64,000 nt of DNA from Candidatus Mailhella excrementigallinarum. GTDB lineage: Bacteria > Desulfobacterota > Desulfovibrionia > Desulfovibrionales > Desulfovibrionaceae. The DNA lies in NCBI GenBank assembly GCA_944324075.1, contig CALUUZ010000004.1:62001-126000 (forward strand), written 5' to 3'. Below the pieces are notes generated by a model. The model was not told the DNA's origin and searched no databases. It saw nothing but the letters and a program-made list of their open reading frames with translations. The first letter of the stretch is position 1. Every line of letters starts with the position of its first letter. This document shows positions 1 to 64,000 of the stretch, piece after piece. Made by a program: the position numbers and the translations under genes.

Positions 1-2
1 TG

Positions 3-428
3 TGGCAGACATGGAATGTCATCGACATCACGGCGCAGAGCATCAGGAAACTGGTGACCGGAAGCGTGGCGGCGGAAAATGTGGGCGGACCGCTCATGAT
101 CGCCGAAATGCTGGGCAAGAGCGTCGAACACGGCATCATGTCCCTGATCATGCTGGCAGCCTTTATCAGCGTCAACCTCGGGCTGCTCAACCTCCTTCCC
201 ATCCCCGTACTGGATGGAGGGCTTATCCTGTTCTGTCTGATTGAAATGGTTGTCCGCCGCCCCGTACCTGAAAAAATCCAGGAGTATGCCATGCGCGCCG
301 GGGTGGTCTTTCTGATCTGCCTTATGCTGTTTGCCACCTTCAACGACGTGAAACGCTGGTTTGTTCAGCCCGAAATCACACAGCCGGAAGGCGCGGCGGA
401 CGGAAACCAGCCGCCCGTGAAGCCCTGA
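3..428 (+). CDS. rseP: RseP-type site-2 intramembrane zinc protease, C-terminal part
   Basis: This is the C-terminal end of an M50B intramembrane zinc protease, a membrane enzyme that cleaves transmembrane anti-sigma factors and signal-peptide remnants. The frame is open from the window edge, so the HExxH site and the start of the protein lie outside. Visible are the IRKLVTGSV stretch after the PDZ region, a membrane segment, and the NLLPIPVLDGG segment whose Asp is the usual third zinc ligand. A last hydrophobic helix (VVFLICLMLFATF) and a short Pro/Gln-rich tail follow. tsaB starts 28 bases downstream on the same strand, so the two may share a transcript. The family call is firm; the substrate is unknown. 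Confidence 0.9.
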   Translation, partial: WQTWNVIDITAQSIRKLVTGSVAAENVGGPLMIAEMLGKSVEHGIMSLIMLAAFISVNLGLLNLLPIPVLDGGLILFCLIEMVVRRPVPEKIQEYAMRAGVVFLICLMLFATFNDVKRWFVQPEITQPEGAADGNQPPVKP

Positions 429-456
429 CAAGGCCCGGGAAAAACTGGAGCCTGCC

Positions 457-1266
457 ATGTCCTCTGCTCTGACCCTGGTTCTGAACTCGGCGGAAAAGCG
501 CGTACAGATGCTTATCCTGCGCGAGAGCGAAATGCTCTGCGCCCAGGACTGGCTGTGTCGTACCGGCAGCACGGAGCTTCTGGCTCCTGTCATGCATGAT
601 GCCTTTGCCCGACTGCACCTTTCCCCTCTCTCGCTGGATCGTATCGCCTGCGTGGCCGGACCGGGCAGTTTCACCGGTCTGCGGCTCGCGTTGACCACGG
701 CGGCCGCGCTCGCCCGCGCGGCTTCGGCGCATCGGTCTTCCCCTGTACGCCAGGCCGGACTGGATTACCTCCAGTGCATCGCGGCCAATGCTCCGGCAAA
801 GCCGGGAGAGCGGGTGCGCGTGGTCGTGAACGCCAAGCGCGGCTGGATATATCAGGCGGACTATATTGCGCAGGCTCCCAGGCCAATGGACGGCGCTCCC
901 CGTCCTCCCCGGCGGGAGGGGAATATCCGCCTGCTTCCTCTGCCTGTGCCGGAAACAGCCCCGGAAAACGGAATCGACTGGATTCTGGGCAGCGCTGCGG
1001 GAACCGGCCAGCCTGAACGCGCCGCCCTGTTCCTGCGCTCTCTGCCGGGAGCGCGCCTGATTGACGCGGAACATCCCTTCCCTTCCTCTCTTCTTGCCGC
1101 AGCACTTGACGCCCCATGGGACGACGGCGCGCTGAGCGATATCGATCCCGTCTATCTGCGCGAACCCGACGCCATTGACAACCTGGACGCGCTTTCACGC
1201 GCGCAGGGCCGGGAGCCCGGACAGGCAAGGGCGGAACTTGACCGCCTGATGCGGCAGGGTATTTAA
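457..1266 (+). CDS. tsaB: tRNA N6-threonylcarbamoyladenosine biosynthesis protein TsaB
   Basis: TsaB is the ASKHA-fold scaffold partner of TsaD and TsaE in making the t6A37 modification of ANN-decoding tRNAs in the cytoplasm. The 269-residue product has the N-terminal ASKHA start (TLVLNSAEKRVQ) and the family's most conserved motif, PGSFTGLRL, at residues 69-77. The C-terminal half is more divergent, as is usual, and somewhat longer than the 230-residue E. coli protein. A Gly/Glu-rich ribosome site (CTGGAGCCTGCC) precedes the ATG. It follows rseP closely and is followed by about 650 bases of non-coding DNA. Confidence 0.9.
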   Translation: MSSALTLVLNSAEKRVQMLILRESEMLCAQDWLCRTGSTELLAPVMHDAFARLHLSPLSLDRIACVAGPGSFTGLRLALTTAAALARAASAHRSSPVRQAGLDYLQCIAANAPAKPGERVRVVVNAKRGWIYQADYIAQAPRPMDGAPRPPRREGNIRLLPLPVPETAPENGIDWILGSAAGTGQPERAALFLRSLPGARLIDAEHPFPSSLLAAALDAPWDDGALSDIDPVYLREPDAIDNLDALSRAQGREPGQARAELDRLMRQGI

Positions 1267-1330
1267 AGCAGATCCCGGCAAAGTACGCCATAGCCGTCAT
1301 GTCCGCGAGATGCCGGGCCGGGCTTCCTTT

Positions 1331-1510
1331 CCGGCTCGCAGCTTTCACGCCTCCACCGGAGCTTGACGCCGCAAGTCAATTGCGGCGACACCGGAGAAGG
1401 GAGGCGGCGCGGCGCCCCTGGCCGTCAGCGCGAAGCGCGTTACGGACAAGGAGAGCGGAGATGCGTCTCGCCTGCTCGACTCCGTAGAACATTTCAAGAG
1501 CGAAATGCTC
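1331..1510 (+). repeat. Family A element, copy 1 (left terminus missing)
   Basis: Forward copy of the dispersed family A element. It keeps the TTTCACGCC block, the core hairpin GCCGCAAGTCAATTGCGGC, a GACTCCG block, and the right terminal hairpin ending in GAAATGCTC. The left terminus is missing, and the copy carries an internal stretch not seen in the shorter copies. Confidence 0.75.
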
Positions 1511-1914
1511 TCATGAAAGGCGCTTCGCCATTCATGACGGACAGATCCAGACAAGACTCCCCTCTTTCTGACGGCTCTCCGCGCTTTCCTGCCTCCACTC
1601 CTCAGTTCTGCTCCCCATTCCCGCTCCCTCGTCCATTCGGGAACGCTCCTGCCGCCCTGCCTGTTCATCCGGCGGAAAAGAGCGTCTGCCTGCAAATGCT
1701 GACAGATCCCTTCGGGTATCCGGAAAGTTGTCCTGAAAACATTATGTTCAAAATAAGGAACTTTCATTCAATATCTTGACACAACGAGCTTTCCTTGTTG
1801 TACCTGAGGCGCGTGCATCCTCACATGCGCAAGACGATCGTCACGGCAAAAGCAAATTCAGGGCGCTCCTTCATTGCGCCGACAGACTTTTTTCCGTCAG
1901 GAAAAGAGGTAGCT
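1511..1914. other. Non-coding spacer ahead of the sugar cluster, with a possible promoter/operator
   Basis: No convincing gene is present. Near its end TTGACA at 1776-1781 could be a -35 box, although the matching -10 (TGTACC, 1799-1804) is poor. The spacer between them carries an inverted repeat, ACAAC (1781-1785) and GTTGT (1797-1801). That arrangement would suit an operator for the IclR-type regulator encoded at 6074. This is an inference from position only. Confidence 0.35.
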
Positions 1915-2823
1915 ATGACTGTAACCACAACGCTTATCAACGGACTGGACTGCGTTATACTGGAAAATGAGACTCTAGCCGCCACGTTATGTCCGGCGGC
2001 GGGAGGAAAGATTTCAAGCCTGGTTCTGAAAAATCCCGATGTCGAACTTCTGTGGAATAATCCCAGGCTTGTCCTGCGTGCATATCCGGCAGGAACGGAA
2101 TATGATCCGCATTTTTTCGGCGGCATTGATGAGCTGCTTCCCAACGATGAGAAAGAGCGCATCAATGATCGTGATTATCCCGACCATGGCGAACTGTGGA
2201 CAAGCTCTCTCGAATGGGAGCGGACAGAGGAAGGAATCAGGCTGCGCGCGGATCTGCCCATTGCCGGGCTCCGTTATGAAAAAAAACTGGCCCTTGGCGG
2301 GGCGGGACAAATCCGCATGACGTACCGGATCGTCAACCTCCGTCAGACTGAAAACCATTTTCTGCTGAAGATGCATGCGGCACTTCGTCTGCACAAGGGA
2401 GATCGCCTCATCTGTGATGCAAAACGAGGTGAAATCGCTGATGCCGACTTTACCGGACGCCATTCCGCCCGCTTCTTTGACTGGCCCCATTATGGCGATG
2501 AGCGGCTGGATATCGCGGGAGGTCCGGAAGAGGCGCGAAACGAGTTCTTTTTCCTCCATGACCTGGGCAAGGGGGAAATGCGCATGGAAAGTCCGGAAGC
2601 AGGCACATTCTTCAGCTATGCATTCGATACGGCCGTTTTTCCCTATGCCTGGTATTTCGCCACATACGGAGGGTGGAACGGCCTGTACACCGGCATCCTC
2701 GAACCGGCCAGCGCTGTTCCCTGCTCTCTGGGAACATCCATGAAAAACGGCACCTGCACGGCACTCGCCCCGGGGGCGGAACTTGAAACCATTGTCACCA
2801 TCAATGTCGGGAGAATCGCATGA
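1915..2823 (+). CDS. Aldose 1-epimerase (mutarotase)-like protein
   Basis: A 302-residue protein of the galactose-mutarotase-like beta-sandwich superfamily, which interconverts sugar anomers or binds related sugars. Visible family features are the N-terminal AAGGKISSLVL strand, the PDHGELW segment carrying the likely catalytic His, and a long beta-rich body. The open frame extends upstream to a TTG at 1795, but the ATG at 1915 is chosen because AAGAGGT lies just ahead of it and homology-like sequence begins there. Its stop overlaps the next start (ATGA), so translation is coupled to the SDR gene. In this operon it would supply the right anomer to the dehydrogenase. The exact sugar is not visible from sequence. 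Confidence 0.75.
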   Translation: MTVTTTLINGLDCVILENETLAATLCPAAGGKISSLVLKNPDVELLWNNPRLVLRAYPAGTEYDPHFFGGIDELLPNDEKERINDRDYPDHGELWTSSLEWERTEEGIRLRADLPIAGLRYEKKLALGGAGQIRMTYRIVNLRQTENHFLLKMHAALRLHKGDRLICDAKRGEIADADFTGRHSARFFDWPHYGDERLDIAGGPEEARNEFFFLHDLGKGEMRMESPEAGTFFSYAFDTAVFPYAWYFATYGGWNGLYTGILEPASAVPCSLGTSMKNGTCTALAPGAELETIVTINVGRIA

Positions 2824-3581
2824 ACACCCAGCGTAATGTTTTTGTCACCGGAGCGGCTTCCGGCATAGGAGAAGCCACGGCCCGCATGTTCGCCGGCCAG
2901 GGCTGGAGCGTCATGCTCAACGCCCGGAGGGAGGACAGGCTTAGGGAACTGCTGAGGGAACTCCCCGGCCGGGGACACCATATCTGCGCAGGAGACTACA
3001 GCAGGCAGGCCACCATGGATCAGGCATCCGGTCTGATTGATTCTGCGTGGGACGGCCGCCTGCATGCCGTGGTCAACTGCGCCGGAGTATGCGGCCAGGT
3101 TTCCCTGCTGGATACCCCGCTGGAGGAATGGCACCGCATGTTCGACATGATGGTCAACGGCGGGCTTCTGACAACCCGGCTGGGAGCGCGGCACATGAAG
3201 CCCGGCGGTAAAATTGTCCATGTAACCTCCATTCACTGGAACCATGCCGAGGCCGGCGGCAGCGCCTACAGCATGGCCAAGGCCGCGCTCGCCCAGATGG
3301 TGCGGGCGGGCGCCGTGGAGCTCGCTCCGCTCGGGATCAACATCAATGCCGTGGCGCCCGGTTTCGTCAAAACTCCCATGTCCGTCACTGCGGACGGACA
3401 GGATGAGACGGAAGGCGACTGGTTCCGCATCAACTACGTGGAAGGACACCATATGCCCGCCCGGCGTCCCGGCAGGGCGGAAGAAGTGGCGCGGGTCTGC
3501 TGTTTTCTCGCCGGAGAAGGCGCGGACTACATGACCGGAGAAACCGTCCATGTTGACGGCGGCCTGACCATCACCTTCTGA
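2820..3581 (+). CDS. Short-chain dehydrogenase/reductase (sugar dehydrogenase candidate)
   Basis: A classical SDR of 253 residues, a cytoplasmic NAD(P)-dependent oxidoreductase. It shows the cofactor motif TGAASGIG (residues 10-17), NCAG (86-89), and the catalytic Ser137, Tyr150 and Lys154 (YSMAK). The C-terminal end (TGETVHVDGGLTITF) is typical of FabG-like sugar and polyol dehydrogenases. It overlaps the mutarotase-like gene by four bases and lies 18 bases before the dehydratase gene. The setting suggests oxidation of an aldose to its lactone. The Arg in NARREDR after the second strand would allow NADP use, but this is not decisive. Confidence 0.85.
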   Translation: MNTQRNVFVTGAASGIGEATARMFAGQGWSVMLNARREDRLRELLRELPGRGHHICAGDYSRQATMDQASGLIDSAWDGRLHAVVNCAGVCGQVSLLDTPLEEWHRMFDMMVNGGLLTTRLGARHMKPGGKIVHVTSIHWNHAEAGGSAYSMAKAALAQMVRAGAVELAPLGININAVAPGFVKTPMSVTADGQDETEGDWFRINYVEGHHMPARRPGRAEEVARVCCFLAGEGADYMTGETVHVDGGLTITF

Positions 3582-3599
3582 TTCTGCAAGGCGGATGCC

Positions 3600-4781
3600 A
3601 TGAAAATTGAATCCATTGATTTCTTTTATCTTGCCCTGCCTCATGTCCGGGATATCGGAGACGGAAGCCAGGATGCGCTTGTGGTCCGCGTGCGGGGCGG
3701 GGGACTGGAAGGATGGGGAGAATGCGAAGCCTCGCCTCTTGTCTCCATTGCGGCATATGTAACCCCCATGTCCCATTCGGCCTGCAAGTCCGTCGCTTCA
3801 CAGGTGGAGGGGGAAACGCTGGAAGGCCCGGCGGATCTTCAGCGCATCCGCCGCAAAGTCCGTGAAAACTGTCTTGACCTGCTCCAGGCCCCGCATACGC
3901 TTTCCGGCATAGATATCGCCCTGTGGGATCTGCTGGGGCAAAAGACCCAGGCTCCCGTATACGAACTGCTCGGATACAGAAAGGCATACCCGAAGCTCGC
4001 CTATGCCTCCATGCTTTTCGGCGATACACCGGAACAGACCCGGCAGAACGTGGCGGATGCCGCAAGCCGGGGGTTTCGCGCCCTTAAACTCGGCTGGGGC
4101 GGTTATGGCGTGAACCTAGAACAGGACATCGCCCATATTGAAGAAGCACGCAGAGAAGCCGGACCTGACATCAGCATCATGGTGGACGCGGGCACCATAT
4201 GGGCATGTTCCCCTGATCCGGTAAAAGACGCGGCCCTGCGCCTGCCCTCGCTGAAGGCGGCCGGCGTCACCTGGCTGGAGGAACCATTTTCCAGCCACGA
4301 TTTCGACGCCTATGCGCGCCTTGCGGAACTCTCCGCCCCTGTCCGGCTTGCCGGGGGAGAAGGTTCGCACACTCCGGAAATGGCCCTGCACATGATGCGC
4401 TACGCAAAGCTCGGCTTTATCCAGATCGACACCGGACGCATCGGAGGCATCACCCCGGCCCTTGAAGTCGCTCAGGCATGCTCCGGCTCCGGCATCCAGT
4501 ATGTCAATCACACCTTTACCACCCAGCTGGCGCTCAGCGCATCTCTCCAGCCTTTCGCGGGCGTCGGGGATGCCGCGCTCTGCGAATATCCCTTCCAGCC
4601 CAGCGCTCTGGCTGCTTCTCTGACGGACAGGGTCATGGTTCCGGACGAATCAGGACATATCCGCCTTCCGGAAGCTCCCGGTCTCGGCATCTCACCGAAC
4701 CCGGAAGCCCTGCGCAACTATATGGTATCCGTCAATATCGAGGTCAACGGCCGCATCCTCTACTCCAGCCCCCGCATCTAG
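3600..4781 (+). CDS. Enolase-superfamily (mandelate racemase/muconate lactonizing type) sugar-acid dehydratase candidate
   Basis: A 393-residue member of the MR/MLE part of the enolase superfamily, which abstracts a proton alpha to a carboxylate bound to Mg2+. The capping domain is N-terminal. The barrel shows metal ligands Asp196 (MVDAG), Glu227 or Glu228 (WLEEP) and Glu254 (AGGEG), and the Asp277/His304 dyad (QIDTG, VNHTF). At the end of the second barrel strand only Lys163 of the usual K-x-K pair remains; residue 165 is Gly (LKLGWG). Between a dehydrogenase and an aldolase-linked MFS cluster, the best guess is an aldonate dehydratase giving a 2-keto-3-deoxy acid. The substrate cannot be named from sequence. 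Confidence 0.8.
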   Translation: MKIESIDFFYLALPHVRDIGDGSQDALVVRVRGGGLEGWGECEASPLVSIAAYVTPMSHSACKSVASQVEGETLEGPADLQRIRRKVRENCLDLLQAPHTLSGIDIALWDLLGQKTQAPVYELLGYRKAYPKLAYASMLFGDTPEQTRQNVADAASRGFRALKLGWGGYGVNLEQDIAHIEEARREAGPDISIMVDAGTIWACSPDPVKDAALRLPSLKAAGVTWLEEPFSSHDFDAYARLAELSAPVRLAGGEGSHTPEMALHMMRYAKLGFIQIDTGRIGGITPALEVAQACSGSGIQYVNHTFTTQLALSASLQPFAGVGDAALCEYPFQPSALAASLTDRVMVPDESGHIRLPEAPGLGISPNPEALRNYMVSVNIEVNGRILYSSPRI

Positions 4782-4804
4782 GCGGGGTCAGACAAGGACA
4801 CACC

Positions 4805-5992
4805 ATGCAGGCTCTCAAAGGATTCCGCGCCACAGACGTATCCCTCATGGCGCTCATGTTCTTCCATGCCATATGCGCCATTATCACGGGGTCGATGCTC
4901 CCGCGCATCATTGCCGAATTCAACCTTGACTATTCCACCGCCGGCGGTATCGAAACCATCCGCAGCTATGCCATCTTCTTCGTTCTGATCATTACGGTCA
5001 AGCTCCTGCGCATCTTTCGCGCAAAAACGCTCTTCATCGTCTCACGCCTGGGCATTGCCGCGGGCTACATAGTTTCCGGACTCTCCGGAGACTACACCTT
5101 TTTCCTTTTCGGCGTCATTCTGGCCGGCCTGGGCGCAGGCTTCGTGGAATCTCTCATTGCCCAGACCATCACCAATCTTCATCGCGATGAAAATAATCAG
5201 GAAAAATTCTTCAACGTGATTCAGGGAGTCTTTTCCATCGCCGTCATCACCGTTCCGCTGCTGTACGGCTTTGCCCTGGAGCATGGCGTGCCGTGGAGAC
5301 ATCTCTTCCTTTACACCTCCATTCTGCCCGTTCTGGTCGCCGCACTGCTTTTCTTCTCCGAACTTCCGGAAGTGGAAGCCGAGGAAGGCGGCTACGTCGA
5401 AGCGCTGCGCAGCGTATTCTCCAGAGCGGCCGGGCGGCTGTTCAGCATCGGCATCTTTATCGCCGGCGGTCTGGAAAATCTCTTCTATGTATGGAGCGCC
5501 ACCTATATCGCGCTCTATCTGAACGACAACCAGCAGTACGCCACCACCGGGCTGGCCATCTTCGGCCTGTTCATGTGTCTGGCCCGCTTCGCCACCGCCT
5601 TCATCAGCGGCAAAAAGGCCGCCTACTACATGATGTTCACCGCCGCGCTGTGCGGACTCTCCGCCTCCATTCTGCTCTTTACCATGGAAGGCCTTCCGGT
5701 GTTCTATCTCGCGCTCGCCCTTGCCGGCATCTGCGTCGGCCCGTTGTGGCCTTCTCTTACGGGCCTCATCGCCGATCTGGAACCCGGCGCAAAGGCAGGA
5801 TATTTTATCGTCATCGCCCTGATGGGCAATATCGGTTATGCCAATGCGCCGCTGCTCATGGGCATACTCGGCGATATCACCGGTGAACTGAAAAACGGTT
5901 TCTATATTCTGCCCGTGGCGACCGTCGCCCTGTTCGGGGCGGTCTGCGGGCTGCGCAGACTGGCAATAAACAACGGTTCCTATTATAAGTAA
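4805..5992 (+). CDS. MFS transporter, likely importer of the operon's sugar or sugar acid
   Basis: A 395-residue inner-membrane carrier with about 12 hydrophobic segments and the duplicated layout of the major facilitator superfamily. Examples are the VIGVILAGLGAGFVE-like segment near residue 105 and the glycine-rich ICVGPLWPSL segment near residue 315. ATG at 4805 is preceded by ACAAGGACACACC. It starts 23 bases after the dehydratase gene, in the same operon as the mutarotase-like protein and SDR, so uptake of their substrate is the natural role. The region after the stop has a strong hairpin. Substrate and coupling ion are unknown. Confidence 0.8.
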   Translation: MQALKGFRATDVSLMALMFFHAICAIITGSMLPRIIAEFNLDYSTAGGIETIRSYAIFFVLIITVKLLRIFRAKTLFIVSRLGIAAGYIVSGLSGDYTFFLFGVILAGLGAGFVESLIAQTITNLHRDENNQEKFFNVIQGVFSIAVITVPLLYGFALEHGVPWRHLFLYTSILPVLVAALLFFSELPEVEAEEGGYVEALRSVFSRAAGRLFSIGIFIAGGLENLFYVWSATYIALYLNDNQQYATTGLAIFGLFMCLARFATAFISGKKAAYYMMFTAALCGLSASILLFTMEGLPVFYLALALAGICVGPLWPSLTGLIADLEPGAKAGYFIVIALMGNIGYANAPLLMGILGDITGELKNGFYILPVATVALFGAVCGLRRLAINNGSYYK

Positions 5993-6009
5993 CCCGCCCT
6001 CTCCTCCAC

Positions 6010-6046
6010 ATTCCGCGCCGGCGGCCTGTTCCGCCCGGCGCGGAAT
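6010..6046 (+). terminator. Hairpin between the MFS and IclR genes
   Basis: ATTCCGCGCCGG pairs with CCGGCGCGGAAT around a short loop, just after the MFS stop. There is no clear U-run, so it may act as an mRNA-stabilising end or a weak terminator within the operon. Confidence 0.5.
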
Positions 6047-6073
6047 CTCCCCATCTTCAGCAGGAATACCCGG

Positions 6074-6874
6074 ATGACAGAATCCAAAGGCTACCGTAAT
6101 CCTCTTGTCGGCCGTATCGCACAGGTACTGGATTATCTGGCGCGCAACGAAGCGGCCCTTCCCGCCATCGTGCGCGATCTCGGCCTGCCGAAAACCAGCG
6201 CCTATGTGCTGCTTCAGTCTCTGCTTGATGTCGGCTATGTGCGGCTGCTGCCCAACGGCAAAACCTATGCTCTGGGCTTCAAGCTCTATGAAATAGGCAC
6301 CCTTGCCGCCGGGCGCATCAATCTGCGCGATCTGGCCATGCCTCACCTTGTGGAGTTGCGGGACGCCATAGACCTGACCTGCCATCTGGGCTGTCTTGAC
6401 GGCATGGAGGCCTTTTATCTGATCAAGCTGCAGCCGACCAACAACAATCTCCAGATTAACTCATGGGAAGGCAAGAGAATCTCCCTCTACTCCTCCGGCG
6501 TGGGTAAAGTTCTGCTTGCCTGGCAGCCCCCGGAAGAGCAGACCCGCATTGTCTCGCAACTGCATATGGAGGCCATTACGCCGCATACAATCACCTGTCC
6601 CGATGTCCTTCTCAACCATCTTGCCGATATCCGCCGCCGCATGTGGGCCATGGACAACGAAGAGGACGGACTGGGGATACGCTGCGTGGCCATGCCCGTC
6701 TTTTCCGTGGACGGCCGCGTTTCCGCAGCGGTCAGCGCCTCCGGGCCGCTTCAGCAGATCGACGGCGACATGACCGGGCTGCTGAAGGCGCTGAACAGGG
6801 CCGCCCGGGCCATTACCGCCGCGCTCGGAGGCAGCTATCCTCCTCCCCGGGATATCGGGGCAGTTCAGGTTTAG
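6074..6874 (+). CDS. IclR-family transcriptional regulator
   Basis: A 266-residue IclR-type regulator: N-terminal winged helix-turn-helix (residues about 12-65, IAQVLDYLARNEAALP and LPKTSAYVLLQSLL) followed by an effector domain (about 80-255) with the usual SGVGKVLLAW and GLGIRCVAMPVF stretches. It sits directly after the transporter and before the aldolase gene, so it probably controls the 1.9-8.1 kb catabolic cluster in response to its sugar acid. Its own stop codon, TAG, shares its G with the first base of a family A repeat. Confidence 0.88.
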   Translation: MTESKGYRNPLVGRIAQVLDYLARNEAALPAIVRDLGLPKTSAYVLLQSLLDVGYVRLLPNGKTYALGFKLYEIGTLAAGRINLRDLAMPHLVELRDAIDLTCHLGCLDGMEAFYLIKLQPTNNNLQINSWEGKRISLYSSGVGKVLLAWQPPEEQTRIVSQLHMEAITPHTITCPDVLLNHLADIRRRMWAMDNEEDGLGIRCVAMPVFSVDGRVSAAVSASGPLQQIDGDMTGLLKALNRAARAITAALGGSYPPPRDIGAVQV

Positions 6875-7053
6875 AGCGTTTTGCTCTCGAAAATATCTGC
6901 CGGCCAGAACCCTATATTCCGGCTCGCAGGTTTCACGCGTCCGCCGGAGCCGGACGCCGCAAGTGAATTGCGGCGACGCCGGAGAAGATGGGATGTCGCG
7001 GCGGAGCCCCGCTTCGCTTGACTCCGGGAACATTTTCAAACCGAAAATGTTCC
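6874..7053 (+). repeat. Family A element, copy 2 (near complete)
   Basis: Best forward copy. It begins GAGCGTTTTGCTCTCG right at the TAG stop of the IclR gene, continues through CTGCCGGCC, TTTCACGC, CCGCCGGAG and the core hairpin GCCGCAAGTGAATTGCGGC, then GCGGCGGAG...GACTCCG. It ends with the right terminal hairpin, in which CATTTTC pairs with GAAAATG. The rest of the spacer to 7193 shows nothing else of note. Confidence 0.85.
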
Positions 7054-7193
7054 AAAGCTGCATATGACAAGACCTGGATGTTCCTGCATCGATTTTTCGT
7101 CTTCCCCGAAGCCTGCGGCGCAAAAACCGCGGCTGATCCTGCGCATCATCGGGGACGCATTCCGTTTCCAACCCAACTTACGAGGAGTTCATC

Positions 7194-8108
7194 ATGTTTT
7201 ATCCCGAAGGGGTATATTCCGCCATGCTCACGGCTTTCAGGCCCGACGGCTCTCTTGACGAAGAGGTGAACCGTCAACTGGTGGAAATGCAGATTGAAGG
7301 AGGGCTTGACGGCATCTTTCCCGTCAGCTCGAGCGGCGAATCCGTTGCCATGGATTTCGCATCCCGTTGCCGTCTGATGGATATCGTCCGGGAACAGACG
7401 GCAGGCCGGGCCGCCGTATTGCCGGGCATCCCCGGCTGCGCTCCGGAAGAAGCCCTGGCCCTGGGCCGTCATGCCCGCGCATGCGGCTGTGACGGCGTCG
7501 TACTCATGCCGCCCTATTTTTACAGACCTTCCTCCGGCTCTCTGACGGAATATTTCCTCCGCATCATCCGTTCGGAAGAACTGGGAGGATTCCCCGTCAT
7601 TCTCTATAATATTCCTCTGTTCGCCCAGCCCATCCCTCACGAAGTCATCGGACTGCTGGCCCGTGAAGCCAACGTCGCGGGACTCAAGGATTCAAGCGGC
7701 TCCATTGTCGACTTCCTCAACTTCATGGAGGAAGGCGAACGAGCGGGCAGCGCCATGCGTTTTCTTACAGGACGGGAAGAGGCGCTCCTCGCCACGCTGC
7801 ACATGGGCGGTTCCGGCTGCTTCACCGCGACATGCGCCGTACTCCCCGAATACATGTCCGCCATTTACGCGGCCTGGAAACAGGGAGACAGTGACCGGGC
7901 GCTGCTCCTGCAAAAACGCATGGTTCCCTTTGCCCGCGCCATGATGAACGCCCTGCCGTTCCCCTCCGGCTTCAAGCTGGCGCTCGAAGTACGCGGGTAT
8001 GCCATGGGCGCGCCCAGAATTCCCCTCGGCAGGGAAGAACTGGCACGAAAGGAGGAAGCCGCGGACCATCTGAAGAACATGATGAAGGAACTCCTCGATC
8101 TGCTGTAG
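7194..8108 (+). CDS. DapA/NanA-family aldolase (2-keto-3-deoxy sugar acid aldolase candidate)
   Basis: A 304-residue class I aldolase of the dihydrodipicolinate synthase/N-acetylneuraminate lyase family. The Schiff-base Lys165 lies in GLKDSSG and the catalytic Tyr138 in ILYNIP. The carboxylate-binding GTTGE-like motif reads SSSGES (45-50), which differs from true DapA (TTGE) and fits sugar-acid aldolases. A strong ribosome site (GAGGAG) precedes the ATG. Together with the upstream dehydrogenase and dehydratase it would split a 2-keto-3-deoxy acid to pyruvate and an aldehyde. The TAG stop abuts a remnant of the family A terminus (GAGCAGCTTC, 8108-8132). Confidence 0.8.
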   Translation: MFYPEGVYSAMLTAFRPDGSLDEEVNRQLVEMQIEGGLDGIFPVSSSGESVAMDFASRCRLMDIVREQTAGRAAVLPGIPGCAPEEALALGRHARACGCDGVVLMPPYFYRPSSGSLTEYFLRIIRSEELGGFPVILYNIPLFAQPIPHEVIGLLAREANVAGLKDSSGSIVDFLNFMEEGERAGSAMRFLTGREEALLATLHMGGSGCFTATCAVLPEYMSAIYAAWKQGDSDRALLLQKRMVPFARAMMNALPFPSGFKLALEVRGYAMGAPRIPLGREELARKEEAADHLKNMMKELLDLL

Positions 8109-8166
8109 AGCAGCTTCAAAGCGAAAATGCCATAAACGGCTTTCCCGGAGCCCCCGCCTGCTGCTG

Positions 8167-9687
8167 TCATTCGCGCCGCAGCAGGCGGTACAGTGTTGCC
8201 AGACTTACCCCGAGGCGTCTGGCAGCCTCCCGCTTGGCCCATCCCTTTCCGCATGCTTCAGGCTCCGCTTCGCACTCTTCCAGCACCCTCCGCGCATCTT
8301 CCGCGCCCCGGCGGGATGCCGTCCTGCCGTGCCGCGCCGTTCTGCCTTCCCCTGACGGCCTGGACTCGGGAACATCTTCCGCCTGCTCAAAATAGTCGGC
8401 CAGCATGGCCCAGGTTATTGCCGCGCCCTCGCAGGCATTGACCCCATACTCGATGCAGTTGCGCAGTTCTCGCACATTGCCGGGCCACGCATATTGCATG
8501 AAATGATGCATGAGATCGCCGTCCGTAGCCACCATGCGTCCTGCGTTGCGCGTGCAGCATTCCTTGAGAAAGTGCTGGGCAAGCAGGCTGATATCCTCGG
8601 GGCGTTCCCGCAGAGCGGGAACGCGGAGGGGAATAACCTTGAGCCGGTAATAAAGATCTTGGCGCATGCGACCTTCACGCACGCATTCGGCAAGGGGACG
8701 ATTGGTGGCCGCGATGATGCGCGTATCAAAACGGCGTACCGCATTCTCCCCCACCCTCCGGATGCCGCCGTCCTGCAAGGCGCGCAGCAGCTTGACCTGC
8801 ATGGCGGGAGAAAGCTCTCCGACCTCGTCCAGAAACAGGGTGCCGCCGTGCGCAGCCTCCCATAATCCTCTCCTTCCTCCTGGTGAGGCGCCGGAAAATG
8901 CGCCCCGCCCGTAGCCGAACAACTCGCTTTCCGCCAGTTGTTCCGGCAGAGCGCCGCAGTTCACGGGCACAAACGCGCCCTTGCGCCCGCTTTCCGCATG
9001 AATGGCACGGGCGGCCAGATCCTTGCCGACACCCGTTTCACCGGTGATCAGCACCGTGCTGTCCGACGCGGCTGCGCGCAGAATCTGGCGGCGCAGCTGC
9101 GCCATGGGCGCGGAATTGCCGATCAGCCCGTGAAAGCCGGGACCGGCGGAATCACGCCTCCCGGCGCTTCCCGGCGCTCCGCCAGCTTGAAACAGCAGCC
9201 CCACGAGCTGCCCGATCACGCCGAAGACCGCTTCGGCCCGTTCCAGCAGCGCACTTTTCTGAAACGTGTCAAACGCCACGATCTGCGCTGCCGCCACAAC
9301 CTGACCGGCTACGCTCAGCGGACCGGAATAGTTGGCATGATCGCGGCAGTCGGCACGCAGCGAGCAATCATGACAGGCTGCATTTTCACGCGGCGTGTGA
9401 ATCAGTACGCAGTCACGCGAAGACAAGCTGTGCGCGAGCGCCGTATCCGGAGGCACTGTCAGCCCTATGCCCGCGCTGTAGGGACCGGTGCCCGCCACAC
9501 AGACGGCTTCCTGATCGATGAGTACGATTTCCACAAAAAAAAGAGCGCCGATGCTGTCAAGCAGTTTCTGCAGCGGCCGCCAGAAGGCAATGCGCGCCGG
9601 TTCCGCCCGGCATGCCTCTCCTGAGGGATCAAGCACCCAGCGGGGCTGGATATGCCGCAGCACGGCGGAAGAAGTCACGGCAGGCAT
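8167..9687 (-). CDS. Sigma-54-dependent transcriptional activator (enhancer-binding protein)
   Basis: A 506-residue bacterial enhancer-binding protein. Residues 1-170 form a sensor domain of no family I can name, with a Cys cluster (Cys105, Cys108, Cys114 in CHDCSLRADC) that could bind metal or an Fe-S centre. The AAA+ domain (about 188-425) has Walker A GETGVGKD (216-223), the sigma-54 contact loop GAFSGA (262-267, Ser for the usual Thr) and Walker B LFLDEVGEL. The C-terminal end is a Fis-type helix-turn-helix (AARRLGVSLATLYRLL). A strong AAGGAG site precedes the ATG. It is divergent from the enoate reductase gene, whose promoter is of sigma-54 type, so it most likely controls that gene and the uptake genes beyond. 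Confidence 0.92.
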   Translation of the reverse strand: MPAVTSSAVLRHIQPRWVLDPSGEACRAEPARIAFWRPLQKLLDSIGALFFVEIVLIDQEAVCVAGTGPYSAGIGLTVPPDTALAHSLSSRDCVLIHTPRENAACHDCSLRADCRDHANYSGPLSVAGQVVAAAQIVAFDTFQKSALLERAEAVFGVIGQLVGLLFQAGGAPGSAGRRDSAGPGFHGLIGNSAPMAQLRRQILRAAASDSTVLITGETGVGKDLAARAIHAESGRKGAFVPVNCGALPEQLAESELFGYGRGAFSGASPGGRRGLWEAAHGGTLFLDEVGELSPAMQVKLLRALQDGGIRRVGENAVRRFDTRIIAATNRPLAECVREGRMRQDLYYRLKVIPLRVPALRERPEDISLLAQHFLKECCTRNAGRMVATDGDLMHHFMQYAWPGNVRELRNCIEYGVNACEGAAITWAMLADYFEQAEDVPESRPSGEGRTARHGRTASRRGAEDARRVLEECEAEPEACGKGWAKREAARRLGVSLATLYRLLRRE

Positions 9688-9713
9688 GATCGGCTCCTTT
9701 TCTCAATCTGTTT

Positions 9714-9740
9714 TTCTCAACCTATTATTGAAAATGAGAA
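9714..9740. promoter_or_regulatory. Candidate upstream activator site between the activator and reductase genes
   Basis: TTCTCA (9714-9719) and TGAGAA (9735-9740) form a perfect inverted repeat. A second TTCTCAA lies just before it at about 9700-9706. The site is about 70-95 bases upstream of the sigma-54 promoter, the usual distance for an enhancer-binding protein. Confidence 0.5.
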
Positions 9741-9809
9741 TTCGCAAGAATCAAGGCTCACGTTCCGCCACAAAAAACATAAGTTATGAATTTCAAACGA
9801 TATTATAAA

Positions 9810-9826
9810 TTGGAATGAAACTTGCT
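9810..9826 (+). promoter_or_regulatory. Sigma-54 promoter of the enoate reductase gene
   Basis: TTGGAATGAAACTTGCT matches the -24/-12 consensus (YTGGCACGRNNNTTGCW) at 15 of 17 positions, with GG and GC exactly 12 apart. It lies 65 bases upstream of the ATG at 9891 and argues against the earlier in-frame start at 9822. Confidence 0.8.
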
Positions 9827-9890
9827 TATGCAGATGCACGCACATGCCGGATCATCCGCAACATGTGAAAATCCGAAAGGGAGCAGTCTC

Positions 9891-11873
9891 ATGAAACCAT
9901 TCTACAAGGAAAAGTATCCCCACCTTTTTTCTCCAATGTTTATCGGAAAGAAAAAACTTGAGTTCAAACATCGCATACTCACCTCACCGATGGGTTCCGC
10001 AGTCGGAACCATGGATTTCCAGGGACGCATCAACGATGCCGGGGTGGACTATTATACCCAGTTCGCCCGCGGCGGTTTCGCTTCCGTCACCGTTCCCATA
10101 GAAATTCCGGCCAACGGCGGTCATGCTTTCGCCCTGAGCCTTGATGAATCCGCAGGCGGCTATGCGTTCATGCACAACATGCAGCGCTCGGTACACATGT
10201 TCCGCACCAGAACGCTGTGCGAACTCTACCATGCGGGCTGCTGCATGCTCCCCGGCCCCGGCCGCACGGTCATGAGCGCCAGCGCCTTCACCTACAACGG
10301 CCATCCTGTCAAGGAAATGGACGAAAAAGACATGGAAGACGTCGCACGGCTTTACGCGGATGCGGCATTTCTGGCCAAACGCGCCAACTTTGACGGCATC
10401 TGCCTGCATTACGGACACGGCTGGCTGATGAACAACTTTCTGTCTCCGCTGAGCAATCACAGGACTGATCAGTACGGCGGCCCGGTGGAAAACCGCGTCC
10501 GTTTCCCCAGGCGCGTCATTGAACGCGTGCGTGAAGCCATTGGCGACGATATGATTATCGAACTGCGCATGAACGGCTCCGACAGGATGGAAGGAGGAAT
10601 CACGCCGGAAGACGCAGCGCGGCAGGCGCTGCTTTTTGAGGATCTCGTGGACATGATCCATGTTTCCTGCGGCACGCGCCTTGACGCGTCCGGACGCCCC
10701 AAGATGCACCCCACCTGTTTCGTGCCTGACGCCCATAACGCCGATGCCAGCGAGGCGCTCAAAAAGGCTGGAGTCAAAGTTCCCGTGGGCGTGGTCGGCA
10801 ACGTGCATGACCCGGATCTGGCCGAGCGCCTGCTCGTCGAAGGCAAGGCGGACTATATCCTCATGGCCCGTCAGGCCATCGCCGATTCGGACTGGGTCAA
10901 CAAGGTGCGTGAAAACCGCGTCGAGGACATCCGCCCCTGCATCCGCTGCGACTACTGCATCGACGGAGGCCGGCGCGGTTCCCTGACCACAGAGGTCAAC
11001 ATCAGAAAGGACGCCACATTCGACTGCCACTGTTCCGTCAATCCGCTGTTCCGTCAGGGCGCGCACAAGCCCCGTGCGCTCCGGCCCACGTCAAAAAAGC
11101 GTGTGGCTGTCATAGGGGGGGGGATTTCCGGCATGCAGGCGGCGCTTTCCGCCGCGCAGCGCGGGCATGAAGTCGTGCTTCTGGAAAAGAGCGGCAAACT
11201 CGGCGGCCAGACGTTCTTTGCCGATCACATGTGGTTCAAGAACCGAATCAGGGCATTCCGCGAATATCTCATCACCCAGATCAAAAAATCCGGTGTGACC
11301 GTCATGATGAATGTGGAGGCCACTCCCGGCATGATCGCGGAAATGGATCCCGACGCCGTCGTCGTGGCCGTCGGCGGCAAGCCCGCGACGCCGCCTGTTC
11401 CCGGCGCGGAAAACGCCCGGCAGGCATGGGATGTCTTTGGCCGTGAAGAGGAACTCGGCAAAAAAGTCGTCATCGTCGGGGGAGGCTCCGTCGGATGCGA
11501 GCTTGCCATCCACCTTGCCGGAAAAGGGCACAGCCCCGTCATACTTGAAATGGGCGCCCACCTCGCTCCCACGGCGGAAATCAGTGAACGCATGAGCATT
11601 CTTGAATTCGTGGAAAAGAACGGCATTGCCGCACGCACATCCGCCCGCTGTCTGGAAATCACCGACAAGGGCGTCACCGTGGAAGAAAAGGACGGCAAAA
11701 ACTTTATTGAAGCGGATGACGTCATTCTCTGCACGGGAACCCTGCCCCTTGCGGAAGTGCGCGATTCCTTCCGGGATACGGCCTTTGACGTCATCAGCGT
11801 GGGCGACTGCGAAAAGGTCGGCACCATACGCACGGCTGTGGAGTCCGGCTGGAATGCAGGCGCGGTTCTGTAA
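9891..11873 (+). CDS. NADH:flavin oxidoreductase / 2,4-dienoyl-CoA reductase-like Fe-S flavoenzyme
   Basis: A 660-residue fusion of an old-yellow-enzyme FMN barrel (residues 1-345), a 4Fe-4S segment and a two-nucleotide-binding FAD/NAD domain, as in FadH, BaiCD and trimethylamine dehydrogenase. The barrel shows the LHYGHGWLMNNFLSPLSNHR active-site region. The Fe-S cysteines are Cys350, Cys353 and Cys356 (CIRCDYC) and Cys379 or Cys381, with an insertion before the last that is longer than in FadH. Dinucleotide motifs are IGGGISG (about 408) and VGGGSVG (about 528). It would reduce an activated C=C bond of an unknown substrate with NAD(P)H. The first gene of a sigma-54 controlled unit, it is probably linked to the TRAP transporter downstream. 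Confidence 0.85.
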   Translation: MKPFYKEKYPHLFSPMFIGKKKLEFKHRILTSPMGSAVGTMDFQGRINDAGVDYYTQFARGGFASVTVPIEIPANGGHAFALSLDESAGGYAFMHNMQRSVHMFRTRTLCELYHAGCCMLPGPGRTVMSASAFTYNGHPVKEMDEKDMEDVARLYADAAFLAKRANFDGICLHYGHGWLMNNFLSPLSNHRTDQYGGPVENRVRFPRRVIERVREAIGDDMIIELRMNGSDRMEGGITPEDAARQALLFEDLVDMIHVSCGTRLDASGRPKMHPTCFVPDAHNADASEALKKAGVKVPVGVVGNVHDPDLAERLLVEGKADYILMARQAIADSDWVNKVRENRVEDIRPCIRCDYCIDGGRRGSLTTEVNIRKDATFDCHCSVNPLFRQGAHKPRALRPTSKKRVAVIGGGISGMQAALSAAQRGHEVVLLEKSGKLGGQTFFADHMWFKNRIRAFREYLITQIKKSGVTVMMNVEATPGMIAEMDPDAVVVAVGGKPATPPVPGAENARQAWDVFGREEELGKKVVIVGGGSVGCELAIHLAGKGHSPVILEMGAHLAPTAEISERMSILEFVEKNGIAARTSARCLEITDKGVTVEEKDGKNFIEADDVILCTGTLPLAEVRDSFRDTAFDVISVGDCEKVGTIRTAVESGWNAGAVL

Positions 11874-11906
11874 TCCGCAGTCCGGCGACATCATGAAGTC
11901 ATGCAT

Positions 11907-12168
11907 TAAAAATTGGCTCTGTCCCAGAACCGTGTTGGTAGCGTTGCGCGGGGCATATGGTTTTGCCCCGGCACAGGCGGCAATACTCATTGCCGCAAAG
12001 ACAGCCCGTGTTCCACACGGACAAAGGCGTCATGCATCCATGGCCGGCTCGCTTGCGCCTTCTGGCGGCAAAGCCGCCCGAAGGCTCCGCTCCATACGCC
12101 GCTGACGCGGCGTGCCTCCGGCGGTCAAGGTTATGTTCAACACTATTCTGCAACAAAGCCTAAAAATT
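11907..12168. mobile_element. Family B: IS6-like MITE, copy 1, with 8-bp target duplication
   Basis: A 246-bp non-coding insertion (11915-12160) flanked by exact 8-bp repeats TAAAAATT (11907-11914 and 12161-12168). Its ends are imperfect inverted repeats: GGCTCTGTCCCAGAA on the left, and on the right the complement of GGCTTTGTTGCAGAA. The sequence GGCTCTGTTGCA and an 8-bp duplication are both marks of IS6-family elements. No transposase is present, so movement would need an enzyme supplied elsewhere. It separates the enoate reductase from the TRAP genes. Confidence 0.85.
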
Positions 12169-12196
12169 TGACAATTCTTCACTTTCAGGAGGTCTT

Positions 12197-13213
12197 ATGA
12201 ACATCCTCTCCCTGTCGCGCGTTCTCGCCGCCGCCGCTCTTCTGGCTCTTCTTGCGGCTCCCGCCGTCCAGGCAAAACAGATCATGCGCGTCGCCCACGG
12301 CGGCCCGGATTCATCGGAATATGCCGTGGCATACATAAAGTTCGCCGAATTCGTCAAAGAGAAAACCGGGGGCGAAGTGGAAGTGAAGCGCTTCGGCAAC
12401 AATGTGCTCGGCAACGATCGCGCCGTCACGGAAATGTGCCAGGAAGGCTCGCTGGACTTTGCCAATATCGGTCAGTCCCAGCTCAACATGTTCATTCCGA
12501 CCGTGGTTGCCATGGACTTTCCCTTTATTGCCGATGCTTCCAAAAACGAACAGTTTCTGGAAGCCTTCAATTATAAAACCGGCCCCCTCTACAAGTATCT
12601 TGACGAAAAACTGAACAGGATCGGCCTCAAGCTGATCATGACCATCGACTCCGGCTTCCGCAGCTACGCATTCTCCAAACAGCGGGAAATCTCCGATCTC
12701 GCCAGCCTCAAGGGGCTCAAGGTCCGCACCACCATGTCCCCGGTGGAAATGGCTTTCGTAAATGCCGTGGGCATGAATCCCTGTCCGCTGAGCATGAGCG
12801 AGACCTACGCCGCCCTTCAGCAGGGAACCGTGGACGGCGAGCTTATCAACTACACCACAATCAAGGCCATGAGCCGCGCCGAAGTGGAAAAGAGCATCTA
12901 TCTTTCCCGGCACAATCAGGCCCGCATGTTCGCCGTCATGAACAAGGCCAAATTCGACGCGCTCTCCCCGGAAATGCAGGAGATCATTCTTTCCGCAGGC
13001 GATGAAGCTCAGCGCATAGAGTGGCATAATGTTCAGAAGATGGAAGATGAAGGCCTCCGGTACTGCCGGGAGAACGGCTTCAACATCGTCGAACCTTCCG
13101 CGGACGATATGGCGAAGCTCAGGGAGCTGTGCGCTTCCATTCCCGATGACTTCGTGAAAAAGGGCGAAATTGATCCTGTCTTCCTCCAGCTTATGCGGGA
13201 CGCCCAGAAGTAG
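12197..13213 (+). CDS. TRAP transporter solute-binding protein (DctP family)
   Basis: A 338-residue periplasmic binding protein. Residues 1-26 form a Sec signal peptide (VLAAAALLALLAAPAVQA then KQ). The mature part has the DctP fold, with LASLKGLKVRTTMSPVEM near residue 170 including the conserved Arg that binds the ligand's carboxylate. A strong AGGAGG precedes the ATG. It feeds the membrane protein encoded at 13491. The substrate is probably an organic acid, perhaps that of the enoate reductase; sequence alone does not tell. Confidence 0.9.
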   Translation: MNILSLSRVLAAAALLALLAAPAVQAKQIMRVAHGGPDSSEYAVAYIKFAEFVKEKTGGEVEVKRFGNNVLGNDRAVTEMCQEGSLDFANIGQSQLNMFIPTVVAMDFPFIADASKNEQFLEAFNYKTGPLYKYLDEKLNRIGLKLIMTIDSGFRSYAFSKQREISDLASLKGLKVRTTMSPVEMAFVNAVGMNPCPLSMSETYAALQQGTVDGELINYTTIKAMSRAEVEKSIYLSRHNQARMFAVMNKAKFDALSPEMQEIILSAGDEAQRIEWHNVQKMEDEGLRYCRENGFNIVEPSADDMAKLRELCASIPDDFVKKGEIDPVFLQLMRDAQK

Positions 13214-13293
13214 TCCCCGTCCGCAGGCGGGAATGCCCTCGGGAGGGCAGAGGGCGTTCCCGCGCGCAGTCCGATGCCGTTTCAGCCTTTCAG

Positions 13294-13478
13294 CATGTTT
13301 CTGTGCGCAGCCGCCCCCCCATATCGCCTGCCGAGTCCGCAGCCGACAAACAGGGGGTGTGCGGCTCCCCTTCATGGGGAGTGGGGCTGGAAAAAACGAT
13401 TTCACCGGCCTTCCCGTCCCGGCAGGGACGCTTTCTCCTGCGGGGAGAGTTTTCAAACCATAAATGAATTTTTGATGA
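13294..13478 (+). repeat. Family C repeat, degenerate copy
   Basis: Shares with the copies at 18827 and 29424 the GTTTC start, the CCGCAGCCGACAAACAGGGGG block, ACGATTTCACCGGC, the GGGGAGAG block and the end CAAACCATAAATGAATTTTTGATGA. It lies between the TRAP binding-protein and permease genes and ends within 13 bases of the permease start. Confidence 0.65.
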
Positions 13479-13490
13479 GGAGACGTGTCA

Positions 13491-15347
13491 ATGTCCCAAA
13501 CCACCCCTCATAACATTTTGCACTGGATTGACGAGAACTTCGAGAAGCCGGTCATCGTCATATGTCTGCTTGTCGCGCTTATTCTCATCCCCTATCAGGT
13601 TTTCACCAGATATATTCTCGGCACATGGCTCCAGTTCAATGTTGATACGTCAATGGTGGAAGAACTCTCCCTCTTCTGCTTCATTACCGCCATCTATTTC
13701 GGAGCCTCACTGAGCATCAGGCGGCGCAAGTCGCTCCGCATGACGGCCATCATGGAACTTGTGCCGGAACGCTGGAAAAATCTCGTGCTCATGTTCAACA
13801 ACTGCGCCTTTCTGGTGCTGACCGGCCTCATCGCCTTTCTGTCCACGGACATGATGGAAGCCCAGATCCGCCTGCCGCAGGTCACGCCGACGTTGAGAAT
13901 GCCCTATCTCGTGCATTATACCGTGCTGTTCGTCGGCTTTCTGCTGATGAGCATCCGTCTTGTGCAGGATCTGTACAAGCTGACACGCGAGTCCGGTTTC
14001 GGGCAGCTCCTCGCCGCTGCCGCGGCAACGGCGCTCATGGCCGCGCCCATAGTCATGCGCGCCGAGATCGGCGTCACCTTCATTCTGGTAACAGTTCTGG
14101 CCGTCTGCATGATTTTCGGCGTCCCCATCGCGGCGGCTCTCGGGCTTGCCGGAGCAGGCGCCATTTATTCCACGGGCTATCTGTCTCTGAATGTTGCGGC
14201 GCAGCAAAGCTTCACCTCTCTGGATTCCTTCCCCATGCTGGCCATATTCTTCTTCATCGCCGCAGGGGTATTCATGGGCAGGGGAGGCCTCTCGGCCGAT
14301 CTCTTCAACCTTGCCGACAAGCTCATGGGTGGGCGCACCGGCGGGCTTGCCCTGACCACCATTGTGGCATGCACGCTTTTCGGCGCAATTTCCGGTTCCG
14401 CTCTGGCCACTGTGGCCGCCATCGGCATGATTGTCGTGCCTTCCATGGTGGAACGCGGATATTCCCGCCCCTTTGCCGGAGCTCTTATTGCCTGCGCGGG
14501 CACCATCGGCGCCATGATCCCCCCAAGCAATCCCTTTGTCCTGTACGGCATCATCACCAATGTTTCCATAGGCAAGCTGTTCATGGGCGGCATCGTGCCC
14601 GGTCTCCTCACCGCTCTGCTGCTGATGATTGTCGCATGGTGGATATCCAGGAAAAACGGCTGGGGAGGAAAGGCGGAACGGCATACATGGAGTGAGGTGT
14701 TCGCCTGCATATGGCGCGCCAAATGGGCGCTTATGGTTCCCGTCATCATCCTCGGCGGAATTTACGGCGGCATCATGACCGCCACGGAAGCCTCCGCCGT
14801 TGCAGCCCTGTACGGGCTCTTTGTTGGAATTTTCGTTCTCAGGGGCATCGACCGTCACAATATTGTGGAAATCATCGTGGAATGTGTGGTCATGTGCGCC
14901 GCCGTCATGCTCATTGTGGCAATGGCGCATATCTTCGGTTACGTCATGGCCATCGAGCAGATTCCTGATCATTTTGCCCGGATGATCCTCGGCTTTACCT
15001 CCGACCGGGTGACCATGCTGCTGATGGTCAATGTTTTCCTGCTCATCGTGGGCGCACTGATGGATCCCATCGTGGCAACCATCATTCTGGCTCCCATTCT
15101 TGTTCCGGTCATGCAGCAGGTGGGAGTCAGCCCGCTGCATTTCGGGATTATCCTGACCTGCAACCTGTGCGTGGGGTTCGTCACGCCTCCCATCGGCTGC
15201 TGTCTCTATGCGGCCAGTTCCATTGCCGAAGAGCGATCCGAACTCATCGCCCGCGCCGCCATTCCCTTTCTCGTCGCCATGCTGGTCATGCTGCTGATCA
15301 TATCTTTCGTGCCGGATCTGACGCTGTATCTGACCCGCTTTGTCTGA
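13491..15347 (+). CDS. TRAP transporter fused permease (DctQ-DctM)
   Basis: A 618-residue inner-membrane protein joining the small DctQ subunit (residues 1-175, four helices) with the large DctM subunit (about 185-618, some 12 helices). The DctM part shows the family's SMVERGYSRPFAGAL-like and GAMIPPSNPFVLYG segments. It uses the Na+ gradient to import the solute delivered by the binding protein encoded upstream. ATG at 13491 is preferred over a GTG six bases earlier because GAGGAG is better spaced for it. The fusion is known in the TRAP family but is less common than separate subunits. Confidence 0.9.
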   Translation: MSQTTPHNILHWIDENFEKPVIVICLLVALILIPYQVFTRYILGTWLQFNVDTSMVEELSLFCFITAIYFGASLSIRRRKSLRMTAIMELVPERWKNLVLMFNNCAFLVLTGLIAFLSTDMMEAQIRLPQVTPTLRMPYLVHYTVLFVGFLLMSIRLVQDLYKLTRESGFGQLLAAAAATALMAAPIVMRAEIGVTFILVTVLAVCMIFGVPIAAALGLAGAGAIYSTGYLSLNVAAQQSFTSLDSFPMLAIFFFIAAGVFMGRGGLSADLFNLADKLMGGRTGGLALTTIVACTLFGAISGSALATVAAIGMIVVPSMVERGYSRPFAGALIACAGTIGAMIPPSNPFVLYGIITNVSIGKLFMGGIVPGLLTALLLMIVAWWISRKNGWGGKAERHTWSEVFACIWRAKWALMVPVIILGGIYGGIMTATEASAVAALYGLFVGIFVLRGIDRHNIVEIIVECVVMCAAVMLIVAMAHIFGYVMAIEQIPDHFARMILGFTSDRVTMLLMVNVFLLIVGALMDPIVATIILAPILVPVMQQVGVSPLHFGIILTCNLCVGFVTPPIGCCLYAASSIAEERSELIARAAIPFLVAMLVMLLIISFVPDLTLYLTRFV

Positions 15348-15403
15348 TGCGCCTTGCGAGTGAAAATATCGGCCTCCCCGTACCCCAAAAACGGAGAAAA
15401 CAC

Positions 15404-16852
15404 ATGTTCGCCAATCTGGAAACCGGAAACAGCACGGGATATTATATCCACAGCCTGATCTGCGTCGTTCTGATGTTCGGCCTCGGACACCTTCCTGCCC
15501 CCTCGCCCATCACGCCCACCGGCATGCACGTCGTCGGCATTTTCATCGGCATGATTTACGGCTGGCTCACCGTGGGCATGACCTGGCCGAGCATCCTCGG
15601 CATCACGGCCCTCGGGTTCAGCGGCCGGATGACCGTGGTTCAGGCGTTCCAGAGCGGATTCGGAAACAATACCATCCTGCTCATCTTCTTCATGTTCATC
15701 ATCACCGGCGTGCTGGACACTTCAGGCGTCGCCAGGTATGTAGCCAACCGTCTTGTCTCCTTCAGGTTCTCGCGCGGCCGCCCCTGGGTATTGAGCTTCC
15801 TCATTCTGTTCAGCATGTTCGTGCTGTCTTCCATGATTTCCATCACCGCCGCCATCATGGTGGTCTGGACCATGTTCTACGGCATATGCGAAGTATTCGG
15901 CTTCAAAAAGGGCGACAAGTGGCCCATGCTCATGCTTGCGGGCATCGCCTTCTCCGGAAGCATGGCCTATCAGCTTTTTCCCTTCAAATCCCTGCCGCTT
16001 ATTGTCCTTGACAGTTACCGGGAACTTTCCGGCGGGCAGGAAATCAACTTTTTCAAGTACTTCATCTGGATGTTCGTCACGGACTGGCTGGTCATCCTCG
16101 GCTATCTGCTGGTTATGCGCTTTATCTTCAAACCTGACGTTTCCCTCATCGAGCAGGCCGACACCTCTCTGGACAATACGGAAAAGCTGACCCCCTATCA
16201 GGGCTTCATCCTTGTCTACTTCGGCATATATGTGCTGCTCATGCTCATTCCGAGCATTCTGCCCGGAAGCTGGAGCATAACCGGGGTTCTCAGGGCGGTG
16301 AACAATACAGGAATCTCCGCGTTTGCCGTTATTTTCCTTGTGTTCCTCAATTTCAGGGACGGTACGCCGATTAATGACATGGTCAAAAAGGTAAACTGGA
16401 ACCTCATCTTCCTGCTGGTCGGCGCGCTGACCATTTCGTCGGCTCTGGCGGATCCCCAGCTCGGCGTCCGGGCCTTCATTTCCGAAGTGATGACCCCCGT
16501 TCTGAGCGGACAGAGCTTCTGGATATTCGCGTTCCTTCTGCTGCTGGCGGCCTGCATCATCACAAATTTCTGCAACAATCTCGCCACGGTAGCAATTTTC
16601 ACGCCTATCGCGTACAATCTGGCCGAAGTGTATGGCGGAGATGTGAATATCAAGGCTCTCATGGTCGTGCTGATCACCATCTGTTCCATGGCCATGGCCA
16701 CCCCCGCAGGCTCCACGCCCGGCGCGCTTGTCTATGGCAACAAGGAGTGGATTCCCGGCAATTATCCCCTGATACTCGGCATCATATGCGTTGTCATTGA
16801 CTTTGTGGTGATCTACGCAATCGGCCTGCCCTTCGCCAATATGCTCTTCTGA
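15404..16852 (+). CDS. DASS (SLC13)-type anion:sodium symporter
   Basis: A 482-residue inner-membrane protein with about 12 helices and the layout of the divalent-anion:sodium symporter family (CitT/SdcS-like). Visible are an N-terminal PITPTGMHVVGIFIG stretch, the first substrate/Na+ region near GFGNNTILLIFFMF, and the second near TNFCNNLATVAIF. The start at 15404 follows ACGGAGAAAACAC. It begins 56 bases after the TRAP permease, so it may be in the same unit or start the next one with the hydrolase at 16951. It probably carries a di- or tricarboxylate or a related anion. Confidence 0.8.
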   Translation: MFANLETGNSTGYYIHSLICVVLMFGLGHLPAPSPITPTGMHVVGIFIGMIYGWLTVGMTWPSILGITALGFSGRMTVVQAFQSGFGNNTILLIFFMFIITGVLDTSGVARYVANRLVSFRFSRGRPWVLSFLILFSMFVLSSMISITAAIMVVWTMFYGICEVFGFKKGDKWPMLMLAGIAFSGSMAYQLFPFKSLPLIVLDSYRELSGGQEINFFKYFIWMFVTDWLVILGYLLVMRFIFKPDVSLIEQADTSLDNTEKLTPYQGFILVYFGIYVLLMLIPSILPGSWSITGVLRAVNNTGISAFAVIFLVFLNFRDGTPINDMVKKVNWNLIFLLVGALTISSALADPQLGVRAFISEVMTPVLSGQSFWIFAFLLLLAACIITNFCNNLATVAIFTPIAYNLAEVYGGDVNIKALMVVLITICSMAMATPAGSTPGALVYGNKEWIPGNYPLILGIICVVIDFVVIYAIGLPFANMLF

Positions 16853-16950
16853 AGAACTGCAGCGGACCGCAACTCCAGCCGGAAAAACAAAAGCATCCCC
16901 TGTCAACCCCATATACAACAACTCTCATTCCAAACATAAGGAGCCATCAC

Positions 16951-17454
16951 ATGCCCATCGTCAACAAGGGAAAAGATCACGGCCCTGTCTGCGACATGAT
17001 GCGCGAAGCCTTCGGCCACCGCGCCGCCTGGCTTTATCTGCTGCTGGACGAAGCGAAAAAACGCGGACATGACGTGGAAGAATTTGCCCGTCCCGCCATC
17101 CGGCGCATGGGACACATACACGGAGGCCAGCGATTCAGCGAGGAAGCGCGGCATGACCTCAGACTTTTCGCCAGGGAGTTCGCTACAGAAATCCCCATGC
17201 AGCTCTTCGACATGGAAATCGTGGAAAGCACGGCGGAACGCTTTGTGGTGGATTTCCATTTCTGCCCGCTTCTGGCCGCATGGCAGAACCTGACTTCCGA
17301 TGAAAAGGAACTGGCCGAAGTATGCGACATCGCCATGGACGGGGATCGCGGCATTGCCGATACCCTTCCCGATTACGAATTCACGCTGGAATCCACCATT
17401 GCGGGAGGAGACAAGGTCTGCCGCCTGGCTTTCAGCAAAAAGGAGTCCGCATGA
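16951..17454 (+). CDS. L-2-amino-thiazoline-4-carboxylate hydrolase family protein
   Basis: A 167-residue protein that I place in the ATC hydrolase family (PF14196) from the pattern FHFCPLLAAWQNL followed by EVCDIAMDGDRGIA. Named members open the thiazoline ring of ATC on the route to L-cysteine, but most relatives are uncharacterised. A well-spaced AAGGAG precedes the ATG. Its stop overlaps the start of the cysteine desulfidase gene (ATGA), which is strong evidence of a joint role in cysteine or thiazoline breakdown. The enzymatic assignment rests on family resemblance and this coupling. Confidence 0.7.
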   Translation: MPIVNKGKDHGPVCDMMREAFGHRAAWLYLLLDEAKKRGHDVEEFARPAIRRMGHIHGGQRFSEEARHDLRLFAREFATEIPMQLFDMEIVESTAERFVVDFHFCPLLAAWQNLTSDEKELAEVCDIAMDGDRGIADTLPDYEFTLESTIAGGDKVCRLAFSKKESA

Positions 17455-18716
17455 ATCTGGACGCTTTTTTCCGGGCCGAGGTCAAACCCGCGCTCGGCTG
17501 CACCGAGCCGGGAGCCGTGGCGCTGGCCGCCGCGCATGCGGGCCGCGCTCACGGCGGGAATATCGAACGGATTAAACTGACGCTCTCCGTCAATGTCTAC
17601 AAGAACGGCCGTTCGGTCATGCTGCCCCATACGGGCGGACTCAAGGGCAACCGTCTGGCGGCGGCCCTCGGAGCCCTGGCGGGCAATCCCGAACGGGGTC
17701 TCACCGTGCTTCAGGACATGACTCCCGAAACCGTGACAAGGGCCCGCGCGCTCGTTGATTCCGGAGCCGTGGAAGAACACGTGGCGCAGGACGTGCCCGC
17801 GGTATGGATTCAGGTGGAGGTGGAAGGAGAAGGGCATTCGGCCCTGTGCCGCATATCGGGGAGACACGATCGTGTGGAACGCATGGAGGCGGACGGAACG
17901 GTTCTTTTTGAAGCCGCACCTCTTGAAGAAAAAACGCCTGGCGACTCCTCCGAAATGTATGAGGAGCTCAAGGCCATGAACTTTGCCGATCTCTGGCGCA
18001 TGGCCGGAGAACTCTCTCCCGGAGCGGAATCCTTTCTTCTGGAAGGCGCGAACATGAACATGGGCGTGGCCGACAAGGGCATGAAGGCCGTGTGGGGCAT
18101 GGGCGTGGGACTGAGCGACGGTAACGAGTCAAATATTCTCGACCGTATCCGGCATGCCACGGGCGGAGCTTCCGACGTGCGCATGAGCGGCGGGGACTTT
18201 CCGATCATGAGCAGCGCGGGCAGCGGCAACCACGGCATTACGGCCATCATTCCCGTCACCGTCGTGGCGGAGAGCCTCGGGGCGCCGCGCCGGGCGCTGG
18301 CCGAAGCCCTGGCGCTGAGCCATCTGGTCTGCGGCTATCTCAAAGCCTATACGGGCCGTCTGACGCCCATCTGCGGCTGTTCCGTGGCGGCGGGCGCGGG
18401 GGCGGCAGGCGGCATGGCCCGGCTCATGGGCGCAAACCCGGAGCAGGCGGAGCGCGCCGTAGTCACGCTGGTGGCCAGTCTGCTCGGCATGATCTGCGAC
18501 GGAGCCAAGGAAACATGCAGTCTCAAGGTCGCGACGGCAGGATGCGAGGCGTACAGCGCGGCCGCGCTGGCACTCAAGGGCGGCGGCGTACATGACGTGC
18601 AGGGCATGGTCGCGCCCGGCATCAAGGAACTGGGGGCCATTCTCGCCGAATTCTCCCAGCGCATCCTTGCCGGAGCCGATACCGAAATGGCACATATCAT
18701 GCTTCAGCATCATTGA
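17451..18716 (+). CDS. cyuA: L-cysteine desulfidase / UPF0597 (CyuA-YhaM) family protein
   Basis: A 421-residue cytoplasmic enzyme of the UPF0597/L-serine-dehydratase-alpha-like family. Characterised members split L-cysteine into pyruvate, ammonia and sulfide using a 4Fe-4S cluster. Conserved cysteines are visible at Cys17 (LGCTEPG), Cys308 and Cys310 (PICGCSV), Cys349 and Cys356 (ICDGAKETC). The start at 17451 is fixed by AAGGAG and the ATGA overlap with the hydrolase gene. The pair would convert a thiazoline precursor to cysteine and then to H2S, a fitting role in a sulfidogen. Serine as substrate is the main alternative. Confidence 0.82.
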   Translation: MNLDAFFRAEVKPALGCTEPGAVALAAAHAGRAHGGNIERIKLTLSVNVYKNGRSVMLPHTGGLKGNRLAAALGALAGNPERGLTVLQDMTPETVTRARALVDSGAVEEHVAQDVPAVWIQVEVEGEGHSALCRISGRHDRVERMEADGTVLFEAAPLEEKTPGDSSEMYEELKAMNFADLWRMAGELSPGAESFLLEGANMNMGVADKGMKAVWGMGVGLSDGNESNILDRIRHATGGASDVRMSGGDFPIMSSAGSGNHGITAIIPVTVVAESLGAPRRALAEALALSHLVCGYLKAYTGRLTPICGCSVAAGAGAAGGMARLMGANPEQAERAVVTLVASLLGMICDGAKETCSLKVATAGCEAYSAAALALKGGGVHDVQGMVAPGIKELGAILAEFSQRILAGADTEMAHIMLQHH

Positions 18717-18743
18717 AAAATGGGGAAGAATGAAGAGCTTACG

Positions 18744-18787
18744 CGGGGGAGGGAAAACTTTCTGAAGAAAGTTTCCCCTCCCCCGCC
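18744..18787 (+). terminator. Long hairpin after the desulfidase gene
   Basis: An 18-bp stem with one mismatch: GGGGGAGGGAAAACTTTC, loop TGAA, then its complement. It begins 28 bases after the stop, the right place for a terminator of the hydrolase-desulfidase unit, but no U-run follows. Confidence 0.6.
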
Positions 18788-18826
18788 CCCTCCCTTTCCA
18801 AGACTTTTATCTGAGGAAACGCTGAT

Positions 18827-19007
18827 GTTTCAATCCACAGTCGCCCCATCCGCCGACTGACTCCGCAACCGACGGACAGGGGGCGCGCGGATTGCCCCTC
18901 CCTGAAGGGAAGGATTGCGGAGAAGGATTTCATCGGCTTCGCCGTCTTGTCAACTCATCTTTTCCCCCTGAGGGGAGAGGTCTCAAACCGCAAAGGAATT
19001 TTTGATG
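18827..19007 (+). repeat. Family C repeat, copy 1
   Basis: About 180 bp, from GTTTCAATCCACAGTCGCCC to CAAAGGAATTTTTGATGA. It is strongly similar to the copy at 29424-29602, with shared blocks GACGGACAG, ATTGCCCCTCCCT, AAGGATTTCATCGGCTTCGC and TTTTCCCCCTGAGGGG. The start resembles the end of type I-C CRISPR repeats, but there is no array. Confidence 0.75.
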
Positions 19008-19008
19008 A

Positions 19009-19165
19009 AAACGTTTCCTGCGGCTCTGCTCCGCGAGACCGTCCGCAAGCCGTGAACAGGAAACATTTACTTTTCCAGTTAAATGACCGAGTTGGCATAC
19101 ATTTCCCAAAGAGGCAAAAGCCTCTTTGGACACGGAGCTGATTTATTCGCAAAATAAATCAGCGG
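19009..19165 (+). repeat. Family D repeat, copy 1
   Basis: About 160 bp, inverted relative to the copy at 58849-59021. Shared blocks include CGTTTCCTGCGG, GTGAACAGGAAACATTTACTTTTCC, GTTGGCAT, TTTCCCAAAG...CTTTGG and the hairpin formed by GCTGATTTATT and AATAAATCAGC. Confidence 0.75.
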
Positions 19166-19257
19166 AGTCGGACAAGGCGAGATTCCGGCGGAGGCGTGCA
19201 ACCTGCGGACCAGAACACAGGGTCTGGCCCGCAGATATTTTCGAGAGCAAAATGCTC
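19162..19257 (-). repeat. Family A element, copy 3 (partial)
   Basis: Reverse-oriented partial copy abutting the family D repeat: GGAGTCGGACAAGGCGAGA, then CCGGCGGAGGCGT, ACCTGCGGACC, and the terminus GCAGATATTTTCGAGAGCAA followed by AATGCTC. The core hairpin is deleted. Confidence 0.7.
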
Positions 19258-19288
19258 CAGGACAGGACTGGACACTCAGGAGATCCCC

Positions 19289-21694
19289 ATGAGTCAGGAA
19301 ATCAGAAAAACCACCTGCCACGGCTGTACCCGGCGCTGCGGCGTGCTGCTGACAGTGGAAAACGGCAAGCCGGTCAGCGTCAAGGGCGACCCTTCCCAGC
19401 CGCTCTCACGCGGCTTCATGTGCGCACGGGGCCGCGCCCTTGCGCTTGAACTCTCGCAGGATCCCCACCGCCTGACCACGCCGCTCAAGCGCGCAGGGAA
19501 ACGGGGCGAAGGCAAATGGCAGCCCATAAGCTGGGAACAGGCGTTTACGGAAATTGCGGAAAAGCTCCGGTCAATCATTGGCGAAAGCGGGCCGGAAGCC
19601 GTGGGCGTCAGCCTGGACAGCATGATCAGCACAGGACTTTCCTTTTCCGGCAACCGTTTTGCCCGTCTGCTCGGCACGCCCAATGTCTTCACCATGGGGG
19701 GGCAGACCTGCTACGGCAACAGCGGTCAGATAGAAATGCTCACCTACGGGCACGATACCGCCTGCGACCGGGCGAATTCCCGCTGCACGGTGATCTGGGG
19801 CTGTAACCCGGCCTGGTCGAAACCGGAATTTTTCCGCTATATCAAGGAAAGCAAGGCCAGAGGAGGAAAGGTCATTGCCGTTGATCCCTGTGAAACGGAA
19901 ACGGTAAAGCTGGCCGATCTCTGGCTGCAGAACCGCCCCGGCTCCAGCGGCGCGCTCATGCTGAGCTGGATCAATGTAATCATCTCCGAAGACCTTTTTG
20001 ATCGCGAATTTGTGACAAACTGGTGCAATGCGCCCAATCTTGTGCGTCGGGATACGGGGAAACTGCTGCGCGAGCGTGACGTGATCGAAGACGGAGGAGC
20101 GGAAACCTTCCTCGTCTGGGACGAAACGCGCGGCCGTGCCGTGGCCTATGACGCCGACGCCATGCGCTACAGGGAAGACGGCGTCAGGGCGGCCCTGCGC
20201 GGTTCCTTCCCCGTGATGCTGGCAGACGGCCGCAAGATTGAGTGCGTCACCGTGTGGGAACGTCTTATCGAGCGTGTAGCCCCCTATCCGCCGGAAACTG
20301 TGGAACGCATTTCCTGGGTGCCGGCGGAAAAGATCCGCGAAGCCGCCCGCATGTATGCCACTACCAGGCCGGGCAATTTTTTCCCCGGTTTTGCCATGGA
20401 CGTCATCGGATTCAGCGCCAACCAGTGCGGCCGCGCCCGCAGCGTGCTCAACGCCATTACCGGCAATCTCGATGTCCGGGGCGGACAGCTCTTCCTTGAC
20501 GGGCCAAGCACGGAAGTGCGCAATGATCCCGGTCCCATGCTCTCGCCGGAAACATACGCCAGAACGCTGGGAGCGGATCGTTTCCGCATGTGGTCCTGGG
20601 AGGCCAGCATGAAAATGTTCAAATTCCAGAAGCGCATCGGTGCAAAAATCCCATCCCCCTTCTACGGCGCGCATTCCGCCGTGGTCTGGCGGTCCATCCT
20701 TGGCGAAGGCCCCTACCGCATGCGGGCGCTGATCAACGTGGCCAACAATCCCATGCTGAGCGCCGGGCATACGGAAATTGTGGAAAAGGCTCTCAAGGCT
20801 CTGGATCTGCTGGTTGTACAGGACATCTACATGACTCCCACGGCGGAGCTGGCCGACTATGTCACCCCCGCCGCCACGGACGACACCGAATGCGCCCGCC
20901 TGTACACCGGCGGCTACTGTTCCGGCTGGCTGGAAACGCAGTCCTTTCTTTCCGGAGAGCAGGCCGTTACGCCCCCGGGGGAGGCAAAAACCGATTTCTG
21001 CTTCTTCCGCGGACTCGGCATGGCCCTCGGACAGGACTGGCCGTGGGAAAACGACGAGGCATTCTACGGCTGGCAGTTGGAGCCGCTGGGCTATTCCTCC
21101 TTCAAGGAATTTCACGACAAGGTGCAGTGGAGCATCCGTCCCCCGAAGTACGAACGGTACAAGGAACGCGGTTTCGGTACGCCCTCCCGGAAGGTGGAAA
21201 TCTATTCCATGATTCTGGAAGATTTCGGATATGATCCACTGCCCAACTACTGCGAACCGCCCTACAGCCCCTTCCGCACGCCGGAACTGTACATGGAATA
21301 CCCCTTTATCATGGGAGCCATGCGGCCGCGCCATTTTTACCAGTCCGGCTACCGCAGCCTGCCTTCCCTCAAGGCCCGGCAGGCGCTGCCTCAGGTACGC
21401 CTGCACCCGGATGCCGCCCGAAAGCTGAACGTGAAGGAAGGCGACTGGGTACGGCTCTCATCCCCTTCCACCACCCGGACCATAGAAATGACGGTTCACC
21501 TTGATTCCGGCCTTGATCCCCGGGTGGTTTACCCGGACTACGGATGGTGGTATCCGGATCTTCCCGCGTCGGAGAATCACGGCGTGTGGAAATCAAATAT
21601 CAACGTCCTTACCGACGACGATCCCGAGCACTGCTGCCCGATGATCGGCGGAACCTTTCTCAACGCCAACCTGCTCAGGCTGGAAAAGGTCTGA
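19289..21694 (+). CDS. Molybdopterin (Mo/W) oxidoreductase, DMSO-reductase family, acetylene-hydratase-like clade
   Basis: An 801-residue bis-MGD enzyme with no signal peptide, hence cytoplasmic. It has the N-terminal 4Fe-4S motif Cys10-x2-Cys13-x3-Cys17...Cys45, and Cys141 (GGQTCYGNSG) as the likely Mo/W ligand. The C-terminal part (GTPSRKVEIYS, GYDPLPNYCEPP) recalls acetylene hydratase and its relatives. However, the Asp after the second cluster Cys, catalytic in acetylene hydratase, is Thr14 here, so that reaction is unlikely. No electron-transfer subunit is adjacent; the next gene, 14 bases on, is a YjiH membrane protein. ATG at 19289 is preceded by TCAGGAGATCCCC. The substrate is unknown. 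Confidence 0.85.
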   Translation: MSQEIRKTTCHGCTRRCGVLLTVENGKPVSVKGDPSQPLSRGFMCARGRALALELSQDPHRLTTPLKRAGKRGEGKWQPISWEQAFTEIAEKLRSIIGESGPEAVGVSLDSMISTGLSFSGNRFARLLGTPNVFTMGGQTCYGNSGQIEMLTYGHDTACDRANSRCTVIWGCNPAWSKPEFFRYIKESKARGGKVIAVDPCETETVKLADLWLQNRPGSSGALMLSWINVIISEDLFDREFVTNWCNAPNLVRRDTGKLLRERDVIEDGGAETFLVWDETRGRAVAYDADAMRYREDGVRAALRGSFPVMLADGRKIECVTVWERLIERVAPYPPETVERISWVPAEKIREAARMYATTRPGNFFPGFAMDVIGFSANQCGRARSVLNAITGNLDVRGGQLFLDGPSTEVRNDPGPMLSPETYARTLGADRFRMWSWEASMKMFKFQKRIGAKIPSPFYGAHSAVVWRSILGEGPYRMRALINVANNPMLSAGHTEIVEKALKALDLLVVQDIYMTPTAELADYVTPAATDDTECARLYTGGYCSGWLETQSFLSGEQAVTPPGEAKTDFCFFRGLGMALGQDWPWENDEAFYGWQLEPLGYSSFKEFHDKVQWSIRPPKYERYKERGFGTPSRKVEIYSMILEDFGYDPLPNYCEPPYSPFRTPELYMEYPFIMGAMRPRHFYQSGYRSLPSLKARQALPQVRLHPDAARKLNVKEGDWVRLSSPSTTRTIEMTVHLDSGLDPRVVYPDYGWWYPDLPASENHGVWKSNINVLTDDDPEHCCPMIGGTFLNANLLRLEKV

Positions 21695-21708
21695 GCGCGG
21701 GAGTTCCC

Positions 21709-23055
21709 ATGTCTGGATCAGATTCCCCGTCATTCAGCAGAACCAGGGCGCTGTTCTCCTTTCTACTGTTCAACGCCCTGGGCGTGTTCATCTTTTTCGT
21801 CAGCATCAGCGCGGGCGGCAGAAACACGGTAGTCCTCGACCATATCTGCACATGGTTCAGGAGCGCATTCGGCGCGTTCATTCCCTGGGTGACGGCCGCG
21901 CTGATGCTCTGCTGCCTGGCAGACACCTTCTTCCTCCGCAGGATATGGCGAAAAAACGCCACCGAACTGTTGATGAGCGCGGCGAAACTCTCCGGCTTCG
22001 TCATCATGATCATGGGGCTTACCGGCATTGGGGCGGAAACATTCCCCGCCCTGTTCGACAGACGCATCATCCCTTTCATCATGGACAATCTTATCGGAAC
22101 CATGTTCACGGCACTGGTGGTGGCCATCTTTTTCATGCCCTTTCTGGTGGATTACGGACTGCTGGAATTCTGCGGCGTGCTGCTGCGTCCCGTGATGCGT
22201 CCCCTGTTCCGCACGCCGGGCACATCCGCCGTCATCGCGGTGACAGCCTTTGTGGGCAGCTTTACCATCGGGGTGCTGGCCACGGAACAGATGTACCGGG
22301 AAGGCAAGTTCACCGCCCGTGAATCGGTGATCATCACCACCGGCTTTTCCACCACCTCCATCGCCATGATGATGGTGCTGGCCCAGATGATGGGCATCAT
22401 GGAACACTGGAGCTTCTATTTCTGGACAACTCTGGCCATCACCTTCGGAGTCACGGCGATTACCGCCCGCCTCCGGCCCATCAGCCGAAAAGCCGATAAC
22501 TTTTATCCCGGAGCAGCGCCCTGCCCGGAAAAAATCGTCACCAGCCGCATTCTGCATCATGCCTGGGAAGCCGGGCTGGCCCGCGCCGGAACCCAGGCCG
22601 CCCCCCATGTATGCGTGGCCCGCTCCCTGCGGATGGGGTTCCGCATGCTGATGACCATGATGTCCACAGTACCCGCCTTCGCCACGCTCGGTCTGTATCT
22701 CGGCTTCAATACTTCCGTTTTTCAGTATATCGGCTATGTCTTCGCCCCGTTTCTCATGCCCTTTGCTCTTCCGGCCCCGGACATGAGCGTGGCCATGACG
22801 GCTTCCGCCATGGGCTCCGTGGATATGATGGTAGGGCCGATCTATGCGGCCAGCGCGGGAGAGCTGGGCGTCATCACGCGCTACCTCATGGCTCTTGTTC
22901 CCGTATCCATGGTGGCCTATCTGTCCGGCTATGTCCCCTGCATCAAAAGTACGGAAATCCCCGTCAGTTTTTCAGAAATCTTTCTGATCTGGTTCGAGCG
23001 GACAGCCCTGAGCCTTCTCGCCGGAGGAACTCTGGCAGTGCTCTTTCTGGCATAG
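21709..23055 (+). CDS. YjiH/nucleoside-recognition (Gate) family membrane protein
   Basis: A 448-residue integral membrane protein with about 10-11 hydrophobic segments. It matches the YjiH-type 'Gate' family by its FVGSFTIGVLATEQMYREGK segment, the TTGFSTTSIAMMM segment and the C-terminal FEIFLIW-like end (FSEIFLIWFERT). The family's function is poorly known; some members act with transport of nucleosides or amino acids. It starts 14 bases after the molybdoenzyme gene with GGGAG ahead of the ATG, so it is probably co-transcribed and may move that enzyme's substrate or product. Confidence 0.75.
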   Translation: MSGSDSPSFSRTRALFSFLLFNALGVFIFFVSISAGGRNTVVLDHICTWFRSAFGAFIPWVTAALMLCCLADTFFLRRIWRKNATELLMSAAKLSGFVIMIMGLTGIGAETFPALFDRRIIPFIMDNLIGTMFTALVVAIFFMPFLVDYGLLEFCGVLLRPVMRPLFRTPGTSAVIAVTAFVGSFTIGVLATEQMYREGKFTARESVIITTGFSTTSIAMMMVLAQMMGIMEHWSFYFWTTLAITFGVTAITARLRPISRKADNFYPGAAPCPEKIVTSRILHHAWEAGLARAGTQAAPHVCVARSLRMGFRMLMTMMSTVPAFATLGLYLGFNTSVFQYIGYVFAPFLMPFALPAPDMSVAMTASAMGSVDMMVGPIYAASAGELGVITRYLMALVPVSMVAYLSGYVPCIKSTEIPVSFSEIFLIWFERTALSLLAGGTLAVLFLA

Positions 23056-23118
23056 AGGCTTTTCCTTCGTGAAACGAACCATAACGCAATGGCGGCCGTG
23101 CGACGTCCCCTGCCGGGC

Positions 23119-23220
23119 GCAGCCGCAATTCCCCTGCGGCGTACAGTTCCGGCTTCAGGCGTGAAACCTGCGGGCCGGAACACGGGGTGTCCTGCCGCAG
23201 ATATTTTCAGTCACAAAACA
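23119..23220 (-). repeat. Family A element, copy 4 (partial)
   Basis: Reverse-oriented part: GCCGCAATTCCCCTGCGGCG (core hairpin, altered loop), GGCTTCAGGCGTGAAACCTG, CGGGCCGGAACA and the decayed terminus CCGCAGATATTTTCAGTCAC. It lies upstream of the fliD promoter. Confidence 0.7.
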
Positions 23221-23237
23221 CCACAGCGGAATGAGTC

Positions 23238-23264
23238 TAAAGCCTTTTTCCTTTCTCCCGATAA
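23238..23264 (+). promoter_or_regulatory. FliA (sigma-28) promoter of fliD
   Basis: TAAAGCCT, 11 bases, then CCCGATAA, against the consensus TAAAGTTT-N11-GCCGATAA. Spacing is exact and 13 of 16 positions match. It lies 133 bases upstream of the fliD ATG, as expected for a late flagellar gene. Confidence 0.8.
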
Positions 23265-23396
23265 GAGGAAGAGAGAATTGGCGGAAACTCCGGCAGGACT
23301 GTGCCGCTCCGATTATGCCTGTCTTGGCATTATTCTTGCATAAAAAATGAAGAGCAACGCATTCAACGGCACATTTTTCCGCGTGAGGATGACGAT

Positions 23397-26153
23397 ATGA
23401 GTTCTATTTCCGGTGGCATTACCTTTCAGGGGCTTGGTTCCGGCACCGACTTCGCGTCGATGATCGAATCCTTGAAGCAGGTTGAATCCATGCAGAAAAC
23501 ACGCATGGAAATCTGGAAGGCCGAATGGCAGCTGCGCATTGACGCCTTTCAGGAAATCACCACAGCCATGACGGAAGCCAAGACCGCGCTGGCCGAGTTC
23601 AATACCATGAACAAGATGCTCAAGCGCAACGTGGCCAGCTCGGATGAAAAAGTGGCCACCGCCACGGCGGATTCAACCATCGATCAGGGGCTGTACAGCA
23701 TAGATGTCAAGCAGCTTGCCACTTCCGCCATCTACAGCAACAAGACCACCTTTACCGGCAAGGATGCCAAGATCAACACCTCCGGGACGGATCAGACTTT
23801 CTCATATACATACAAGGGCGTCACACGCACCATTGACGTTTCTCCGAACATGACGCTGGAACAGTTCACCAAAAAGATCAATAACGACCCCAAAAATCCG
23901 GGCGTCAAGGCGTCGATGATCAAGAACGGCTCCGGCTATGTGTTCCAGATTCAGGGCAAGGACACCGGCGCGGAGAATACGCTCAGCATCTCCGCTTCTG
24001 ACGGGCTGACCGCTTTTAAAAGCGCGGATCAGATCCTTACCCTTGCCTATAACGGCAAGGAATCCACCTTTTCCGTCACCAACGGCATGACGGCGGAAGG
24101 GCTGGTGGATCTCATCAACAACCGGACGGGCTCCACCGGAGTTACCGCGAAACTTGAAGAATCCAACGGCAAGCAGACGCTCAAGTTCTATGATGCAACC
24201 GGAATTGAGGTCACAGACAAGGTCGGTCTGAGCGGAGGAGGCCTGGATGCTTTCATCAACGGCGCAGGAGCGCTGAAAGGCAAACAGCTCGGTGACAAGG
24301 TTCTCTCTTCCGGAGGGCCGCAGAAGTATTCCTTCACCTATGAAGGCAAGGAATATTCCATTGACGTCACGGACACGATGACCTTTCAGGACCTGCAGGA
24401 TGAAATCAACAAACAGGTTCCGAACGGCGAGCTGACTGCCGAGTGGAACTCCACAACAGGCAAATTTGATTTCACTTCCCACAAGCGTACGCTGGAAAGC
24501 ACCAACGGAGGTTCTCTGAATTTCAGCTTCCGCGTGGGAACGGCATACAAGAAAAATGACAGCGGCGACTGGGTCAAAGACCCGGACAGCACCAACAAGC
24601 TGGAATCCCTCTCCCTGTCGGAAGGCGCGACGCTGGACGATCTGGTGGACGCCTTCAACAAGGCCGCCACAGCCGACAAGTTCGCCAGCGCCAATGTCAG
24701 CCCCGGATACACAGCCTCCAACGAAAACGGTGTCTTTACCGTAAAAAGGGCCGACGGAACAGTACTGACCACCGAAACTCTGCCGGACGGCACCGTCAGA
24801 TATATGGACGGGAATACCGTTGTCTTTGAAACGAACTCGAATATCAAGGGACTGGCATCCGGCTCATCGCTTGGTCAGCCTATCCCCAATAGTGACACGC
24901 CCAATGTTTCCGTTGCCGTTTCTTCCGATATTGAAGGATTGGGAACCACTGTTTCATTTGCCGCCGCCGATGAAAAAATTATTAATGATCCGTCCGACAA
25001 CTGGTACTCCCAGCAGGCTCAGGATGCCCGATTCTCATTGAACGGCTGGTCGCAGGAATTCACTTCCTCCAGCAACACGCTCACCGATGTTGTGGAAGGA
25101 ATGACCATCACTCTTAAAAGCAAGGGTGAAACCAACCTCAACGTGGTGGATGACAAGGAGCAGCTCAAGGAAAACATCCAGGAGGTGGTGGAAACCATCA
25201 ATACCCTGCTGATGAAAATCAAGGAACTGACCAAATACGACGAGGACAAGGACGTCGAAGGGCCATCCACCACGGATAACGGCGTGCTGAACATGGAATC
25301 TCAGCTCACCTGGCAGAAGGGTTCCGCGCTCACCGGCAACTACGGGGTGCAGCTTTTGCAGAGCCGCCTGAAAAACATCACGTCTGGCCGTGGGCTGGGA
25401 TTCGTTCCACAGGAAAGCAGCGACGATACTCTGAACGATCTGTTCTCCAGTCTCTCCCAGATCGGCATCAAGACCATCACGGATGAAAGCGATCCCAACT
25501 TCGGCCTGCTGGAAATCGACGAGGAAAAGCTGGACGAGGCTATTGAAAAAGACATTCGCAACGTGGCGGAACTTTTTTCCGCCGACATGCTGGGAGACAC
25601 CAACAGCGAAAACTTCACCGTCGTTTCCACCGGCACCCGGGCCAAGGCGGGAAGCTACAAGGTTGAATACAAGGTCAATGATGACGGCACGCTGGATACA
25701 ACCAGCGTAAAAATCAACGGCGCGGCAGCCAGTTATGACTCATCCACAGGCACATTTACCGTTGGCGACATGAATAACGCGGCTGTGGGCGTATCCATCA
25801 CGTTCCCCACGGACGGGCTTACTCCCGGCGATTACAGCGGCGCTGACGCGGATATTCTGACCATCAAGGACGGCAAGGTGAATCAGATGATCGATCAGCT
25901 TGCGGATGAGCTGCGTCCCGTTGCCAACGGCTCGAAGGAAAGCGCAGGCGCGATTCCCCTGCTTATCGACAATTACCAGACTGTGATCAAAAACATTGAT
26001 TCGAAGATCGAACGCGAAGAAAAGCGGCTTGTAACATGGGAAAAGCGCATGAAAGCCAAATTCGCGCGGCTTGATACCCTGCTGTCCGAAATGAATAATA
26101 CCATGCAGGCCAATGCCTCCGCCCTGGCTCAGCTCTCCAGCGGCAGCAGTTGA
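23397..26153 (+). CDS. fliD: Flagellar hook-associated protein 2 (filament cap) FliD
   Basis: FliD caps the growing flagellar filament and folds incoming flagellin. The 918-residue product has the N-terminal D0/D1 signature (GITFQGLGSGTDFASMIESL) and the C-terminal coiled coil (about 845-918, YQTVIKNIDSKIEREEKRL) of the family. It is about twice as long as enterobacterial FliD. The extra length lies in the exposed middle, where at least three related units (near residues 134, 214 and 311) share the form Y-x-G-K-E-x-x-x-x-V-x-x-x-M-T. These look like flagellin_IN-type repeats. ATG at 23397 follows GAGGATGACGAT. fliS follows. Confidence 0.92.
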   Translation: MSSISGGITFQGLGSGTDFASMIESLKQVESMQKTRMEIWKAEWQLRIDAFQEITTAMTEAKTALAEFNTMNKMLKRNVASSDEKVATATADSTIDQGLYSIDVKQLATSAIYSNKTTFTGKDAKINTSGTDQTFSYTYKGVTRTIDVSPNMTLEQFTKKINNDPKNPGVKASMIKNGSGYVFQIQGKDTGAENTLSISASDGLTAFKSADQILTLAYNGKESTFSVTNGMTAEGLVDLINNRTGSTGVTAKLEESNGKQTLKFYDATGIEVTDKVGLSGGGLDAFINGAGALKGKQLGDKVLSSGGPQKYSFTYEGKEYSIDVTDTMTFQDLQDEINKQVPNGELTAEWNSTTGKFDFTSHKRTLESTNGGSLNFSFRVGTAYKKNDSGDWVKDPDSTNKLESLSLSEGATLDDLVDAFNKAATADKFASANVSPGYTASNENGVFTVKRADGTVLTTETLPDGTVRYMDGNTVVFETNSNIKGLASGSSLGQPIPNSDTPNVSVAVSSDIEGLGTTVSFAAADEKIINDPSDNWYSQQAQDARFSLNGWSQEFTSSSNTLTDVVEGMTITLKSKGETNLNVVDDKEQLKENIQEVVETINTLLMKIKELTKYDEDKDVEGPSTTDNGVLNMESQLTWQKGSALTGNYGVQLLQSRLKNITSGRGLGFVPQESSDDTLNDLFSSLSQIGIKTITDESDPNFGLLEIDEEKLDEAIEKDIRNVAELFSADMLGDTNSENFTVVSTGTRAKAGSYKVEYKVNDDGTLDTTSVKINGAAASYDSSTGTFTVGDMNNAAVGVSITFPTDGLTPGDYSGADADILTIKDGKVNQMIDQLADELRPVANGSKESAGAIPLLIDNYQTVIKNIDSKIEREEKRLVTWEKRMKAKFARLDTLLSEMNNTMQANASALAQLSSGSS

Positions 26154-26209
26154 CGAGACGGGGAAGGACATCACTATCTGACGCGGAACCCGGCACGTTC
26201 CGCAAGCCC

Positions 26210-26236
26210 GGCCCGGCGCATTTCATGCGCCGGGCC
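26210..26236 (+). terminator. Hairpin between fliD and fliS
   Basis: GGCCCGGCGCA, loop TTTCA, TGCGCCGGGCC: a perfect 11-bp GC-rich stem ten bases ahead of the fliS ribosome site. Without a U-run it may act as a partial attenuator or RNA-stabilising hairpin rather than a full terminator. Confidence 0.5.
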
Positions 26237-26259
26237 ATATGGAGCAAGGAGCACAGTTC

Positions 26260-27108
26260 ATGCAGAATGCGGCGCATGCCTATTTGCAGACCCAGGTGGG
26301 AACCACCGGACGCGGCGAAATTATCGTCATGCTGTACGACGGCGCACTCCGTTTTCTGGCTCAGGCCAGGGAAAAAATGGAAGCCCGGGATATGGCGGGC
26401 AAAGGTATGCTTATCTCCCGTGCGCTCGATATCATCAACGAGCTTGACAGCAGCCTGAACATGGAAGCAGGCGGAGAACTCGCCCAGAATCTGCATAACC
26501 TGTATTTCCTGTGCAACACCAGACTGCTTCAGGCCAATCTCAAGCTGGACACGGCAAGGCTGGACAGCGTGGTGGAAATTCTGACCGGTCTGCGCAGCGC
26601 TTTTGCGGAAATCCTGCATACGCCGGAGGCTCAGGCCGCATGCGCCCGAATGGGTGCGCAGAAACCGGCCACGCAACAGGCGGCCGCGCCGCTGCCTGCG
26701 GGAAGAATCCAGCAGACCCCCTCGATAAACAGGAACATGGCCGCAAGCCTCTACAGCAGGCAGGCAGGATTCAGGCCGTCCGCTCCCGCTGCGGGACTAA
26801 GCGCACCCATTCTGCCACCTCAACTCGGCTTCCCCAAACAGAACAGCAATGACGGAGCGGCGGTTCCATCCCCCACATCTCCCGAGTCCACCATCGTTTC
26901 TCCCGCGTCTGCTTCGGCCGCGTCAGAACAGCAGTCTCCATCTCCCGCTTCCCCGTCTTCTCAGGCCGCCCCCTCGCGGAACCCCGCCCCTCAGCCGCTC
27001 CAGACACGGAATTCGGAAGAAGGGCAGAAATCCGTCAGCCTTCGCCTCGGCGGAGGATTTGCGGGCAGAAAACTCGCCGGATACGGAAAGCTGCTGCAGA
27101 ATAAATAG
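26260..27108 (+). CDS. fliS: Flagellin export chaperone FliS with a long disordered C-terminal extension
   Basis: FliS binds the C-terminus of flagellin in the cytoplasm and stops premature polymerisation. Residues 1 to about 122 form the helical FliS domain (AHAYLQTQV, IIVMLYDGALRFL, LYFLCNTRLLQANL). Residues about 125-282 are an Ala/Pro/Ser/Gln-rich tail with no fold I recognise, ending in a basic Gly-rich stretch. Typical FliS has about 130 residues, so the tail more than doubles it. ATG at 26260 is chosen over 26239 because AAGGAG sits eight bases ahead of it. Confidence 0.85.
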   Translation: MQNAAHAYLQTQVGTTGRGEIIVMLYDGALRFLAQAREKMEARDMAGKGMLISRALDIINELDSSLNMEAGGELAQNLHNLYFLCNTRLLQANLKLDTARLDSVVEILTGLRSAFAEILHTPEAQAACARMGAQKPATQQAAAPLPAGRIQQTPSINRNMAASLYSRQAGFRPSAPAAGLSAPILPPQLGFPKQNSNDGAAVPSPTSPESTIVSPASASAASEQQSPSPASPSSQAAPSRNPAPQPLQTRNSEEGQKSVSLRLGGGFAGRKLAGYGKLLQNK

Positions 27109-27148
27109 GAAGACTCCCGTGTTCTGGCCGAGAGCCGGATACCCCTGA

Positions 27149-27313
27149 AGTGTTTTGCTCTTGAAAATATCTGCCGGCAGGACCCTGCGCTCCGGCCGCA
27201 GGTTTCACGCCGTCGCCGGAGCTTTACGCCGCAAGTGAATTGCGCCTGCTCCAGCGGCGCGGCGGAGTCTCGCTTCGCTTGACTCCGGGAGCATTTTCAA
27301 AACGAAAGTGCTC
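27149..27313 (+). repeat. Family A element, copy 5
   Basis: Forward copy from AGTGTTTTGCTCTTGAAAAT to the right terminus, GCATTTTCAAAACGAAAGTG ending in CTC. It is followed directly by TA. The core hairpin is shortened (GCCGCAAGTGAATTGCG, then divergent). Confidence 0.8.
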
Positions 27314-27523
27314 TAACTGTTGCAGCTTTCGTGTTCCGCCGCGTATGTATTCCATCCGGAAGCCTTCCGGAATGTTCCCCGCATGCCGGAATCGGCTCTC
27401 CTGCTTGCGCGTCTTATCATGCCGGGGCCACCTTGAACGGATTCATGGCAGAAAATGCTGTTCAACATCTGTGCCATGACTGCCCTGTTCCGTGTTTTTC
27501 AGCATCATGATCAGCAACGCCCC

Positions 27524-27699
27524 GGCATTTCGCTCTTGAAATGCCTTGCGGAGTCAAACAGGGCGAGACTCCGCCGCGATGCCCCCTTCTCCGGTGTCGC
27601 CGCAATTCACTTGCGGCATCAGGCTCAGGCTTCAGGCGTGAAACCTGCGAGCCGGAACATGGGCCAGGGCCGCAGGATATTTTCAAAGGAAAAACGCTC
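27524..27699 (-). repeat. Family A element, copy 6
   Basis: Reverse copy with both termini: GGCATTTCGCTCTTGAAATG at one end and GATATTTTCAAAGGAAAAAC then GCTC at the other. The core is GCCGCAATTCACTTGCGGC, with the GGCGTGAAACCTGCGAGCCG block complete. Confidence 0.8.
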
Positions 27700-27930
27700 T
27701 GCGATGAATCCGGTTTTCTCCGCCATATTCCGTTGAAATCCGAACCGCCGAACATTGACATGACCCCGATTCCCTGCCAGAAAATCTGCTGGCCCCTGCG
27801 GAACGCATCTTCCCGCAGCCTTCCCGGAAATACGGCGGGCCCCTTTTTCATGCGTGGCGCACCCTGAACATGCGGCGCAGCCCCCCGACGGGCGCCCCGC
27901 AGGACATACAGGCATGAACAGCAGAGCAGG

Positions 27931-28004
27931 CGACGGCTTCAGGCGTGGAACCTGCGAATCAGGAACGGAGTCTGGCTGGCAGACAGGTCAACAGCAGAAT
28001 GCTC
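27931..28004 (-). repeat. Family A element, copy 7 (decayed)
   Basis: Reverse partial copy: GGCTTCAGGCGTGGAACCTG, a CTGGCTGGCAGACAGG block and the terminus CAGAATGCTCC. It lies about 120 bases ahead of tyrS. Confidence 0.55.
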
Positions 28005-28127
28005 CGGCTTCTGAAAGGCAAACAGTCATGGCGCGGTTTATGAAAACAGGGATGAGTCTCGTCCGCCCGGTCCCGGAAACAGTTTCAAGCAGAAAGGGTT
28101 CCAAAATTTTTTGCAAGGAGAATATCG

Positions 28128-29321
28128 GTGACCATTGATGACCAAATCAAGCTTATCCGCCGCGGAGCAGTCGATCTCATCAGCGAGGAAGATCTGCGTA
28201 AAAAACTTGCCCGCGACAAGCCCCTCAATATCAAGCTCGGCGCCGATCCCACCGCTCCGGATCTGCACCTCGGGCACACCGTCATTATCCGCAAGCTGCG
28301 CCATTTCCAGGATTTGGGTCATACTGTCACCTTTCTCATCGGTGATTTCACCGGCATGATCGGCGATCCTTCCGGCCGTTCCGAGACCCGCCCCGCTCTT
28401 ACTCCCGAACAGGTAAAGGCGAATGCGGAAACATACAAGCAGCAGATTTTCAAGATTCTCGATCCGGAAAAAACCGTGCTGGACTTCAACTCCCGCTGGC
28501 ATGGAGCCATGAGTTCGGTGGACTTCATCCGCCTTGGTTCCCACATGACGCTGGCCCGCATGCTGGAGCGCGACGATTTCGCCAAACGCTACCGTGAAGA
28601 ACGTCCCATCGCCCTGCACGAACTTTATTATCCTCTTCTTCAGGGCTATGATTCGGTCGCGCTGCATACTGACGTGGAACTCGGAGGGACGGATCAGACC
28701 TTCAATCTTCTGGTAGGCCGTACCCTGCAGGGGCACTATGGCCAGGAGCCTCAGTGCGTGCTGACCATGCCGCTGCTGGAAGGACTGGACGGCGTGCGCA
28801 AGATGAGCAAATCCTACGGCAACTATATCGGCATCGCGGAACCCGCCGCCGATCAGTTCGGCAAGGCCATGTCCATTTCCGACGATCTGATGTGGAAATA
28901 TTATGAACTGCTTTCAGACAAAAGTCTGGAAGAGATCGCAGACATGCGCCGCCGCGTCGGCGATGGCGCGCTTCATCCCAAGCTGGCGAAAGAAGAGCTG
29001 GCCATGGAAATCGTGCGCCGCTATCATGGGGAGGAAGCCGCCCTGAACGCGCGGGAAGGCTTCAATGCCGTATTCGCCAGAGGCGGAGTTCCGGACGATG
29101 CTCCCTCCTGGGTCTGTTCCTGCGGGGAAGGCAGCGCCCCTGCCGCCTTCCTGGCCGACTCCGGTCTTGCCGCTTCGCGCGGCGAGGCCAAGCGGCTTGT
29201 CGCACAGGGGTCTTTGTCCATTAATGACGAACGCTGGAACGACGCGCTTTCCCCCCTGCCTGCCGGGGAATATACCGTCAAGCTGGGCAAGAAACGTTTT
29301 CTGCTTCTCAACGTGAAATAG
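28128..29321 (+). CDS. tyrS: Tyrosyl-tRNA synthetase
   Basis: A 397-residue class I aminoacyl-tRNA synthetase charging tRNA-Tyr. It shows the HIGH-type motif (HLGH, about residue 46), the tyrosine-binding and dimer regions ([31 protein letters not shown]), the KMSKS loop (about 226-230) and a C-terminal S4 RNA-binding domain ([15 protein letters not shown]). The start is GTG at 28128, set by AAGGAG seven bases upstream. It is a single-gene unit with a terminator after it. Confidence 0.97.
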
Positions 29322-29340
29322 ACTTTGCATCTTCACTCGC

Positions 29341-29380
29341 AAAGGCCGGGCCGGGAGCATCCGCTTCCGGCCCGGCCTTT
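29341..29380 (+). terminator. Terminator of tyrS
   Basis: AAAGGCCGGGCCGG and CCGGCCCGGCCTTT form a perfect 14-bp stem with a 12-base loop, 20 bases after the stop. The trailing TTTGTG is a weak U-run. Confidence 0.75.
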
Positions 29381-29423
29381 GTGCTGGCGCATTCATGTCA
29401 GAAAACCATGTGAGAGGCAATAT

Positions 29424-29602
29424 GTTTCAATCCACAGTCGCCCCATCCGTCGACTGACTGAAGCAGCCGACGGACAGAGGTCGTGCGCATTGCCCCTCCC
29501 TTCAGGGAGGGGGTACGGAAAAGGATTTCATCGGCTTCGCCGTCGTGTCAACCACTCTTTTCCCCCTGAGGGGGGGCTCAAACCATAAAGGAATTTTTGA
29601 TG
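29424..29602 (+). repeat. Family C repeat, copy 2
   Basis: Nearly full-length match to the copy at 18827-19007, starting with the same GTTTCAATCCACAGTCGCCC and ending GGAATTTTTGATGA. The central hairpin here is GCCCCTCCCTTCAGGGAGGG. It sits between tyrS and a family A copy. Confidence 0.75.
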
Positions 29603-29624
29603 AACAGGCATGGGGATATTGCGG

Positions 29625-29793
29625 CTTCAAAATGCTCCAGAAGTCGAGCAGCGCGGGACTCCGCCGCGACGCCCCCTTCTCCGGCGTCACCGCAATTCAC
29701 TTGCGGCGTAAGGCTTCGGCTTCAGGCGTGAAATCACCTGCGTGCCGGAACATAGGATCCTGACTGGCAGATATTTTCGAGAGCAAAACGTTC
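29625..29793 (-). repeat. Family A element, copy 8
   Basis: Reverse copy with TTCAAAATGCTCC at one end and GATATTTTCGAGAGCAAAAC then GTTC at the other. The core is ACCGCAATTCACTTGCGGCG. It stops 16 bases from the stop of the glycosyltransferase gene on the other strand. Confidence 0.8.
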
Positions 29794-29809
29794 TGGATAT
29801 TTCGGTGTG

Positions 29810-31612
29810 CTAGCGGGAACCGAACACCTGTTTCAGCGTCGCCAGCATGACGCGCAGCCTGGCTTCCCATGTATGGCAGGCCAGTACGCGTTTCCGTCCC
29901 GCAGCGGCGACCCTGCGTCGCGCATCGGGATGAGCGAGCCACCAGCGGATGAGTTCCGGCACTTCGCCAGGTTCGCGGTAACAGACGATTTCCTTCCCCG
30001 GCTCGAACAGCTCATCCATCTGCTCCCGCCAGTCCGTGAGAACAAACGCTCCTGCGGCGGGAACGTCGAACACGCGCTGATTGACCGCTCCCTTCATCTG
30101 CATGCTTGTCGTATTGAAATTGATATCGCAGAAAGGATACAGCCGGGGAAGCTCATCGTAATAGGCCAAGGGCGGATGCCAGCGCCAGGGGCGGTGTTCG
30201 TGCCGCAGGTTGATCTTCCAGCCGTCATCTCCAATGATGAGAGGGATCACATCATTTTTTCCAGCCGGATCTTCCGGAGCGGCGTCAAACAGCGCGCGGA
30301 CGCACGCGGCCCGGTACTGCCGTGTGGCTTCCCATGTAAGCATGGTTTCATAGGCAAGCCGCGCCTCCATGTCCGGCAATCCGTCATACGCCTCCGCCAG
30401 ATGCGGAGAAAAGGCGCGGATGAAATCACGAACGGATCGCTCCGGGGAGCGGGTAAAGGCTTCGGCTACCTTGCGGTAATTCCGCAGCAACGCAGCGGGA
30501 GGACGCCCCTTTTCCATACGTTTGGCGACCTTGTAAACCATGGAATTACCCACAAAGGAAACAGCGGAGCGCAGCCCTTCCAACGGCGCGGCGTCCGGAC
30601 GGAAACGCGTGGGGTCCGTCCCGAGAGGGAGATGGAATACGTGAGAAAAGCCCTGTTTCCGAAGCGAATCGATATTGTCGCGATCCCAGGTAAAAATTGC
30701 CATCCAGGGGCTGGACAATCCCCGGTACAGGTGCAGAACCAGATGAGGATTATCCACAAACCATGAAACGAGCGGCAGTTCCAGCTTCGCCAGAAGTTCG
30801 GTGAGAACGCCCTCCCGATCCACCCCGAGATGATTCAGGGTAAGCACGGCGTCAGGTCGGAATTCCAGCGCCTCGCGCAGCAGCGACTTGACGAAATCCT
30901 CGCTGGATATTTCGTCACTTTCCAGCGTGAGGGTACGCTGTCTGACGCCGATGCGCCCACAGGCTGCCGCCACTTCTCCCACCAGAAAATAACGGCTGGT
31001 GATCAGCAGAAGACGCGGCATATCGTCACGAAAGCGCGGCTGGCGGGCCTTCCCCCAGAAGTCGAATTTCCGGCTGGCTTCCAGATGTTTCCGCAGGGAA
31101 CCGTACCATGCCCGATCCAGACGCATGTAAAAAGGATGCGGCAAAGGAAGAAACGGCGCTCCTCCCCGGGCTTCCTGCCAGCGGGAAAGTTCTTTCAGCG
31201 CGCGTCCGGCGCCTTCTTCGCCCGACGCTCCTTCCACAAAAAACACGCGGGGATCAGCCAGCAGATCGGCAAGACCGGGGCGTACGATCTCTGCAAGCGC
31301 GCGCTCCTTGTCCACCACCGCCACCGGCCCGGCATGACGGGTCAGCAAGGCGCGCAGGGCATGCCCCATACCCAGCCCGAGCAATACGGGAAGCACTTCC
31401 TGTCCGGCCTGATCCATCGGAGCAAGCACCGCCTCCTCGCGCGCGGGGCCGCCGGGGCCGAGCATGCGCAGCGGCAGAGAACCGGAGCGAAGAATCTCGA
31501 TATCAACGGGATTTCCCTTTTCGTCTCCAATAATCCTGATATCCGCGGACATCATGGGAGCATTTGCCTCCTCGCGCGGCAGATCGGGAGAAATACCCTG
31601 CTTCAGCAACAT
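29810..31612 (-). CDS. CgeB-family glycosyltransferase-like protein
   Basis: A 600-residue cytoplasmic protein resembling the DUF3880/CgeB group of GT-B glycosyltransferases. The second half contains SWFVDNPHLVLHL, FHLPLGTDPTRFRP and, near the C-terminus, VNQRVFDVPAAGAFVLTDWR and EIVCYREPGEVPELI, which form the usual nucleotide-sugar end of the fold. The first 190 residues are an added domain without a clear match. ATG at 31612 is preferred (GGAGG five bases ahead) over one at 31624. It overlaps the end of ispDF. Relatives in Desulfovibrio often lie near flagellar genes, so flagellin glycosylation is possible but unproven. Confidence 0.75.
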   Translation of the reverse strand: MLLKQGISPDLPREEANAPMMSADIRIIGDEKGNPVDIEILRSGSLPLRMLGPGGPAREEAVLAPMDQAGQEVLPVLLGLGMGHALRALLTRHAGPVAVVDKERALAEIVRPGLADLLADPRVFFVEGASGEEGAGRALKELSRWQEARGGAPFLPLPHPFYMRLDRAWYGSLRKHLEASRKFDFWGKARQPRFRDDMPRLLLITSRYFLVGEVAAACGRIGVRQRTLTLESDEISSEDFVKSLLREALEFRPDAVLTLNHLGVDREGVLTELLAKLELPLVSWFVDNPHLVLHLYRGLSSPWMAIFTWDRDNIDSLRKQGFSHVFHLPLGTDPTRFRPDAAPLEGLRSAVSFVGNSMVYKVAKRMEKGRPPAALLRNYRKVAEAFTRSPERSVRDFIRAFSPHLAEAYDGLPDMEARLAYETMLTWEATRQYRAACVRALFDAAPEDPAGKNDVIPLIIGDDGWKINLRHEHRPWRWHPPLAYYDELPRLYPFCDINFNTTSMQMKGAVNQRVFDVPAAGAFVLTDWREQMDELFEPGKEIVCYREPGEVPELIRWWLAHPDARRRVAAAGRKRVLACHTWEARLRVMLATLKQVFGSR

Positions 31613-32862
31613 TCCTCCCTCCATGCGCCGCTTTCCTCGCGCAGCCCCATGACCATGGCGGCGGCCTTGATGCCCCGGACTTCTCCGGTGAAGCCCAGCC
31701 CCTCTTCCGTTGTGGCCTTGAAATTGACGTGCCCGAGAGGCAGACGCAGCAACCGGGCCACATTTCTGACAATTTCCCCGGCATGGGGCGCCAGTTTCGG
31801 TTTCTGGGCAATGACGGTCAAATCCGCGTGCGTCACTCTTATCCCGGATTTTGCGGCCTTATCCAGCACATGTTCCAGCATGAGCGAGGATGACGCGTTT
31901 TCCCAGCGAGGGTCGCTGTCGGGAAACATGCGTCCGATATCCCCTCCTCCCATGCAGCCGAGTATGGCGTCCATCAGCGCGTGCAGCAGGACGTCGCCGT
32001 CGGAATGCGCGACGATGCCGAGGTTTGCCCCTTCCGGGCAAGGGATGGATATGCCGCCGATGCGCAAGGGCCGGATTCCCCCGTAGCGGTGAACATCATA
32101 GCCCCAGCCGCAGCAGGGCTGCTTTTCCCCGTTTTCGCGCAGCATCTCCAGATCCTCCGGGAGTGTGATTTTGCGGTTTCCCTCATCGCCGTCCACAATC
32201 AGCACGGCCCGCCCGCAGCGCTCAAGAAGAGACGCATCATCAGTCACCTCCCAGCCTTCGGCGTCGGCCCGGGCGTGGGCAAGGCGCAGAACGTCTGCAC
32301 GGAACGCCTGAGGCGTCTGCACGGCACGCAACCGTGTGCGATCCGGCGTACATGCGGCCAGCACACCATGTGCCGTGACGGAAACTTCCTTGACCGTATC
32401 TGTCAGCGGCAGGCCGGGAATCACTCCGTCAATATCGTTCCGTTTCAGCAGCGGTGCGGCTGTGCGCGTTACAAGAGCAGGGCTGAGAAAGGGACGCGCC
32501 GCGTCATGAACCAGCACTACCCCGCACGAGGCAGGCAGCACTTCAAGCCCGCTGCGTACGGAATCCTGACGCCGGAAACCGCCCGCCTGAATGATGAGAG
32601 GAACACCGGGATGACGCCTTTCAACAAGAATCTGCGCCTCCCTGCGTGCCGACTCCAGCAAATCGGGCGGAAATACGAGCACAATGCCGTGCATGAGAGG
32701 AACCGAGGCCAGCACGGCGACGGAATGCCACCAGAGGGGCGCGCCCTTCCAGGAAAGAAACTGCTTGGCGGCAGCGCCGCGCGCGGCGCAGGCCCCGGCC
32801 AGACGCTCTCCGCGTCCGGCTGCCAGTAAAATGGACCAGCATTCGTGGGTTTGTTCAGCCAT
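31603..32862 (-). CDS. ispDF: Bifunctional MEP-pathway enzyme IspD-IspF
   Basis: A 419-residue fusion carrying two non-consecutive steps of isoprenoid synthesis. Residues 1 to about 240 are 2-C-methyl-D-erythritol 4-phosphate cytidylyltransferase (ILLAAGRGERLA, VLVHDAARPFLS, VQTPQAFRADVL). Residues about 255-415 are MECDP synthase (GWGYDVHRYGG with the metal-binding Asp and His, GIVAHSDGDVLLHALMDAIL, INFKATTEEGLGF-like VNFKATTEEGLGF). The start at 32862 follows the first clear IspD residues; the longer open frame upstream is not conserved-looking. The gene shares ten bases with the downstream glycosyltransferase start. Confidence 0.95.
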   Translation of the reverse strand: MAEQTHECWSILLAAGRGERLAGACAARGAAAKQFLSWKGAPLWWHSVAVLASVPLMHGIVLVFPPDLLESARREAQILVERRHPGVPLIIQAGGFRRQDSVRSGLEVLPASCGVVLVHDAARPFLSPALVTRTAAPLLKRNDIDGVIPGLPLTDTVKEVSVTAHGVLAACTPDRTRLRAVQTPQAFRADVLRLAHARADAEGWEVTDDASLLERCGRAVLIVDGDEGNRKITLPEDLEMLRENGEKQPCCGWGYDVHRYGGIRPLRIGGISIPCPEGANLGIVAHSDGDVLLHALMDAILGCMGGGDIGRMFPDSDPRWENASSSLMLEHVLDKAAKSGIRVTHADLTVIAQKPKLAPHAGEIVRNVARLLRLPLGHVNFKATTEEGLGFTGEVRGIKAAAMVMGLREESGAWREECC

Positions 32863-32896
32863 GATGCGCCCGCCAGGGTTGAAAGCACCGTAAGGC

Positions 32897-32957
32897 GCCG
32901 GGGCGATGTGCCCCGGCCCGGGGGCTGCAGACAAAGTCCGCAGCCCCGAAACTCGCG
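32897..32957. repeat. Two strong hairpins ahead of ispDF
   Basis: GCCGGGGC/GCCCCGGC (32897-32918) and GGGGCTGC...GCAGCCCC (about 32931-32957) are adjacent perfect stems in the spacer between rnpB and ispDF. The first has nearly the same stem as the hairpin after rnpB at 33068-33102. Confidence 0.5.
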
Positions 32958-33067
32958 AGCAGGCCGCGGCTTGGCCGCGCCGCAAGGCGAGCGATTTCCG
33001 TGCCTTTCCGTCAAGCCGCTTTGCGGCTCAGACAGCGCAAACTCCGCAAAGCGGGGTTTGTCATCAG

Positions 33068-33102
33068 TCGGGGGGCCGGGGCAATATCGCCCCGGCCCCC
33101 CG
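33068..33102 (-). terminator. Hairpin at the 3' end of rnpB
   Basis: GGGGGGCCGGGGC pairs with GCCCCGGCCCCCC around a short AT loop, six bases beyond the RNase P RNA. No U-run is visible, so it may be a processing or stability hairpin. Confidence 0.55.
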
Positions 33103-33107
33103 CAAGG

Positions 33108-33472
33108 TTTCGGGAGTCGGACTGTAAGCCGGGTTCTGTTCCCCGCTCTGAAGCGGAGCGGCCGTCATTCCTCTAGGAACGCGGTTGCCCGCGCCCTCAA
33201 GCAACCTACCCGGAAACCACAGATCGGGCCGATCGGTTTCCCTATTTGGTCTTGCTTCGAATGGGGCTTGCCTGGCCTGCCGTGTCGCCACGGCAGCCGG
33301 TGGTCTCTTGCACCACCCTTTCACCCTTACCGTCATGAAGACGGCGGTCTGCTCTCTGTTGCGCTTGCCGAAGATCACTCTTCCCGGATGTTATCCGGCA
33401 TTCCGCCCTGTGAAGCCCGGACTTTCCTCCCCGCGTGGATACGCGCAGCGACGGCCCGTCCGGCTCCCGAAA
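33108..33472 (-). ncRNA. rnpB: RNase P RNA, bacterial class A
   Basis: The catalytic RNA that trims the 5' ends of precursor tRNAs. On the minus strand the universal 5' block GAGGAAAGTCCGGGCTTCAC lies near 33410-33429. The 3' block ACAGAACCCGGCTTAC lies near 33122-33137, and the P15 loop region, GGTAG-type GGGTAGGTTGCTTGAGGGC, is near 33200. The two ends pair as helix P1 (TTTCGGGAGCCGGAC with GTCCGACTCCCGAAA, one mismatch), which sets the limits to within a few bases. It lies between the zinc-ribbon protein gene and ispDF. Confidence 0.95.
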
Positions 33473-33519
33473 CATGAAACGCCTGCCGCATCTGCGGCCA
33501 GACGCATGATTCCGCTGTC

Positions 33520-34302
33520 CTACGCCCCTTCGTCCTCGAAGAAATGCTGCGCCGGTTTGGGCTCGGGCCTGCTCACGGGATCGGTAAAATGCTGATCCCA
33601 GTAAATGAGGCGCTGACAGTTGGGGCAGCTCAGGATCTGCTTGCCTCGCTGAAGCTCTATGAACACCTGGGGCGGGATGGCAATATGACAGCCGCAGCAT
33701 ACTCCGTTGTCCACCGGCACGATGACAGGGTGATTGAGACGCCGGCGGATAAATTCATATCGCTTGAGCACAGGTTCCGGAACCTCTCCGCAGGTATCAT
33801 CCCGCAGTTTTTCCAGATCGGCAGATTTTGCGCGGGCTTCCGTCAGGCGGGCATCAAGATTTTCCCGCTTGACTTCCAGCTCGGCCTTGAGCGCGCCCCA
33901 GGTTTCGTCGATATCCCGCAGATTGCTTTCCTGCAGGGTGATTTCCTCCTGAATGGCCATGCGATCCTCTTCGCGGCCCCGGCTCTGGCGCTCCATATTA
34001 TCCATTTCGCGTACCACAGCCTGATATTCGCGATCGTTTTCCACCTGCATGAGCTTGCTTTTGCTCTTCTTGATGCGGGAAGACTCGCCCTCGATATCCT
34101 GCTCAATGCGCTTCTGCTGCTCGCGGAGGTGCTGAAGCTTGTCCAGAATGCGGTTGCGCAGCTCTTCCTGTTCGGCAAAACGGCGGGCAAGTTCTTCCAC
34201 TTCCTCGGGAGCCTTTCTCAGCTCCTGTTCAATGGCGTGGATGTCGTCATCCACATGCTGCAGGGCAACCAGTTTGCGGATGCGCTCAATGTGCGTATTC
34301 AC
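33520..34302 (-). CDS. Coiled-coil zinc-ribbon protein (CT398-like, CdsZ type)
   Basis: A 260-residue protein: residues about 10-180 form a long charged antiparallel coiled-coil hairpin. Residues about 200-245 form a C4 zinc ribbon with CGCH (about 204) and CPNC (about 232) followed by QRLIYW. This is the CT398-like/DUF-type zinc-ribbon family found in most bacteria; proposed roles are regulatory, and none is proven here. The start is GTG at 34302, set by GGAGGT six bases upstream. It overlaps the end of the Nif3 gene by 17 bases, so the two form an operon leading towards rnpB. Confidence 0.82.
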   Translation of the reverse strand: MNTHIERIRKLVALQHVDDDIHAIEQELRKAPEEVEELARRFAEQEELRNRILDKLQHLREQQKRIEQDIEGESSRIKKSKSKLMQVENDREYQAVVREMDNMERQSRGREEDRMAIQEEITLQESNLRDIDETWGALKAELEVKRENLDARLTEARAKSADLEKLRDDTCGEVPEPVLKRYEFIRRRLNHPVIVPVDNGVCCGCHIAIPPQVFIELQRGKQILSCPNCQRLIYWDQHFTDPVSRPEPKPAQHFFEDEGA

Positions 34303-35158
34303 GTGATACCTCCGTGGGCTCAGAAGTCAGTGTAAGGGGCGTAAAAGGGTCTCGCCCCGGAATGAAGCTGACGCGCAAGCCGTCCGCCTGTTCCCGGATC
34401 AGGGATGCGAACCGTCTTGTCATTTCCTCTTCCAGCGAAAAATGGCCGACATCAAGGGCGGCAAAAGGACGGGGAGTGCTGGTGTCGATCCACTCCAGAT
34501 CAAGAGCGGAGTGGTATTTGAAATCCCCGGTGATGTAGATGTCCGCGCCCTGCCGGAAGGCGGCCTCCGCCAGAGATGCGCCGGAGCCGGTACACAGCGC
34601 GACCCGCCGGATACGCTCGGGAAGAGTGCCTATAAGGTTCGCACGGAATGCGCCGCAAGAGGACAGCAGTTCCCCCATCTTCATGAAAAAAACTTCCGGA
34701 GCAGGGGCATCCGGCAAATCGCCCACACAGCCGAAGCCCCCCGCAATCTCCCGTCCGTCCGGCAGACGGGCCACGCCCGTGGCTTCCAGCACGCTCCGCC
34801 CGGTCAGGCCAAGTTCGTCGGACAGCCAGACCGACGGCCCGAAAGGATTGGCGTCCAAAGACGTATGCGCGGCGTAATGCGGCATGTCATGGGCCAGAAG
34901 GAGAGCCAGCGTCCGCCGGTAACCGTCCAGCCGATCGGGAAAACGTGCGGAAAGACTCAACGGGTGATGGGTAAGCAACATGTCCGCGCCAAGCCCGACA
35001 GCGGCGGAGACAACATCCGGCGCAGGATCGAGGCTGACCGCAAGGTGAAGAATCTCCGTACGGGGCGACGCAACCTGAATACCGGATTTGTCCCACGGAG
35101 CCGCCAGCGCGGGAGGGGCGGTTTCCTCAATAAGTGAAATCAGTCGAGACTGCTGCAT
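34286..35158 (-). CDS. Nif3-like dinuclear metal-centre protein
   Basis: A 290-residue member of the Nif3/YbgI/GTP cyclohydrolase I type 2 family, which forms a toroidal hexamer with a di-metal site. Metal-binding residues are visible in LLTHHPLS (about residue 70), in AAHTSLDAN (about 108) and in DVGHFSLEEE (about 246). Biochemical role is not settled; a metallohydrolase activity is likely. ATG at 35158 (MQQSRLISLI) is chosen since the family alignment begins there and AAGG lies just ahead; the open frame extends further upstream without similarity. Confidence 0.88.
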   Translation of the reverse strand: MQQSRLISLIEETAPPALAAPWDKSGIQVASPRTEILHLAVSLDPAPDVVSAAVGLGADMLLTHHPLSLSARFPDRLDGYRRTLALLLAHDMPHYAAHTSLDANPFGPSVWLSDELGLTGRSVLEATGVARLPDGREIAGGFGCVGDLPDAPAPEVFFMKMGELLSSCGAFRANLIGTLPERIRRVALCTGSGASLAEAAFRQGADIYITGDFKYHSALDLEWIDTSTPRPFAALDVGHFSLEEEMTRRFASLIREQADGLRVSFIPGRDPFTPLTLTSEPTEVSREYAH

Positions 35159-35518
35159 CCTGCCTTCTTCTGGCGCGTTTTTCGCCTGCCCGGCCGGGAC
35201 GGCGTGACCGGCGTAACCAGCCTGCAAACGTTTTTGTTTAGACATTGCCGGCCGGGAAGTCAAGAGAGCCTTTCTTTCTCCGATGAACCGGCAGCCGCCT
35301 GTTCCGGCTTCTCTTGTAATTTGGGAACAGTCTGCTAAAAGGGGACGGTCAGCGGTGATACGCCAGACCCCGCAGGATCAGGGCTTTTCCGCCGTCCGAC
35401 ATTTTCCGCTTGAAAGGCACGGGCCGTTTTCCCTGCCGGGATGCCGCCAGAGAAAACGCCGCGAAGAATCCCGAGGGGGGAGTATTCGCGCACTTCACTT
35501 TTTTGCGAGGAGGTTTTC
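35159..35518. other. Spacer with possible promoter and structured leader of the BMP transporter operon
   Basis: No gene. TTGTAA near 35314 and TAAAAG near 35336 could be a weak promoter. Just downstream, GGACGG (35343-35348) pairs with CCGTCC (35393-35398) around a GC-rich interior with smaller stems, which suggests a folded 5' leader. I cannot assign it to a known riboswitch class. Confidence 0.35.
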
Positions 35519-36604
35519 ATGCTTCGGACTGTCAAAACCTGGGCCGCGCTGACCGCGCTGTGCGGCCTGGCGCTGACGCCGCTGTGCGGCGGCGCCGCGG
35601 CCGGGGAAAACAAAACGCTCAAGGTTGGTTTTGTCTATGTTTCTCCGGTGGGAGACGAAGGCTGGTCCTATGCCCATGATCAGGGCCGCAAGGCCATAGA
35701 CGCCATGCCCGGAGTGGAAACCACCTTTATGGAATCCGTTCCGGAAGGTCCGGATTCCGAACGGGCCTTTCTGAACATGGCCCGCAAGGGATACGATGTG
35801 ATCGTGGGAACCAGTTTCGGCTATATGGATTCCATGGAAAAAGTGGCCGGACAGTTCCCGAAGACGACCTTCATGCACTGTTCCGGCTACAAGACGCATG
35901 AAAACATGACCGCCTATTTCGGCCGCATGTACCAGGCCCGTTATCTTACCGGCATGGTGGCCGGTTCCATGACCAGGAAGAACGAAATCGGCTATGTGGC
36001 GGCCTTTCCCATTCCCGAAGTGATCCGCGGCATCAACGCCTTTACTCTCGGCGCGCGTGCCGTCAATCCCGACGCCAGGGTCCGCGTGGTGTGGACCCGC
36101 ACATGGTACAGCCCGGATGATGAAAAAAAGGCGGCCGAAAGCCTGCTTGACGTGGGCGTGGACGTTATCGCCCAGCATCAGGACTCCGCAGGACCGCAGG
36201 AAGCTGCGGAGGCACGCGGCGTCTACTCCGTCGGCTACAACACCGATATGTCCGCCGTGGCTCCCGGGGCTCATCTCACCTCCGCCGTCTGGCGCTGGGA
36301 GGACTTCTATAAAAACTTCATCGCCAAGGTTCAGGCGGGCGAGTGGAAAAACGGCAATTTCTGGTACGGCCTCGACAGCGGACTGGTGGGCATTGCGCCT
36401 TACGGAGCCATGGTGCCGCAGGAAGTACGGGACAGGGTCGACGCTGCAAGGCAGGATATCATCGACGGCAGTCTGGTGGTATTCGCCGGCCCGGTAAGGG
36501 ATCAGGACGGCAGGACGCGCATTGCCGAAGGCGCGCTGCCTGAAGATTCCGCCCTGCTTGGCATGGACTGGTTTGTCGAAGGCGTGCTCGGCACCACAAA
36601 ATAA
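35519..36604 (+). CDS. BMP-family ABC transporter substrate-binding protein
   Basis: A 361-residue periplasmic lipid-free binding protein of the Bmp/PnrA family, which typically binds purine or other nucleosides. A Sec signal peptide spans residues about 1-28 (LTALCGLALTPLCGGAAAG). The mature part begins KTLKVGFVYVSPVGDEGW, and GTSFGYMDS near residue 105 and FPIPEVIRGINAFTLGAR are family-typical. GAGGAGG precedes the ATG. It heads an operon with two permeases and a double ATPase; a strong terminator after it would raise its level over the membrane parts. Confidence 0.9.
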   Translation: MLRTVKTWAALTALCGLALTPLCGGAAAGENKTLKVGFVYVSPVGDEGWSYAHDQGRKAIDAMPGVETTFMESVPEGPDSERAFLNMARKGYDVIVGTSFGYMDSMEKVAGQFPKTTFMHCSGYKTHENMTAYFGRMYQARYLTGMVAGSMTRKNEIGYVAAFPIPEVIRGINAFTLGARAVNPDARVRVVWTRTWYSPDDEKKAAESLLDVGVDVIAQHQDSAGPQEAAEARGVYSVGYNTDMSAVAPGAHLTSAVWRWEDFYKNFIAKVQAGEWKNGNFWYGLDSGLVGIAPYGAMVPQEVRDRVDAARQDIIDGSLVVFAGPVRDQDGRTRIAEGALPEDSALLGMDWFVEGVLGTTK

Positions 36605-36616
36605 TACATGCGGCGA

Positions 36617-36647
36617 ACTCCCGGCGTTTTTCCGCCGGGAGTTTTTT
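36617..36647 (+). terminator. Intra-operon terminator after the BMP binding-protein gene
   Basis: ACTCCCGGCG, loop TTTTTC, CGCCGGGAGT followed by TTTTT: a classical intrinsic terminator 12 bases after the stop. It would allow partial read-through to the permeases. Confidence 0.85.
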
Positions 36648-36744
36648 CCGCCACGCGCGTGTCAGAACGATTCCAGCATAAAAGCTGCTCGTGGAATCTG
36701 GTGACCGGACCTCCCTCCCCCCCTGTCCGTAATCATGGCGTCAT

Positions 36745-36813
36745 GCTTCGGTTTCAGACGAAACCTCCGATGGAACACGGGACTGGCCGGGGGAAGTTTT
36801 CAATCATGACACG
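36745..36813 (-). repeat. Family A remnant
   Basis: A decayed reverse-oriented piece: GCTTCGGTTTCAGACGAAAC, GGAACACGGGACTGGCCGGG and AGTTTTCAATCATGACACGC follow the order of the family A outer half. It lies between the binding-protein terminator and the first permease gene. Confidence 0.45.
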
Positions 36814-36862
36814 CTCCATGGATAACATTTCCGGCGCAATGACGCCGCGACGGGGAGTTGGC

Positions 36863-37951
36863 ATGACAGGTTTTCGAGTTGTCGGGCGGGATGCGCCCCT
36901 GCCTCTGGGCTGGAAGTCCTTCGCCATCCTGCTGACGGCGCTGGCTTTCGCCTTTTTCGTCTGTTCCATGCTCCTGCTCGTCCAGGGCAAATCGCCGTGG
37001 ACGGCGCTTGTGCTTCTGCTCCAGGGCGGTTTTGGCGGACGCTACCCGCTTGAGGATACCCTGCTCAAGGCCATCCCGCTCTTTCTTTGTTCCGCAGGGG
37101 TGTCCATCGCCTTCCGCATGAAGGTATGGAATATCGGGGCGGAAGGACAGTTCGCCCTGGGCGGAGTGGGAGCGACCGCCGCCGTGCTGCTTCTGCCTCC
37201 GGACGCCCCGGCATGGATCATGCTGCCCTCCATGATGCTTGGGGCTGCTCTCTCCGGCGGACTCTGGGGTTTTTTACCCGGACTGCTGAAGCTGCGCTTC
37301 GGACTTAATGAAATCATCTCAACGCTCATGCTCAACTATATCGGCATCGAGCTGATGCGCTATCTGGTGTACGGGCCATGGAAAGCTCCTTCCAGCATGG
37401 GGTTTCCCATGACGGCCATGTTCCCCGCCTCCGCAATATTTCCTTCCCTGTTCGGCCGGACTCACGCCGGACTTCTTCTGTGTGTCGTCACGGCGCTGGC
37501 ACTTGCGGCGTTTCTCAGCCGCACCCGGCTGGGTTTTGAGCTGCGCGCCGCAGGAGAGAATCCCCGCAACGCGCGCTATGCGCGGATTCCCTATGGCTTT
37601 CTGCTGCTGTTCGTACTGACGCTCTCCGGCGCGCTGGCCGGACTGGCCGGATGCGTCGAAGTTTCATCCACATTCAACCGGCTTCAGCCGAATCTGTGTA
37701 CGGGATACGGCTACACTGCCATCGTGGTGGCATGGCTCTCCCGGCTGCGTATCTCTTCCATCGCCTTTTTCTCCTTCTTTCTTGCCGGACTGAAAGTGGG
37801 CGTGGAGAATCTCCAGATTGAGCTTCAGGTTCCCGCCGCATTCGGCGGCATTCTGGAAGGATTCATCCTGCTCTGCGTGCTGGCCGGACAATTCTTCCAC
37901 CATTACCGCCTGGTGCGGGCAGGCGCACAACAAGAGGGGGAAACGGCATGA
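36863..37951 (+). CDS. BMP-type ABC transporter permease 1
   Basis: A 362-residue inner-membrane protein with about nine or ten helices, of the branched-chain/ribose-type (BPD_transp_2) permease family. VWNIGAEGQFALGGVGA and LRFGLNEIISTLMLNYI are typical of nucleoside ABC permeases, and AAGENPRNARYARI is the cytoplasmic coupling loop. ATG at 36863 is chosen because GGGGAG precedes it. The stop overlaps the start of permease 2 (ATGA), so the two are translated together and form a heterodimer. Confidence 0.88.
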   Translation: MTGFRVVGRDAPLPLGWKSFAILLTALAFAFFVCSMLLLVQGKSPWTALVLLLQGGFGGRYPLEDTLLKAIPLFLCSAGVSIAFRMKVWNIGAEGQFALGGVGATAAVLLLPPDAPAWIMLPSMMLGAALSGGLWGFLPGLLKLRFGLNEIISTLMLNYIGIELMRYLVYGPWKAPSSMGFPMTAMFPASAIFPSLFGRTHAGLLLCVVTALALAAFLSRTRLGFELRAAGENPRNARYARIPYGFLLLFVLTLSGALAGLAGCVEVSSTFNRLQPNLCTGYGYTAIVVAWLSRLRISSIAFFSFFLAGLKVGVENLQIELQVPAAFGGILEGFILLCVLAGQFFHHYRLVRAGAQQEGETA

Positions 37952-38868
37952 GCGGGGATCTGTTCATTTCTCTGCTGGCGGCTACCATTCTTGCGGGTAC
38001 GCCGCTTTTGTACGCCACTCTGGGCGAAATGCTCACCGAACGCTCGGGCGTGCTGAATCTGGGCGTGGAAGGCATGATGCTCCTGGGCGCGTTTTTCGCC
38101 TTTTTCGTGGAAATGAAAACAGGAAATCACTGGCTGGCTGTGCTGGCCGCCGGGTTGGGGACGGGCTGCATCGGGCTGCTGCACGGTGTGGCGTGTCTGG
38201 TTTTCCAGGGTAACCAGACCGTATCCGGACTGGCGCTGACGATCTTCGGCGTCGGGCTTTCCGACTATCTGGGCGCCCCCTTCGTAGGAACGCTGACTGA
38301 AGGCTTTCAGCCTTTCCCCCTTCCGGTGCTGGGCCAGATTCCCCTGTTCGGACCGGTATTTTTCCAGCACAATGCGCTGGTCTATCTTTCCTACCTGATG
38401 CCGCCCCTGCTGTGGCTTTTCCTGAACCGCACAGCATCCGGACTGACATTGTGCGCCGCCGGGGAATATCCGGACGCGGTTTCCGCCGCGGGAGCCAGTC
38501 CGAACCGCATGCGCTGGTTCGGCATCTTTGCAGGAGCCTTTCTCGTGGGCCTGGGAGGAGCCTATCTCTCCCTGTGTGCCACCCATATGTGGACGTACAA
38601 CCTGACGGCCGGCAAGGGCTGGATTGCCGTGGCGCTGGTCATTTTCGCCTTCTGGCGGCCCGGACACGCCGTACTCGGCGCATGGCTCTTCGGTGGAATC
38701 ATGGCTCTGCAGCTGCGCCTTCAGGCCCTGGGAGCGAATATTCCCTCTTCGCTGCTGATGATGCTGCCGTATGCGCTGACCATCCTCGCCCTGCTGTGGG
38801 CCTCCGCCCGGGGCAGAGGCCGCGGCGCTCCCGCCGCCCTGGGTGAAAACATCGCGCCAGGTGCGTAA
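37948..38868 (+). CDS. BMP-type ABC transporter permease 2
   Basis: A 306-residue inner-membrane partner of the first permease in the same family (BPD_transp_2). It has about nine helices, the TERSGVLNLGVEGMMLLGAF start and the NQTVSGLALTIFGVGLS segment characteristic of nucleoside/BMP permease B subunits. The coupling loop is AAGEYPDAVSAAGASPNRMRW. It is followed 13 bases later by an MFS gene instead of the ATPase gene, which is unusual for this operon type. Confidence 0.88.
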   Translation: MSGDLFISLLAATILAGTPLLYATLGEMLTERSGVLNLGVEGMMLLGAFFAFFVEMKTGNHWLAVLAAGLGTGCIGLLHGVACLVFQGNQTVSGLALTIFGVGLSDYLGAPFVGTLTEGFQPFPLPVLGQIPLFGPVFFQHNALVYLSYLMPPLLWLFLNRTASGLTLCAAGEYPDAVSAAGASPNRMRWFGIFAGAFLVGLGGAYLSLCATHMWTYNLTAGKGWIAVALVIFAFWRPGHAVLGAWLFGGIMALQLRLQALGANIPSSLLMMLPYALTILALLWASARGRGRGAPAALGENIAPGA

Positions 38869-38881
38869 GAGGACGGAAGCC

Positions 38882-40303
38882 ATGGCCCTGAGCGCGAAAG
38901 AGATGCTGACCGGACTGCCGATGATCACGGCAGCCTCATTCTTCATGCAGATGCTGGATTCCACCATCCTGAACACCGCGTTGCCCACCATCGCGGAAGA
39001 CATGCATCGTTCGCCTTTTTCCATGCAGCTGGCAGTCATCGGATATACCCTTACCGTGGCGCTGCTCATCCCCCTCAGCGGATGGCTGGCGGATCGCTTC
39101 GGTACCCGCCGCACCTTCCTCGGCGCGGTAGCAACTTTCGCTTTCGGTTCGCTGCTGTGCGCGCTGTCCGTCAATCTGCCGCAGCTTGTAGCCGCCCGCG
39201 TGACACAGGGAATCGGCGGCGCGATGATGGTTCCGATTTCCCGACTAACCCTGATGCGCGCCTACCAGCGCGAAGAGTTCGTGCGGGTGTTCAACTTCAT
39301 TACCATTCCCGGGCTGGTGGGCCCCATTGCCGGCCCCATTCTGGGAGGCTGGCTGGTTACCTACGCCTCATGGCACTGGATCTTTCTGATCAATGTGCCG
39401 CTGGGAATCCTCGGCGTTGTTTACGGACTCAAGGTCTTCCCCGACTTCCGGCAGACGCGGGGGCCGTTCGATCTTGCGGGCTTCCTGCTCATCGGCGCGG
39501 GCGTGCTCGCCATGACCGCCGGAGTTGAACTGACCGGAGGCGAGACGGCCTCGCCGTGGGCGGCCATTTCCCTGGCGGCGGCTTCGCTCCTCTGCATGAC
39601 CGCATATGTGTTCCATGCCCGGCGGAACGCTTCACCGCTCATCCGGCTTGATGTCTTCAAAACCCGCACCTTTTCCGTGGGCATTGCGGGCAACATGGTG
39701 GCCCGGCTCGGCATAGGAAGCATTCCCTTCCTCGTTCCCCTCTTTCTTCAGGTGGGGCTGGGTTACCCGGCGGATATCGCGGGCCTGCTGATGCTGGCTC
39801 CCGCCATGGCCTCAATCATGACCAAAACGGTGGTGCTGCGCGTGCTCGGACGCTTCGGCTACCGGAACACCCTGCTTTTTCTCACGTTCTCCATCGCAGG
39901 AGTGTTCATGCTCACGGCCCTGCAGCGACCGGGCTGGTCCATGCTGCCGATCGTCACCCAGCTTTTTGTCCAGGGGATGCTGATGTCCGGACAATTCACC
40001 GCCATGAATACCATCACGCTGGGGGATGTCCCGGCGGAAACGGCAAGCGACGGCAACAGCCTGCTTTCCGTCTCCCAGAATCTGAGTCTCAGCTTCGGGG
40101 TGGCCATAAGCACCGCGCTGCTGCGGCTTTTTTCCGGCATGGGAACGTCTCTTCAGGCTCTGCACGCAACCTTTGTTGCCGTGGGTCTGATGACGGCGGC
40201 CGCCGCCTTTGTATTTATGCTGCTGCGCCCTGACGATGGCGCGCATCTGCTTGGTTCGTCCCGGAAAAAAACAGCCCGGACAGCCGGAAAGGAAAGCGAC
40301 TGA
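38882..40303 (+). CDS. mdtD: DHA2-type MFS exporter, MdtD-like
   Basis: A 473-residue inner-membrane transporter with 14-helix (DHA2, EmrB/QacA-type) organisation. It closely follows the E. coli MdtD pattern: FFMQMLDSTILNTALPTIA, SGWLADRFGTRRTFL, TQGIGGAMMVPISRLTLM and SWHWIFLINVPLGILG. RBS AGAGGA lies ahead of the ATG at 38882. The gene sits inside the BMP ABC operon, overlapping the ATPase start (TGATG), so it is co-translated with an importer. It may export an analogue or by-product of the imported compound, or be a chance insertion. Confidence 0.82.
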   Translation: MALSAKEMLTGLPMITAASFFMQMLDSTILNTALPTIAEDMHRSPFSMQLAVIGYTLTVALLIPLSGWLADRFGTRRTFLGAVATFAFGSLLCALSVNLPQLVAARVTQGIGGAMMVPISRLTLMRAYQREEFVRVFNFITIPGLVGPIAGPILGGWLVTYASWHWIFLINVPLGILGVVYGLKVFPDFRQTRGPFDLAGFLLIGAGVLAMTAGVELTGGETASPWAAISLAAASLLCMTAYVFHARRNASPLIRLDVFKTRTFSVGIAGNMVARLGIGSIPFLVPLFLQVGLGYPADIAGLLMLAPAMASIMTKTVVLRVLGRFGYRNTLLFLTFSIAGVFMLTALQRPGWSMLPIVTQLFVQGMLMSGQFTAMNTITLGDVPAETASDGNSLLSVSQNLSLSFGVAISTALLRLFSGMGTSLQALHATFVAVGLMTAAAAFVFMLLRPDDGAHLLGSSRKKTARTAGKESD

Positions 40304-41865
40304 TGGAACAGAATCGTGCTGCGTGCGCCGGAAAAGAACGGATGGAAGGGATCCGCCCCGTGGTCAGGCTCGAAGGCATCTGCAAAAGTTTCGGCAAAGT
40401 CAGGGCCAACAGCAATATAACCCTGGATATCCGCCCCACACGGATCAAGGCGCTGCTTGGAGAAAACGGTGCCGGAAAATCCACGCTGATGTCCATTCTG
40501 GCCGGAAAATCCCGTCCGGACTCGGGCCGGATTTATGTGGACGGCCTTCCGGCGCGCTTCCGCTCACCCAAGGATGCTCTCGAGGCAGGCATCGGCATGG
40601 TCTACCAGCATTTCATGCTGGTGGAAGCGATGACCGTTGCCCAGAATATTCTGCTGGGACAGGAATCAGGCATTATCAATCCGCGCGGCATGGGCTTGCG
40701 GGTACGGGAACTTGCCGGCCGCTATGGACTGGAGACAGACCCCGACGCTCTTGTTGCCGATCTTTCCATGGGGGAACGCCAGCGTGTGGAAATACTCAAA
40801 CTGCTGTATCGTGACTGCCGTGTGCTCATTCTTGACGAACCCACGGCAGTTCTCACACCGCCCGAGATCTCCCGGCTTTTCGATGCGCTGCGCCGTATGG
40901 CCGAAGACGGCAAGGCGGTTGTGTTCATCAGCCACAAGATGAAAGAAGTTCTGGAGCTGGCCGATGAAGTGGAAATTCTGCGGCGCGGGGAAATCGTGGA
41001 CAGTTTTCTGCGCGAGGAAGTACCGAGTGAGAGGGAACTGGCCGCGCGCATGATCGGTCGCAATCTGGAGCCTCGCATTGAACTTGTTCCCGTAAAAAAA
41101 GGCGAAGAACTGCTGCGTCTGGAAGACGCCCGCTGCGAAAAGGTGGAGAGCGTGAGCCTTTCCCTGCGCCGGGGCGAAATTCTGGCGGTGGCGGGAGTGG
41201 CGGGCAACGGTCAGAAAGAGCTGGTAGAAATGCTTACGGGTCTGCGGGAACCGGCCGGAGGCGTACTGAGCATCCTCGGCCGGGACTGGAAGGGATTTTT
41301 TCATGCCCCTGTGCGCCGGAAAGACGGTCTGGTCTACATTCCCGAAGATCGCAAGGGGCTGGCCACCTGCCCCGCGCTCAACCTGATCGACAATTTTGTC
41401 CTGACCAACCGGCGGAGCTTCACGAACGGGCCGTTCATGGACTGGAAACGAGGAGAAGCGGCGACAAGGGACGCCATAAGGGAATACAGCGTGCAACCGC
41501 CCGATCCCTCTGCTCCCGCCGGTTCACTGTCCGGCGGAAATCTCCAGAAACTGGTCATTGCACGCGAATTCTACCGCAGGCCCCGGCTCATCGTGGCGGA
41601 AAACCCCACCCAGGGGCTGGATATCAGCGCCATGGAGGAAGTATGGCGGCGCATTCTGGCGGCGCGGGAACACGCAGGCATTCTGCTGGTGACGAGTGAC
41701 CTGAGCGAAGCCGTGACGCTGGCCGACACCTTTGCCGTCATGTACGGCGGACGTTTCATCGACGTATTCCCGCGCGATGACGCGGCGAAGGTAAACGCCA
41801 TAGGACTCATGCTGGCGGGAATAAAACCGGAAGAGCACGACGGCGGGGAGGCGGCCGGAACATGA
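40303..41865 (+). CDS. BMP/nucleoside ABC transporter double ATP-binding protein
   Basis: A 520-residue cytoplasmic ATPase with two tandem ABC domains. The first has Walker A GENGAGKS (about residue 52), signature LSMGERQRVEI and Walker B VLILDEPTAV. The second has a degenerate Walker A (AGVAGNGQKE), signature LSGGNLQKLV and an altered Walker B LIVAENPTQGLD, as is normal in this YufO/MglA-like group. It powers the two permeases encoded upstream. The ATG at 40303 overlaps the MFS stop, and its own stop overlaps the next gene. Confidence 0.92.
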   Translation: MEQNRAACAGKERMEGIRPVVRLEGICKSFGKVRANSNITLDIRPTRIKALLGENGAGKSTLMSILAGKSRPDSGRIYVDGLPARFRSPKDALEAGIGMVYQHFMLVEAMTVAQNILLGQESGIINPRGMGLRVRELAGRYGLETDPDALVADLSMGERQRVEILKLLYRDCRVLILDEPTAVLTPPEISRLFDALRRMAEDGKAVVFISHKMKEVLELADEVEILRRGEIVDSFLREEVPSERELAARMIGRNLEPRIELVPVKKGEELLRLEDARCEKVESVSLSLRRGEILAVAGVAGNGQKELVEMLTGLREPAGGVLSILGRDWKGFFHAPVRRKDGLVYIPEDRKGLATCPALNLIDNFVLTNRRSFTNGPFMDWKRGEAATRDAIREYSVQPPDPSAPAGSLSGGNLQKLVIAREFYRRPRLIVAENPTQGLDISAMEEVWRRILAAREHAGILLVTSDLSEAVTLADTFAVMYGGRFIDVFPRDDAAKVNAIGLMLAGIKPEEHDGGEAAGT

Positions 41866-42353
41866 AAAAGCAGTTGAGCGTAGCCCGGGCCGTGGAAGCG
41901 GCGGGAATTCTGTTTGAACTCAATTCCGGACGGCAGGGCGTGCTGGCCATGGCGGAGCAGGCCGGGTTGTCCTGCGCATCTCCCGATGCGGAAAAAAAAC
42001 TGCTGCGGGAATGGTACGCCTTTGTCCATGCCGCCGTGCTTTACGGCCTCATGGTGCAGGCCCCGAATATCGTCGTGGTGGAATACCTGCGTGGCACGCA
42101 GGACATTCTGGCCGGGCTGGGGTTCACGCCTGATGAGGCGACGACCTTTGTGGACGACGCCTTCCGCGCCTATGTGGACCCTCTGGTTCGTACTCGCACG
42201 GAGGAATGCCCCGGGATTTTCTTCCGCCGCCTGTCCGGCAAGGAAGTGAGCGAAGTTCCGCCCCGGCAAGTGGCCGTGATCTCCGGGGTCATGGCCATGA
42301 TTCTGGCCGCCGTGCTGGACAAGCTGGAGCAGTACGAGTTTCTGACAGCCTGA
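41862..42353 (+). CDS. Uncharacterised protein at the end of the BMP operon
   Basis: A 163-residue protein that I do not recognise. It is soluble-looking and largely alpha-helical by composition, with one hydrophobic stretch near the C-terminus (VAVISGVMAMILAAVL). It has no signal peptide and no obvious motif. Its start overlaps the ATPase stop (ATGA), so it is translationally coupled to the transporter. An accessory or regulatory role for the transporter is only an inference from position. Confidence 0.65.
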   Translation: MKKQLSVARAVEAAGILFELNSGRQGVLAMAEQAGLSCASPDAEKKLLREWYAFVHAAVLYGLMVQAPNIVVVEYLRGTQDILAGLGFTPDEATTFVDDAFRAYVDPLVRTRTEECPGIFFRRLSGKEVSEVPPRQVAVISGVMAMILAAVLDKLEQYEFLTA

Positions 42354-42632
42354 GCCTTTCAGGGAATGCTTTCGGATTGATAATGTCTTCCGGAGGAGGA
42401 GCAGTTCAGGCGGGCGCTCACAAAACGTCCCACTGCAAGTCCGCCCCTTCCAGGGCTGCACATTGTCTGCTATCCTTGTTCCCGCTGCCGGTCTCCTTTC
42501 ATTGCATGCGCCGTATGCGAACATGCCGAAAGGAGACAGCCTTACAGAAATCCGATTCTCCGCCGACATCGGACGGCAGGCAGGGCGGGATGACGCAAAA
42601 ATGGCGCGAGGAATCGCGTCCGGGAGGCGCCC

Positions 42633-43496
42633 ATGCGGGACAGTACATTACGCCTGCTGGCCGACATGCAGGTTAATGAAGCCACGGATTGTCTGATATA
42701 CCGGAAACTCGCCAAACGCACCGAAGGCCCGAACAAGGCGATCCTGCAGCAGATGTCGGAAGACGAAGCCCGGCACTGCGCAGTCTGGGGCAAATATACG
42801 GGCAAACATGCCATGCCCGCACGCCTCAAGGTCTGGTGGTACAGCATACTGAGCCGGGTTTTCGGTCTGACCTTCGTCATCAATCTGCTGGAATCCGGTG
42901 AAAATATTGCAGGCAGACATTATGCCGGGCTGATCGAGGATGTGCCGGAAGCAAAGGGCATCATGGAGGAGGAAGAACGCCATGAGCGCGAGCTGGCCGA
43001 CATGGTGGACGAGGAACGGCTGAAGTATATCGGCAGCATGGTTCTCGGCCTCAACGACGCTCTGGTGGAACTGACCGGAGCCCTGGCGGGCTTCACTCTT
43101 GCCCTGGGCGGCAACACCACTGTGGGACTGGCGGGCTTTATCACCGGCGTATCCGCAACGCTGTCCATGGCGGCATCCGAATACCTGGCAAAAAAGGCGG
43201 ACCCCGGAGAAAAACATCCCTTCAAGGCCGCCGTATATACCGGCATCGCCTACATGATTACCGTGGCGCTGCTGCTCCTGCCCTATGGACTCTTCTCTTC
43301 GCCCTGCGCGGCGCTGGCATGCTGCCTGCTTGTCGCCGCCGGTATAATCTGCCTGTTCACCTTTTTTGTCTCCGTAGTACGGCGCGAAGCCTTTCGCCCC
43401 AAATTCCTCGAAATGCTGGGGATCAGCTTCAGTGTGGCGGCGGTGTCCTTTTTCATCGGATGGGCCGCCAAAACATGGATGGGAATTGAGCTGTGA
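42633..43496 (+). CDS. MbfA-like iron exporter: ferritin-like domain fused to a VIT1/CCC1 membrane domain
   Basis: A 287-residue membrane protein. Residues about 8-135 form a ferritin-like four-helix domain with likely di-iron ligands in NEATDCLIYRKL, SEDEARH and EEERHERELA. Residues about 138-287 form the VIT1/CCC1 transporter domain (GSMVLGLNDALVELTGALAG, SMAASEYLAKKAD) with about five helices. Membrane-bound ferritin A of alphaproteobacteria has this layout and exports iron under peroxide stress. GGGAGG precedes the ATG. It is a single-gene unit; no Fur box was recognised in the 279-base spacer before it, which shows nothing else. Confidence 0.85.
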   Translation: MRDSTLRLLADMQVNEATDCLIYRKLAKRTEGPNKAILQQMSEDEARHCAVWGKYTGKHAMPARLKVWWYSILSRVFGLTFVINLLESGENIAGRHYAGLIEDVPEAKGIMEEEERHERELADMVDEERLKYIGSMVLGLNDALVELTGALAGFTLALGGNTTVGLAGFITGVSATLSMAASEYLAKKADPGEKHPFKAAVYTGIAYMITVALLLLPYGLFSSPCAALACCLLVAAGIICLFTFFVSVVRREAFRPKFLEMLGISFSVAAVSFFIGWAAKTWMGIEL

Positions 43497-43541
43497 CTGC
43501 AGGCAGGAAAGCGTGAATCTGCCTCAGCAGCCTTCCGCACT

Positions 43542-43687
43542 GAACATATCCGCCAGCCGGACGCCGGTTTGCGCCGCAGATTTCACGCCGCCGCTCCATG
43601 CCGCAAGCGGATTGCGACGACACCCGGCAGGGGGCGAGGAGTCTTGTTTCATCCGACTCCCTGGAGCATTTCAATGACGAAATGCTC
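43542..43687 (+). repeat. Family A element, copy 9
   Basis: Forward copy with a decayed left end (GAACATATCCGCCAGCCGGA), the TTTCACGCC block, the weakened core GCCGCAAGCGGATTGCGACG and an intact right end (GGAGCATTTCAATGACGAAA then TGCTC). The TA that follows, read from the other strand, opens the TAG stop of the YhiN gene. Confidence 0.75.
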
Positions 43688-44922
43688 TAGCACGGGTTGC
43701 CGGCAGAAAATGCGCACTGTCCCGTTTTCTTCTGTGCGGCCATGGCCCGCGCTGCGGTAAATGCCGAAGCCAGCGCCCAGTGGATATTATAACCTCCAAG
43801 AAGGCCGGTCATGTCCATGACCTCGCCGCAGAAAAAAAGCCCCGGCACAAATCGGCTTTCCATACCCGGCCCCAGTTCCCGCACGTCAACGCCTCCGGCG
43901 GCGGCTTCCGCCCTGCGCATACCCTCCGTTCCCGAAGGGATGACTCTGTGCGCGTGAACGGCGGAACACAGGCGTTCCCTGTCTTTTTTTCCCAATTCCG
44001 CAACCCTGCGTCCTGCCACATCCGGCGGAGCAAGCCGCTCGGCCAGACGCGCGGGCATACGCCGCGCCAGCAGCGTTCGGACAAGCTGCCTGCCGTTCTC
44101 CGGCTGGTGCATAAGTGCAAGCAGACTTTCTTCCGGCAAAAAATCCACGGTGAGAGCCCTTCCCGCTCTCCAGCGGCAGGAGGCAGACAGCGCCGCCGGA
44201 CCGCTGAATCCACGATGTGTAAACATGAGGGAGCGCGCGCCACAGGGATCGAAAACGGGGCCGTTATCCGTATCCACACTCAGTTTCGCGGACAGGCTGA
44301 TACCCTCCAGTCCATGCAGAGGCCAATCCGGAGGCATGACAAAAGGGACAAGAGCGGGACGGAAAGGGACGACACGATGCCCCAGCCGGGCAGCCAGATG
44401 TGCTCCGCAATCCCCCGCGCCGGCCTGTGGACAGGCGGGACCGCCGCAGGCAATCAGCATCCGGGGGGCGGAAAAAGAGTTTTCCCCGCAGGCCACACGA
44501 AATTCCCCTTCCTCCCGCAAACACTCACGAACAGAACAGCCTGAAAAAAAACTCGCGCCGACGGCGAGCGCGGCATCCAGCATCCGGCGGGCAAGGACGG
44601 AAGCCGGCTCAAGGCAGAAAATCTGGCCGAACTCCCGTTCTTCCCAGGGAATACGCAATTCGGCCAGCAGAGACAAGGCCGCGTCTGTTCCGAAGCGGCG
44701 CAGCGGCCCCCTGCAGAACCCGGGCGCTTCACTGACGAAATGCTCGGAAGAAAGATTCCGGTTGGTAATATTGCCCATGCCGCCCCCGGCCATGGACAGC
44801 TTGCGTCCCGCTCTGTCCTGCGCTTCGAGCAGCACGGCGGAAAGGCCGCGCCGACCGGCTTCACGCGCGGCGAAAAGCCCCCCTGGCCCGGCGCCGAGAA
44901 TAATGACGTCAAAGTGCTTCAT
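43687..44922 (-). CDS. YhiN/HI0933-family NAD(P)/FAD-dependent oxidoreductase
   Basis: A 411-residue flavoprotein of the HI0933/YhiN/BaiN family. The N-terminal FAD motif is IILGAGPGGLFAAREAGRRG (about residues 7-26). AGGGMGNITN (about 50) and the C-terminal GEVMDMTGLLGGYNIHWALA loop are hallmarks of the family. Members have been linked to bile-acid C=C reduction (BaiN) or are uncharacterised, so the substrate is open. The stop codon TAG is joined to the end of a family A repeat. It is transcribed towards the iron exporter. Confidence 0.85.
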   Translation of the reverse strand: MKHFDVIILGAGPGGLFAAREAGRRGLSAVLLEAQDRAGRKLSMAGGGMGNITNRNLSSEHFVSEAPGFCRGPLRRFGTDAALSLLAELRIPWEEREFGQIFCLEPASVLARRMLDAALAVGASFFSGCSVRECLREEGEFRVACGENSFSAPRMLIACGGPACPQAGAGDCGAHLAARLGHRVVPFRPALVPFVMPPDWPLHGLEGISLSAKLSVDTDNGPVFDPCGARSLMFTHRGFSGPAALSASCRWRAGRALTVDFLPEESLLALMHQPENGRQLVRTLLARRMPARLAERLAPPDVAGRRVAELGKKDRERLCSAVHAHRVIPSGTEGMRRAEAAAGGVDVRELGPGMESRFVPGLFFCGEVMDMTGLLGGYNIHWALASAFTAARAMAAQKKTGQCAFSAGNPC

Positions 44923-45130
44923 GCGGCCTTTGCCTCTCCTTTCCGCTGCAAGTTCTCCCGATTCTCACGTGTCACGGGCTCATGTCAATAATCCATGGCC
45001 GCAATCCTTCCTTTCGCCAGGCATTGCCTTACGGCTGGAATCTTTCCCCGTCAGGGGAAAAGTACTCCTGGCAGGACGGCAAATCCGGCGGAGCCTTTTG
45101 CCGTATTCTTCCTGTGAAGGAAGGGGCATG
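44923..45130. other. Spacer upstream of the YhiN gene
   Basis: No gene is supported. It should contain the YhiN promoter (minus strand), which I could not define. The family B insertion begins directly after it. Confidence 0.4.
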
Positions 45131-45339
45131 CGGAGTGAGGCTCTGTTGCAGAAGCGTGTTGGTGGCGTTGCGCGAGGCGTACGGTTCCGCTCCGGCCGCG
45201 AGGCGGCAACATGCGTTGCAGCAAAGGCAGCCCGTGTTTTCCACACGGGCAAATGCAACATGCATCCCCGGCCGGATCGCTTGCGCCTCCGGCGGTCAAG
45301 GTTATTTTCACCACAATTCTGCAACAGAGCGCGGAATGA
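45131..45339. mobile_element. Family B: IS6-like MITE, copy 2, with near-perfect 8-bp target duplication
   Basis: A 193-bp element (45139-45331) whose ends are inverted repeats: GGCTCTGTTGCAGAA on the left and TTCTGCAACAGAGC on the right. It is flanked by CGGAGTGA (45131-45138) and CGGAATGA (45332-45339), 7 of 8 identical. Its interior matches copy 1 at 11915 but lacks about 53 bp between GCTTGCGCC and CCTCCGGCGGTCAAGG. Confidence 0.85.
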
Positions 45340-45369
45340 AACAGGCTTTTCTTTTCTGCAAAACCACTC

Positions 45370-45397
45370 TAATGTTCGGAAAGATTGCAGCCGATAG
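45370..45397 (+). promoter_or_regulatory. Likely FliA (sigma-28) promoter of the SprA-related gene
   Basis: TAATGTTC, 12 bases, GCCGATAG. The -10 matches the sigma-28 consensus at 7 of 8 positions and the -35 at 6 of 8; the spacer is one base longer than ideal. Transcription would begin near 45404, which fits the start codon at 45419 and excludes an ATG at 45401. Confidence 0.55.
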
Positions 45398-45418
45398 AAA
45401 ATGCAGAGGTTTTGTGTC

Positions 45419-46690
45419 ATGGACATCAGCGGTCTCGGAACATACAGCAGCATTCCTCTCGGACTCGACTTTTCCTTCAATGGCGGCGACTACCGCGGAA
45501 GAAAAGGGTCTGCAGGCATATCCCTTGATCTCGGCAAGTCGACGGATTCAACCGGACTTCGTCTTTCCGACGAAGACAAGCGGCTCATCCGGGAACTGCA
45601 AAAACGGGATCAGGAAGTCCGCGCGCACGAACGCGCCCACAAAACGGCGGCGGGAAGTCTTGCCAGAGGTTCTGCAACCTATACCTACCAGATTGGTCCT
45701 GACGGCAGACGTTATGCCATAGGAGGAGAAGTCCATATTGACGTCTCCCCCGGCAGCACACCGGAAGAAAGTCTCGAAAAGGCGCGCAGAATCCGGTCCG
45801 CAGCATCCGCTCCCTCCGAGCCTTCCGCACAGGATCATTCCGTTGCGTCAGACGCAGCCAGGCTTGAAGCCGAAGCCCGCAAGGAACTTCAGGAAAACCG
45901 GCGAGAGGACGGGCAGAGCCGATCCAGTCTGGACGGGCCTGTCAAAGGCGTCAGCGGCCCGCCGGAACTGGGCGGACCGGCGGAAAGCGTCAGCGGCCCG
46001 CCCCGGCAGCTTTTGCGCGGTACGGACAGCTTTGGTCATATCGTCTGGCCGGAGAATGCCGCAACCATCAGGAAGGCTTCCCGGCTCCGCACCGCCGCTG
46101 AAGACGAAGCCCTCATCAATGCCCAGGCGGCCCAAAAGCAGGCTTTTGCCGCGCAGGACGCGCAAATTTATGGACTGGAAGCTGCGGATCAGGCCTCGGT
46201 GGACGCGGCATTCTCCATCGCGCTGAACGGCAGACTTGCCGACGCTCATGCCGCATGGCAACGGGGTGACGCCCTTGCGGCCGACGCGCGTTTTGCGGCG
46301 GATGCCGCCCTTGCCTCACGTCATGCGTTCCTTGCCGCGCAGGCAGGTAATGTCGCGGCAGTCGATCCTCTGCGGGACGGCCTCGCAGCATCCGGGGCGG
46401 CAGGAACCTATCCCGCGGATCGTCCTTCCGATGCGGTGCTTGCAGCCCAGGGTGTCCAATCGCCTTCAGCAGTGTCCGGCGCTGCCGCCTTCACCCCTTA
46501 TGCCGACCAGGACCTGGGTTCTGGCAGGGGAACCTTTGACCTCTCCTCCGGCTACCTCTACGGCCGGAATGAGGAATATTCAGCCTCCGCCCTCGATCTG
46601 CGCCGCGCCGCCCAGGCTTATGCCGACGCCACCCCCGGAACCATGCTTGTTCCCTGCGGCCTGGGCACAGGCATCTCCCTGCAGGTTTAG
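45419..46690 (+). CDS. SprA-related putative metalloprotease (CJM1_0395 family)
   Basis: A 423-residue protein with the SprA-related signature (PF12118) at residues about 62-120: VRAHERAHKTAAG, a HExxH-like zinc motif, followed by YTYQIGPDGRRYAIGGEVHID. The rest is an Ala/Gly/Ser-rich low-complexity region with short repeats such as KGVSGPPELGGPAESVSGPP, probably disordered. No signal peptide is seen. The family is found in motile Proteobacteria but its job is unknown. A sigma-28-like promoter suggests late flagellar expression. ATG at 45419 is chosen (AGAGG ahead) over 45401. The TAG stop shares its G with a family A copy. Confidence 0.75.
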   Translation: MDISGLGTYSSIPLGLDFSFNGGDYRGRKGSAGISLDLGKSTDSTGLRLSDEDKRLIRELQKRDQEVRAHERAHKTAAGSLARGSATYTYQIGPDGRRYAIGGEVHIDVSPGSTPEESLEKARRIRSAASAPSEPSAQDHSVASDAARLEAEARKELQENRREDGQSRSSLDGPVKGVSGPPELGGPAESVSGPPRQLLRGTDSFGHIVWPENAATIRKASRLRTAAEDEALINAQAAQKQAFAAQDAQIYGLEAADQASVDAAFSIALNGRLADAHAAWQRGDALAADARFAADAALASRHAFLAAQAGNVAAVDPLRDGLAASGAAGTYPADRPSDAVLAAQGVQSPSAVSGAAAFTPYADQDLGSGRGTFDLSSGYLYGRNEEYSASALDLRRAAQAYADATPGTMLVPCGLGTGISLQV

Positions 46691-46872
46691 AGCATTCCGT
46701 TCAGGAAGCGCTCTGCGGAATCGAGCAGGACGAGACTCATCTCCGCTCTCCTTATCCGCAAGGCGCTGCGTGCTGATGGCCGGGGGTACCGCGACCCCTC
46801 CTCCGGTGTCGCCGCAATTCACCTGCGGCGTCAAACTCCGGTGGAGACGTGAAACCTGCGAGCCGGAACACG
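46690..46872 (-). repeat. Family A element, copy 10
   Basis: Reverse copy beginning at the TAG of the SprA-related gene with GAGCATTCCGTTCAGGAAGC then GCTC. It keeps the ACTCATCTCCGCTCTCC insert also seen in copy 1, the core GCCGCAATTCACCTGCGGC, and GGTGGAGACGTGAAACCTGC; the outer terminus is lost. Confidence 0.75.
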
Positions 46873-46961
46873 ACGTTGCCTTATGAGCAGTTATGCCGTA
46901 TCTCTGGAGAACCGTACCGGGGATGTCCCCGGCCGGGAATCTGATTACAGAGAGTGCAAAC

Positions 46962-47558
46962 ATGCGTAAACTGCTTGTCATGTGTCTGGCTCTGGTGCTG
47001 GGAATCGGCTGCGCCTCCCTGCCCTGCGCTTCGACCTCGGCTGCCAAGGGAGGAAAAAACGTGAAAGTAAAACTCCAGACTTCCAAGGGCGATATCGTGC
47101 TTGAACTGGATGGGGAAAAGGCCCCTGTCACGGTCGAAAACTTCGTTCAGTATGTGAAGGACGGATTCTATGACGGCGTGATTTTCCATCGCGTCATAGA
47201 CGGATTCATGATTCAGGGCGGCGGATTCACCCCTGACATGAATCAGAAAACCACCCGTGCGTCCATCAAGAACGAGGCTGACAACGGCCTCAAAAATGAC
47301 GTCTATACCATCGCCATGGCCCGGACTCCCGATCCTCATTCCGCCAGCGCCCAGTTCTTCATCAATGTGAAGGACAACGACTTTCTGAATTTCCGCTCCC
47401 CCACCGCGCAGGGCTGGGGATATGCCGTATTCGGAAAAGTCGTCGAGGGCAGCGATGTTGTCGACGCCATTGCCAAAGTGAAAACCGGCAACTTCGGTCC
47501 CTTCGGGGATGTTCCGCTGGAACCCGTGCTCATCACCAGGGCGGAAGTGCTGGAATAG
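46962..47558 (+). CDS. Cyclophilin-type peptidyl-prolyl cis-trans isomerase, exported
   Basis: A 198-residue PPIase that speeds proline isomerisation in folding proteins. Residues 1 to about 28 are a signal peptide; LGIGC at residues 12-16 could be a weak lipobox, otherwise cleavage near AKGG gives a free periplasmic protein. The cyclophilin domain shows [16 protein letters not shown] with the catalytic Arg, [17 protein letters not shown] and [21 protein letters not shown] at 46962 is chosen because the signal peptide begins there. It is a single-gene unit with strong terminators after it. Confidence 0.92.
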
Positions 47559-47571
47559 CCTTCCCATAAAA

Positions 47572-47640
47572 AACGGCCCGGGACTTTGAAGTTCCGGGCC
47601 GTTCCGGACAGGAAAAGGTCCGTTCTTTTCGGAACGGACC
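47572..47640 (+). terminator. Tandem terminator hairpins after the cyclophilin gene
   Basis: AACGGCCCGG pairs with CCGGGCCGTT (47572-47603). A second stem, GGTCCGTTC with GAACGGACC (47617-47640), is followed by CTTCTTTTC. The pair lies between convergent genes and may serve both. Confidence 0.8.
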
Positions 47641-47649
47641 CTTCTTTTC

Positions 47650-47757
47650 AGCATTTCGCCGTTGAGATGTTCCACGGAGTCGGGCAAGGCGAAGCTCCAC
47701 CGCGACGCCCTCTTCCGTATCGCCGCAATTTGCCTGCGGCATACGGTTCCGGCGGAA
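47650..47757 (-). repeat. Family A element, copy 11 (truncated)
   Basis: Reverse copy with GCATTTCGCCGTTGAGATGT at the outer end, GGAGTCGGGCAAGGCGAAGC and the core GCCGCAATTTGCCTGCGGC. It stops at the end of the clpB gene, where the other half is missing. Confidence 0.7.
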
Positions 47758-47760
47758 GGG

Positions 47761-50409
47761 CTACAGCCATTCCACCTGCCCGTCATCCCTGACATGACCG
47801 AAGCGCAGCGGCGCATCGGTTTCCTCGTTATCCACAAGACTCATATCCACACGCACTTTCCAGCCGTCATGGATTCTGCCGCCGATAATATCGCGCGCCA
47901 GCGGCGTTTCCAGCTCGTGCTGAAGATAGCGCTTGAGCGGACGCGCACCGAATGCGGGATCATAGGCCGCGTCAGCGATATAGGTCCTGGCCTGCCCGGT
48001 AAGTTCCAGTTCGATCTTACGATCGGCAAGACGCTTTCTCAGCGCCCCCAGCTGGATGTCCACAATTCTGGCAATCTGCTCGGCCAGCAGGGGCTTGAAC
48101 AGCACTGTCTCATCCACCCTGTTCAGAAATTCGGGCCGGAAGAAGCGGCGCAGTTCGGCCATCACCCTGTCTCTCACGCCTTCCAGGAATCGTCCGTGCT
48201 CGTCGATGCCCTCCAGAATCATGGGAGAACCTATATTTGACGTCATGATGATGATGGTATTGCGGAAATCCACTGTTCTGCCCTGGCTGTCGGTCAGACG
48301 TCCGTCATCCAGAAGCTGAAGCAGCGTATTGAACACATCGGGATGCGCTTTTTCCACTTCATCCAGCAGCACCACACAGTAAGGGCGGCGGCGCACGGCT
48401 TCGGTCAGCTGGCCGCCCTCGTCATAGCCGACATATCCGGGAGGCGCTCCGATAAGGCGGGATACCGAATGTTTTTCCATATACTCGCTCATGTCAAGGC
48501 GCACCATATTGTCCTCGGTATCGAACAGCGCTTCGGCCAGCGCCTTGCACAGCTCGGTTTTGCCCACCCCCGTGGGGCCGAGGAAAATAAAGGACCCCAG
48601 AGGACGCGAGGGATCGGAAAGACCGGCCCGCGCGCGCAGCACGGCGTCAGCTACGGCGGCGACGGCCTCATCCTGCCCCACCACACGTTCATGCAGCTTC
48701 TGCGGCAGAGAAAGCAGTTTTTCCCGTTCGGACTCCAACAGCCGCGTGACAGGTATCCCCGTCCAGCGGGCCACGATATCCGCCACGTCGTCCGGCCGGA
48801 CTTCCTGCTTGAGCAGCGACGACTCTGCTCCATCCGGCCTGGCTTCCAGTTCCCTGAGCTGTTTTTCCAGCTCGAACAGCGTGGAATACTTCAGTTCGGC
48901 CGCACGGTTCAGATCATAATCGCGCTCCGCCTCTTCTATATTGTGACGAGTCTGCTCAATCTTTTCCTTCACCTGACGCACGGCGTCAATGGAACTCTTT
49001 TCCTTCTCCCATTGGGCGCGCAGTCTTTCCTGCTCCGCCCGCAGATCTGCCAGTTCATTCTCCAGCTTCTGCAAACGCTCGCGTGAAGCATCGTCAGTTT
49101 CCCTGCGCAATGCCTCCCGTTCGATTTCCAGCTGCATCACCTTGCGGTTGGCCTCGTCCAGCTCGGCGGGCAGAGAATCTATTTCCGTACGGATCATGGC
49201 CGCGGCCTCGTCGATGATATCAATGGCCTTGTCCGGCAGTTGCCGATCCGGAATATAACGCTGCGAAAGCACCACCGCTTCCACGATGGCGGAATCGCTG
49301 ATGCGCACGCCATGATGCACTTCAAAGCGCTCCTTGAGTCCGCGCAGGATGGAAATGGCATCCTCCGCGGTCGGCTCATCCACCAGAACCGGCTGAAAAC
49401 GACGCTCCAGGGCCGGATCCTTTTCGATATACTTGCGGTATTCATCCACCGTGGTCGCGCCGATGCAGTGCAGCTCGCCGCGCGCCAGCATGGGCTTGAG
49501 CAGATTGGAGGCATCCATGGCCCCATCGGTCTTGCCCGCGCCGACGATGGTATGCAGTTCATCAATAAACAGGATGATTTGCCCTTCGGACTTCTCCACT
49601 TCCGTAAGCACGGCCTTCAGGCGCTCTTCAAACTCACCGCGATATTTGGCTCCGGCAATGAGCGCGCCCATATCCAGCGCGATGAGCTTCTTGTTTTTCA
49701 GCCCTTCAGGCACATCGCCCTTGACGATGCGGTGGGCCAGCCCTTCCACGATGGCGGTCTTGCCCACTCCCGCTTCGCCTATGAGCACGGGATTGTTCTT
49801 GGTGCGGCGTGAAAGAATGCGGATGGTACGGCGGATTTCCTGATCCCGGCCGATGACGGGATCAAGCTTGCCCTTGCCCGCGGCTTCCACCAGATCCCGC
49901 CCGTACTTCTGCAACGCCTCGAAGGAAGCTTCCGGGCTGGCTGAAGTCACGCGATGCGGGCCGCGCACTTCCATGGTCGCCTTCAGAAACTTTTCCTGGT
50001 CCATGCCGTACTCACGGCAGATATCGCCGAATGCCCCGGAAGGAGAGGGGCCGATCAGTTCGGCAAAAACATGCTCCACGCTGACGTATTCATCGCGCAG
50101 ACGCCTGGCCAGTTCTTCCGCCAGAGCAAGACTTTTGGCCAGACGCTGGGAGACGCGGATGCCCTGCCCTTCCATACCGGGGCCACGTACGCCGGGACGC
50201 CTGCCGAGAGCCTGTTCCAGCGAGGAGGCAAGAGCAGCGGGGGCAAGCCCCATGCGCTCCACAATGCGCGGCACGAGGCCGTCTTCCTGGCGCAACAGCG
50301 CCAGCGCCATATGCTCGACGTCCACTTCCTGATGTTCGCGGGCGTTCGCAAGGTTCTGAGCCTCGCTTAACGCCTCCTGCGCCTTGATGGTGAACTTGTT
50401 GATATCCAT
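47761..50409 (-). CDS. clpB: ATP-dependent disaggregase ClpB
   Basis: An 882-residue Hsp100 protein that threads aggregated proteins for refolding with DnaK. It has the Clp_N double repeat (about 1-150), AAA1 with Walker A GEAGVGKT (about 213) and Walker B, the ClpB-specific M-domain coiled coil (about 410-540), and AAA2 with Walker A GPTGVGKT (about 620). The C-terminal D2 small domain completes it. The start at 50409 is set by AAGGAG. It is the last gene of a cbpA-cbpM-clpB operon, a chaperone set that is typical of Desulfovibrio relatives. Confidence 0.97.
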
Positions 50410-50529
50410 ATATTCTTCTCCTTCGGAAAAGCCGTGCTTTCCCAGGACCCGCCGAAACGGAACTGCCGCTTCGGCATCTGAAGTCAGATCGGCGGGACGC
50501 GGGGCAGCGCCCCGATTCCCGGCACGAGA

Positions 50530-50553
50530 GCGTTTCACTGCTGAAATGCCCTA
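50530..50553. repeat. Single family A terminus
   Basis: GAGCGTTTCACTGCTGAAAT matches the terminal hairpin of family A and sits between clpB and cbpM, overlapping the TAG region of cbpM. The rest of the element is absent. Confidence 0.4.
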
Positions 50554-50856
50554 TTTTTCCAGCTCCCGCAGGCGGGTTTCCAGCGCCTCAATACGCTCCA
50601 GCAAATCGACAATCATGGCTCCGGCAAGACATGGCAGTTCAAAGTCGTTGCACAGTCTGTCCAGCTTGCGGGTTCTGTATACGTCACTCTGCCGGAACAG
50701 GAGGGATTCTTCGGTCTTGCGGACGGCCTGCAGCCAGCCCAGTTCCATGAGTTCATGCAGTCTGTCCTCGGGAGTGCCCGTCTGTTCCACAAATTCCGCC
50801 CACGCTACCAGCGAGGAAGCCGCGGGAAATGAAATATCCACTTTCCTGATGGACAT
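50551..50856 (-). CDS. cbpM: Chaperone modulator CbpM
   Basis: A 101-residue MerR-like helix-turn-helix protein that binds and restrains the J-protein CbpA. Matching features are its small size, LHELMELGWLQAVRKTEESLLFRQSDVYRTRKLDRLCNDF-type core (residues about 33-73) and the C-terminal coiled coil (LLERIEALETRLRELEK). It starts ten bases after the cbpA stop with a GTAGGAGG ribosome site. The pairing with cbpA is the usual genomic arrangement. Confidence 0.9.
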   Translation of the reverse strand: MSIRKVDISFPAASSLVAWAEFVEQTGTPEDRLHELMELGWLQAVRKTEESLLFRQSDVYRTRKLDRLCNDFELPCLAGAMIVDLLERIEALETRLRELEK

Positions 50857-50866
50857 GGTGCGCCTC

Positions 50867-51814
50867 CTACGCGTTCTCTTTCATGGCCTGCGCCAGGGTT
50901 TCCCACAAGGCCTTCTGATGAGCGGTCAGCTTCGCAGGGTCCGGGACACGAATCGCCACCCGGACGAACTCGTCGCCGCGCGCACCCTCGGGTCCGAGTC
51001 CCTTGCCCTTGAGTCTCAACTTGCGGCCGCTGCTGCTCCCGGCGGGAATATTGAGTTCCACCTGCCCTTCCAGCGTGGGAACTCGCACTCTTGCGCCAAG
51101 CACGGCTTCCCAGGGAGTGATGCTCACCTCGCAGGCAATGTCCCTGCCGTCCACCTGGAAGGTGGCATGAGGAGCATAGCGGATGGTCAGGAACAGGTCT
51201 CCCGAAGGCGTGCCCGGACGCCCCTGCCCGGCCAGACGCAATTTTGCCCCGTCATGTATCCCCGCGGGGATATTGACTTTCAGGGTACGCGGAGATTCGG
51301 ACCCTCCGCTCAGGGTGAAGGTCTTTTCTCCGCCGCGCCGGGCCTCTTCCAGCGTAACGCTCAGCTCCGCCTCCACATCGCGCCCCCGGCGGGAACGGGA
51401 TGAGGTTCCGGAAGAAAAGCCGCCGAAAGGATCCGAGCCAAAGCCGCCGCTCCTGCGCGCACCGCCGAACAGCGTTTCGAAAAAGTCGCTGAAATCCCCG
51501 CCGCCGAAACTCGCGCCACCGCCGCCGGGATTGAAGTTGAAGTGAACGTTCTCGAAGCCCGGACCGCCCTGAAACTGCTGGCCATCTTTCCAGTTGGGGC
51601 CGAGCTGATCGTACAGACGGCGTTTTTCGTCATCCTTCAGAACTTCATACGCCTCGTTGATATCTTTAAAGCGCTCTTCCGCGCTTGCGTCACCGGGATT
51701 GAGGTCGGGGTGATATTTGCGGGCGAGCTTCTTGTAGGCTTTGGAAATTTCATCCTTGCCCGCTCCTCGTTCCACGCCGAGAAGCTTGTAGTAATCCTTG
51801 TATGCTACAGCCAT
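50867..51814 (-). CDS. cbpA: DnaJ-type co-chaperone CbpA
   Basis: A 315-residue class II J-protein that stimulates DnaK. It has an N-terminal J domain with the HPD motif (KYHPDLNPGD, about residue 34), a Gly/Phe-rich linker (about 80-135), and two C-terminal substrate-binding beta domains, without a zinc finger. ATG at 51814 is chosen over a GTG two codons upstream because AGGAG is well spaced for it. First gene of the cbpA-cbpM-clpB operon. A possible -35 box TTGACA lies at 51882-51887 (minus strand), with no good -10; no CIRCE or HAIR operator was seen. Confidence 0.93.
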   Translation of the reverse strand: MAVAYKDYYKLLGVERGAGKDEISKAYKKLARKYHPDLNPGDASAEERFKDINEAYEVLKDDEKRRLYDQLGPNWKDGQQFQGGPGFENVHFNFNPGGGGASFGGGDFSDFFETLFGGARRSGGFGSDPFGGFSSGTSSRSRRGRDVEAELSVTLEEARRGGEKTFTLSGGSESPRTLKVNIPAGIHDGAKLRLAGQGRPGTPSGDLFLTIRYAPHATFQVDGRDIACEVSITPWEAVLGARVRVPTLEGQVELNIPAGSSSGRKLRLKGKGLGPEGARGDEFVRVAIRVPDPAKLTAHQKALWETLAQAMKENA

Positions 51815-52010
51815 GCTCACTCTCCTGTGTCGGAGGGAAATATCTCTCGCGACAGGGAAGAAATAAGACCTCTCCCTCCCCTGTCAATCCTCTGACAGGG
51901 AGAAGTCCCGGAATAGTTCGCACTTGTCATTTTCATTCCTGCCGACCTCAAACGCTGCGGATTCCCCCGCGCGGCTCCGTTCAGGCGGCACACCGCTGCG
52001 AGACCCCGTC

Positions 52011-52048
52011 TGTCAGGCTGTTCTGACATTTGTCTGATTATTCTGACA
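52011..52048. promoter_or_regulatory. Tandem inverted repeats upstream of nap, likely activator binding sites
   Basis: Two palindromes of the form TGTC-N10-GACA stand 20 bases apart: TGTCAGGCTGTTCTGACA (52011-52028) and TGTCTGATTATTCTGACA (52031-52048). Two helical turns of spacing and a position about 95-130 bases upstream of a sigma-54 promoter fit an enhancer-binding protein. Confidence 0.6.
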
Positions 52049-52141
52049 AATCTGTCCGTTTTTCCATGAACCAGTGACTGCAGTTTTTTATAACTACATT
52101 TTATTATATTGGAATAACATTATTTTGTTTCCATATCACTT

Positions 52142-52158
52142 ACGGCACGGCCTTTGCT
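52142..52158 (+). promoter_or_regulatory. Sigma-54-like promoter of the nap operon
   Basis: ACGGCACGGCCTTTGCT agrees with YTGGCACGRNNNTTGCW at 15 of 17 positions, with GG and GC 12 apart. It lies in the only AT-rich stretch of the cbpA-napC spacer and points towards napC, about 370 bases away. Confidence 0.65.
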
Positions 52159-52161
52159 TTA

Positions 52162-52291
52162 GCATGTTTCAATAGCGAAATGCTCCCCGGAGTCGCGCAG
52201 GGCGAGTCCCGCCCCTGCTCTCTGATCCATAAAGGGTTTCGCGCTCACGGGCAGGGGCTGGCCGGCAGATACGTTCAATCGCAAAATGCTC
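52162..52291 (-). repeat. Family A element, copy 12 (degenerate), in the nap leader
   Basis: Reverse copy with termini GCATGTTTCAATAGCGAAAT then GCTC and GGCAGATACGTTCAATCGCA then AAATGCTC; the interior is largely replaced. It lies four bases after the sigma-54-like promoter, so it would be transcribed as part of the nap 5' leader. The following 240 bases to napC show nothing else clear. Confidence 0.6.
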
Positions 52292-52529
52292 TGGAGTGAC
52301 AGATGAGTGAGCGTTCGATTTGTGCAAAAATCATCAGGAAACAGACCTGCGGAGCGAGGTCAAGGCTCCGCAGGGCGCAATGTTCCAGCCCCGGGCATGA
52401 ACCTGCGGACCGGAACATCATGCCCCGGCCGCACATCATCCCGGGCTGACATGTTCCAGGATGTTGCGGCCCGGAAAAAAGCCGCCCGTCCCAGGACATG
52501 GGGTCTACCGTTCCAAACAGGAGAATATC

Positions 52530-53099
52530 ATGCCGTTTCCGCACAAACGAGTACTTGCCGTCGGGGCCGTGTGCGCAGTTGTTCTTGCTGCTTCTGCGGG
52601 AGCCGTACACTACACGTCGAGCAGGGAATTCTGTCTCTCCTGCCATGAAATGCGCGTGCATCAGGAAGAGCTGACGCGGTCATCCCATGCCAGGGATGCG
52701 GAAGGCAGGGAAATAACCTGCTCGCAGTGCCATATCCCCTCCGGAAACGTGGTGCGCATGCTCGCCGCGAAAAGCTGGCTGGGAGTGCGCGACATATGGG
52801 CGCATGCAAACGGCAAAGGAGAGGATCCGGATCGCGCGGCCATGCAGGCTGTCGCCCGACGTTTTACGGATGACGCCAACTGTCTGGCCTGTCATGAGGA
52901 TCTGACGAAAAACGCCCGCAGGGATGGTCCCGTTTCCCGGGAAGGGCAGCTTGCCCATGACAACTACCTGGGCAGAAACGGACAGTCACGCAGCGGCTGC
53001 GTGGGATGCCATCAGAATCTCGCCCATCTGCCCGAATTCGACGAACGCATTCCCCGCAACAGTCAGTTTGCCGCAAAACTTAAGGAGAGCCGGTCATGA
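52530..53099 (+). CDS. napC: NapC/NirT-type tetraheme quinol dehydrogenase of the nap system
   Basis: A 189-residue membrane-anchored cytochrome c that passes electrons from menaquinol to the periplasm. An N-terminal helix (residues about 8-27, VLAVGAVCAVVLAASAGAV) anchors it. Four CxxCH haem sites are at residues 35-39, 64-68, 118-122 and 157-161. GAGAATATC lies ahead of the ATG at 52530, and an ACAGGAG site is visible. It is the first gene of a cluster with the order napC-M-A-D-G-H known from Desulfovibrio desulfuricans, and overlaps napM by four bases. Confidence 0.9.
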   Translation: MPFPHKRVLAVGAVCAVVLAASAGAVHYTSSREFCLSCHEMRVHQEELTRSSHARDAEGREITCSQCHIPSGNVVRMLAAKSWLGVRDIWAHANGKGEDPDRAAMQAVARRFTDDANCLACHEDLTKNARRDGPVSREGQLAHDNYLGRNGQSRSGCVGCHQNLAHLPEFDERIPRNSQFAAKLKESRS

Positions 53100-53542
53100 A
53101 ACCCTGGAAACTCTGCATTGTTTCCCTGCTTGCTGCCGGAACCCTGGCAGGCGCCTATTTCACCTATGTCGCATGGGCGTTCCCCGACGTGCGCTGTGAA
53201 GCCGCCAGGCATCTGGATGCGCCGCAGATGGAGGGCGACTGCTACTCATGCCATATGAAAACGACGGCGAAAGTGGCACAGGAGTGGTACGAGAGCAAGC
53301 ACGGAGTGACTCTGGTACGCTGCCAGACCTGCCATGGCATGCCGGACGGCAAGGGTTCGCTGCCTTTCACGCGCAATCCGGGCAAGGACGTCTGCGCCCG
53401 CTGCCACTCCCTCGCCATAGAACGCATGGAAGCCAAATTCGGCAGATCCGACGACTGCGCCTCCTGCCACCCGCACCATCAGAGCGCCATGCACGGCAAT
53501 GCCTATGAGTACCGTCAGCCCGCCTCCAGGACGAGCCTCTGA
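53096..53542 (+). CDS. napM: NapM-type tetraheme cytochrome c
   Basis: A 148-residue cytochrome with an N-terminal membrane helix or uncleaved signal (residues about 5-28) and four CxxCH motifs at 49-53, 76-80, 100-104 and 121-125. Extra His residues (HPHHQSAMH) would give bis-His ligation. It stands between napC and napA, as NapM does in Desulfovibrio, which uses it in place of NapB to deliver electrons to NapA. AAGGAG precedes the start, which overlaps the napC stop. No napB is present in the window. Confidence 0.88.
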   Translation: MKPWKLCIVSLLAAGTLAGAYFTYVAWAFPDVRCEAARHLDAPQMEGDCYSCHMKTTAKVAQEWYESKHGVTLVRCQTCHGMPDGKGSLPFTRNPGKDVCARCHSLAIERMEAKFGRSDDCASCHPHHQSAMHGNAYEYRQPASRTSL

Positions 53543-53578
53543 AGCAAATAACCTTTATGATGAAATGAGGTTGCTTTC

Positions 53579-55849
53579 ATGAATTCTTCCCGTCGAAATT
53601 TTCTGCGCATGCTGGCCATGTCCACGGCAATGACCGCCGCGTCGGGTTCCGGCCTCGCCTCCCTTGCCCACGCATCAGATGAAGGCAAACCTGACAGGTG
53701 GGTCAAGGGCGTCTGCCGCTATTGCGGCACCGGCTGCGGCGTGCTCATCGGCGTCCGCGACGGCAAGGCCGTGGCCATCAAGGGTGATCCGCACAACCAT
53801 AATGCGGGGCTGCTCTGTCTGAAAGGTTCCATGCTGCTTCCGGTGCTCAACTCTCCCGAGCGGGTCACCCGGCCCATGATCCGCCGTCAAAAGGGCGGCG
53901 AACTTGAACCGGTAAGCTGGGATGAGGCGCTGGAACTCATGGCAGGGAAGTTTCGCGAGAGCATTGACAGGTTCGGTCCCGACTCCGTGGCCTGGTATGG
54001 TTCCGGCCAATGCCTCACGGAAGAAAGCTATCTGGCCAACAAGATTTTCAAGGGAGGCTTCGGAACCAACAACGTGGAAGGCAATCCCCGCCTGTGCATG
54101 GCTTCGGCCGTGGGCGGATATACCACGTCCTTCGGCAAGGACGAACCCATGGGAACCTATGCCGATATTGACTCGGCTTCCTGTTTCTTCATCATCGGCT
54201 CCAATACATCCGAAGCGCATCCCGTGCTTTTCCGGCGTATCGCGCGGCGCAGGCAGTCCGCTCCCGGAGTCAAGATCATCGTGGCGGATCCGCGCCGCAC
54301 CAATACCTCGCGCATCGCGGACATGCACATCGCCTTCCGGCCCGGTACCGACCTTGCTCTGATGCACAGCATGGCGTGGGTCATCATCCACGAGGAACTG
54401 GATAATGCCCGCTTCTGGCAGCGTTACGTCAACTTCATGGGGCCGGACGGCAAACCCGCCGACTTCGATGCCTACAGGGCCTTTCTGGAAGATTACCGCC
54501 CGGAACGGGCCGCAAAGCTGTGCAATATCCCCGAGGAACAGATTTATGAGGCCGCACGTCTTTTCGCGGAGTCCCCGGCGACCATGAGTCTGTGGTGCAT
54601 GGGCATCAACCAGCGTGTGCAGGGGGTGGCCGCCAACAACCTTATTCACAATCTGCATCTGCTCACGGGGCAGATCGGCCGCCCCGGGGCGACCCCCTTC
54701 TCTCTCACCGGCCAGCCCAATGCCTGCGGCGGCGTACGCGACGGCGGCGTGCTCTCGCACCTGCTGCCGGCCGGACGGGCTGTGGCCAATCCGAAGCACC
54801 GGGCGGAAATGGAAAAACTGTGGGGACTGCCCGAAGGACGCATCAGCGACAAGCCGGGACCGCATACCATGGCCATGTTCGAGGCACTGGGGCGCGGCGA
54901 CATCAGGTGCATGATCATCTGTGAAACCAATCCGGCACAGACTCTGCCCAACCTGAACAAAATCGAGAAATGCCTTTCAAACCCCGAATCCTTCATTGTC
55001 AGTATTGAGGCATTCCCCGACGCGATCACGCTGCGATATGCGGATCTCGTCCTTGCCCCCGCCTTCTGGTGCGAAAGAGACGGCGTGTACGGCTGCGGCG
55101 AGCGGCGCTACTCCCTGACGGAAAAGGCGGTGGAACCGCCCGCTCAGTGCCGCCCCACCGTGAACACGCTGGTGGAGTTCGCAAGACGCGCCGGACTGCC
55201 GCCCGAATTTGTGAACTTCCGCAATGCCGAGGACGTCTGGAACGAGTGGCGCATGGTCGCCAGGGGAACCACCTATGATTTCTGGGGGATGACCCGCGAA
55301 CGGCTGCGCAGGGAGTCCGGCCTGATCTGGCCCTGCCCTGACGAGAATCACCCCGGTACGGACATGCGCTATGTGCGCGGACACGACCCCATGGTTCCCG
55401 CCGATCATCCGAACCGCTATTTCTTCTACGGCCTCCCGGACGGAAAGGCGCTGATCTGGATGCGCCCGTACAAGGGCGCGGCGGAGGAACCGGATCAGGA
55501 ATACCCTCTTTATCTCACTTCCATGCGCGTCATCGATCACTGGCATACAGGAACCATGACCATGAAAGTGCCCGAACTGCGCAAGGCAAACCCCGCCGCC
55601 TTTGTGGAAATCAATCCGGAAGACGCGGAGCGGGCGGGCATTGCCCATGACGACATGGTTGTGGTGGAAACCCGCCGCGACAGCCTGACCCTGCCCGCGC
55701 GCGTCAGCGACACCTGCCGTCCCGGCCTGGTGGCCGTGCCTTTCTTTGACGCGACAAAACTGGTCAACAAGCTGTTCCTGGACGCGACGGACCCGGCTTC
55801 CCGCGAGCCGGAATACAAAATCTGCGCGGCGCGTATCCGCAAGGCGTAA
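53579..55849 (+). CDS. napA: Periplasmic nitrate reductase catalytic subunit NapA
   Basis: A 756-residue bis-MGD molybdoenzyme that reduces nitrate to nitrite in the periplasm. The twin-arginine signal (SRRNFLRML) spans residues about 4-32. The 4Fe-4S cluster ligands are Cys46, Cys49, Cys53 and Cys80, with the conserved Lys82 after the last. Cys173 (GNPRLCMAS) is the expected Mo ligand. The length and features match the monomeric NapA of D. desulfuricans rather than the longer NapAB type. The C-terminal domain ends with the usual SREPEYKICAARI. Confidence 0.93.
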   Translation: MNSSRRNFLRMLAMSTAMTAASGSGLASLAHASDEGKPDRWVKGVCRYCGTGCGVLIGVRDGKAVAIKGDPHNHNAGLLCLKGSMLLPVLNSPERVTRPMIRRQKGGELEPVSWDEALELMAGKFRESIDRFGPDSVAWYGSGQCLTEESYLANKIFKGGFGTNNVEGNPRLCMASAVGGYTTSFGKDEPMGTYADIDSASCFFIIGSNTSEAHPVLFRRIARRRQSAPGVKIIVADPRRTNTSRIADMHIAFRPGTDLALMHSMAWVIIHEELDNARFWQRYVNFMGPDGKPADFDAYRAFLEDYRPERAAKLCNIPEEQIYEAARLFAESPATMSLWCMGINQRVQGVAANNLIHNLHLLTGQIGRPGATPFSLTGQPNACGGVRDGGVLSHLLPAGRAVANPKHRAEMEKLWGLPEGRISDKPGPHTMAMFEALGRGDIRCMIICETNPAQTLPNLNKIEKCLSNPESFIVSIEAFPDAITLRYADLVLAPAFWCERDGVYGCGERRYSLTEKAVEPPAQCRPTVNTLVEFARRAGLPPEFVNFRNAEDVWNEWRMVARGTTYDFWGMTRERLRRESGLIWPCPDENHPGTDMRYVRGHDPMVPADHPNRYFFYGLPDGKALIWMRPYKGAAEEPDQEYPLYLTSMRVIDHWHTGTMTMKVPELRKANPAAFVEINPEDAERAGIAHDDMVVVETRRDSLTLPARVSDTCRPGLVAVPFFDATKLVNKLFLDATDPASREPEYKICAARIRKA

Positions 55850-55903
55850 ACCGGGCGGAGCGTCATGCTCGTCCCGGTTACGCATAAACGCAAGGAGGCT
55901 CAC

Positions 55904-56224
55904 ATGGCGACGGCGGGACTGGTCATCCGGATCATGCCCGGTGGAGAACAGCCGGCATTGGCACAGATACGTATCTTCCCGGGTGTGGCGGATGTCCGGC
56001 CCGTACCCGGCACGGAGCATTCTCCCTGTTTTGCCGTGGTTCTGGAAAGCCCCTCCGTCACGCTGAAACGGGACATGGAGCATCTGGCCGAAATGCCGCA
56101 GGTTCAGGCAGTGGATGTGGCCTATATCAGCTATGAGGACGATCTGGAAGAATCAGGGAGCATCCCCTGCCCGCCTTCCGCCCATGTCTCCGGTTTTCAC
56201 AGTCCGCGCGGGGAGCAGCCATGA
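55904..56224 (+). CDS. napD: NapA signal-peptide-binding chaperone NapD
   Basis: A 106-residue cytoplasmic protein with the ferredoxin-like NapD fold (ATAGLVIRIMPGG, FAVVLESPSV, MPQVQAVDVAYISYEDD). NapD binds the Tat signal of NapA until the cofactor is loaded. ATG at 55904 is chosen because AAGGAGG lies five bases ahead; an upstream in-frame ATG has no such site. The C-terminal 25 residues are an extra loose tail. The stop overlaps the napG start. Confidence 0.85.
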   Translation: MATAGLVIRIMPGGEQPALAQIRIFPGVADVRPVPGTEHSPCFAVVLESPSVTLKRDMEHLAEMPQVQAVDVAYISYEDDLEESGSIPCPPSAHVSGFHSPRGEQP

Positions 56225-56769
56225 ATCCGTTCAAGCCGCCTCTCCGCCCTCCCGGAGCTGTTTCGGAAAAAGAGTTCCCTGTACGCTGCATCCGGTGCGG
56301 ACGCTGTGTGGAAACATGCCCGCACGACAGCATCCGGCTTGTGGAAGGGTTCGGGGCGTCCCGGCTTACACCGCACGTCATTCCCTCCGAACACCCCTGC
56401 CTGCTGTGCATGAAATGTCCGCCCGTCTGTCCTTCCGGAGCGCTGGACAACACGCTGACCGACATGAAAAGGGTACATATGGGGCGGGCCTTCATCCTGC
56501 GCGACCGATGCCATAACTACACGGACGGCACGATCTGCATGACCTGTTACGACCGCTGTCCCCTGCGCGGACGCGCGGTGGAGCTGGAAGACGGACTGAT
56601 CCCGCGGATCACGTCAGCCTGTGCGGGCTGCGGTATGTGTGAATATGTCTGTCCGGTCGGAGCGATTGAAATATACCCCAAAAGCGCGCATTGGGTTCCG
56701 GCTTCGGCAGTGCCCACCAAACATGCGGAGGAACCCGATCCCATGCCGGAAAAGGAGGCGCACCCATGA
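56221..56769 (+). CDS. napG: NapG-type ferredoxin-like protein, four 4Fe-4S clusters
   Basis: A 182-residue electron carrier with four cysteine groups: CIRCGRCVETCP (about 23), CLLCMKCPPVCP (about 60), CMTCYDRCP (about 106) and CAGCGMCEYVCP (about 134). With NapH it forms an alternative quinol oxidase feeding the nap system. Unlike E. coli NapG it shows no twin-arginine signal at its N-terminus (MNPFKPPLRPPGAV), so either it stays cytoplasmic or the start is misplaced. It overlaps napD and napH by four bases each. Confidence 0.85.
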   Translation: MNPFKPPLRPPGAVSEKEFPVRCIRCGRCVETCPHDSIRLVEGFGASRLTPHVIPSEHPCLLCMKCPPVCPSGALDNTLTDMKRVHMGRAFILRDRCHNYTDGTICMTCYDRCPLRGRAVELEDGLIPRITSACAGCGMCEYVCPVGAIEIYPKSAHWVPASAVPTKHAEEPDPMPEKEAHP

Positions 56770-57608
56770 ACACTCTCCCGCTCCGCCGCTGCGTTCAGCT
56801 CGGAGTCATCGCGCTGTTCTGCGCCCTGCCGTGGCTTACCGCTCATGATATCCTTTTTGCCCAGGGCACGCTTTTTTCCTTCCGCATCGGCGATCTTTCC
56901 TTTGCCGATCCGGCGGCCGCGCTTCAAGCCTGGCCGCCGCAGGGGCAACTTCTGGCCGGAGCCGCGCTTTCCCTGCTGCTGGCCCTTTTTCTGGGCAGGG
57001 TATTCTGCGGATGGATATGCCCTTACGGTTTTCTTTCCGAACTGGCGTATACCCTGCATCAGACTGTCAGAGGTTCCGCTCCGGCCGCCTCTCCGGGCAG
57101 ATTCGCCCGTACCCGGTTTGCGGAACGTCTTTCCCGTCTGCTTGTTCTGCTTTTGGCCCTGCTCTGTATACCGGCAGCCGGATTTCCGCTGCTCCACTTC
57201 ATTTCCATGCCCGGCAGCATTTCTCTTTCTCCCCTGCTTGTCCGGATCGGAGCGGGGTTCTCAGGAGTAAGCGCGGCGCTTGCACTGCCCCTGCTGGCCG
57301 TGGCCGTGGAAACGCTCATCGGCAAACGCCTGTGGTGCCGTTACGTCTGCCCCCAGTCCCTGCTTCTCGGGGCCGCCGCCCTGCCGGCCTCGAAACTGCA
57401 TTTCGGGCTTCGTGTGGAATGGCGCAAAGAGGCATGCACATGCCGGAACGGAAGCTCCTGCGGGGCGGCATGCTCAATGGGTCTCCAGCCGCGCGCGCCG
57501 GGAGGCCCTTCCCGCCTGGACTGCACCATGTGCGGCGACTGCATCCGCGCCTGCTCCTCACGAGGAGGCGCATTGCGCTGGAAGTGGGGCCGAAGCGACC
57601 ACAGGTGA
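56766..57608 (+). CDS. napH: NapH-type quinol dehydrogenase membrane protein
   Basis: A 280-residue inner-membrane Fe-S protein with about four helices. It has two CxxxCP motifs facing the cytoplasm (CGWICPYG near residue 83 and CRYVCPQS near 193) and a C-terminal region with further Cys groups (CTMCGDCIRAC and a CTCRNGSSCGAAC insert). This is the NapH/NosR-like quinol-oxidising partner of NapG. It closes the napCMADGH operon, and its last 51 bases overlap the convergent DUF169 gene. Confidence 0.88.
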   Translation: MNTLPLRRCVQLGVIALFCALPWLTAHDILFAQGTLFSFRIGDLSFADPAAALQAWPPQGQLLAGAALSLLLALFLGRVFCGWICPYGFLSELAYTLHQTVRGSAPAASPGRFARTRFAERLSRLLVLLLALLCIPAAGFPLLHFISMPGSISLSPLLVRIGAGFSGVSAALALPLLAVAVETLIGKRLWCRYVCPQSLLLGAAALPASKLHFGLRVEWRKEACTCRNGSSCGAACSMGLQPRAPGGPSRLDCTMCGDCIRACSSRGGALRWKWGRSDHR

Positions 57609-58427
57609 ACACGGCGCAGCCTGCCTCTTCCACCGGGCGCGGCTTTTTTCAATCTTGCGCCGGACAGAAACCCATGAACCGCCCGCAAGAAAGGAATGCG
57701 GCGCGGCGTCCAGCATTTTCATGAAGGACGAAGCGGGCAGGGCAAAGCTGAGTTCATCCGTTTCCAGGTATGGACGGCAGGAGGGATCGGCTCCGCCCAC
57801 AACGGCGCGCTCCTGTCCTCGCCGGGCATAGTGAAGCGGCCAGCTCAGAATATTGGCGCAGCCCGAACCGAACGGAAAGGCCACAGCCTGATGATCATCC
57901 AGAGCAAAACAGGCGAGCTGGCACAACCCGCTCAGAAGTTCTCCGCGCACGAAAAAAATGATGCTCAGCGGCTTTTCCTCATCAGAAAACAAATCCAGAG
58001 GTTTGACGACACAGTAGTCGGCGGGGGCCGGCCGGGGATCAAGTTCCTTGAAAAAGCGCCACATGGAACCTGGAGCAGGCATATAGCGTTCGCCCTCACG
58101 ACCGGGGAATCCCGTGGTAACGAAGCGGGCGACGGCATCGGAAGGTTCCGCAAAACCTGCGTATATCGCTCCGCCCCTGCATCCCGGCTGCTGCCGGGAT
58201 ATCCAGCCGGGTTCACGCCGCACACGGGCCAGGCGGATATATTTCATCAGACAGTCGTGCGCCCTTGTGCCGTCAGGACCATGCCCTTCAGGTTTCTTTC
58301 CCGTAAAGAACAGCCCCAGCGGCGCTTCTTCACAGCCCAGCGCGCCCAGCATCCAGTCAAGCTTCTCTCTGTCGAACACGGCGATCTCCTGAATATTTTT
58401 GCAAGTTTCTTCCTTCGATTTCAGCAT
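57558..58427 (-). CDS. DUF169 family protein
   Basis: A 289-residue protein of the DUF169 family, common in anaerobes and of unknown function. Family-typical parts are LGLFFTGKKPEGH near residue 32, the CLMKYIRLAR segment, and AFPFGSGCANILSWPL near residue 203, with several conserved-looking cysteines. ATG at 58427 (MLKSKEETC) is the best start; the open frame runs further up but looks non-coding. The 3' end crosses 51 bases into napH on the other strand. It is divergent from the small ThiS-like gene. Confidence 0.75.
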   Translation of the reverse strand: MLKSKEETCKNIQEIAVFDREKLDWMLGALGCEEAPLGLFFTGKKPEGHGPDGTRAHDCLMKYIRLARVRREPGWISRQQPGCRGGAIYAGFAEPSDAVARFVTTGFPGREGERYMPAPGSMWRFFKELDPRPAPADYCVVKPLDLFSDEEKPLSIIFFVRGELLSGLCQLACFALDDHQAVAFPFGSGCANILSWPLHYARRGQERAVVGGADPSCRPYLETDELSFALPASSFMKMLDAAPHSFLAGGSWVSVRRKIEKSRARWKRQAAPCSPVVASAPLPAQCASS

Positions 58428-58590
58428 ATTCCGACAGAACCGGCAAGCCAGGCAGTCCTGTAAAGACTGGAGCGCAAAGCTCTGTTGCAGAGCTGCAGCG
58501 AGCTTGTCAGGCTGCGGACCTTCCCGTATATCTGAAGGAACGCCGGAGCGCGGCTCCGGAAAATGGCATCCTGTTTCCGGAGGTTTCCCC

Positions 58591-58830
58591 ATGTTTGACG
58601 ACAAGCGCGATGAACGGCGCGGCGGCACCGTCACCGTTCAGCTCCAGCCCGGCCGCTCCGAATTCGAGCTTCCCCGCGCCAGGGCAAAAAATGTCGCCCG
58701 GCTGCTGGAAGAGCTGGGACTCCGGCAAGGGACGGCCATTGTCGCGCGGGACGGAATTCTGCTTACTCCGGATGTGCCTCTGTATCCCGGTCAGACACTG
58801 CTCGTGCGCAAGGTCATGTCCAGCGGCTGA
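58591..58830 (+). CDS. ThiS/MoaD-like beta-grasp sulfur-carrier protein
   Basis: A 79-residue beta-grasp protein. The pattern VTVQLQPG, ARAKNVARLLEELGL, AIVARDGILLTPDVPLYPGQTLLVRKVMSSG is that of ThiS/MoaD relatives. Such proteins carry sulfur as a C-terminal thiocarboxylate for thiamine, molybdopterin or tRNA thiolation. The C-terminus is Ser-Gly rather than the usual Gly-Gly. A strong CCGGAGG site precedes the ATG. No thiamine or tRNA-thiolation partner gene is adjacent, so the pathway is unknown. Confidence 0.78.
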   Translation: MFDDKRDERRGGTVTVQLQPGRSEFELPRARAKNVARLLEELGLRQGTAIVARDGILLTPDVPLYPGQTLLVRKVMSSG

Positions 58831-58848
58831 CACCTTTTATTCCCAGAG

Positions 58849-59021
58849 CACCGCTGATTTATTCTGTGAATAAATCAGCCCACTTCCCAAAGGGGCAAAA
58901 GCCACTTTGGGAAGTGCATGCCAATTCGTTCATTTAAGGAAAAGTAAATTTCCCCTCTTCACGGCCTGCGGGCGGTTCTGCTCCGCAAGACCGCAGGAAA
59001 CGCTTTACTCAGCGTTTCCTC
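58849..59021 (-). repeat. Family D repeat, copy 2
   Basis: Inverted relative to the copy at 19009. Hairpins GCTGATTTATT/AATAAATCAGC (58853-58879) and CACTTCCCAAAG/CTTTGGGAAGTG (58881-58916) lie next to a stretch matching CTCCGCAAGACCGCAGGAAA. The first hairpin follows the ThiS-like gene and might serve as its terminator. Confidence 0.75.
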
Positions 59022-59022
59022 A

Positions 59023-59198
59023 GAGCGTTTTGCTCTCGAAAATATATGCCGGCCGGGCCCCTATGTTCTGGCCCGCAGGTTTCACGCCTCCGCCGGAGCT
59101 GTGCGCCGCAAGTGAATTGCGGCGACACCGGAGAGGGGGCAACGCGGCGGAGTCCCGCTCCGTTCGACTCCGCAGAGCATTTCATGAGCGAAATACTC
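59023..59198 (+). repeat. Family A element, copy 13 (near complete)
   Basis: Forward copy from GAGCGTTTTGCTCTCGAAAA through TATGTTCTGGCCCGCAGG, TTTCACGCCTCCGCCGGAG, the core GCCGCAAGTGAATTGCGGC and GCGGCGGAGTCCCGC to the right end GAGCATTTCATGAGCGAAAT then ACTC. It directly adjoins a family D copy and is flanked by CA and TG. The rest of the spacer to ribB is featureless. Confidence 0.85.
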
Positions 59199-59325
59199 TG
59201 AAACTTTGGCAGCATAATACTGATTGAGGCGCTGTCCCGTCAGGCAGAGTTCCTCTTGATGCTTGAACACAAGTTTCCGGGCGGCCGGTTCTTTCAACCC
59301 CATCCGCCCGGAATGCCGGCTGTCT

Positions 59326-59973
59326 TCAAATGCCGTGCGCATGCCGCCATGAGGCGATGTCCTCCACGCTGAGCACAATCATGTCGTGCTCATGCGCAAA
59401 GGCGGCGACTTCCGGCAGACGCATCATCGCGCCATCCGCACGGGTCAGCTCACACAGCACGCCGCAGGGCTGAAGCCCTGCCAGACGCATCAGATCCACA
59501 GTCGCTTCGGTATGCCCGCGCCGTTCCAGCACGCCCCCCGGACGCGCAGCCAGAGGAAAGACATGGCCGGGGCGCAGCAGGTCTTCAGGGCGGGCATCCG
59601 CCGCCACGGCGGCCTTGATCGTGGCAACCCTGTCCGCCGCAGAAACTCCGGTAGTCACGCCTTCTGCCGCCTCAATGCTTACGGTGAAAGCCGTCCCCTG
59701 ACGGTTGGTATTATGTTCCACCATCATGGGCAGCCCGAGTCTGACACAATGTTCCGATGTCAGACACAGACAGACGATACCGCTGCACTCCCGGATCAGA
59801 AGAGCCATCTGCTCCGGCGTGAGACTCTCGGCGGAGTAAATGAGATCTCCCTCATTCTCGCGGTTTTCGTCATCCACAACGCATACGCCGTGTCCGGAAC
59901 GCAATGCCTGCAGAGCTCCGGCCACCCGCTCGGGCGAAGAACCGAATTCATCCAGAAGAGAAGACTGACGCAT
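59326..59973 (-). CDS. ribB: 3,4-dihydroxy-2-butanone 4-phosphate synthase RibB
   Basis: A 215-residue single-domain RibB, making the four-carbon unit of riboflavin from ribulose 5-phosphate. Motifs are [18 protein letters not shown] (acidic metal/substrate loop), [29 protein letters not shown], and RPGHVFPL with [11 protein letters not shown]. Length matches stand-alone E. coli RibB, so it is not the RibBA fusion. AAGGAG eight bases ahead sets the start at 59973. An FMN riboswitch precedes it, so expression should fall when FMN is plentiful. Confidence 0.95.
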
Positions 59974-60062
59974 GATACGTTCTCCTTGCGGAAAAGATTC
60001 AGGCATCAGGGCGACACACAGGAAGGAGGGGAAAACGCCCGGGAACCGGACGACAAAAGACC

Positions 60063-60200
60063 GATCTCTTCCATCCGGACTGTTACCGTCGGCTCCGGAT
60101 TTACACCGGATCGGCATTTTCCCCCATGGAAAAACGCTCGCGGGCTTTCCGGACCCTGCCGGATTACCGCCGGTGGGGACTTTCACCCCGCCCTGAGATG
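60063..60200 (-). promoter_or_regulatory. FMN riboswitch (RFN element) controlling ribB
   Basis: On the minus strand the conserved RFN blocks appear in order: GGGCGGGGTGAAAGTCCCCA, CCGGCGGTAATCCGG, GATCCGGTGTAAATCCGGAG, and CCGACGGTAACAGTCCGGAT followed by GGAAGAGAT. The closing helix is ATCTC with GAGAT. The 90 bases between the aptamer and the ribB start would hold the expression platform, probably acting on the ribosome site. Confidence 0.93.
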
Positions 60201-60250
60201 AAAAAAGAATACGCCACACACAATTCCTGTCAAGAAGCGCAGATCATGAA

Positions 60251-60289
60251 ACGGGTCTCTTTCGTCCATACGATACGAAAGAGACCCGT
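60251..60289 (-). terminator. Terminator after the HdrD/DsrK-like gene
   Basis: ACGGGTCTCTTTCGT and ACGAAAGAGACCCGT form a perfect 15-bp stem with a 9-base loop, 32 bases beyond the stop of the gene on the minus strand. Only TTT follows. Confidence 0.75.
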
Positions 60290-60320
60290 CCTTCAAGGTT
60301 AAGTCAGGAAACGAAGAATA

Positions 60321-61913
60321 CTATTCTTCTTCCCACTTGATGAAGCCCGGCTTTACATCCACCATTGCATTGACGATAAGTTCGACGAGTCCGCCGTACT
60401 GGATGGAATGCTTTTCCAGCATGTTGTTCTGCTCAAGCAGTTCACGGATCTGGCCCTTGCAGTTGGAGCAGGGAGCGCAGACATACTTCTTGATGGAAGG
60501 ATCCATGCACTCGGAGAACGCACCAAGAATCTGCTCCATCTTTTTGCGTCCGGAGACGTTCATACGCCACTGTTCCGCATTGTTGCGGGTAATGATGGCG
60601 AAGCCGGAACCGCCGCCGCAGCAGTAGTTTTCCACGCCGTGAGGCGTCATTTCACGGAACTGCGGGCAGATGGCGTGCAGCACGTCGCGCTGGGGCTTCA
60701 CCACGCCCATCAGACGTACCAGGTTGCACGGATCGTGCAGCGTGACGGGGAAATCGTTGCGGCTCGGGTCAAGCTTGAGCTTGCCGCCCAGCACGATGTC
60801 GCGCAGCACGGGGAAGCAGCTTTCACGCGGAATATTCAGCTCCTTGGGCAGAACACGGTCAGCAATGACGGTCAGCGCCTTGTGGGCATGGCCGCATTCG
60901 CCGAGCACGATCCTCTTCACACCCAGCTTTTTGGCGGCCTCCGCATGTTTGATCGCAACGCGGGCAGCCTGCACGTCGTCATAGAAGACGCCGTAGTTCA
61001 CCGAGTCATATCCGGCGATTTCACTGCTCAGCGTCCAGGACAGGCCGGCGGCTTCAAAAATGATGGAGAAGGCCGCGATATTGTCAGGCCAGGCCAGCAT
61101 TTCGCCCGCGTTGTGGATAAGCAGGATATCCGCTCCTTCCACGTCCCACGGGGTCTTGAATTCGTAGCCGGTGGACTCCACGTAGTCCTCGTCGATGAAT
61201 TCAACGGTTTCCTGCACAACGTCCTTGGTCATGCCCGTGGAAGACCCCTTTTCCAGCTGAAGCACGGTGCCTTTCTCATGCAGCTCGCGGGGAGCCCAGC
61301 CGAACTCCTGACTGAACAGCTTGCGCAGTTCACGGGCGATAAGACCGTTATCCACGCCGATGGGACACACCTGGGCGCAACGGCGGCACAGGTTGCAGCG
61401 GTAGGAAAGCTCGGCCAGACGGGCCACGGTCTTCCAGTTCAGCTTGGTATCGCCGTAACGCCACTTCGCGAAGGGTTCCTTTTTCACATACTGCTTGTAA
61501 ATGCGGCGGAAGACTTCGGAACGGAAGTTGGGCCGGTACATTTCATGACCATTGGTCATTTCATACAGATGGCATGCTTCGGAACAGGAATTGCACTGGG
61601 CGCAGTAATCCATGCTGGTATCCAGCATGGCGAGACAGGTCCAGTTGTTGTCCGGAGAGAAGAGCTTGCGCACGCCGTCGATGAAACGGTTGACCATCTC
61701 CTCTTCTTCCTCGGGCGTTTTGGGCACGGGAATCTGAAGCACGTTCATGTCGTCCAGAATACAGCAGAATTCCTGCTTCTGGGCGTCGGTATAGGGCTTC
61801 CACTCATATGTGCGGTAATCGACCGGCAGCTTTTTCAGCGTGCTTACGTCGACGGTGGTCAGCTGACCTTCTTCCGTGGCGAGGTCGTTGAAAGTGATAT
61901 CGTCCATTTTCAT
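60321..61913 (-). CDS. HdrD/DsrK-family iron-sulfur oxidoreductase
   Basis: A 530-residue cytoplasm-facing Fe-S protein. N-terminal ferredoxin clusters are CAQCNSCSEACH (about residue 104) and CNLCRRCAQVCP (about 171). The C-terminal CCG domain (HDPCNLVR near 393, YCCGGGSG near 430, CAPCSNCKGQ near 479) would bind the special cluster of heterodisulfide-type reductases. A first CCG copy is degenerate. The protein differs from classical DsrK in its N-terminus. It follows the DsrM-like gene by six bases with AAGGAG, so the two form a membrane complex passing electrons between menaquinol and a thiol/disulfide partner. No dsrJOP genes follow. Confidence 0.82.
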   Translation of the reverse strand: MKMDDITFNDLATEEGQLTTVDVSTLKKLPVDYRTYEWKPYTDAQKQEFCCILDDMNVLQIPVPKTPEEEEEMVNRFIDGVRKLFSPDNNWTCLAMLDTSMDYCAQCNSCSEACHLYEMTNGHEMYRPNFRSEVFRRIYKQYVKKEPFAKWRYGDTKLNWKTVARLAELSYRCNLCRRCAQVCPIGVDNGLIARELRKLFSQEFGWAPRELHEKGTVLQLEKGSSTGMTKDVVQETVEFIDEDYVESTGYEFKTPWDVEGADILLIHNAGEMLAWPDNIAAFSIIFEAAGLSWTLSSEIAGYDSVNYGVFYDDVQAARVAIKHAEAAKKLGVKRIVLGECGHAHKALTVIADRVLPKELNIPRESCFPVLRDIVLGGKLKLDPSRNDFPVTLHDPCNLVRLMGVVKPQRDVLHAICPQFREMTPHGVENYCCGGGSGFAIITRNNAEQWRMNVSGRKKMEQILGAFSECMDPSIKKYVCAPCSNCKGQIRELLEQNNMLEKHSIQYGGLVELIVNAMVDVKPGFIKWEEE

Positions 61914-61919
61914 TGCAGA

Positions 61920-62873
61920 TTACTCCTTGGAGGCGTCGTCCGCGCCGGTGGATGTGGCGATTTCAGCCCAGGTCTTCTTCCCGTCGCCCTTGACGTGCGG
62001 AGCCTTCCAGCTGACAGGGCGGTTCAGGTTTTCCAGCAGCCTGGCCTGAATGGCTTCGCTGTCCTGGGTCGGGGTATCGCCCCAGCGGATATCGTGCCAG
62101 GTAAAGTACTTCATGAACGCATGGCCCATAAAGCTGTAGGGAACCCATACAAGAATAAAGCAGGTCAGCAGAATGTACAGGCCGTAGAAGAAGGCAAGGG
62201 AGCCGGAGGCGGCTCCGAAGGCAAGGGAGAAAGGCACGGCGTCGAACATGAAGATGCCGCCCACGAATGTGAGGCTGAGAGCCAGATAGCCGCTGCCGTG
62301 ACAGACCAGAACAAGGCCGATCAGCGCGTACAGGGCGAAAATGCCGAGATTGAAGAAATGCTCGTTGGTGCTGTACTTGCGCAGCCCCTTGTCCCCGAGG
62401 CGGCGGCGGATGAGCCCCAGCGTGCCGAAAAGCACCCCTGCAAAGCCGACGACATTGGCAAGCACCAGGAGAAAGGTAAGAAAACTGACAAAACCGCCGG
62501 TAAAACCGGCCGCCACAAGCAGAGCGATGAACAGCGTCAGCGCGAACGCTCCGATGAGGGCGTACAGACCGATGTGGAAGGGATAGGTAACATACCACAG
62601 GGCACGATTGTGCTCGAAGGTAGCGTGCAGGAACAGAGCTTCCTTCAGAAAGCCTTTGAGCATTCCGATGGTGGAGCCATGCTGCTTTTCCTTCCACCAG
62701 TCGGTCTTTTCAAGGTAGCTGCCGCCATACTTCACGCGATCGGCTTCTTCATGCGCCACGGGGTAAATTTCCCAGCGCAGGTGCTGGGGGTGTTTCAGGT
62801 AGCCGATGAATTTCATCGCGATGATGGCTACGCAAGCAATCAGGGCCGCATAAGCCAGGAACATAAAGAGCAT
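61920..62873 (-). CDS. DsrM/NarI-like membrane cytochrome b subunit
   Basis: A 317-residue membrane protein with six or so helices, resembling the haem b (respiratory nitrate reductase gamma/DsrM/HmeC) family. Candidate haem ligands include the His residues in AHEEADR, LHATFEHNR, FHIGLY and VCHGSGYLAL. It would oxidise or reduce menaquinone and pair with the Fe-S protein encoded next. ATG at 62873 is chosen, since GGAGGA lies eight bases ahead; the longer frame begins with TTG inside that ribosome site. A good sigma-70 promoter lies upstream. Confidence 0.82.
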   Translation of the reverse strand: MLFMFLAYAALIACVAIIAMKFIGYLKHPQHLRWEIYPVAHEEADRVKYGGSYLEKTDWWKEKQHGSTIGMLKGFLKEALFLHATFEHNRALWYVTYPFHIGLYALIGAFALTLFIALLVAAGFTGGFVSFLTFLLVLANVVGFAGVLFGTLGLIRRRLGDKGLRKYSTNEHFFNLGIFALYALIGLVLVCHGSGYLALSLTFVGGIFMFDAVPFSLAFGAASGSLAFFYGLYILLTCFILVWVPYSFMGHAFMKYFTWHDIRWGDTPTQDSEAIQARLLENLNRPVSWKAPHVKGDGKKTWAEIATSTGADDASKE

Positions 62874-62978
62874 AGGTCTCTCCTCCAAACTTGCCGGGCG
62901 CGGCGCTCACGATTAAGCTCCGCCCCTGTCCAGGCAGTTCTTGCCGAATATGAATTCCACCAGGGGAAAACTCTCGGA

Positions 62979-63007
62979 ATCATATGGCATTATCCTCAGA
63001 AAAACAA
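62979..63007 (-). promoter_or_regulatory. Sigma-70 promoter of the DsrM/HdrD-like operon
   Basis: On the minus strand TTGTTT (63002-63007) and TATGAT (62979-62984) are separated by exactly 17 bases. The site lies about 105 bases upstream of the DsrM-like start. Confidence 0.65.
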
Positions 63008-63466
63008 GTACCGTTTCCGAAGCTCCTTGCCCTTGCCCCGGTTTTCTGCGGCTGATTACGGCGGCATGCACCTCTGATTGTGAAAATTTCACGAGGCCGC
63101 GCCTGTCATGCCGCGGCCGGCTGCGGCTCTCGCATCCCCTGACGAACACGACGTTTTTCAGGACGAACCGCCTGTTCTGCCTCCAGAATTTCAGATTTCC
63201 TCACACCACCTGTACCGCAAGCGGACTGCGGCTGCCGCTCGCCGCGCTCTGCTCCCAATTCCCGTAACCCCGATGAGCGGCAACGGGAAGGCTCCGCGCG
63301 GTCCCAATTTTCTGTTGCCTGCCCGCGCTGGCGATGCCATACTTTTTCAGCGCCTGCTGAACGCCCGCAAGCCGGAACCTGGCGCCGCGGGAACTGCGGC
63401 TCTCCGCGGCACGAAGGAAATTCACCTTTGCAGGATATCCTCAACAATATTAATTCGGGAATACGC
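63008..63466. other. Spacer upstream of L-serine dehydratase
   Basis: No supportable gene. The longest open frame here (63108-63560, plus) runs into sdaA out of frame, is Arg/Pro/Ala-rich and has no recognisable domain. I saw no clear promoter or repeat copy. Confidence 0.5.
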
Positions 63467-64000
63467 ATGTCCGTCACCGCCGACTACATTGAAACCTCGG
63501 TATTCGATCTGTTCAAAAGCGGCCCCGGCCCTTCCAGTTCACACACCATCGGTCCGATGAAAGCGGCCCATGATTTTCTGCTGCTTTGCCGGGATGAGGC
63601 CGGAATGCTCCCCGCCTCCTGTCCCGTTCCGGAAGGACGTCTGGCCTTCCATGTCCGGCTGTTCGGTTCTCTCAGCGCTACAGGTGAAGGGCACGGCACA
63701 GATGCCGCCGTACTGGCGGGCCTTCTCGGGCACGAACCTTCCCAGTGCCCTCCGGACTTTCTCCGGAATCTCCAGGAAGACAGACATCGTGAACACACCG
63801 TTCTGACGGGCGCGCGTGAAATCCGGGCTTCCCTTTCCCGCATCATGCATGACAGCGTCACGCATCACTTTCCTTACAGCAATACCCTGATTATCTCTCT
63901 TGTGCAGGAACAGGACCAGAGCGGACCCTCCACGGTTCCGCCCTCTCCCCTGCTGGAACGCGAATACTATTCCGTGGGCGGAGGCTTCATCCAGTGGAAA
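63467..64000 (+). CDS. sdaA: L-serine ammonia-lyase, N-terminal part
   Basis: The first 178 residues of an Fe-S L-serine dehydratase, which turns serine into pyruvate and ammonia. The beta-domain start is diagnostic: TSVFDLFKSGPGPSSSHTIGPMKAA (residues about 9-33), with SATGEGHGTDAAVLAGLLG near 66. HPYSNT-like HFPYSNTL near residue 137 is also typical. The window ends before the catalytic Cys-rich alpha domain. The ribosome site ahead of ATG 63467 is weak. The layout is that of the single-chain (SdaA/SdaB) type. Confidence 0.9.
   Translation, partial: MSVTADYIETSVFDLFKSGPGPSSSHTIGPMKAAHDFLLLCRDEAGMLPASCPVPEGRLAFHVRLFGSLSATGEGHGTDAAVLAGLLGHEPSQCPPDFLRNLQEDRHREHTVLTGAREIRASLSRIMHDSVTHHFPYSNTLIISLVQEQDQSGPSTVPPSPLLEREYYSVGGGFIQWK

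Follow-up and report, generated by a model that had tools for sequence, protein, structure and literature searches.

The window analysed here is a stretch of 64,000 nucleotides, bases 62001-126000 of contig C4 in the genome of Candidatus Mailhella excrementigallinarum (G000; 3.71 Mb in 51 contigs), and it contains 16 copies or fragments of a short repeat designated element A. When 30 genome copies (including three from the window) are aligned, the element separates into three modules, namely L (the left end, 66 positions), C (the core, 47 positions) and R (the right end, 68 positions), and a profile of each was prepared from the alignment. An earlier note on this DNA had listed the repeat at 13 places in both orientations; all 13 were recovered by a profile built from five aligned window copies (E 1e-57 to 0.003) and also by the module profiles. 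Chaining of the module matches gives eight elements with L, C and R and eight partial ones, including three fragments beyond the earlier list (36760-36816, 50527-50552 and 52395-52430). The window has 40 module matches (14 L, 11 C and 15 R) versus three (1 L, 2 C and 0 R), on the same E-value scale, in 21 control sequences consisting of 20 first-order Markov sequences and the reversed window. The elements are listed below; G006 is a sister species.

1311-1511, + strand: partial L, C and R, with additional sequence ahead of R
6873-7053, + strand: type copy with L (6873-6938), C (6940-6986) and R (6991-7052)
19147-19257, - strand: R and L without core; no module match in the 137-bp orthologous spacer of G006
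23116-23219, - strand: C and L without R
27147-27316, + strand: L, C and R, short core form (TGCTCC behind the core hairpin)
27522-27700, - strand: L, C and R
27929-28103, - strand: decayed copy with L at 27942-28004 and a weak R-like match at 28053-28103 on the other strand (E 0.049)
29613-29794, - strand: L, C and R, a few bases past the end of a family B repeat
36760-36816, - strand: L end fragment, additional to the earlier list
43541-43688, + strand: L, C and R; an R..L pair in corresponding orientation in the orthologous G006 spacer
46687-46872, - strand: R, C and L, long R form
47647-47758, - strand: R and C, L being absent; no module match in the 86-bp orthologous spacer of G006
50527-50552, - strand: R end fragment, matched by the module profile only
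52161-52292, - strand: R and L, differing in the middle
52374-52432, - strand: L fragment, first-hairpin region
59022-59201, + strand: L, C and R, the first genome query; fold -84.3 kcal/mol

Two further high-copy repeats lie alongside. Family B, an intergenic repeat of 183 bp (ATGTTTCAATCCACAGTCGCC...AAAGGAATTTTTGATGA), is found in the window at 29422-29605, 18825-19008 and 13432-13478, with 51 matches in 604 kb and 94 in 1.40 Mb of G000; it also occurs in the Mailhella genome G016 and includes a CCCCCTGAAGGGGG hairpin into which element A has inserted twice. Family C, with ends TGTTCCACACGG...AATTCTGCAACAGAGC, lies at 12008-12159 and 45236-45330 and has 51 matches in 604 kb and 102 in 1.40 Mb; a sequence resembling it splits a family B copy on contig C4 (174830-175132), where positions 136-143 of the B profile are present on both sides. 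Together, the three small families make up ~3.2% of the sampled 1.40 Mb. An Rfam scan of the window returned only a class A RNase P RNA (33109-33467) and an FMN riboswitch (60059-60204) at the start of a ribB-like gene.

Element A is short, present in many copies and dispersed, as MITEs are. In 604 kb of G000, 119 chained elements account for 2.5% of the sequence and 52 have L, C and R, and in 1.404 Mb (38% of the genome), where E-values, which grow with the length of sequence scanned, made the scan stricter, 211 elements account for 2.0% and 100 have all modules. Extrapolation to 3.709 Mb gives about 557 elements, and a 20-base core pattern with at most two mismatches has 252 matches genome-wide (131 and 121 by strand), whereas its backward control has none; the several hundred copies per genome predicted earlier are thus borne out. 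The modules are found in different combinations, as in BOX-type composites: among the 211 elements, LCR occurs 100 times, L 35, LR 22, CL 21, R 17, CR 8 and C 8, and some of the partial copies may be truncations. The full length had been given as 165-185 bp, and the median of 176 bp falls in this range, but the spread is wider, with 58 of 99 two-ended copies between 160 and 190 bp and an earlier set of 60 copies ranging from 95 to 281 bp.

The earlier picture of a palindromic element that is dispersed, has inverted repeats at its termini and shares its borders between copies held across the genome copies. In an alignment of 53 copies both ends are GAGCRTTTYGCTCTYGAAA-like. The L module starts with RGAGCRTTTTGCTCTCGAAAATATCTGC; next come a first hairpin, CTGCCGGCC...GGCCCGCAG, and GGTTTCACGCC. 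The core module contains ACGCCGCAAGTGAATTGCGGC, often inside an outer stem; there are two forms of this module, a long one (GCGACACCGGAGAAGGGGG) and a short one (TGCTCC). The R module has a third hairpin, with GGAGTC opposite GACTCC or TTCAGTC opposite GACTGAA, and the palindrome GAGCATTTC...GAAATGCTC at its end. The arms of the R hairpin are linked, although not strictly, with TTC/GAA in 11, GG/CC in 18 and mixed arms in 10 of the 39 copies, out of 99, that were typed on both sides (p 0.002), and because of this mixing of subtypes the copies look like mosaics. The copy at 59022-59201 folds better than its own shuffles on this strand (z -4.36) and on the other (z -2.64).

Borders were compared in 99 two-ended copies in which each end matches the anchor at at least 6 of 9 bases. 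They conform to YYYR/GAGC on the left and GCTC/YRR on the right (the slash marks the edge of the element), with a pyrimidine at -2, -3 and -4 in 93%, 88% and 76% of the copies and a purine at -1 in 94%, and on the right a pyrimidine at +1 in 92% and purines at +2 and +3 in 89% and 82%. The borders reported earlier as mostly TA, CA or TG are therefore refined to this consensus, the YR dinucleotide being present on both sides in 72 of the 99. No direct target duplication of 2, 3, 4, 5, 6, 8 or 9 bp was found above chance in the 99 copies (z -1.57 to 0.84) and none of 1 to 9 bp in the 60-copy set. Left and right dinucleotides are identical in 19 of the 72 (expected 19.2) and reverse-complementary in 28 (expected 20.0, p 0.026); in this respect the pyrimidine-purine pair at the outer edge acts like a portion of the inverted repeat. 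Two ideas about the target were rejected. Insertion into hairpin loops in general had been prompted by two nested cases, but just 2 of the 99 copies reach a flank complementarity of at least 7 of 8 bases (mean of shuffles 0.94); one of 20 offsets (left from -4, right from +1) has a z of 3.92, which is unexplained and was not used. Insertion beside terminators had examples by eye, but flank folding is the same as in controls (p 0.58; 25 of 35 flanks and 293 of 363 controls kept, windows with at least 25 coding bases being dropped).

The claim that copies lie only between genes is nearly correct. Of 117 elements with two neighbours, among the 119 in 604 kb, 112 are mostly outside genes called with our own simple gene finder, and the rest are not. 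Elements occupy 33 of 59 convergent, 55 of 203 tandem and 13 of 62 divergent spacers (convergent versus divergent, p 8e-5). Within tandem spacers 25 elements run along the direction of the genes and 36 against it, which argues against a strand-bound regulatory role.

Element A is mobile. When it was cut out at 102 copies and the 200-bp flanks were joined, a B-family profile run across the joint restored a family B repeat at three of them:

contig C1, 225928-226106: nested in B; joint CCCTCC, then T, then GGGGGAGAGG
contig C2, 379597-379773: nested in B; joint CCC/TGAGGGG
contig C5, 118217-118383: nested in B; two surplus bases left at one of the borders; B incomplete

The joints on C1 and C2 both lie inside the loop of the same C-run/G-run hairpin of B and contain no repeated bases, with about one base of uncertainty. 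The converse nesting, an intact B copy that splits an element A, is found on C1 (178439-178622). A comparison with the sister species used 20 spacers syntenic with contig C13 of G006, one of them a 15.7-kb stretch in G000; elements occupy 13 of the 20 in G000 and three in G006, a count that may be low because G006 was scanned with G000 profiles. All three are also occupied in G000, with elements in the same orientation in one pair. The proposed comparison of orthologous spacers therefore yielded spacers occupied here and unoccupied in the sister species, but the flanks in G006 are too diverged for empty sites to be read at the base level. Nearest-neighbour identity has a median of 84.7% (98 of the 99 copies); the closest pair (97.0%) lies 1.5 kb apart on C2, and the next (94.7% over 170 bases) is on two contigs with flanks that are unrelated by eye. 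The nested sites, spacer differences and identity values together indicate that the insertions are real, differ between species and are mostly old, and a non-autonomous mobile element is well supported.

The central hairpin recurs in other Mailhella genomes with compensatory changes in its stem. Extending the search to relatives, as the earlier note had proposed, showed the core hairpin in other Desulfovibrionales as well as hundreds of copies in G000: with at most two mismatches it is present in 8 of 19 Mailhella genomes, and when one mismatch is allowed it is found in 4 of 59 genera of Desulfovibrionales (8 of 348 genomes), G000 included in each count. Even with two mismatches allowed, no core is found in G006, the only other genome with an L end; the G006 matches are mostly over L (query positions 1-81), and in the best G006 copy (locus L031) the core hairpin is broken, so the core may be dispensable. 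Among the matches listed outside G000, 35 of 38 two-mismatch cores are compensatory versus ~1.2% expected from our own count of possible double changes, a figure that leaves out the 26 matches of G018 and 3 of the 18 of G017. The changes are C-G to G-C (CGCCGGAAGTGAATTCCGGC) or A-T to G-C (CGCCGCGAGTGAATCGCGGC), and a search for the paired stem identified a further form, GGCGGAAGTGAATTCCGCC, in neighbouring units of the same array in G008. The loop is mostly a constant GTGAA, with GTAAA in G342 and G008 and GTCAA in G008. The core counts across genomes include paralogues, and the events are not independent.

A core alignment was made of 25 of 35 loci, 10 having been dropped by hand. The 25 represent G000 and 10 further genomes, each having been recruited through its likeness to the G000 core; their inner stem is paired in 100% of the sequences, with nine double-changed cells and two pairs changed on both sides. 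Neither its pairing nor its covariation score was reached by any of 500 shuffles, but the number of doubly changed pairs (2) was reached by 102 of 500. The outer stem is 52% paired at a spacing taken from few of the sequences. The covariation that the earlier note suggested looking for is thus present in the inner core stem across genomes but weak for whole copies within G000 (-0.41 of -18.43 kcal/mol, mostly from the right-end subtypes). Mismatches in the core stems of 73 copies are GT in 25 cases and AC in 16, so neither strand is clearly favoured, and strand-specific RNA selection on the core, for which this comparison is not decisive, was set aside. The surroundings of the core vary. A unit like that of G000 is seen by eye on both sides in G132, whereas the flanks of the Desulfovibrio cuneatus copy are, by eye, unlike it, and the units are spaced 151 bp apart in G008 and ~295 bp apart in G018. 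The G018 genome is a single contig; its tandem units lie beside a tRNA gene (L162, 1400-2600), and its core matches are strongly one-stranded (23 versus 3).

The earlier note had suggested looking for a transposase gene flanked by the same ends, and none was found at the Y1 loci or among the six Pfam transposase families searched in G000. IS630 (PF13358), IS4/5 (PF01609), IS110 (PF02371) and IS256 (PF00872) have no match in G000, with positive controls in other genomes, and rve (PF00665) has one weak match below the cut-off. It lies in a decayed transposase remnant on contig C44 (L170, 962-2097), which from its residues we take to be IS481/IS3-like and which is flanked by two copies of element A in the same orientation. 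Y1 (PF01797) has nine matches, three of them with stops, in this genome of 3.7 Mb with no match to four common DDE families. A scan of all nine Y1 loci with the L, C and R profiles identified no L-R pair around a gene, and R modules alone lie near two of them. Two intact Y1 proteins score 144.7 and 148.4 bits against the IS200 model (cut-off 55) and 31.3 and 25.7 bits against the RAYT model (cut-off 80), and the IS200 copies of G000 carry hairpins other than those of element A. None of the 19 Mailhella genomes exceeds the curated RAYT cut-off; 11 have weaker matches. Long pairs of lone L and R ends occur at only four places in the 604 kb scanned. Two of these pairs bear genes, and the one such gene that was compared with Pfam (L125, 7533-8294) has no match there, so an autonomous copy may still exist.

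We lean, with slightly better than even confidence, towards a reading in which element A is a non-coding, non-autonomous L-C-R element that is moved in trans, probably via a folded single strand. It has common borders, RGAGC...GCTC, and inserts as a unit at YY/YRR sites with no detectable duplication, and it is numerous in G000, while one sister species has fewer copies. A single-strand mechanism is suggested by three features: no duplication was seen, the ends fold, and the hairpin is kept through paired changes. A trans-acting enzyme would recognize the folded strand by its end palindromes and core hairpin and would join it into single-stranded or nicked intergenic DNA, which would leave no duplication; copies would persist mainly between convergent genes if selection removes insertions at other places. 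The best-fitting candidate for the mover would be a single-strand (HUH/Y1-like) transposase, although no such partner was found in G000. A bolder version, which we regard as doubtful, is that the A-GTGAA-T hairpin is the recognition site of a single-strand enzyme of the Desulfovibrionaceae that moves different elements across species without duplication and belongs to none of the transposase families tested, so that the elements would form a new class of bacterial mobile element.

IS630 is the usual partner of TA-type MITEs, and the earlier note had considered such a TA-inserting element. An ordinary MITE whose DDE transposase (of the IS630, IS5 or a like family) has been lost and whose 2-bp TA duplication has decayed would account for the terminal inverted repeats and for TA being the commonest right dinucleotide (12 of 40) and the joint commonest on the left (14, with CA also 14), and one copy does lie within ACGCCTA/TAGGCGT. 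We nevertheless consider it unlikely, and the TA-inserting version did not survive the comparison, because the border dinucleotides of the 72 copies are uncorrelated as duplicates, the 99 copies and the sites nested in B have no duplication, and IS630 and the three other DDE families searched lack a match, the weak rve remnant apart. Moreover, C and T are equally frequent at -2 (46% each) and a purine is rare (7%), unlike neutral decay of TA. The resemblance to REP sequences noted earlier is real in appearance: the element is palindromic, intergenic and without detected duplication, its hairpin has compensatory changes, relatives have tandem units, and Y1 proteins and weak RAYT-model matches (11 of 19 genomes) are present. 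Movement by a RAYT, the REP-associated Y1 transposase, is nonetheless very unlikely, since no Mailhella genome reaches the RAYT cut-off and the two Y1 proteins scanned score as IS200.

The remaining explanation is that element A is an RNA element maintained by the host (an attenuator, an RNA-processing signal or an mRNA 3'-end structure) that spreads passively by recombination. Compensatory core variants in Mailhella, the core in three other genera, the preference for convergent spacers and the folding of both strands better than most shuffles are all consistent with this. It would, however, not predict insertion into the unrelated family B, the absence of a clear orientation preference in tandem spacers, or the vacancy in the sister species of most spacers occupied in G000; an Rfam scan of seven loci also placed only FMN and a tRNA above the gathering score, and neither lies within element A. 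On balance we judge an RNA element improbable, and the mobile element moved as a folded strand remains the preferred reading.

IS200/IS605-derived miniature elements have hairpin ends and are not known to cause target duplication, and in both respects they resemble element A, in a genome with IS200-type enzymes; they differ in that the IS200 hairpins of G000 are others and no fixed tetranucleotide stands ahead of element A. The Correia and ERIC MITEs duplicate TA, which was not found for element A, the comparison being by description and not by sequence. They are otherwise similar in length class (Correia 204 bp, excerpt of PMC10969869; ERIC 127 bp, excerpt of PMC3049150), in being mostly intergenic and in reaching hundreds of copies, with 711 of ERIC in Photorhabdus (excerpt of PMC10969869). 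BOX of Streptococcus pneumoniae, as described in an excerpt of PMC3049150, shares composite modules (A-B-C), predicted stem-loops, an excess between convergent genes, insertion into other repeats, and past proliferation with slow present movement, but it duplicates its target and varies in boxB number, whereas element A has no duplication found and usually a single core. REPINs, in the available part of PMC3116915, are likewise inverted palindromes that form hairpins, with compensatory changes and tandem clusters, and GTAG or CGTC tags beside REP palindromes are named in the title of PMC3733652; element A is longer, modular and has RGAGC ends, with no RAYT over the cut-off in the genus. Element A works in a manner analogous to that of MITEs, BOX elements and REPINs but is kept apart from them because, for each, a defining feature was looked for and not found. 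Phages, plasmids and viral contigs have no match to it, and among the papers listed from the open-licence PMC literature, judged by title and the start of the abstract, none is concerned with a repeat of this kind in Mailhella or Desulfovibrio. The ~176-bp element of Mailhella seemingly has not been described so far.

About 2% of the sampled G000 sequence thus belongs to one small family for which no matching transposase was found and no duplication was detected. The recurring hairpin provides a handle for an enzyme search via a co-occurring gene, and element A offers targets for strain typing. Its ~560 natural insertions are a resource on what hairpins do at the gene ends of gut bacteria.
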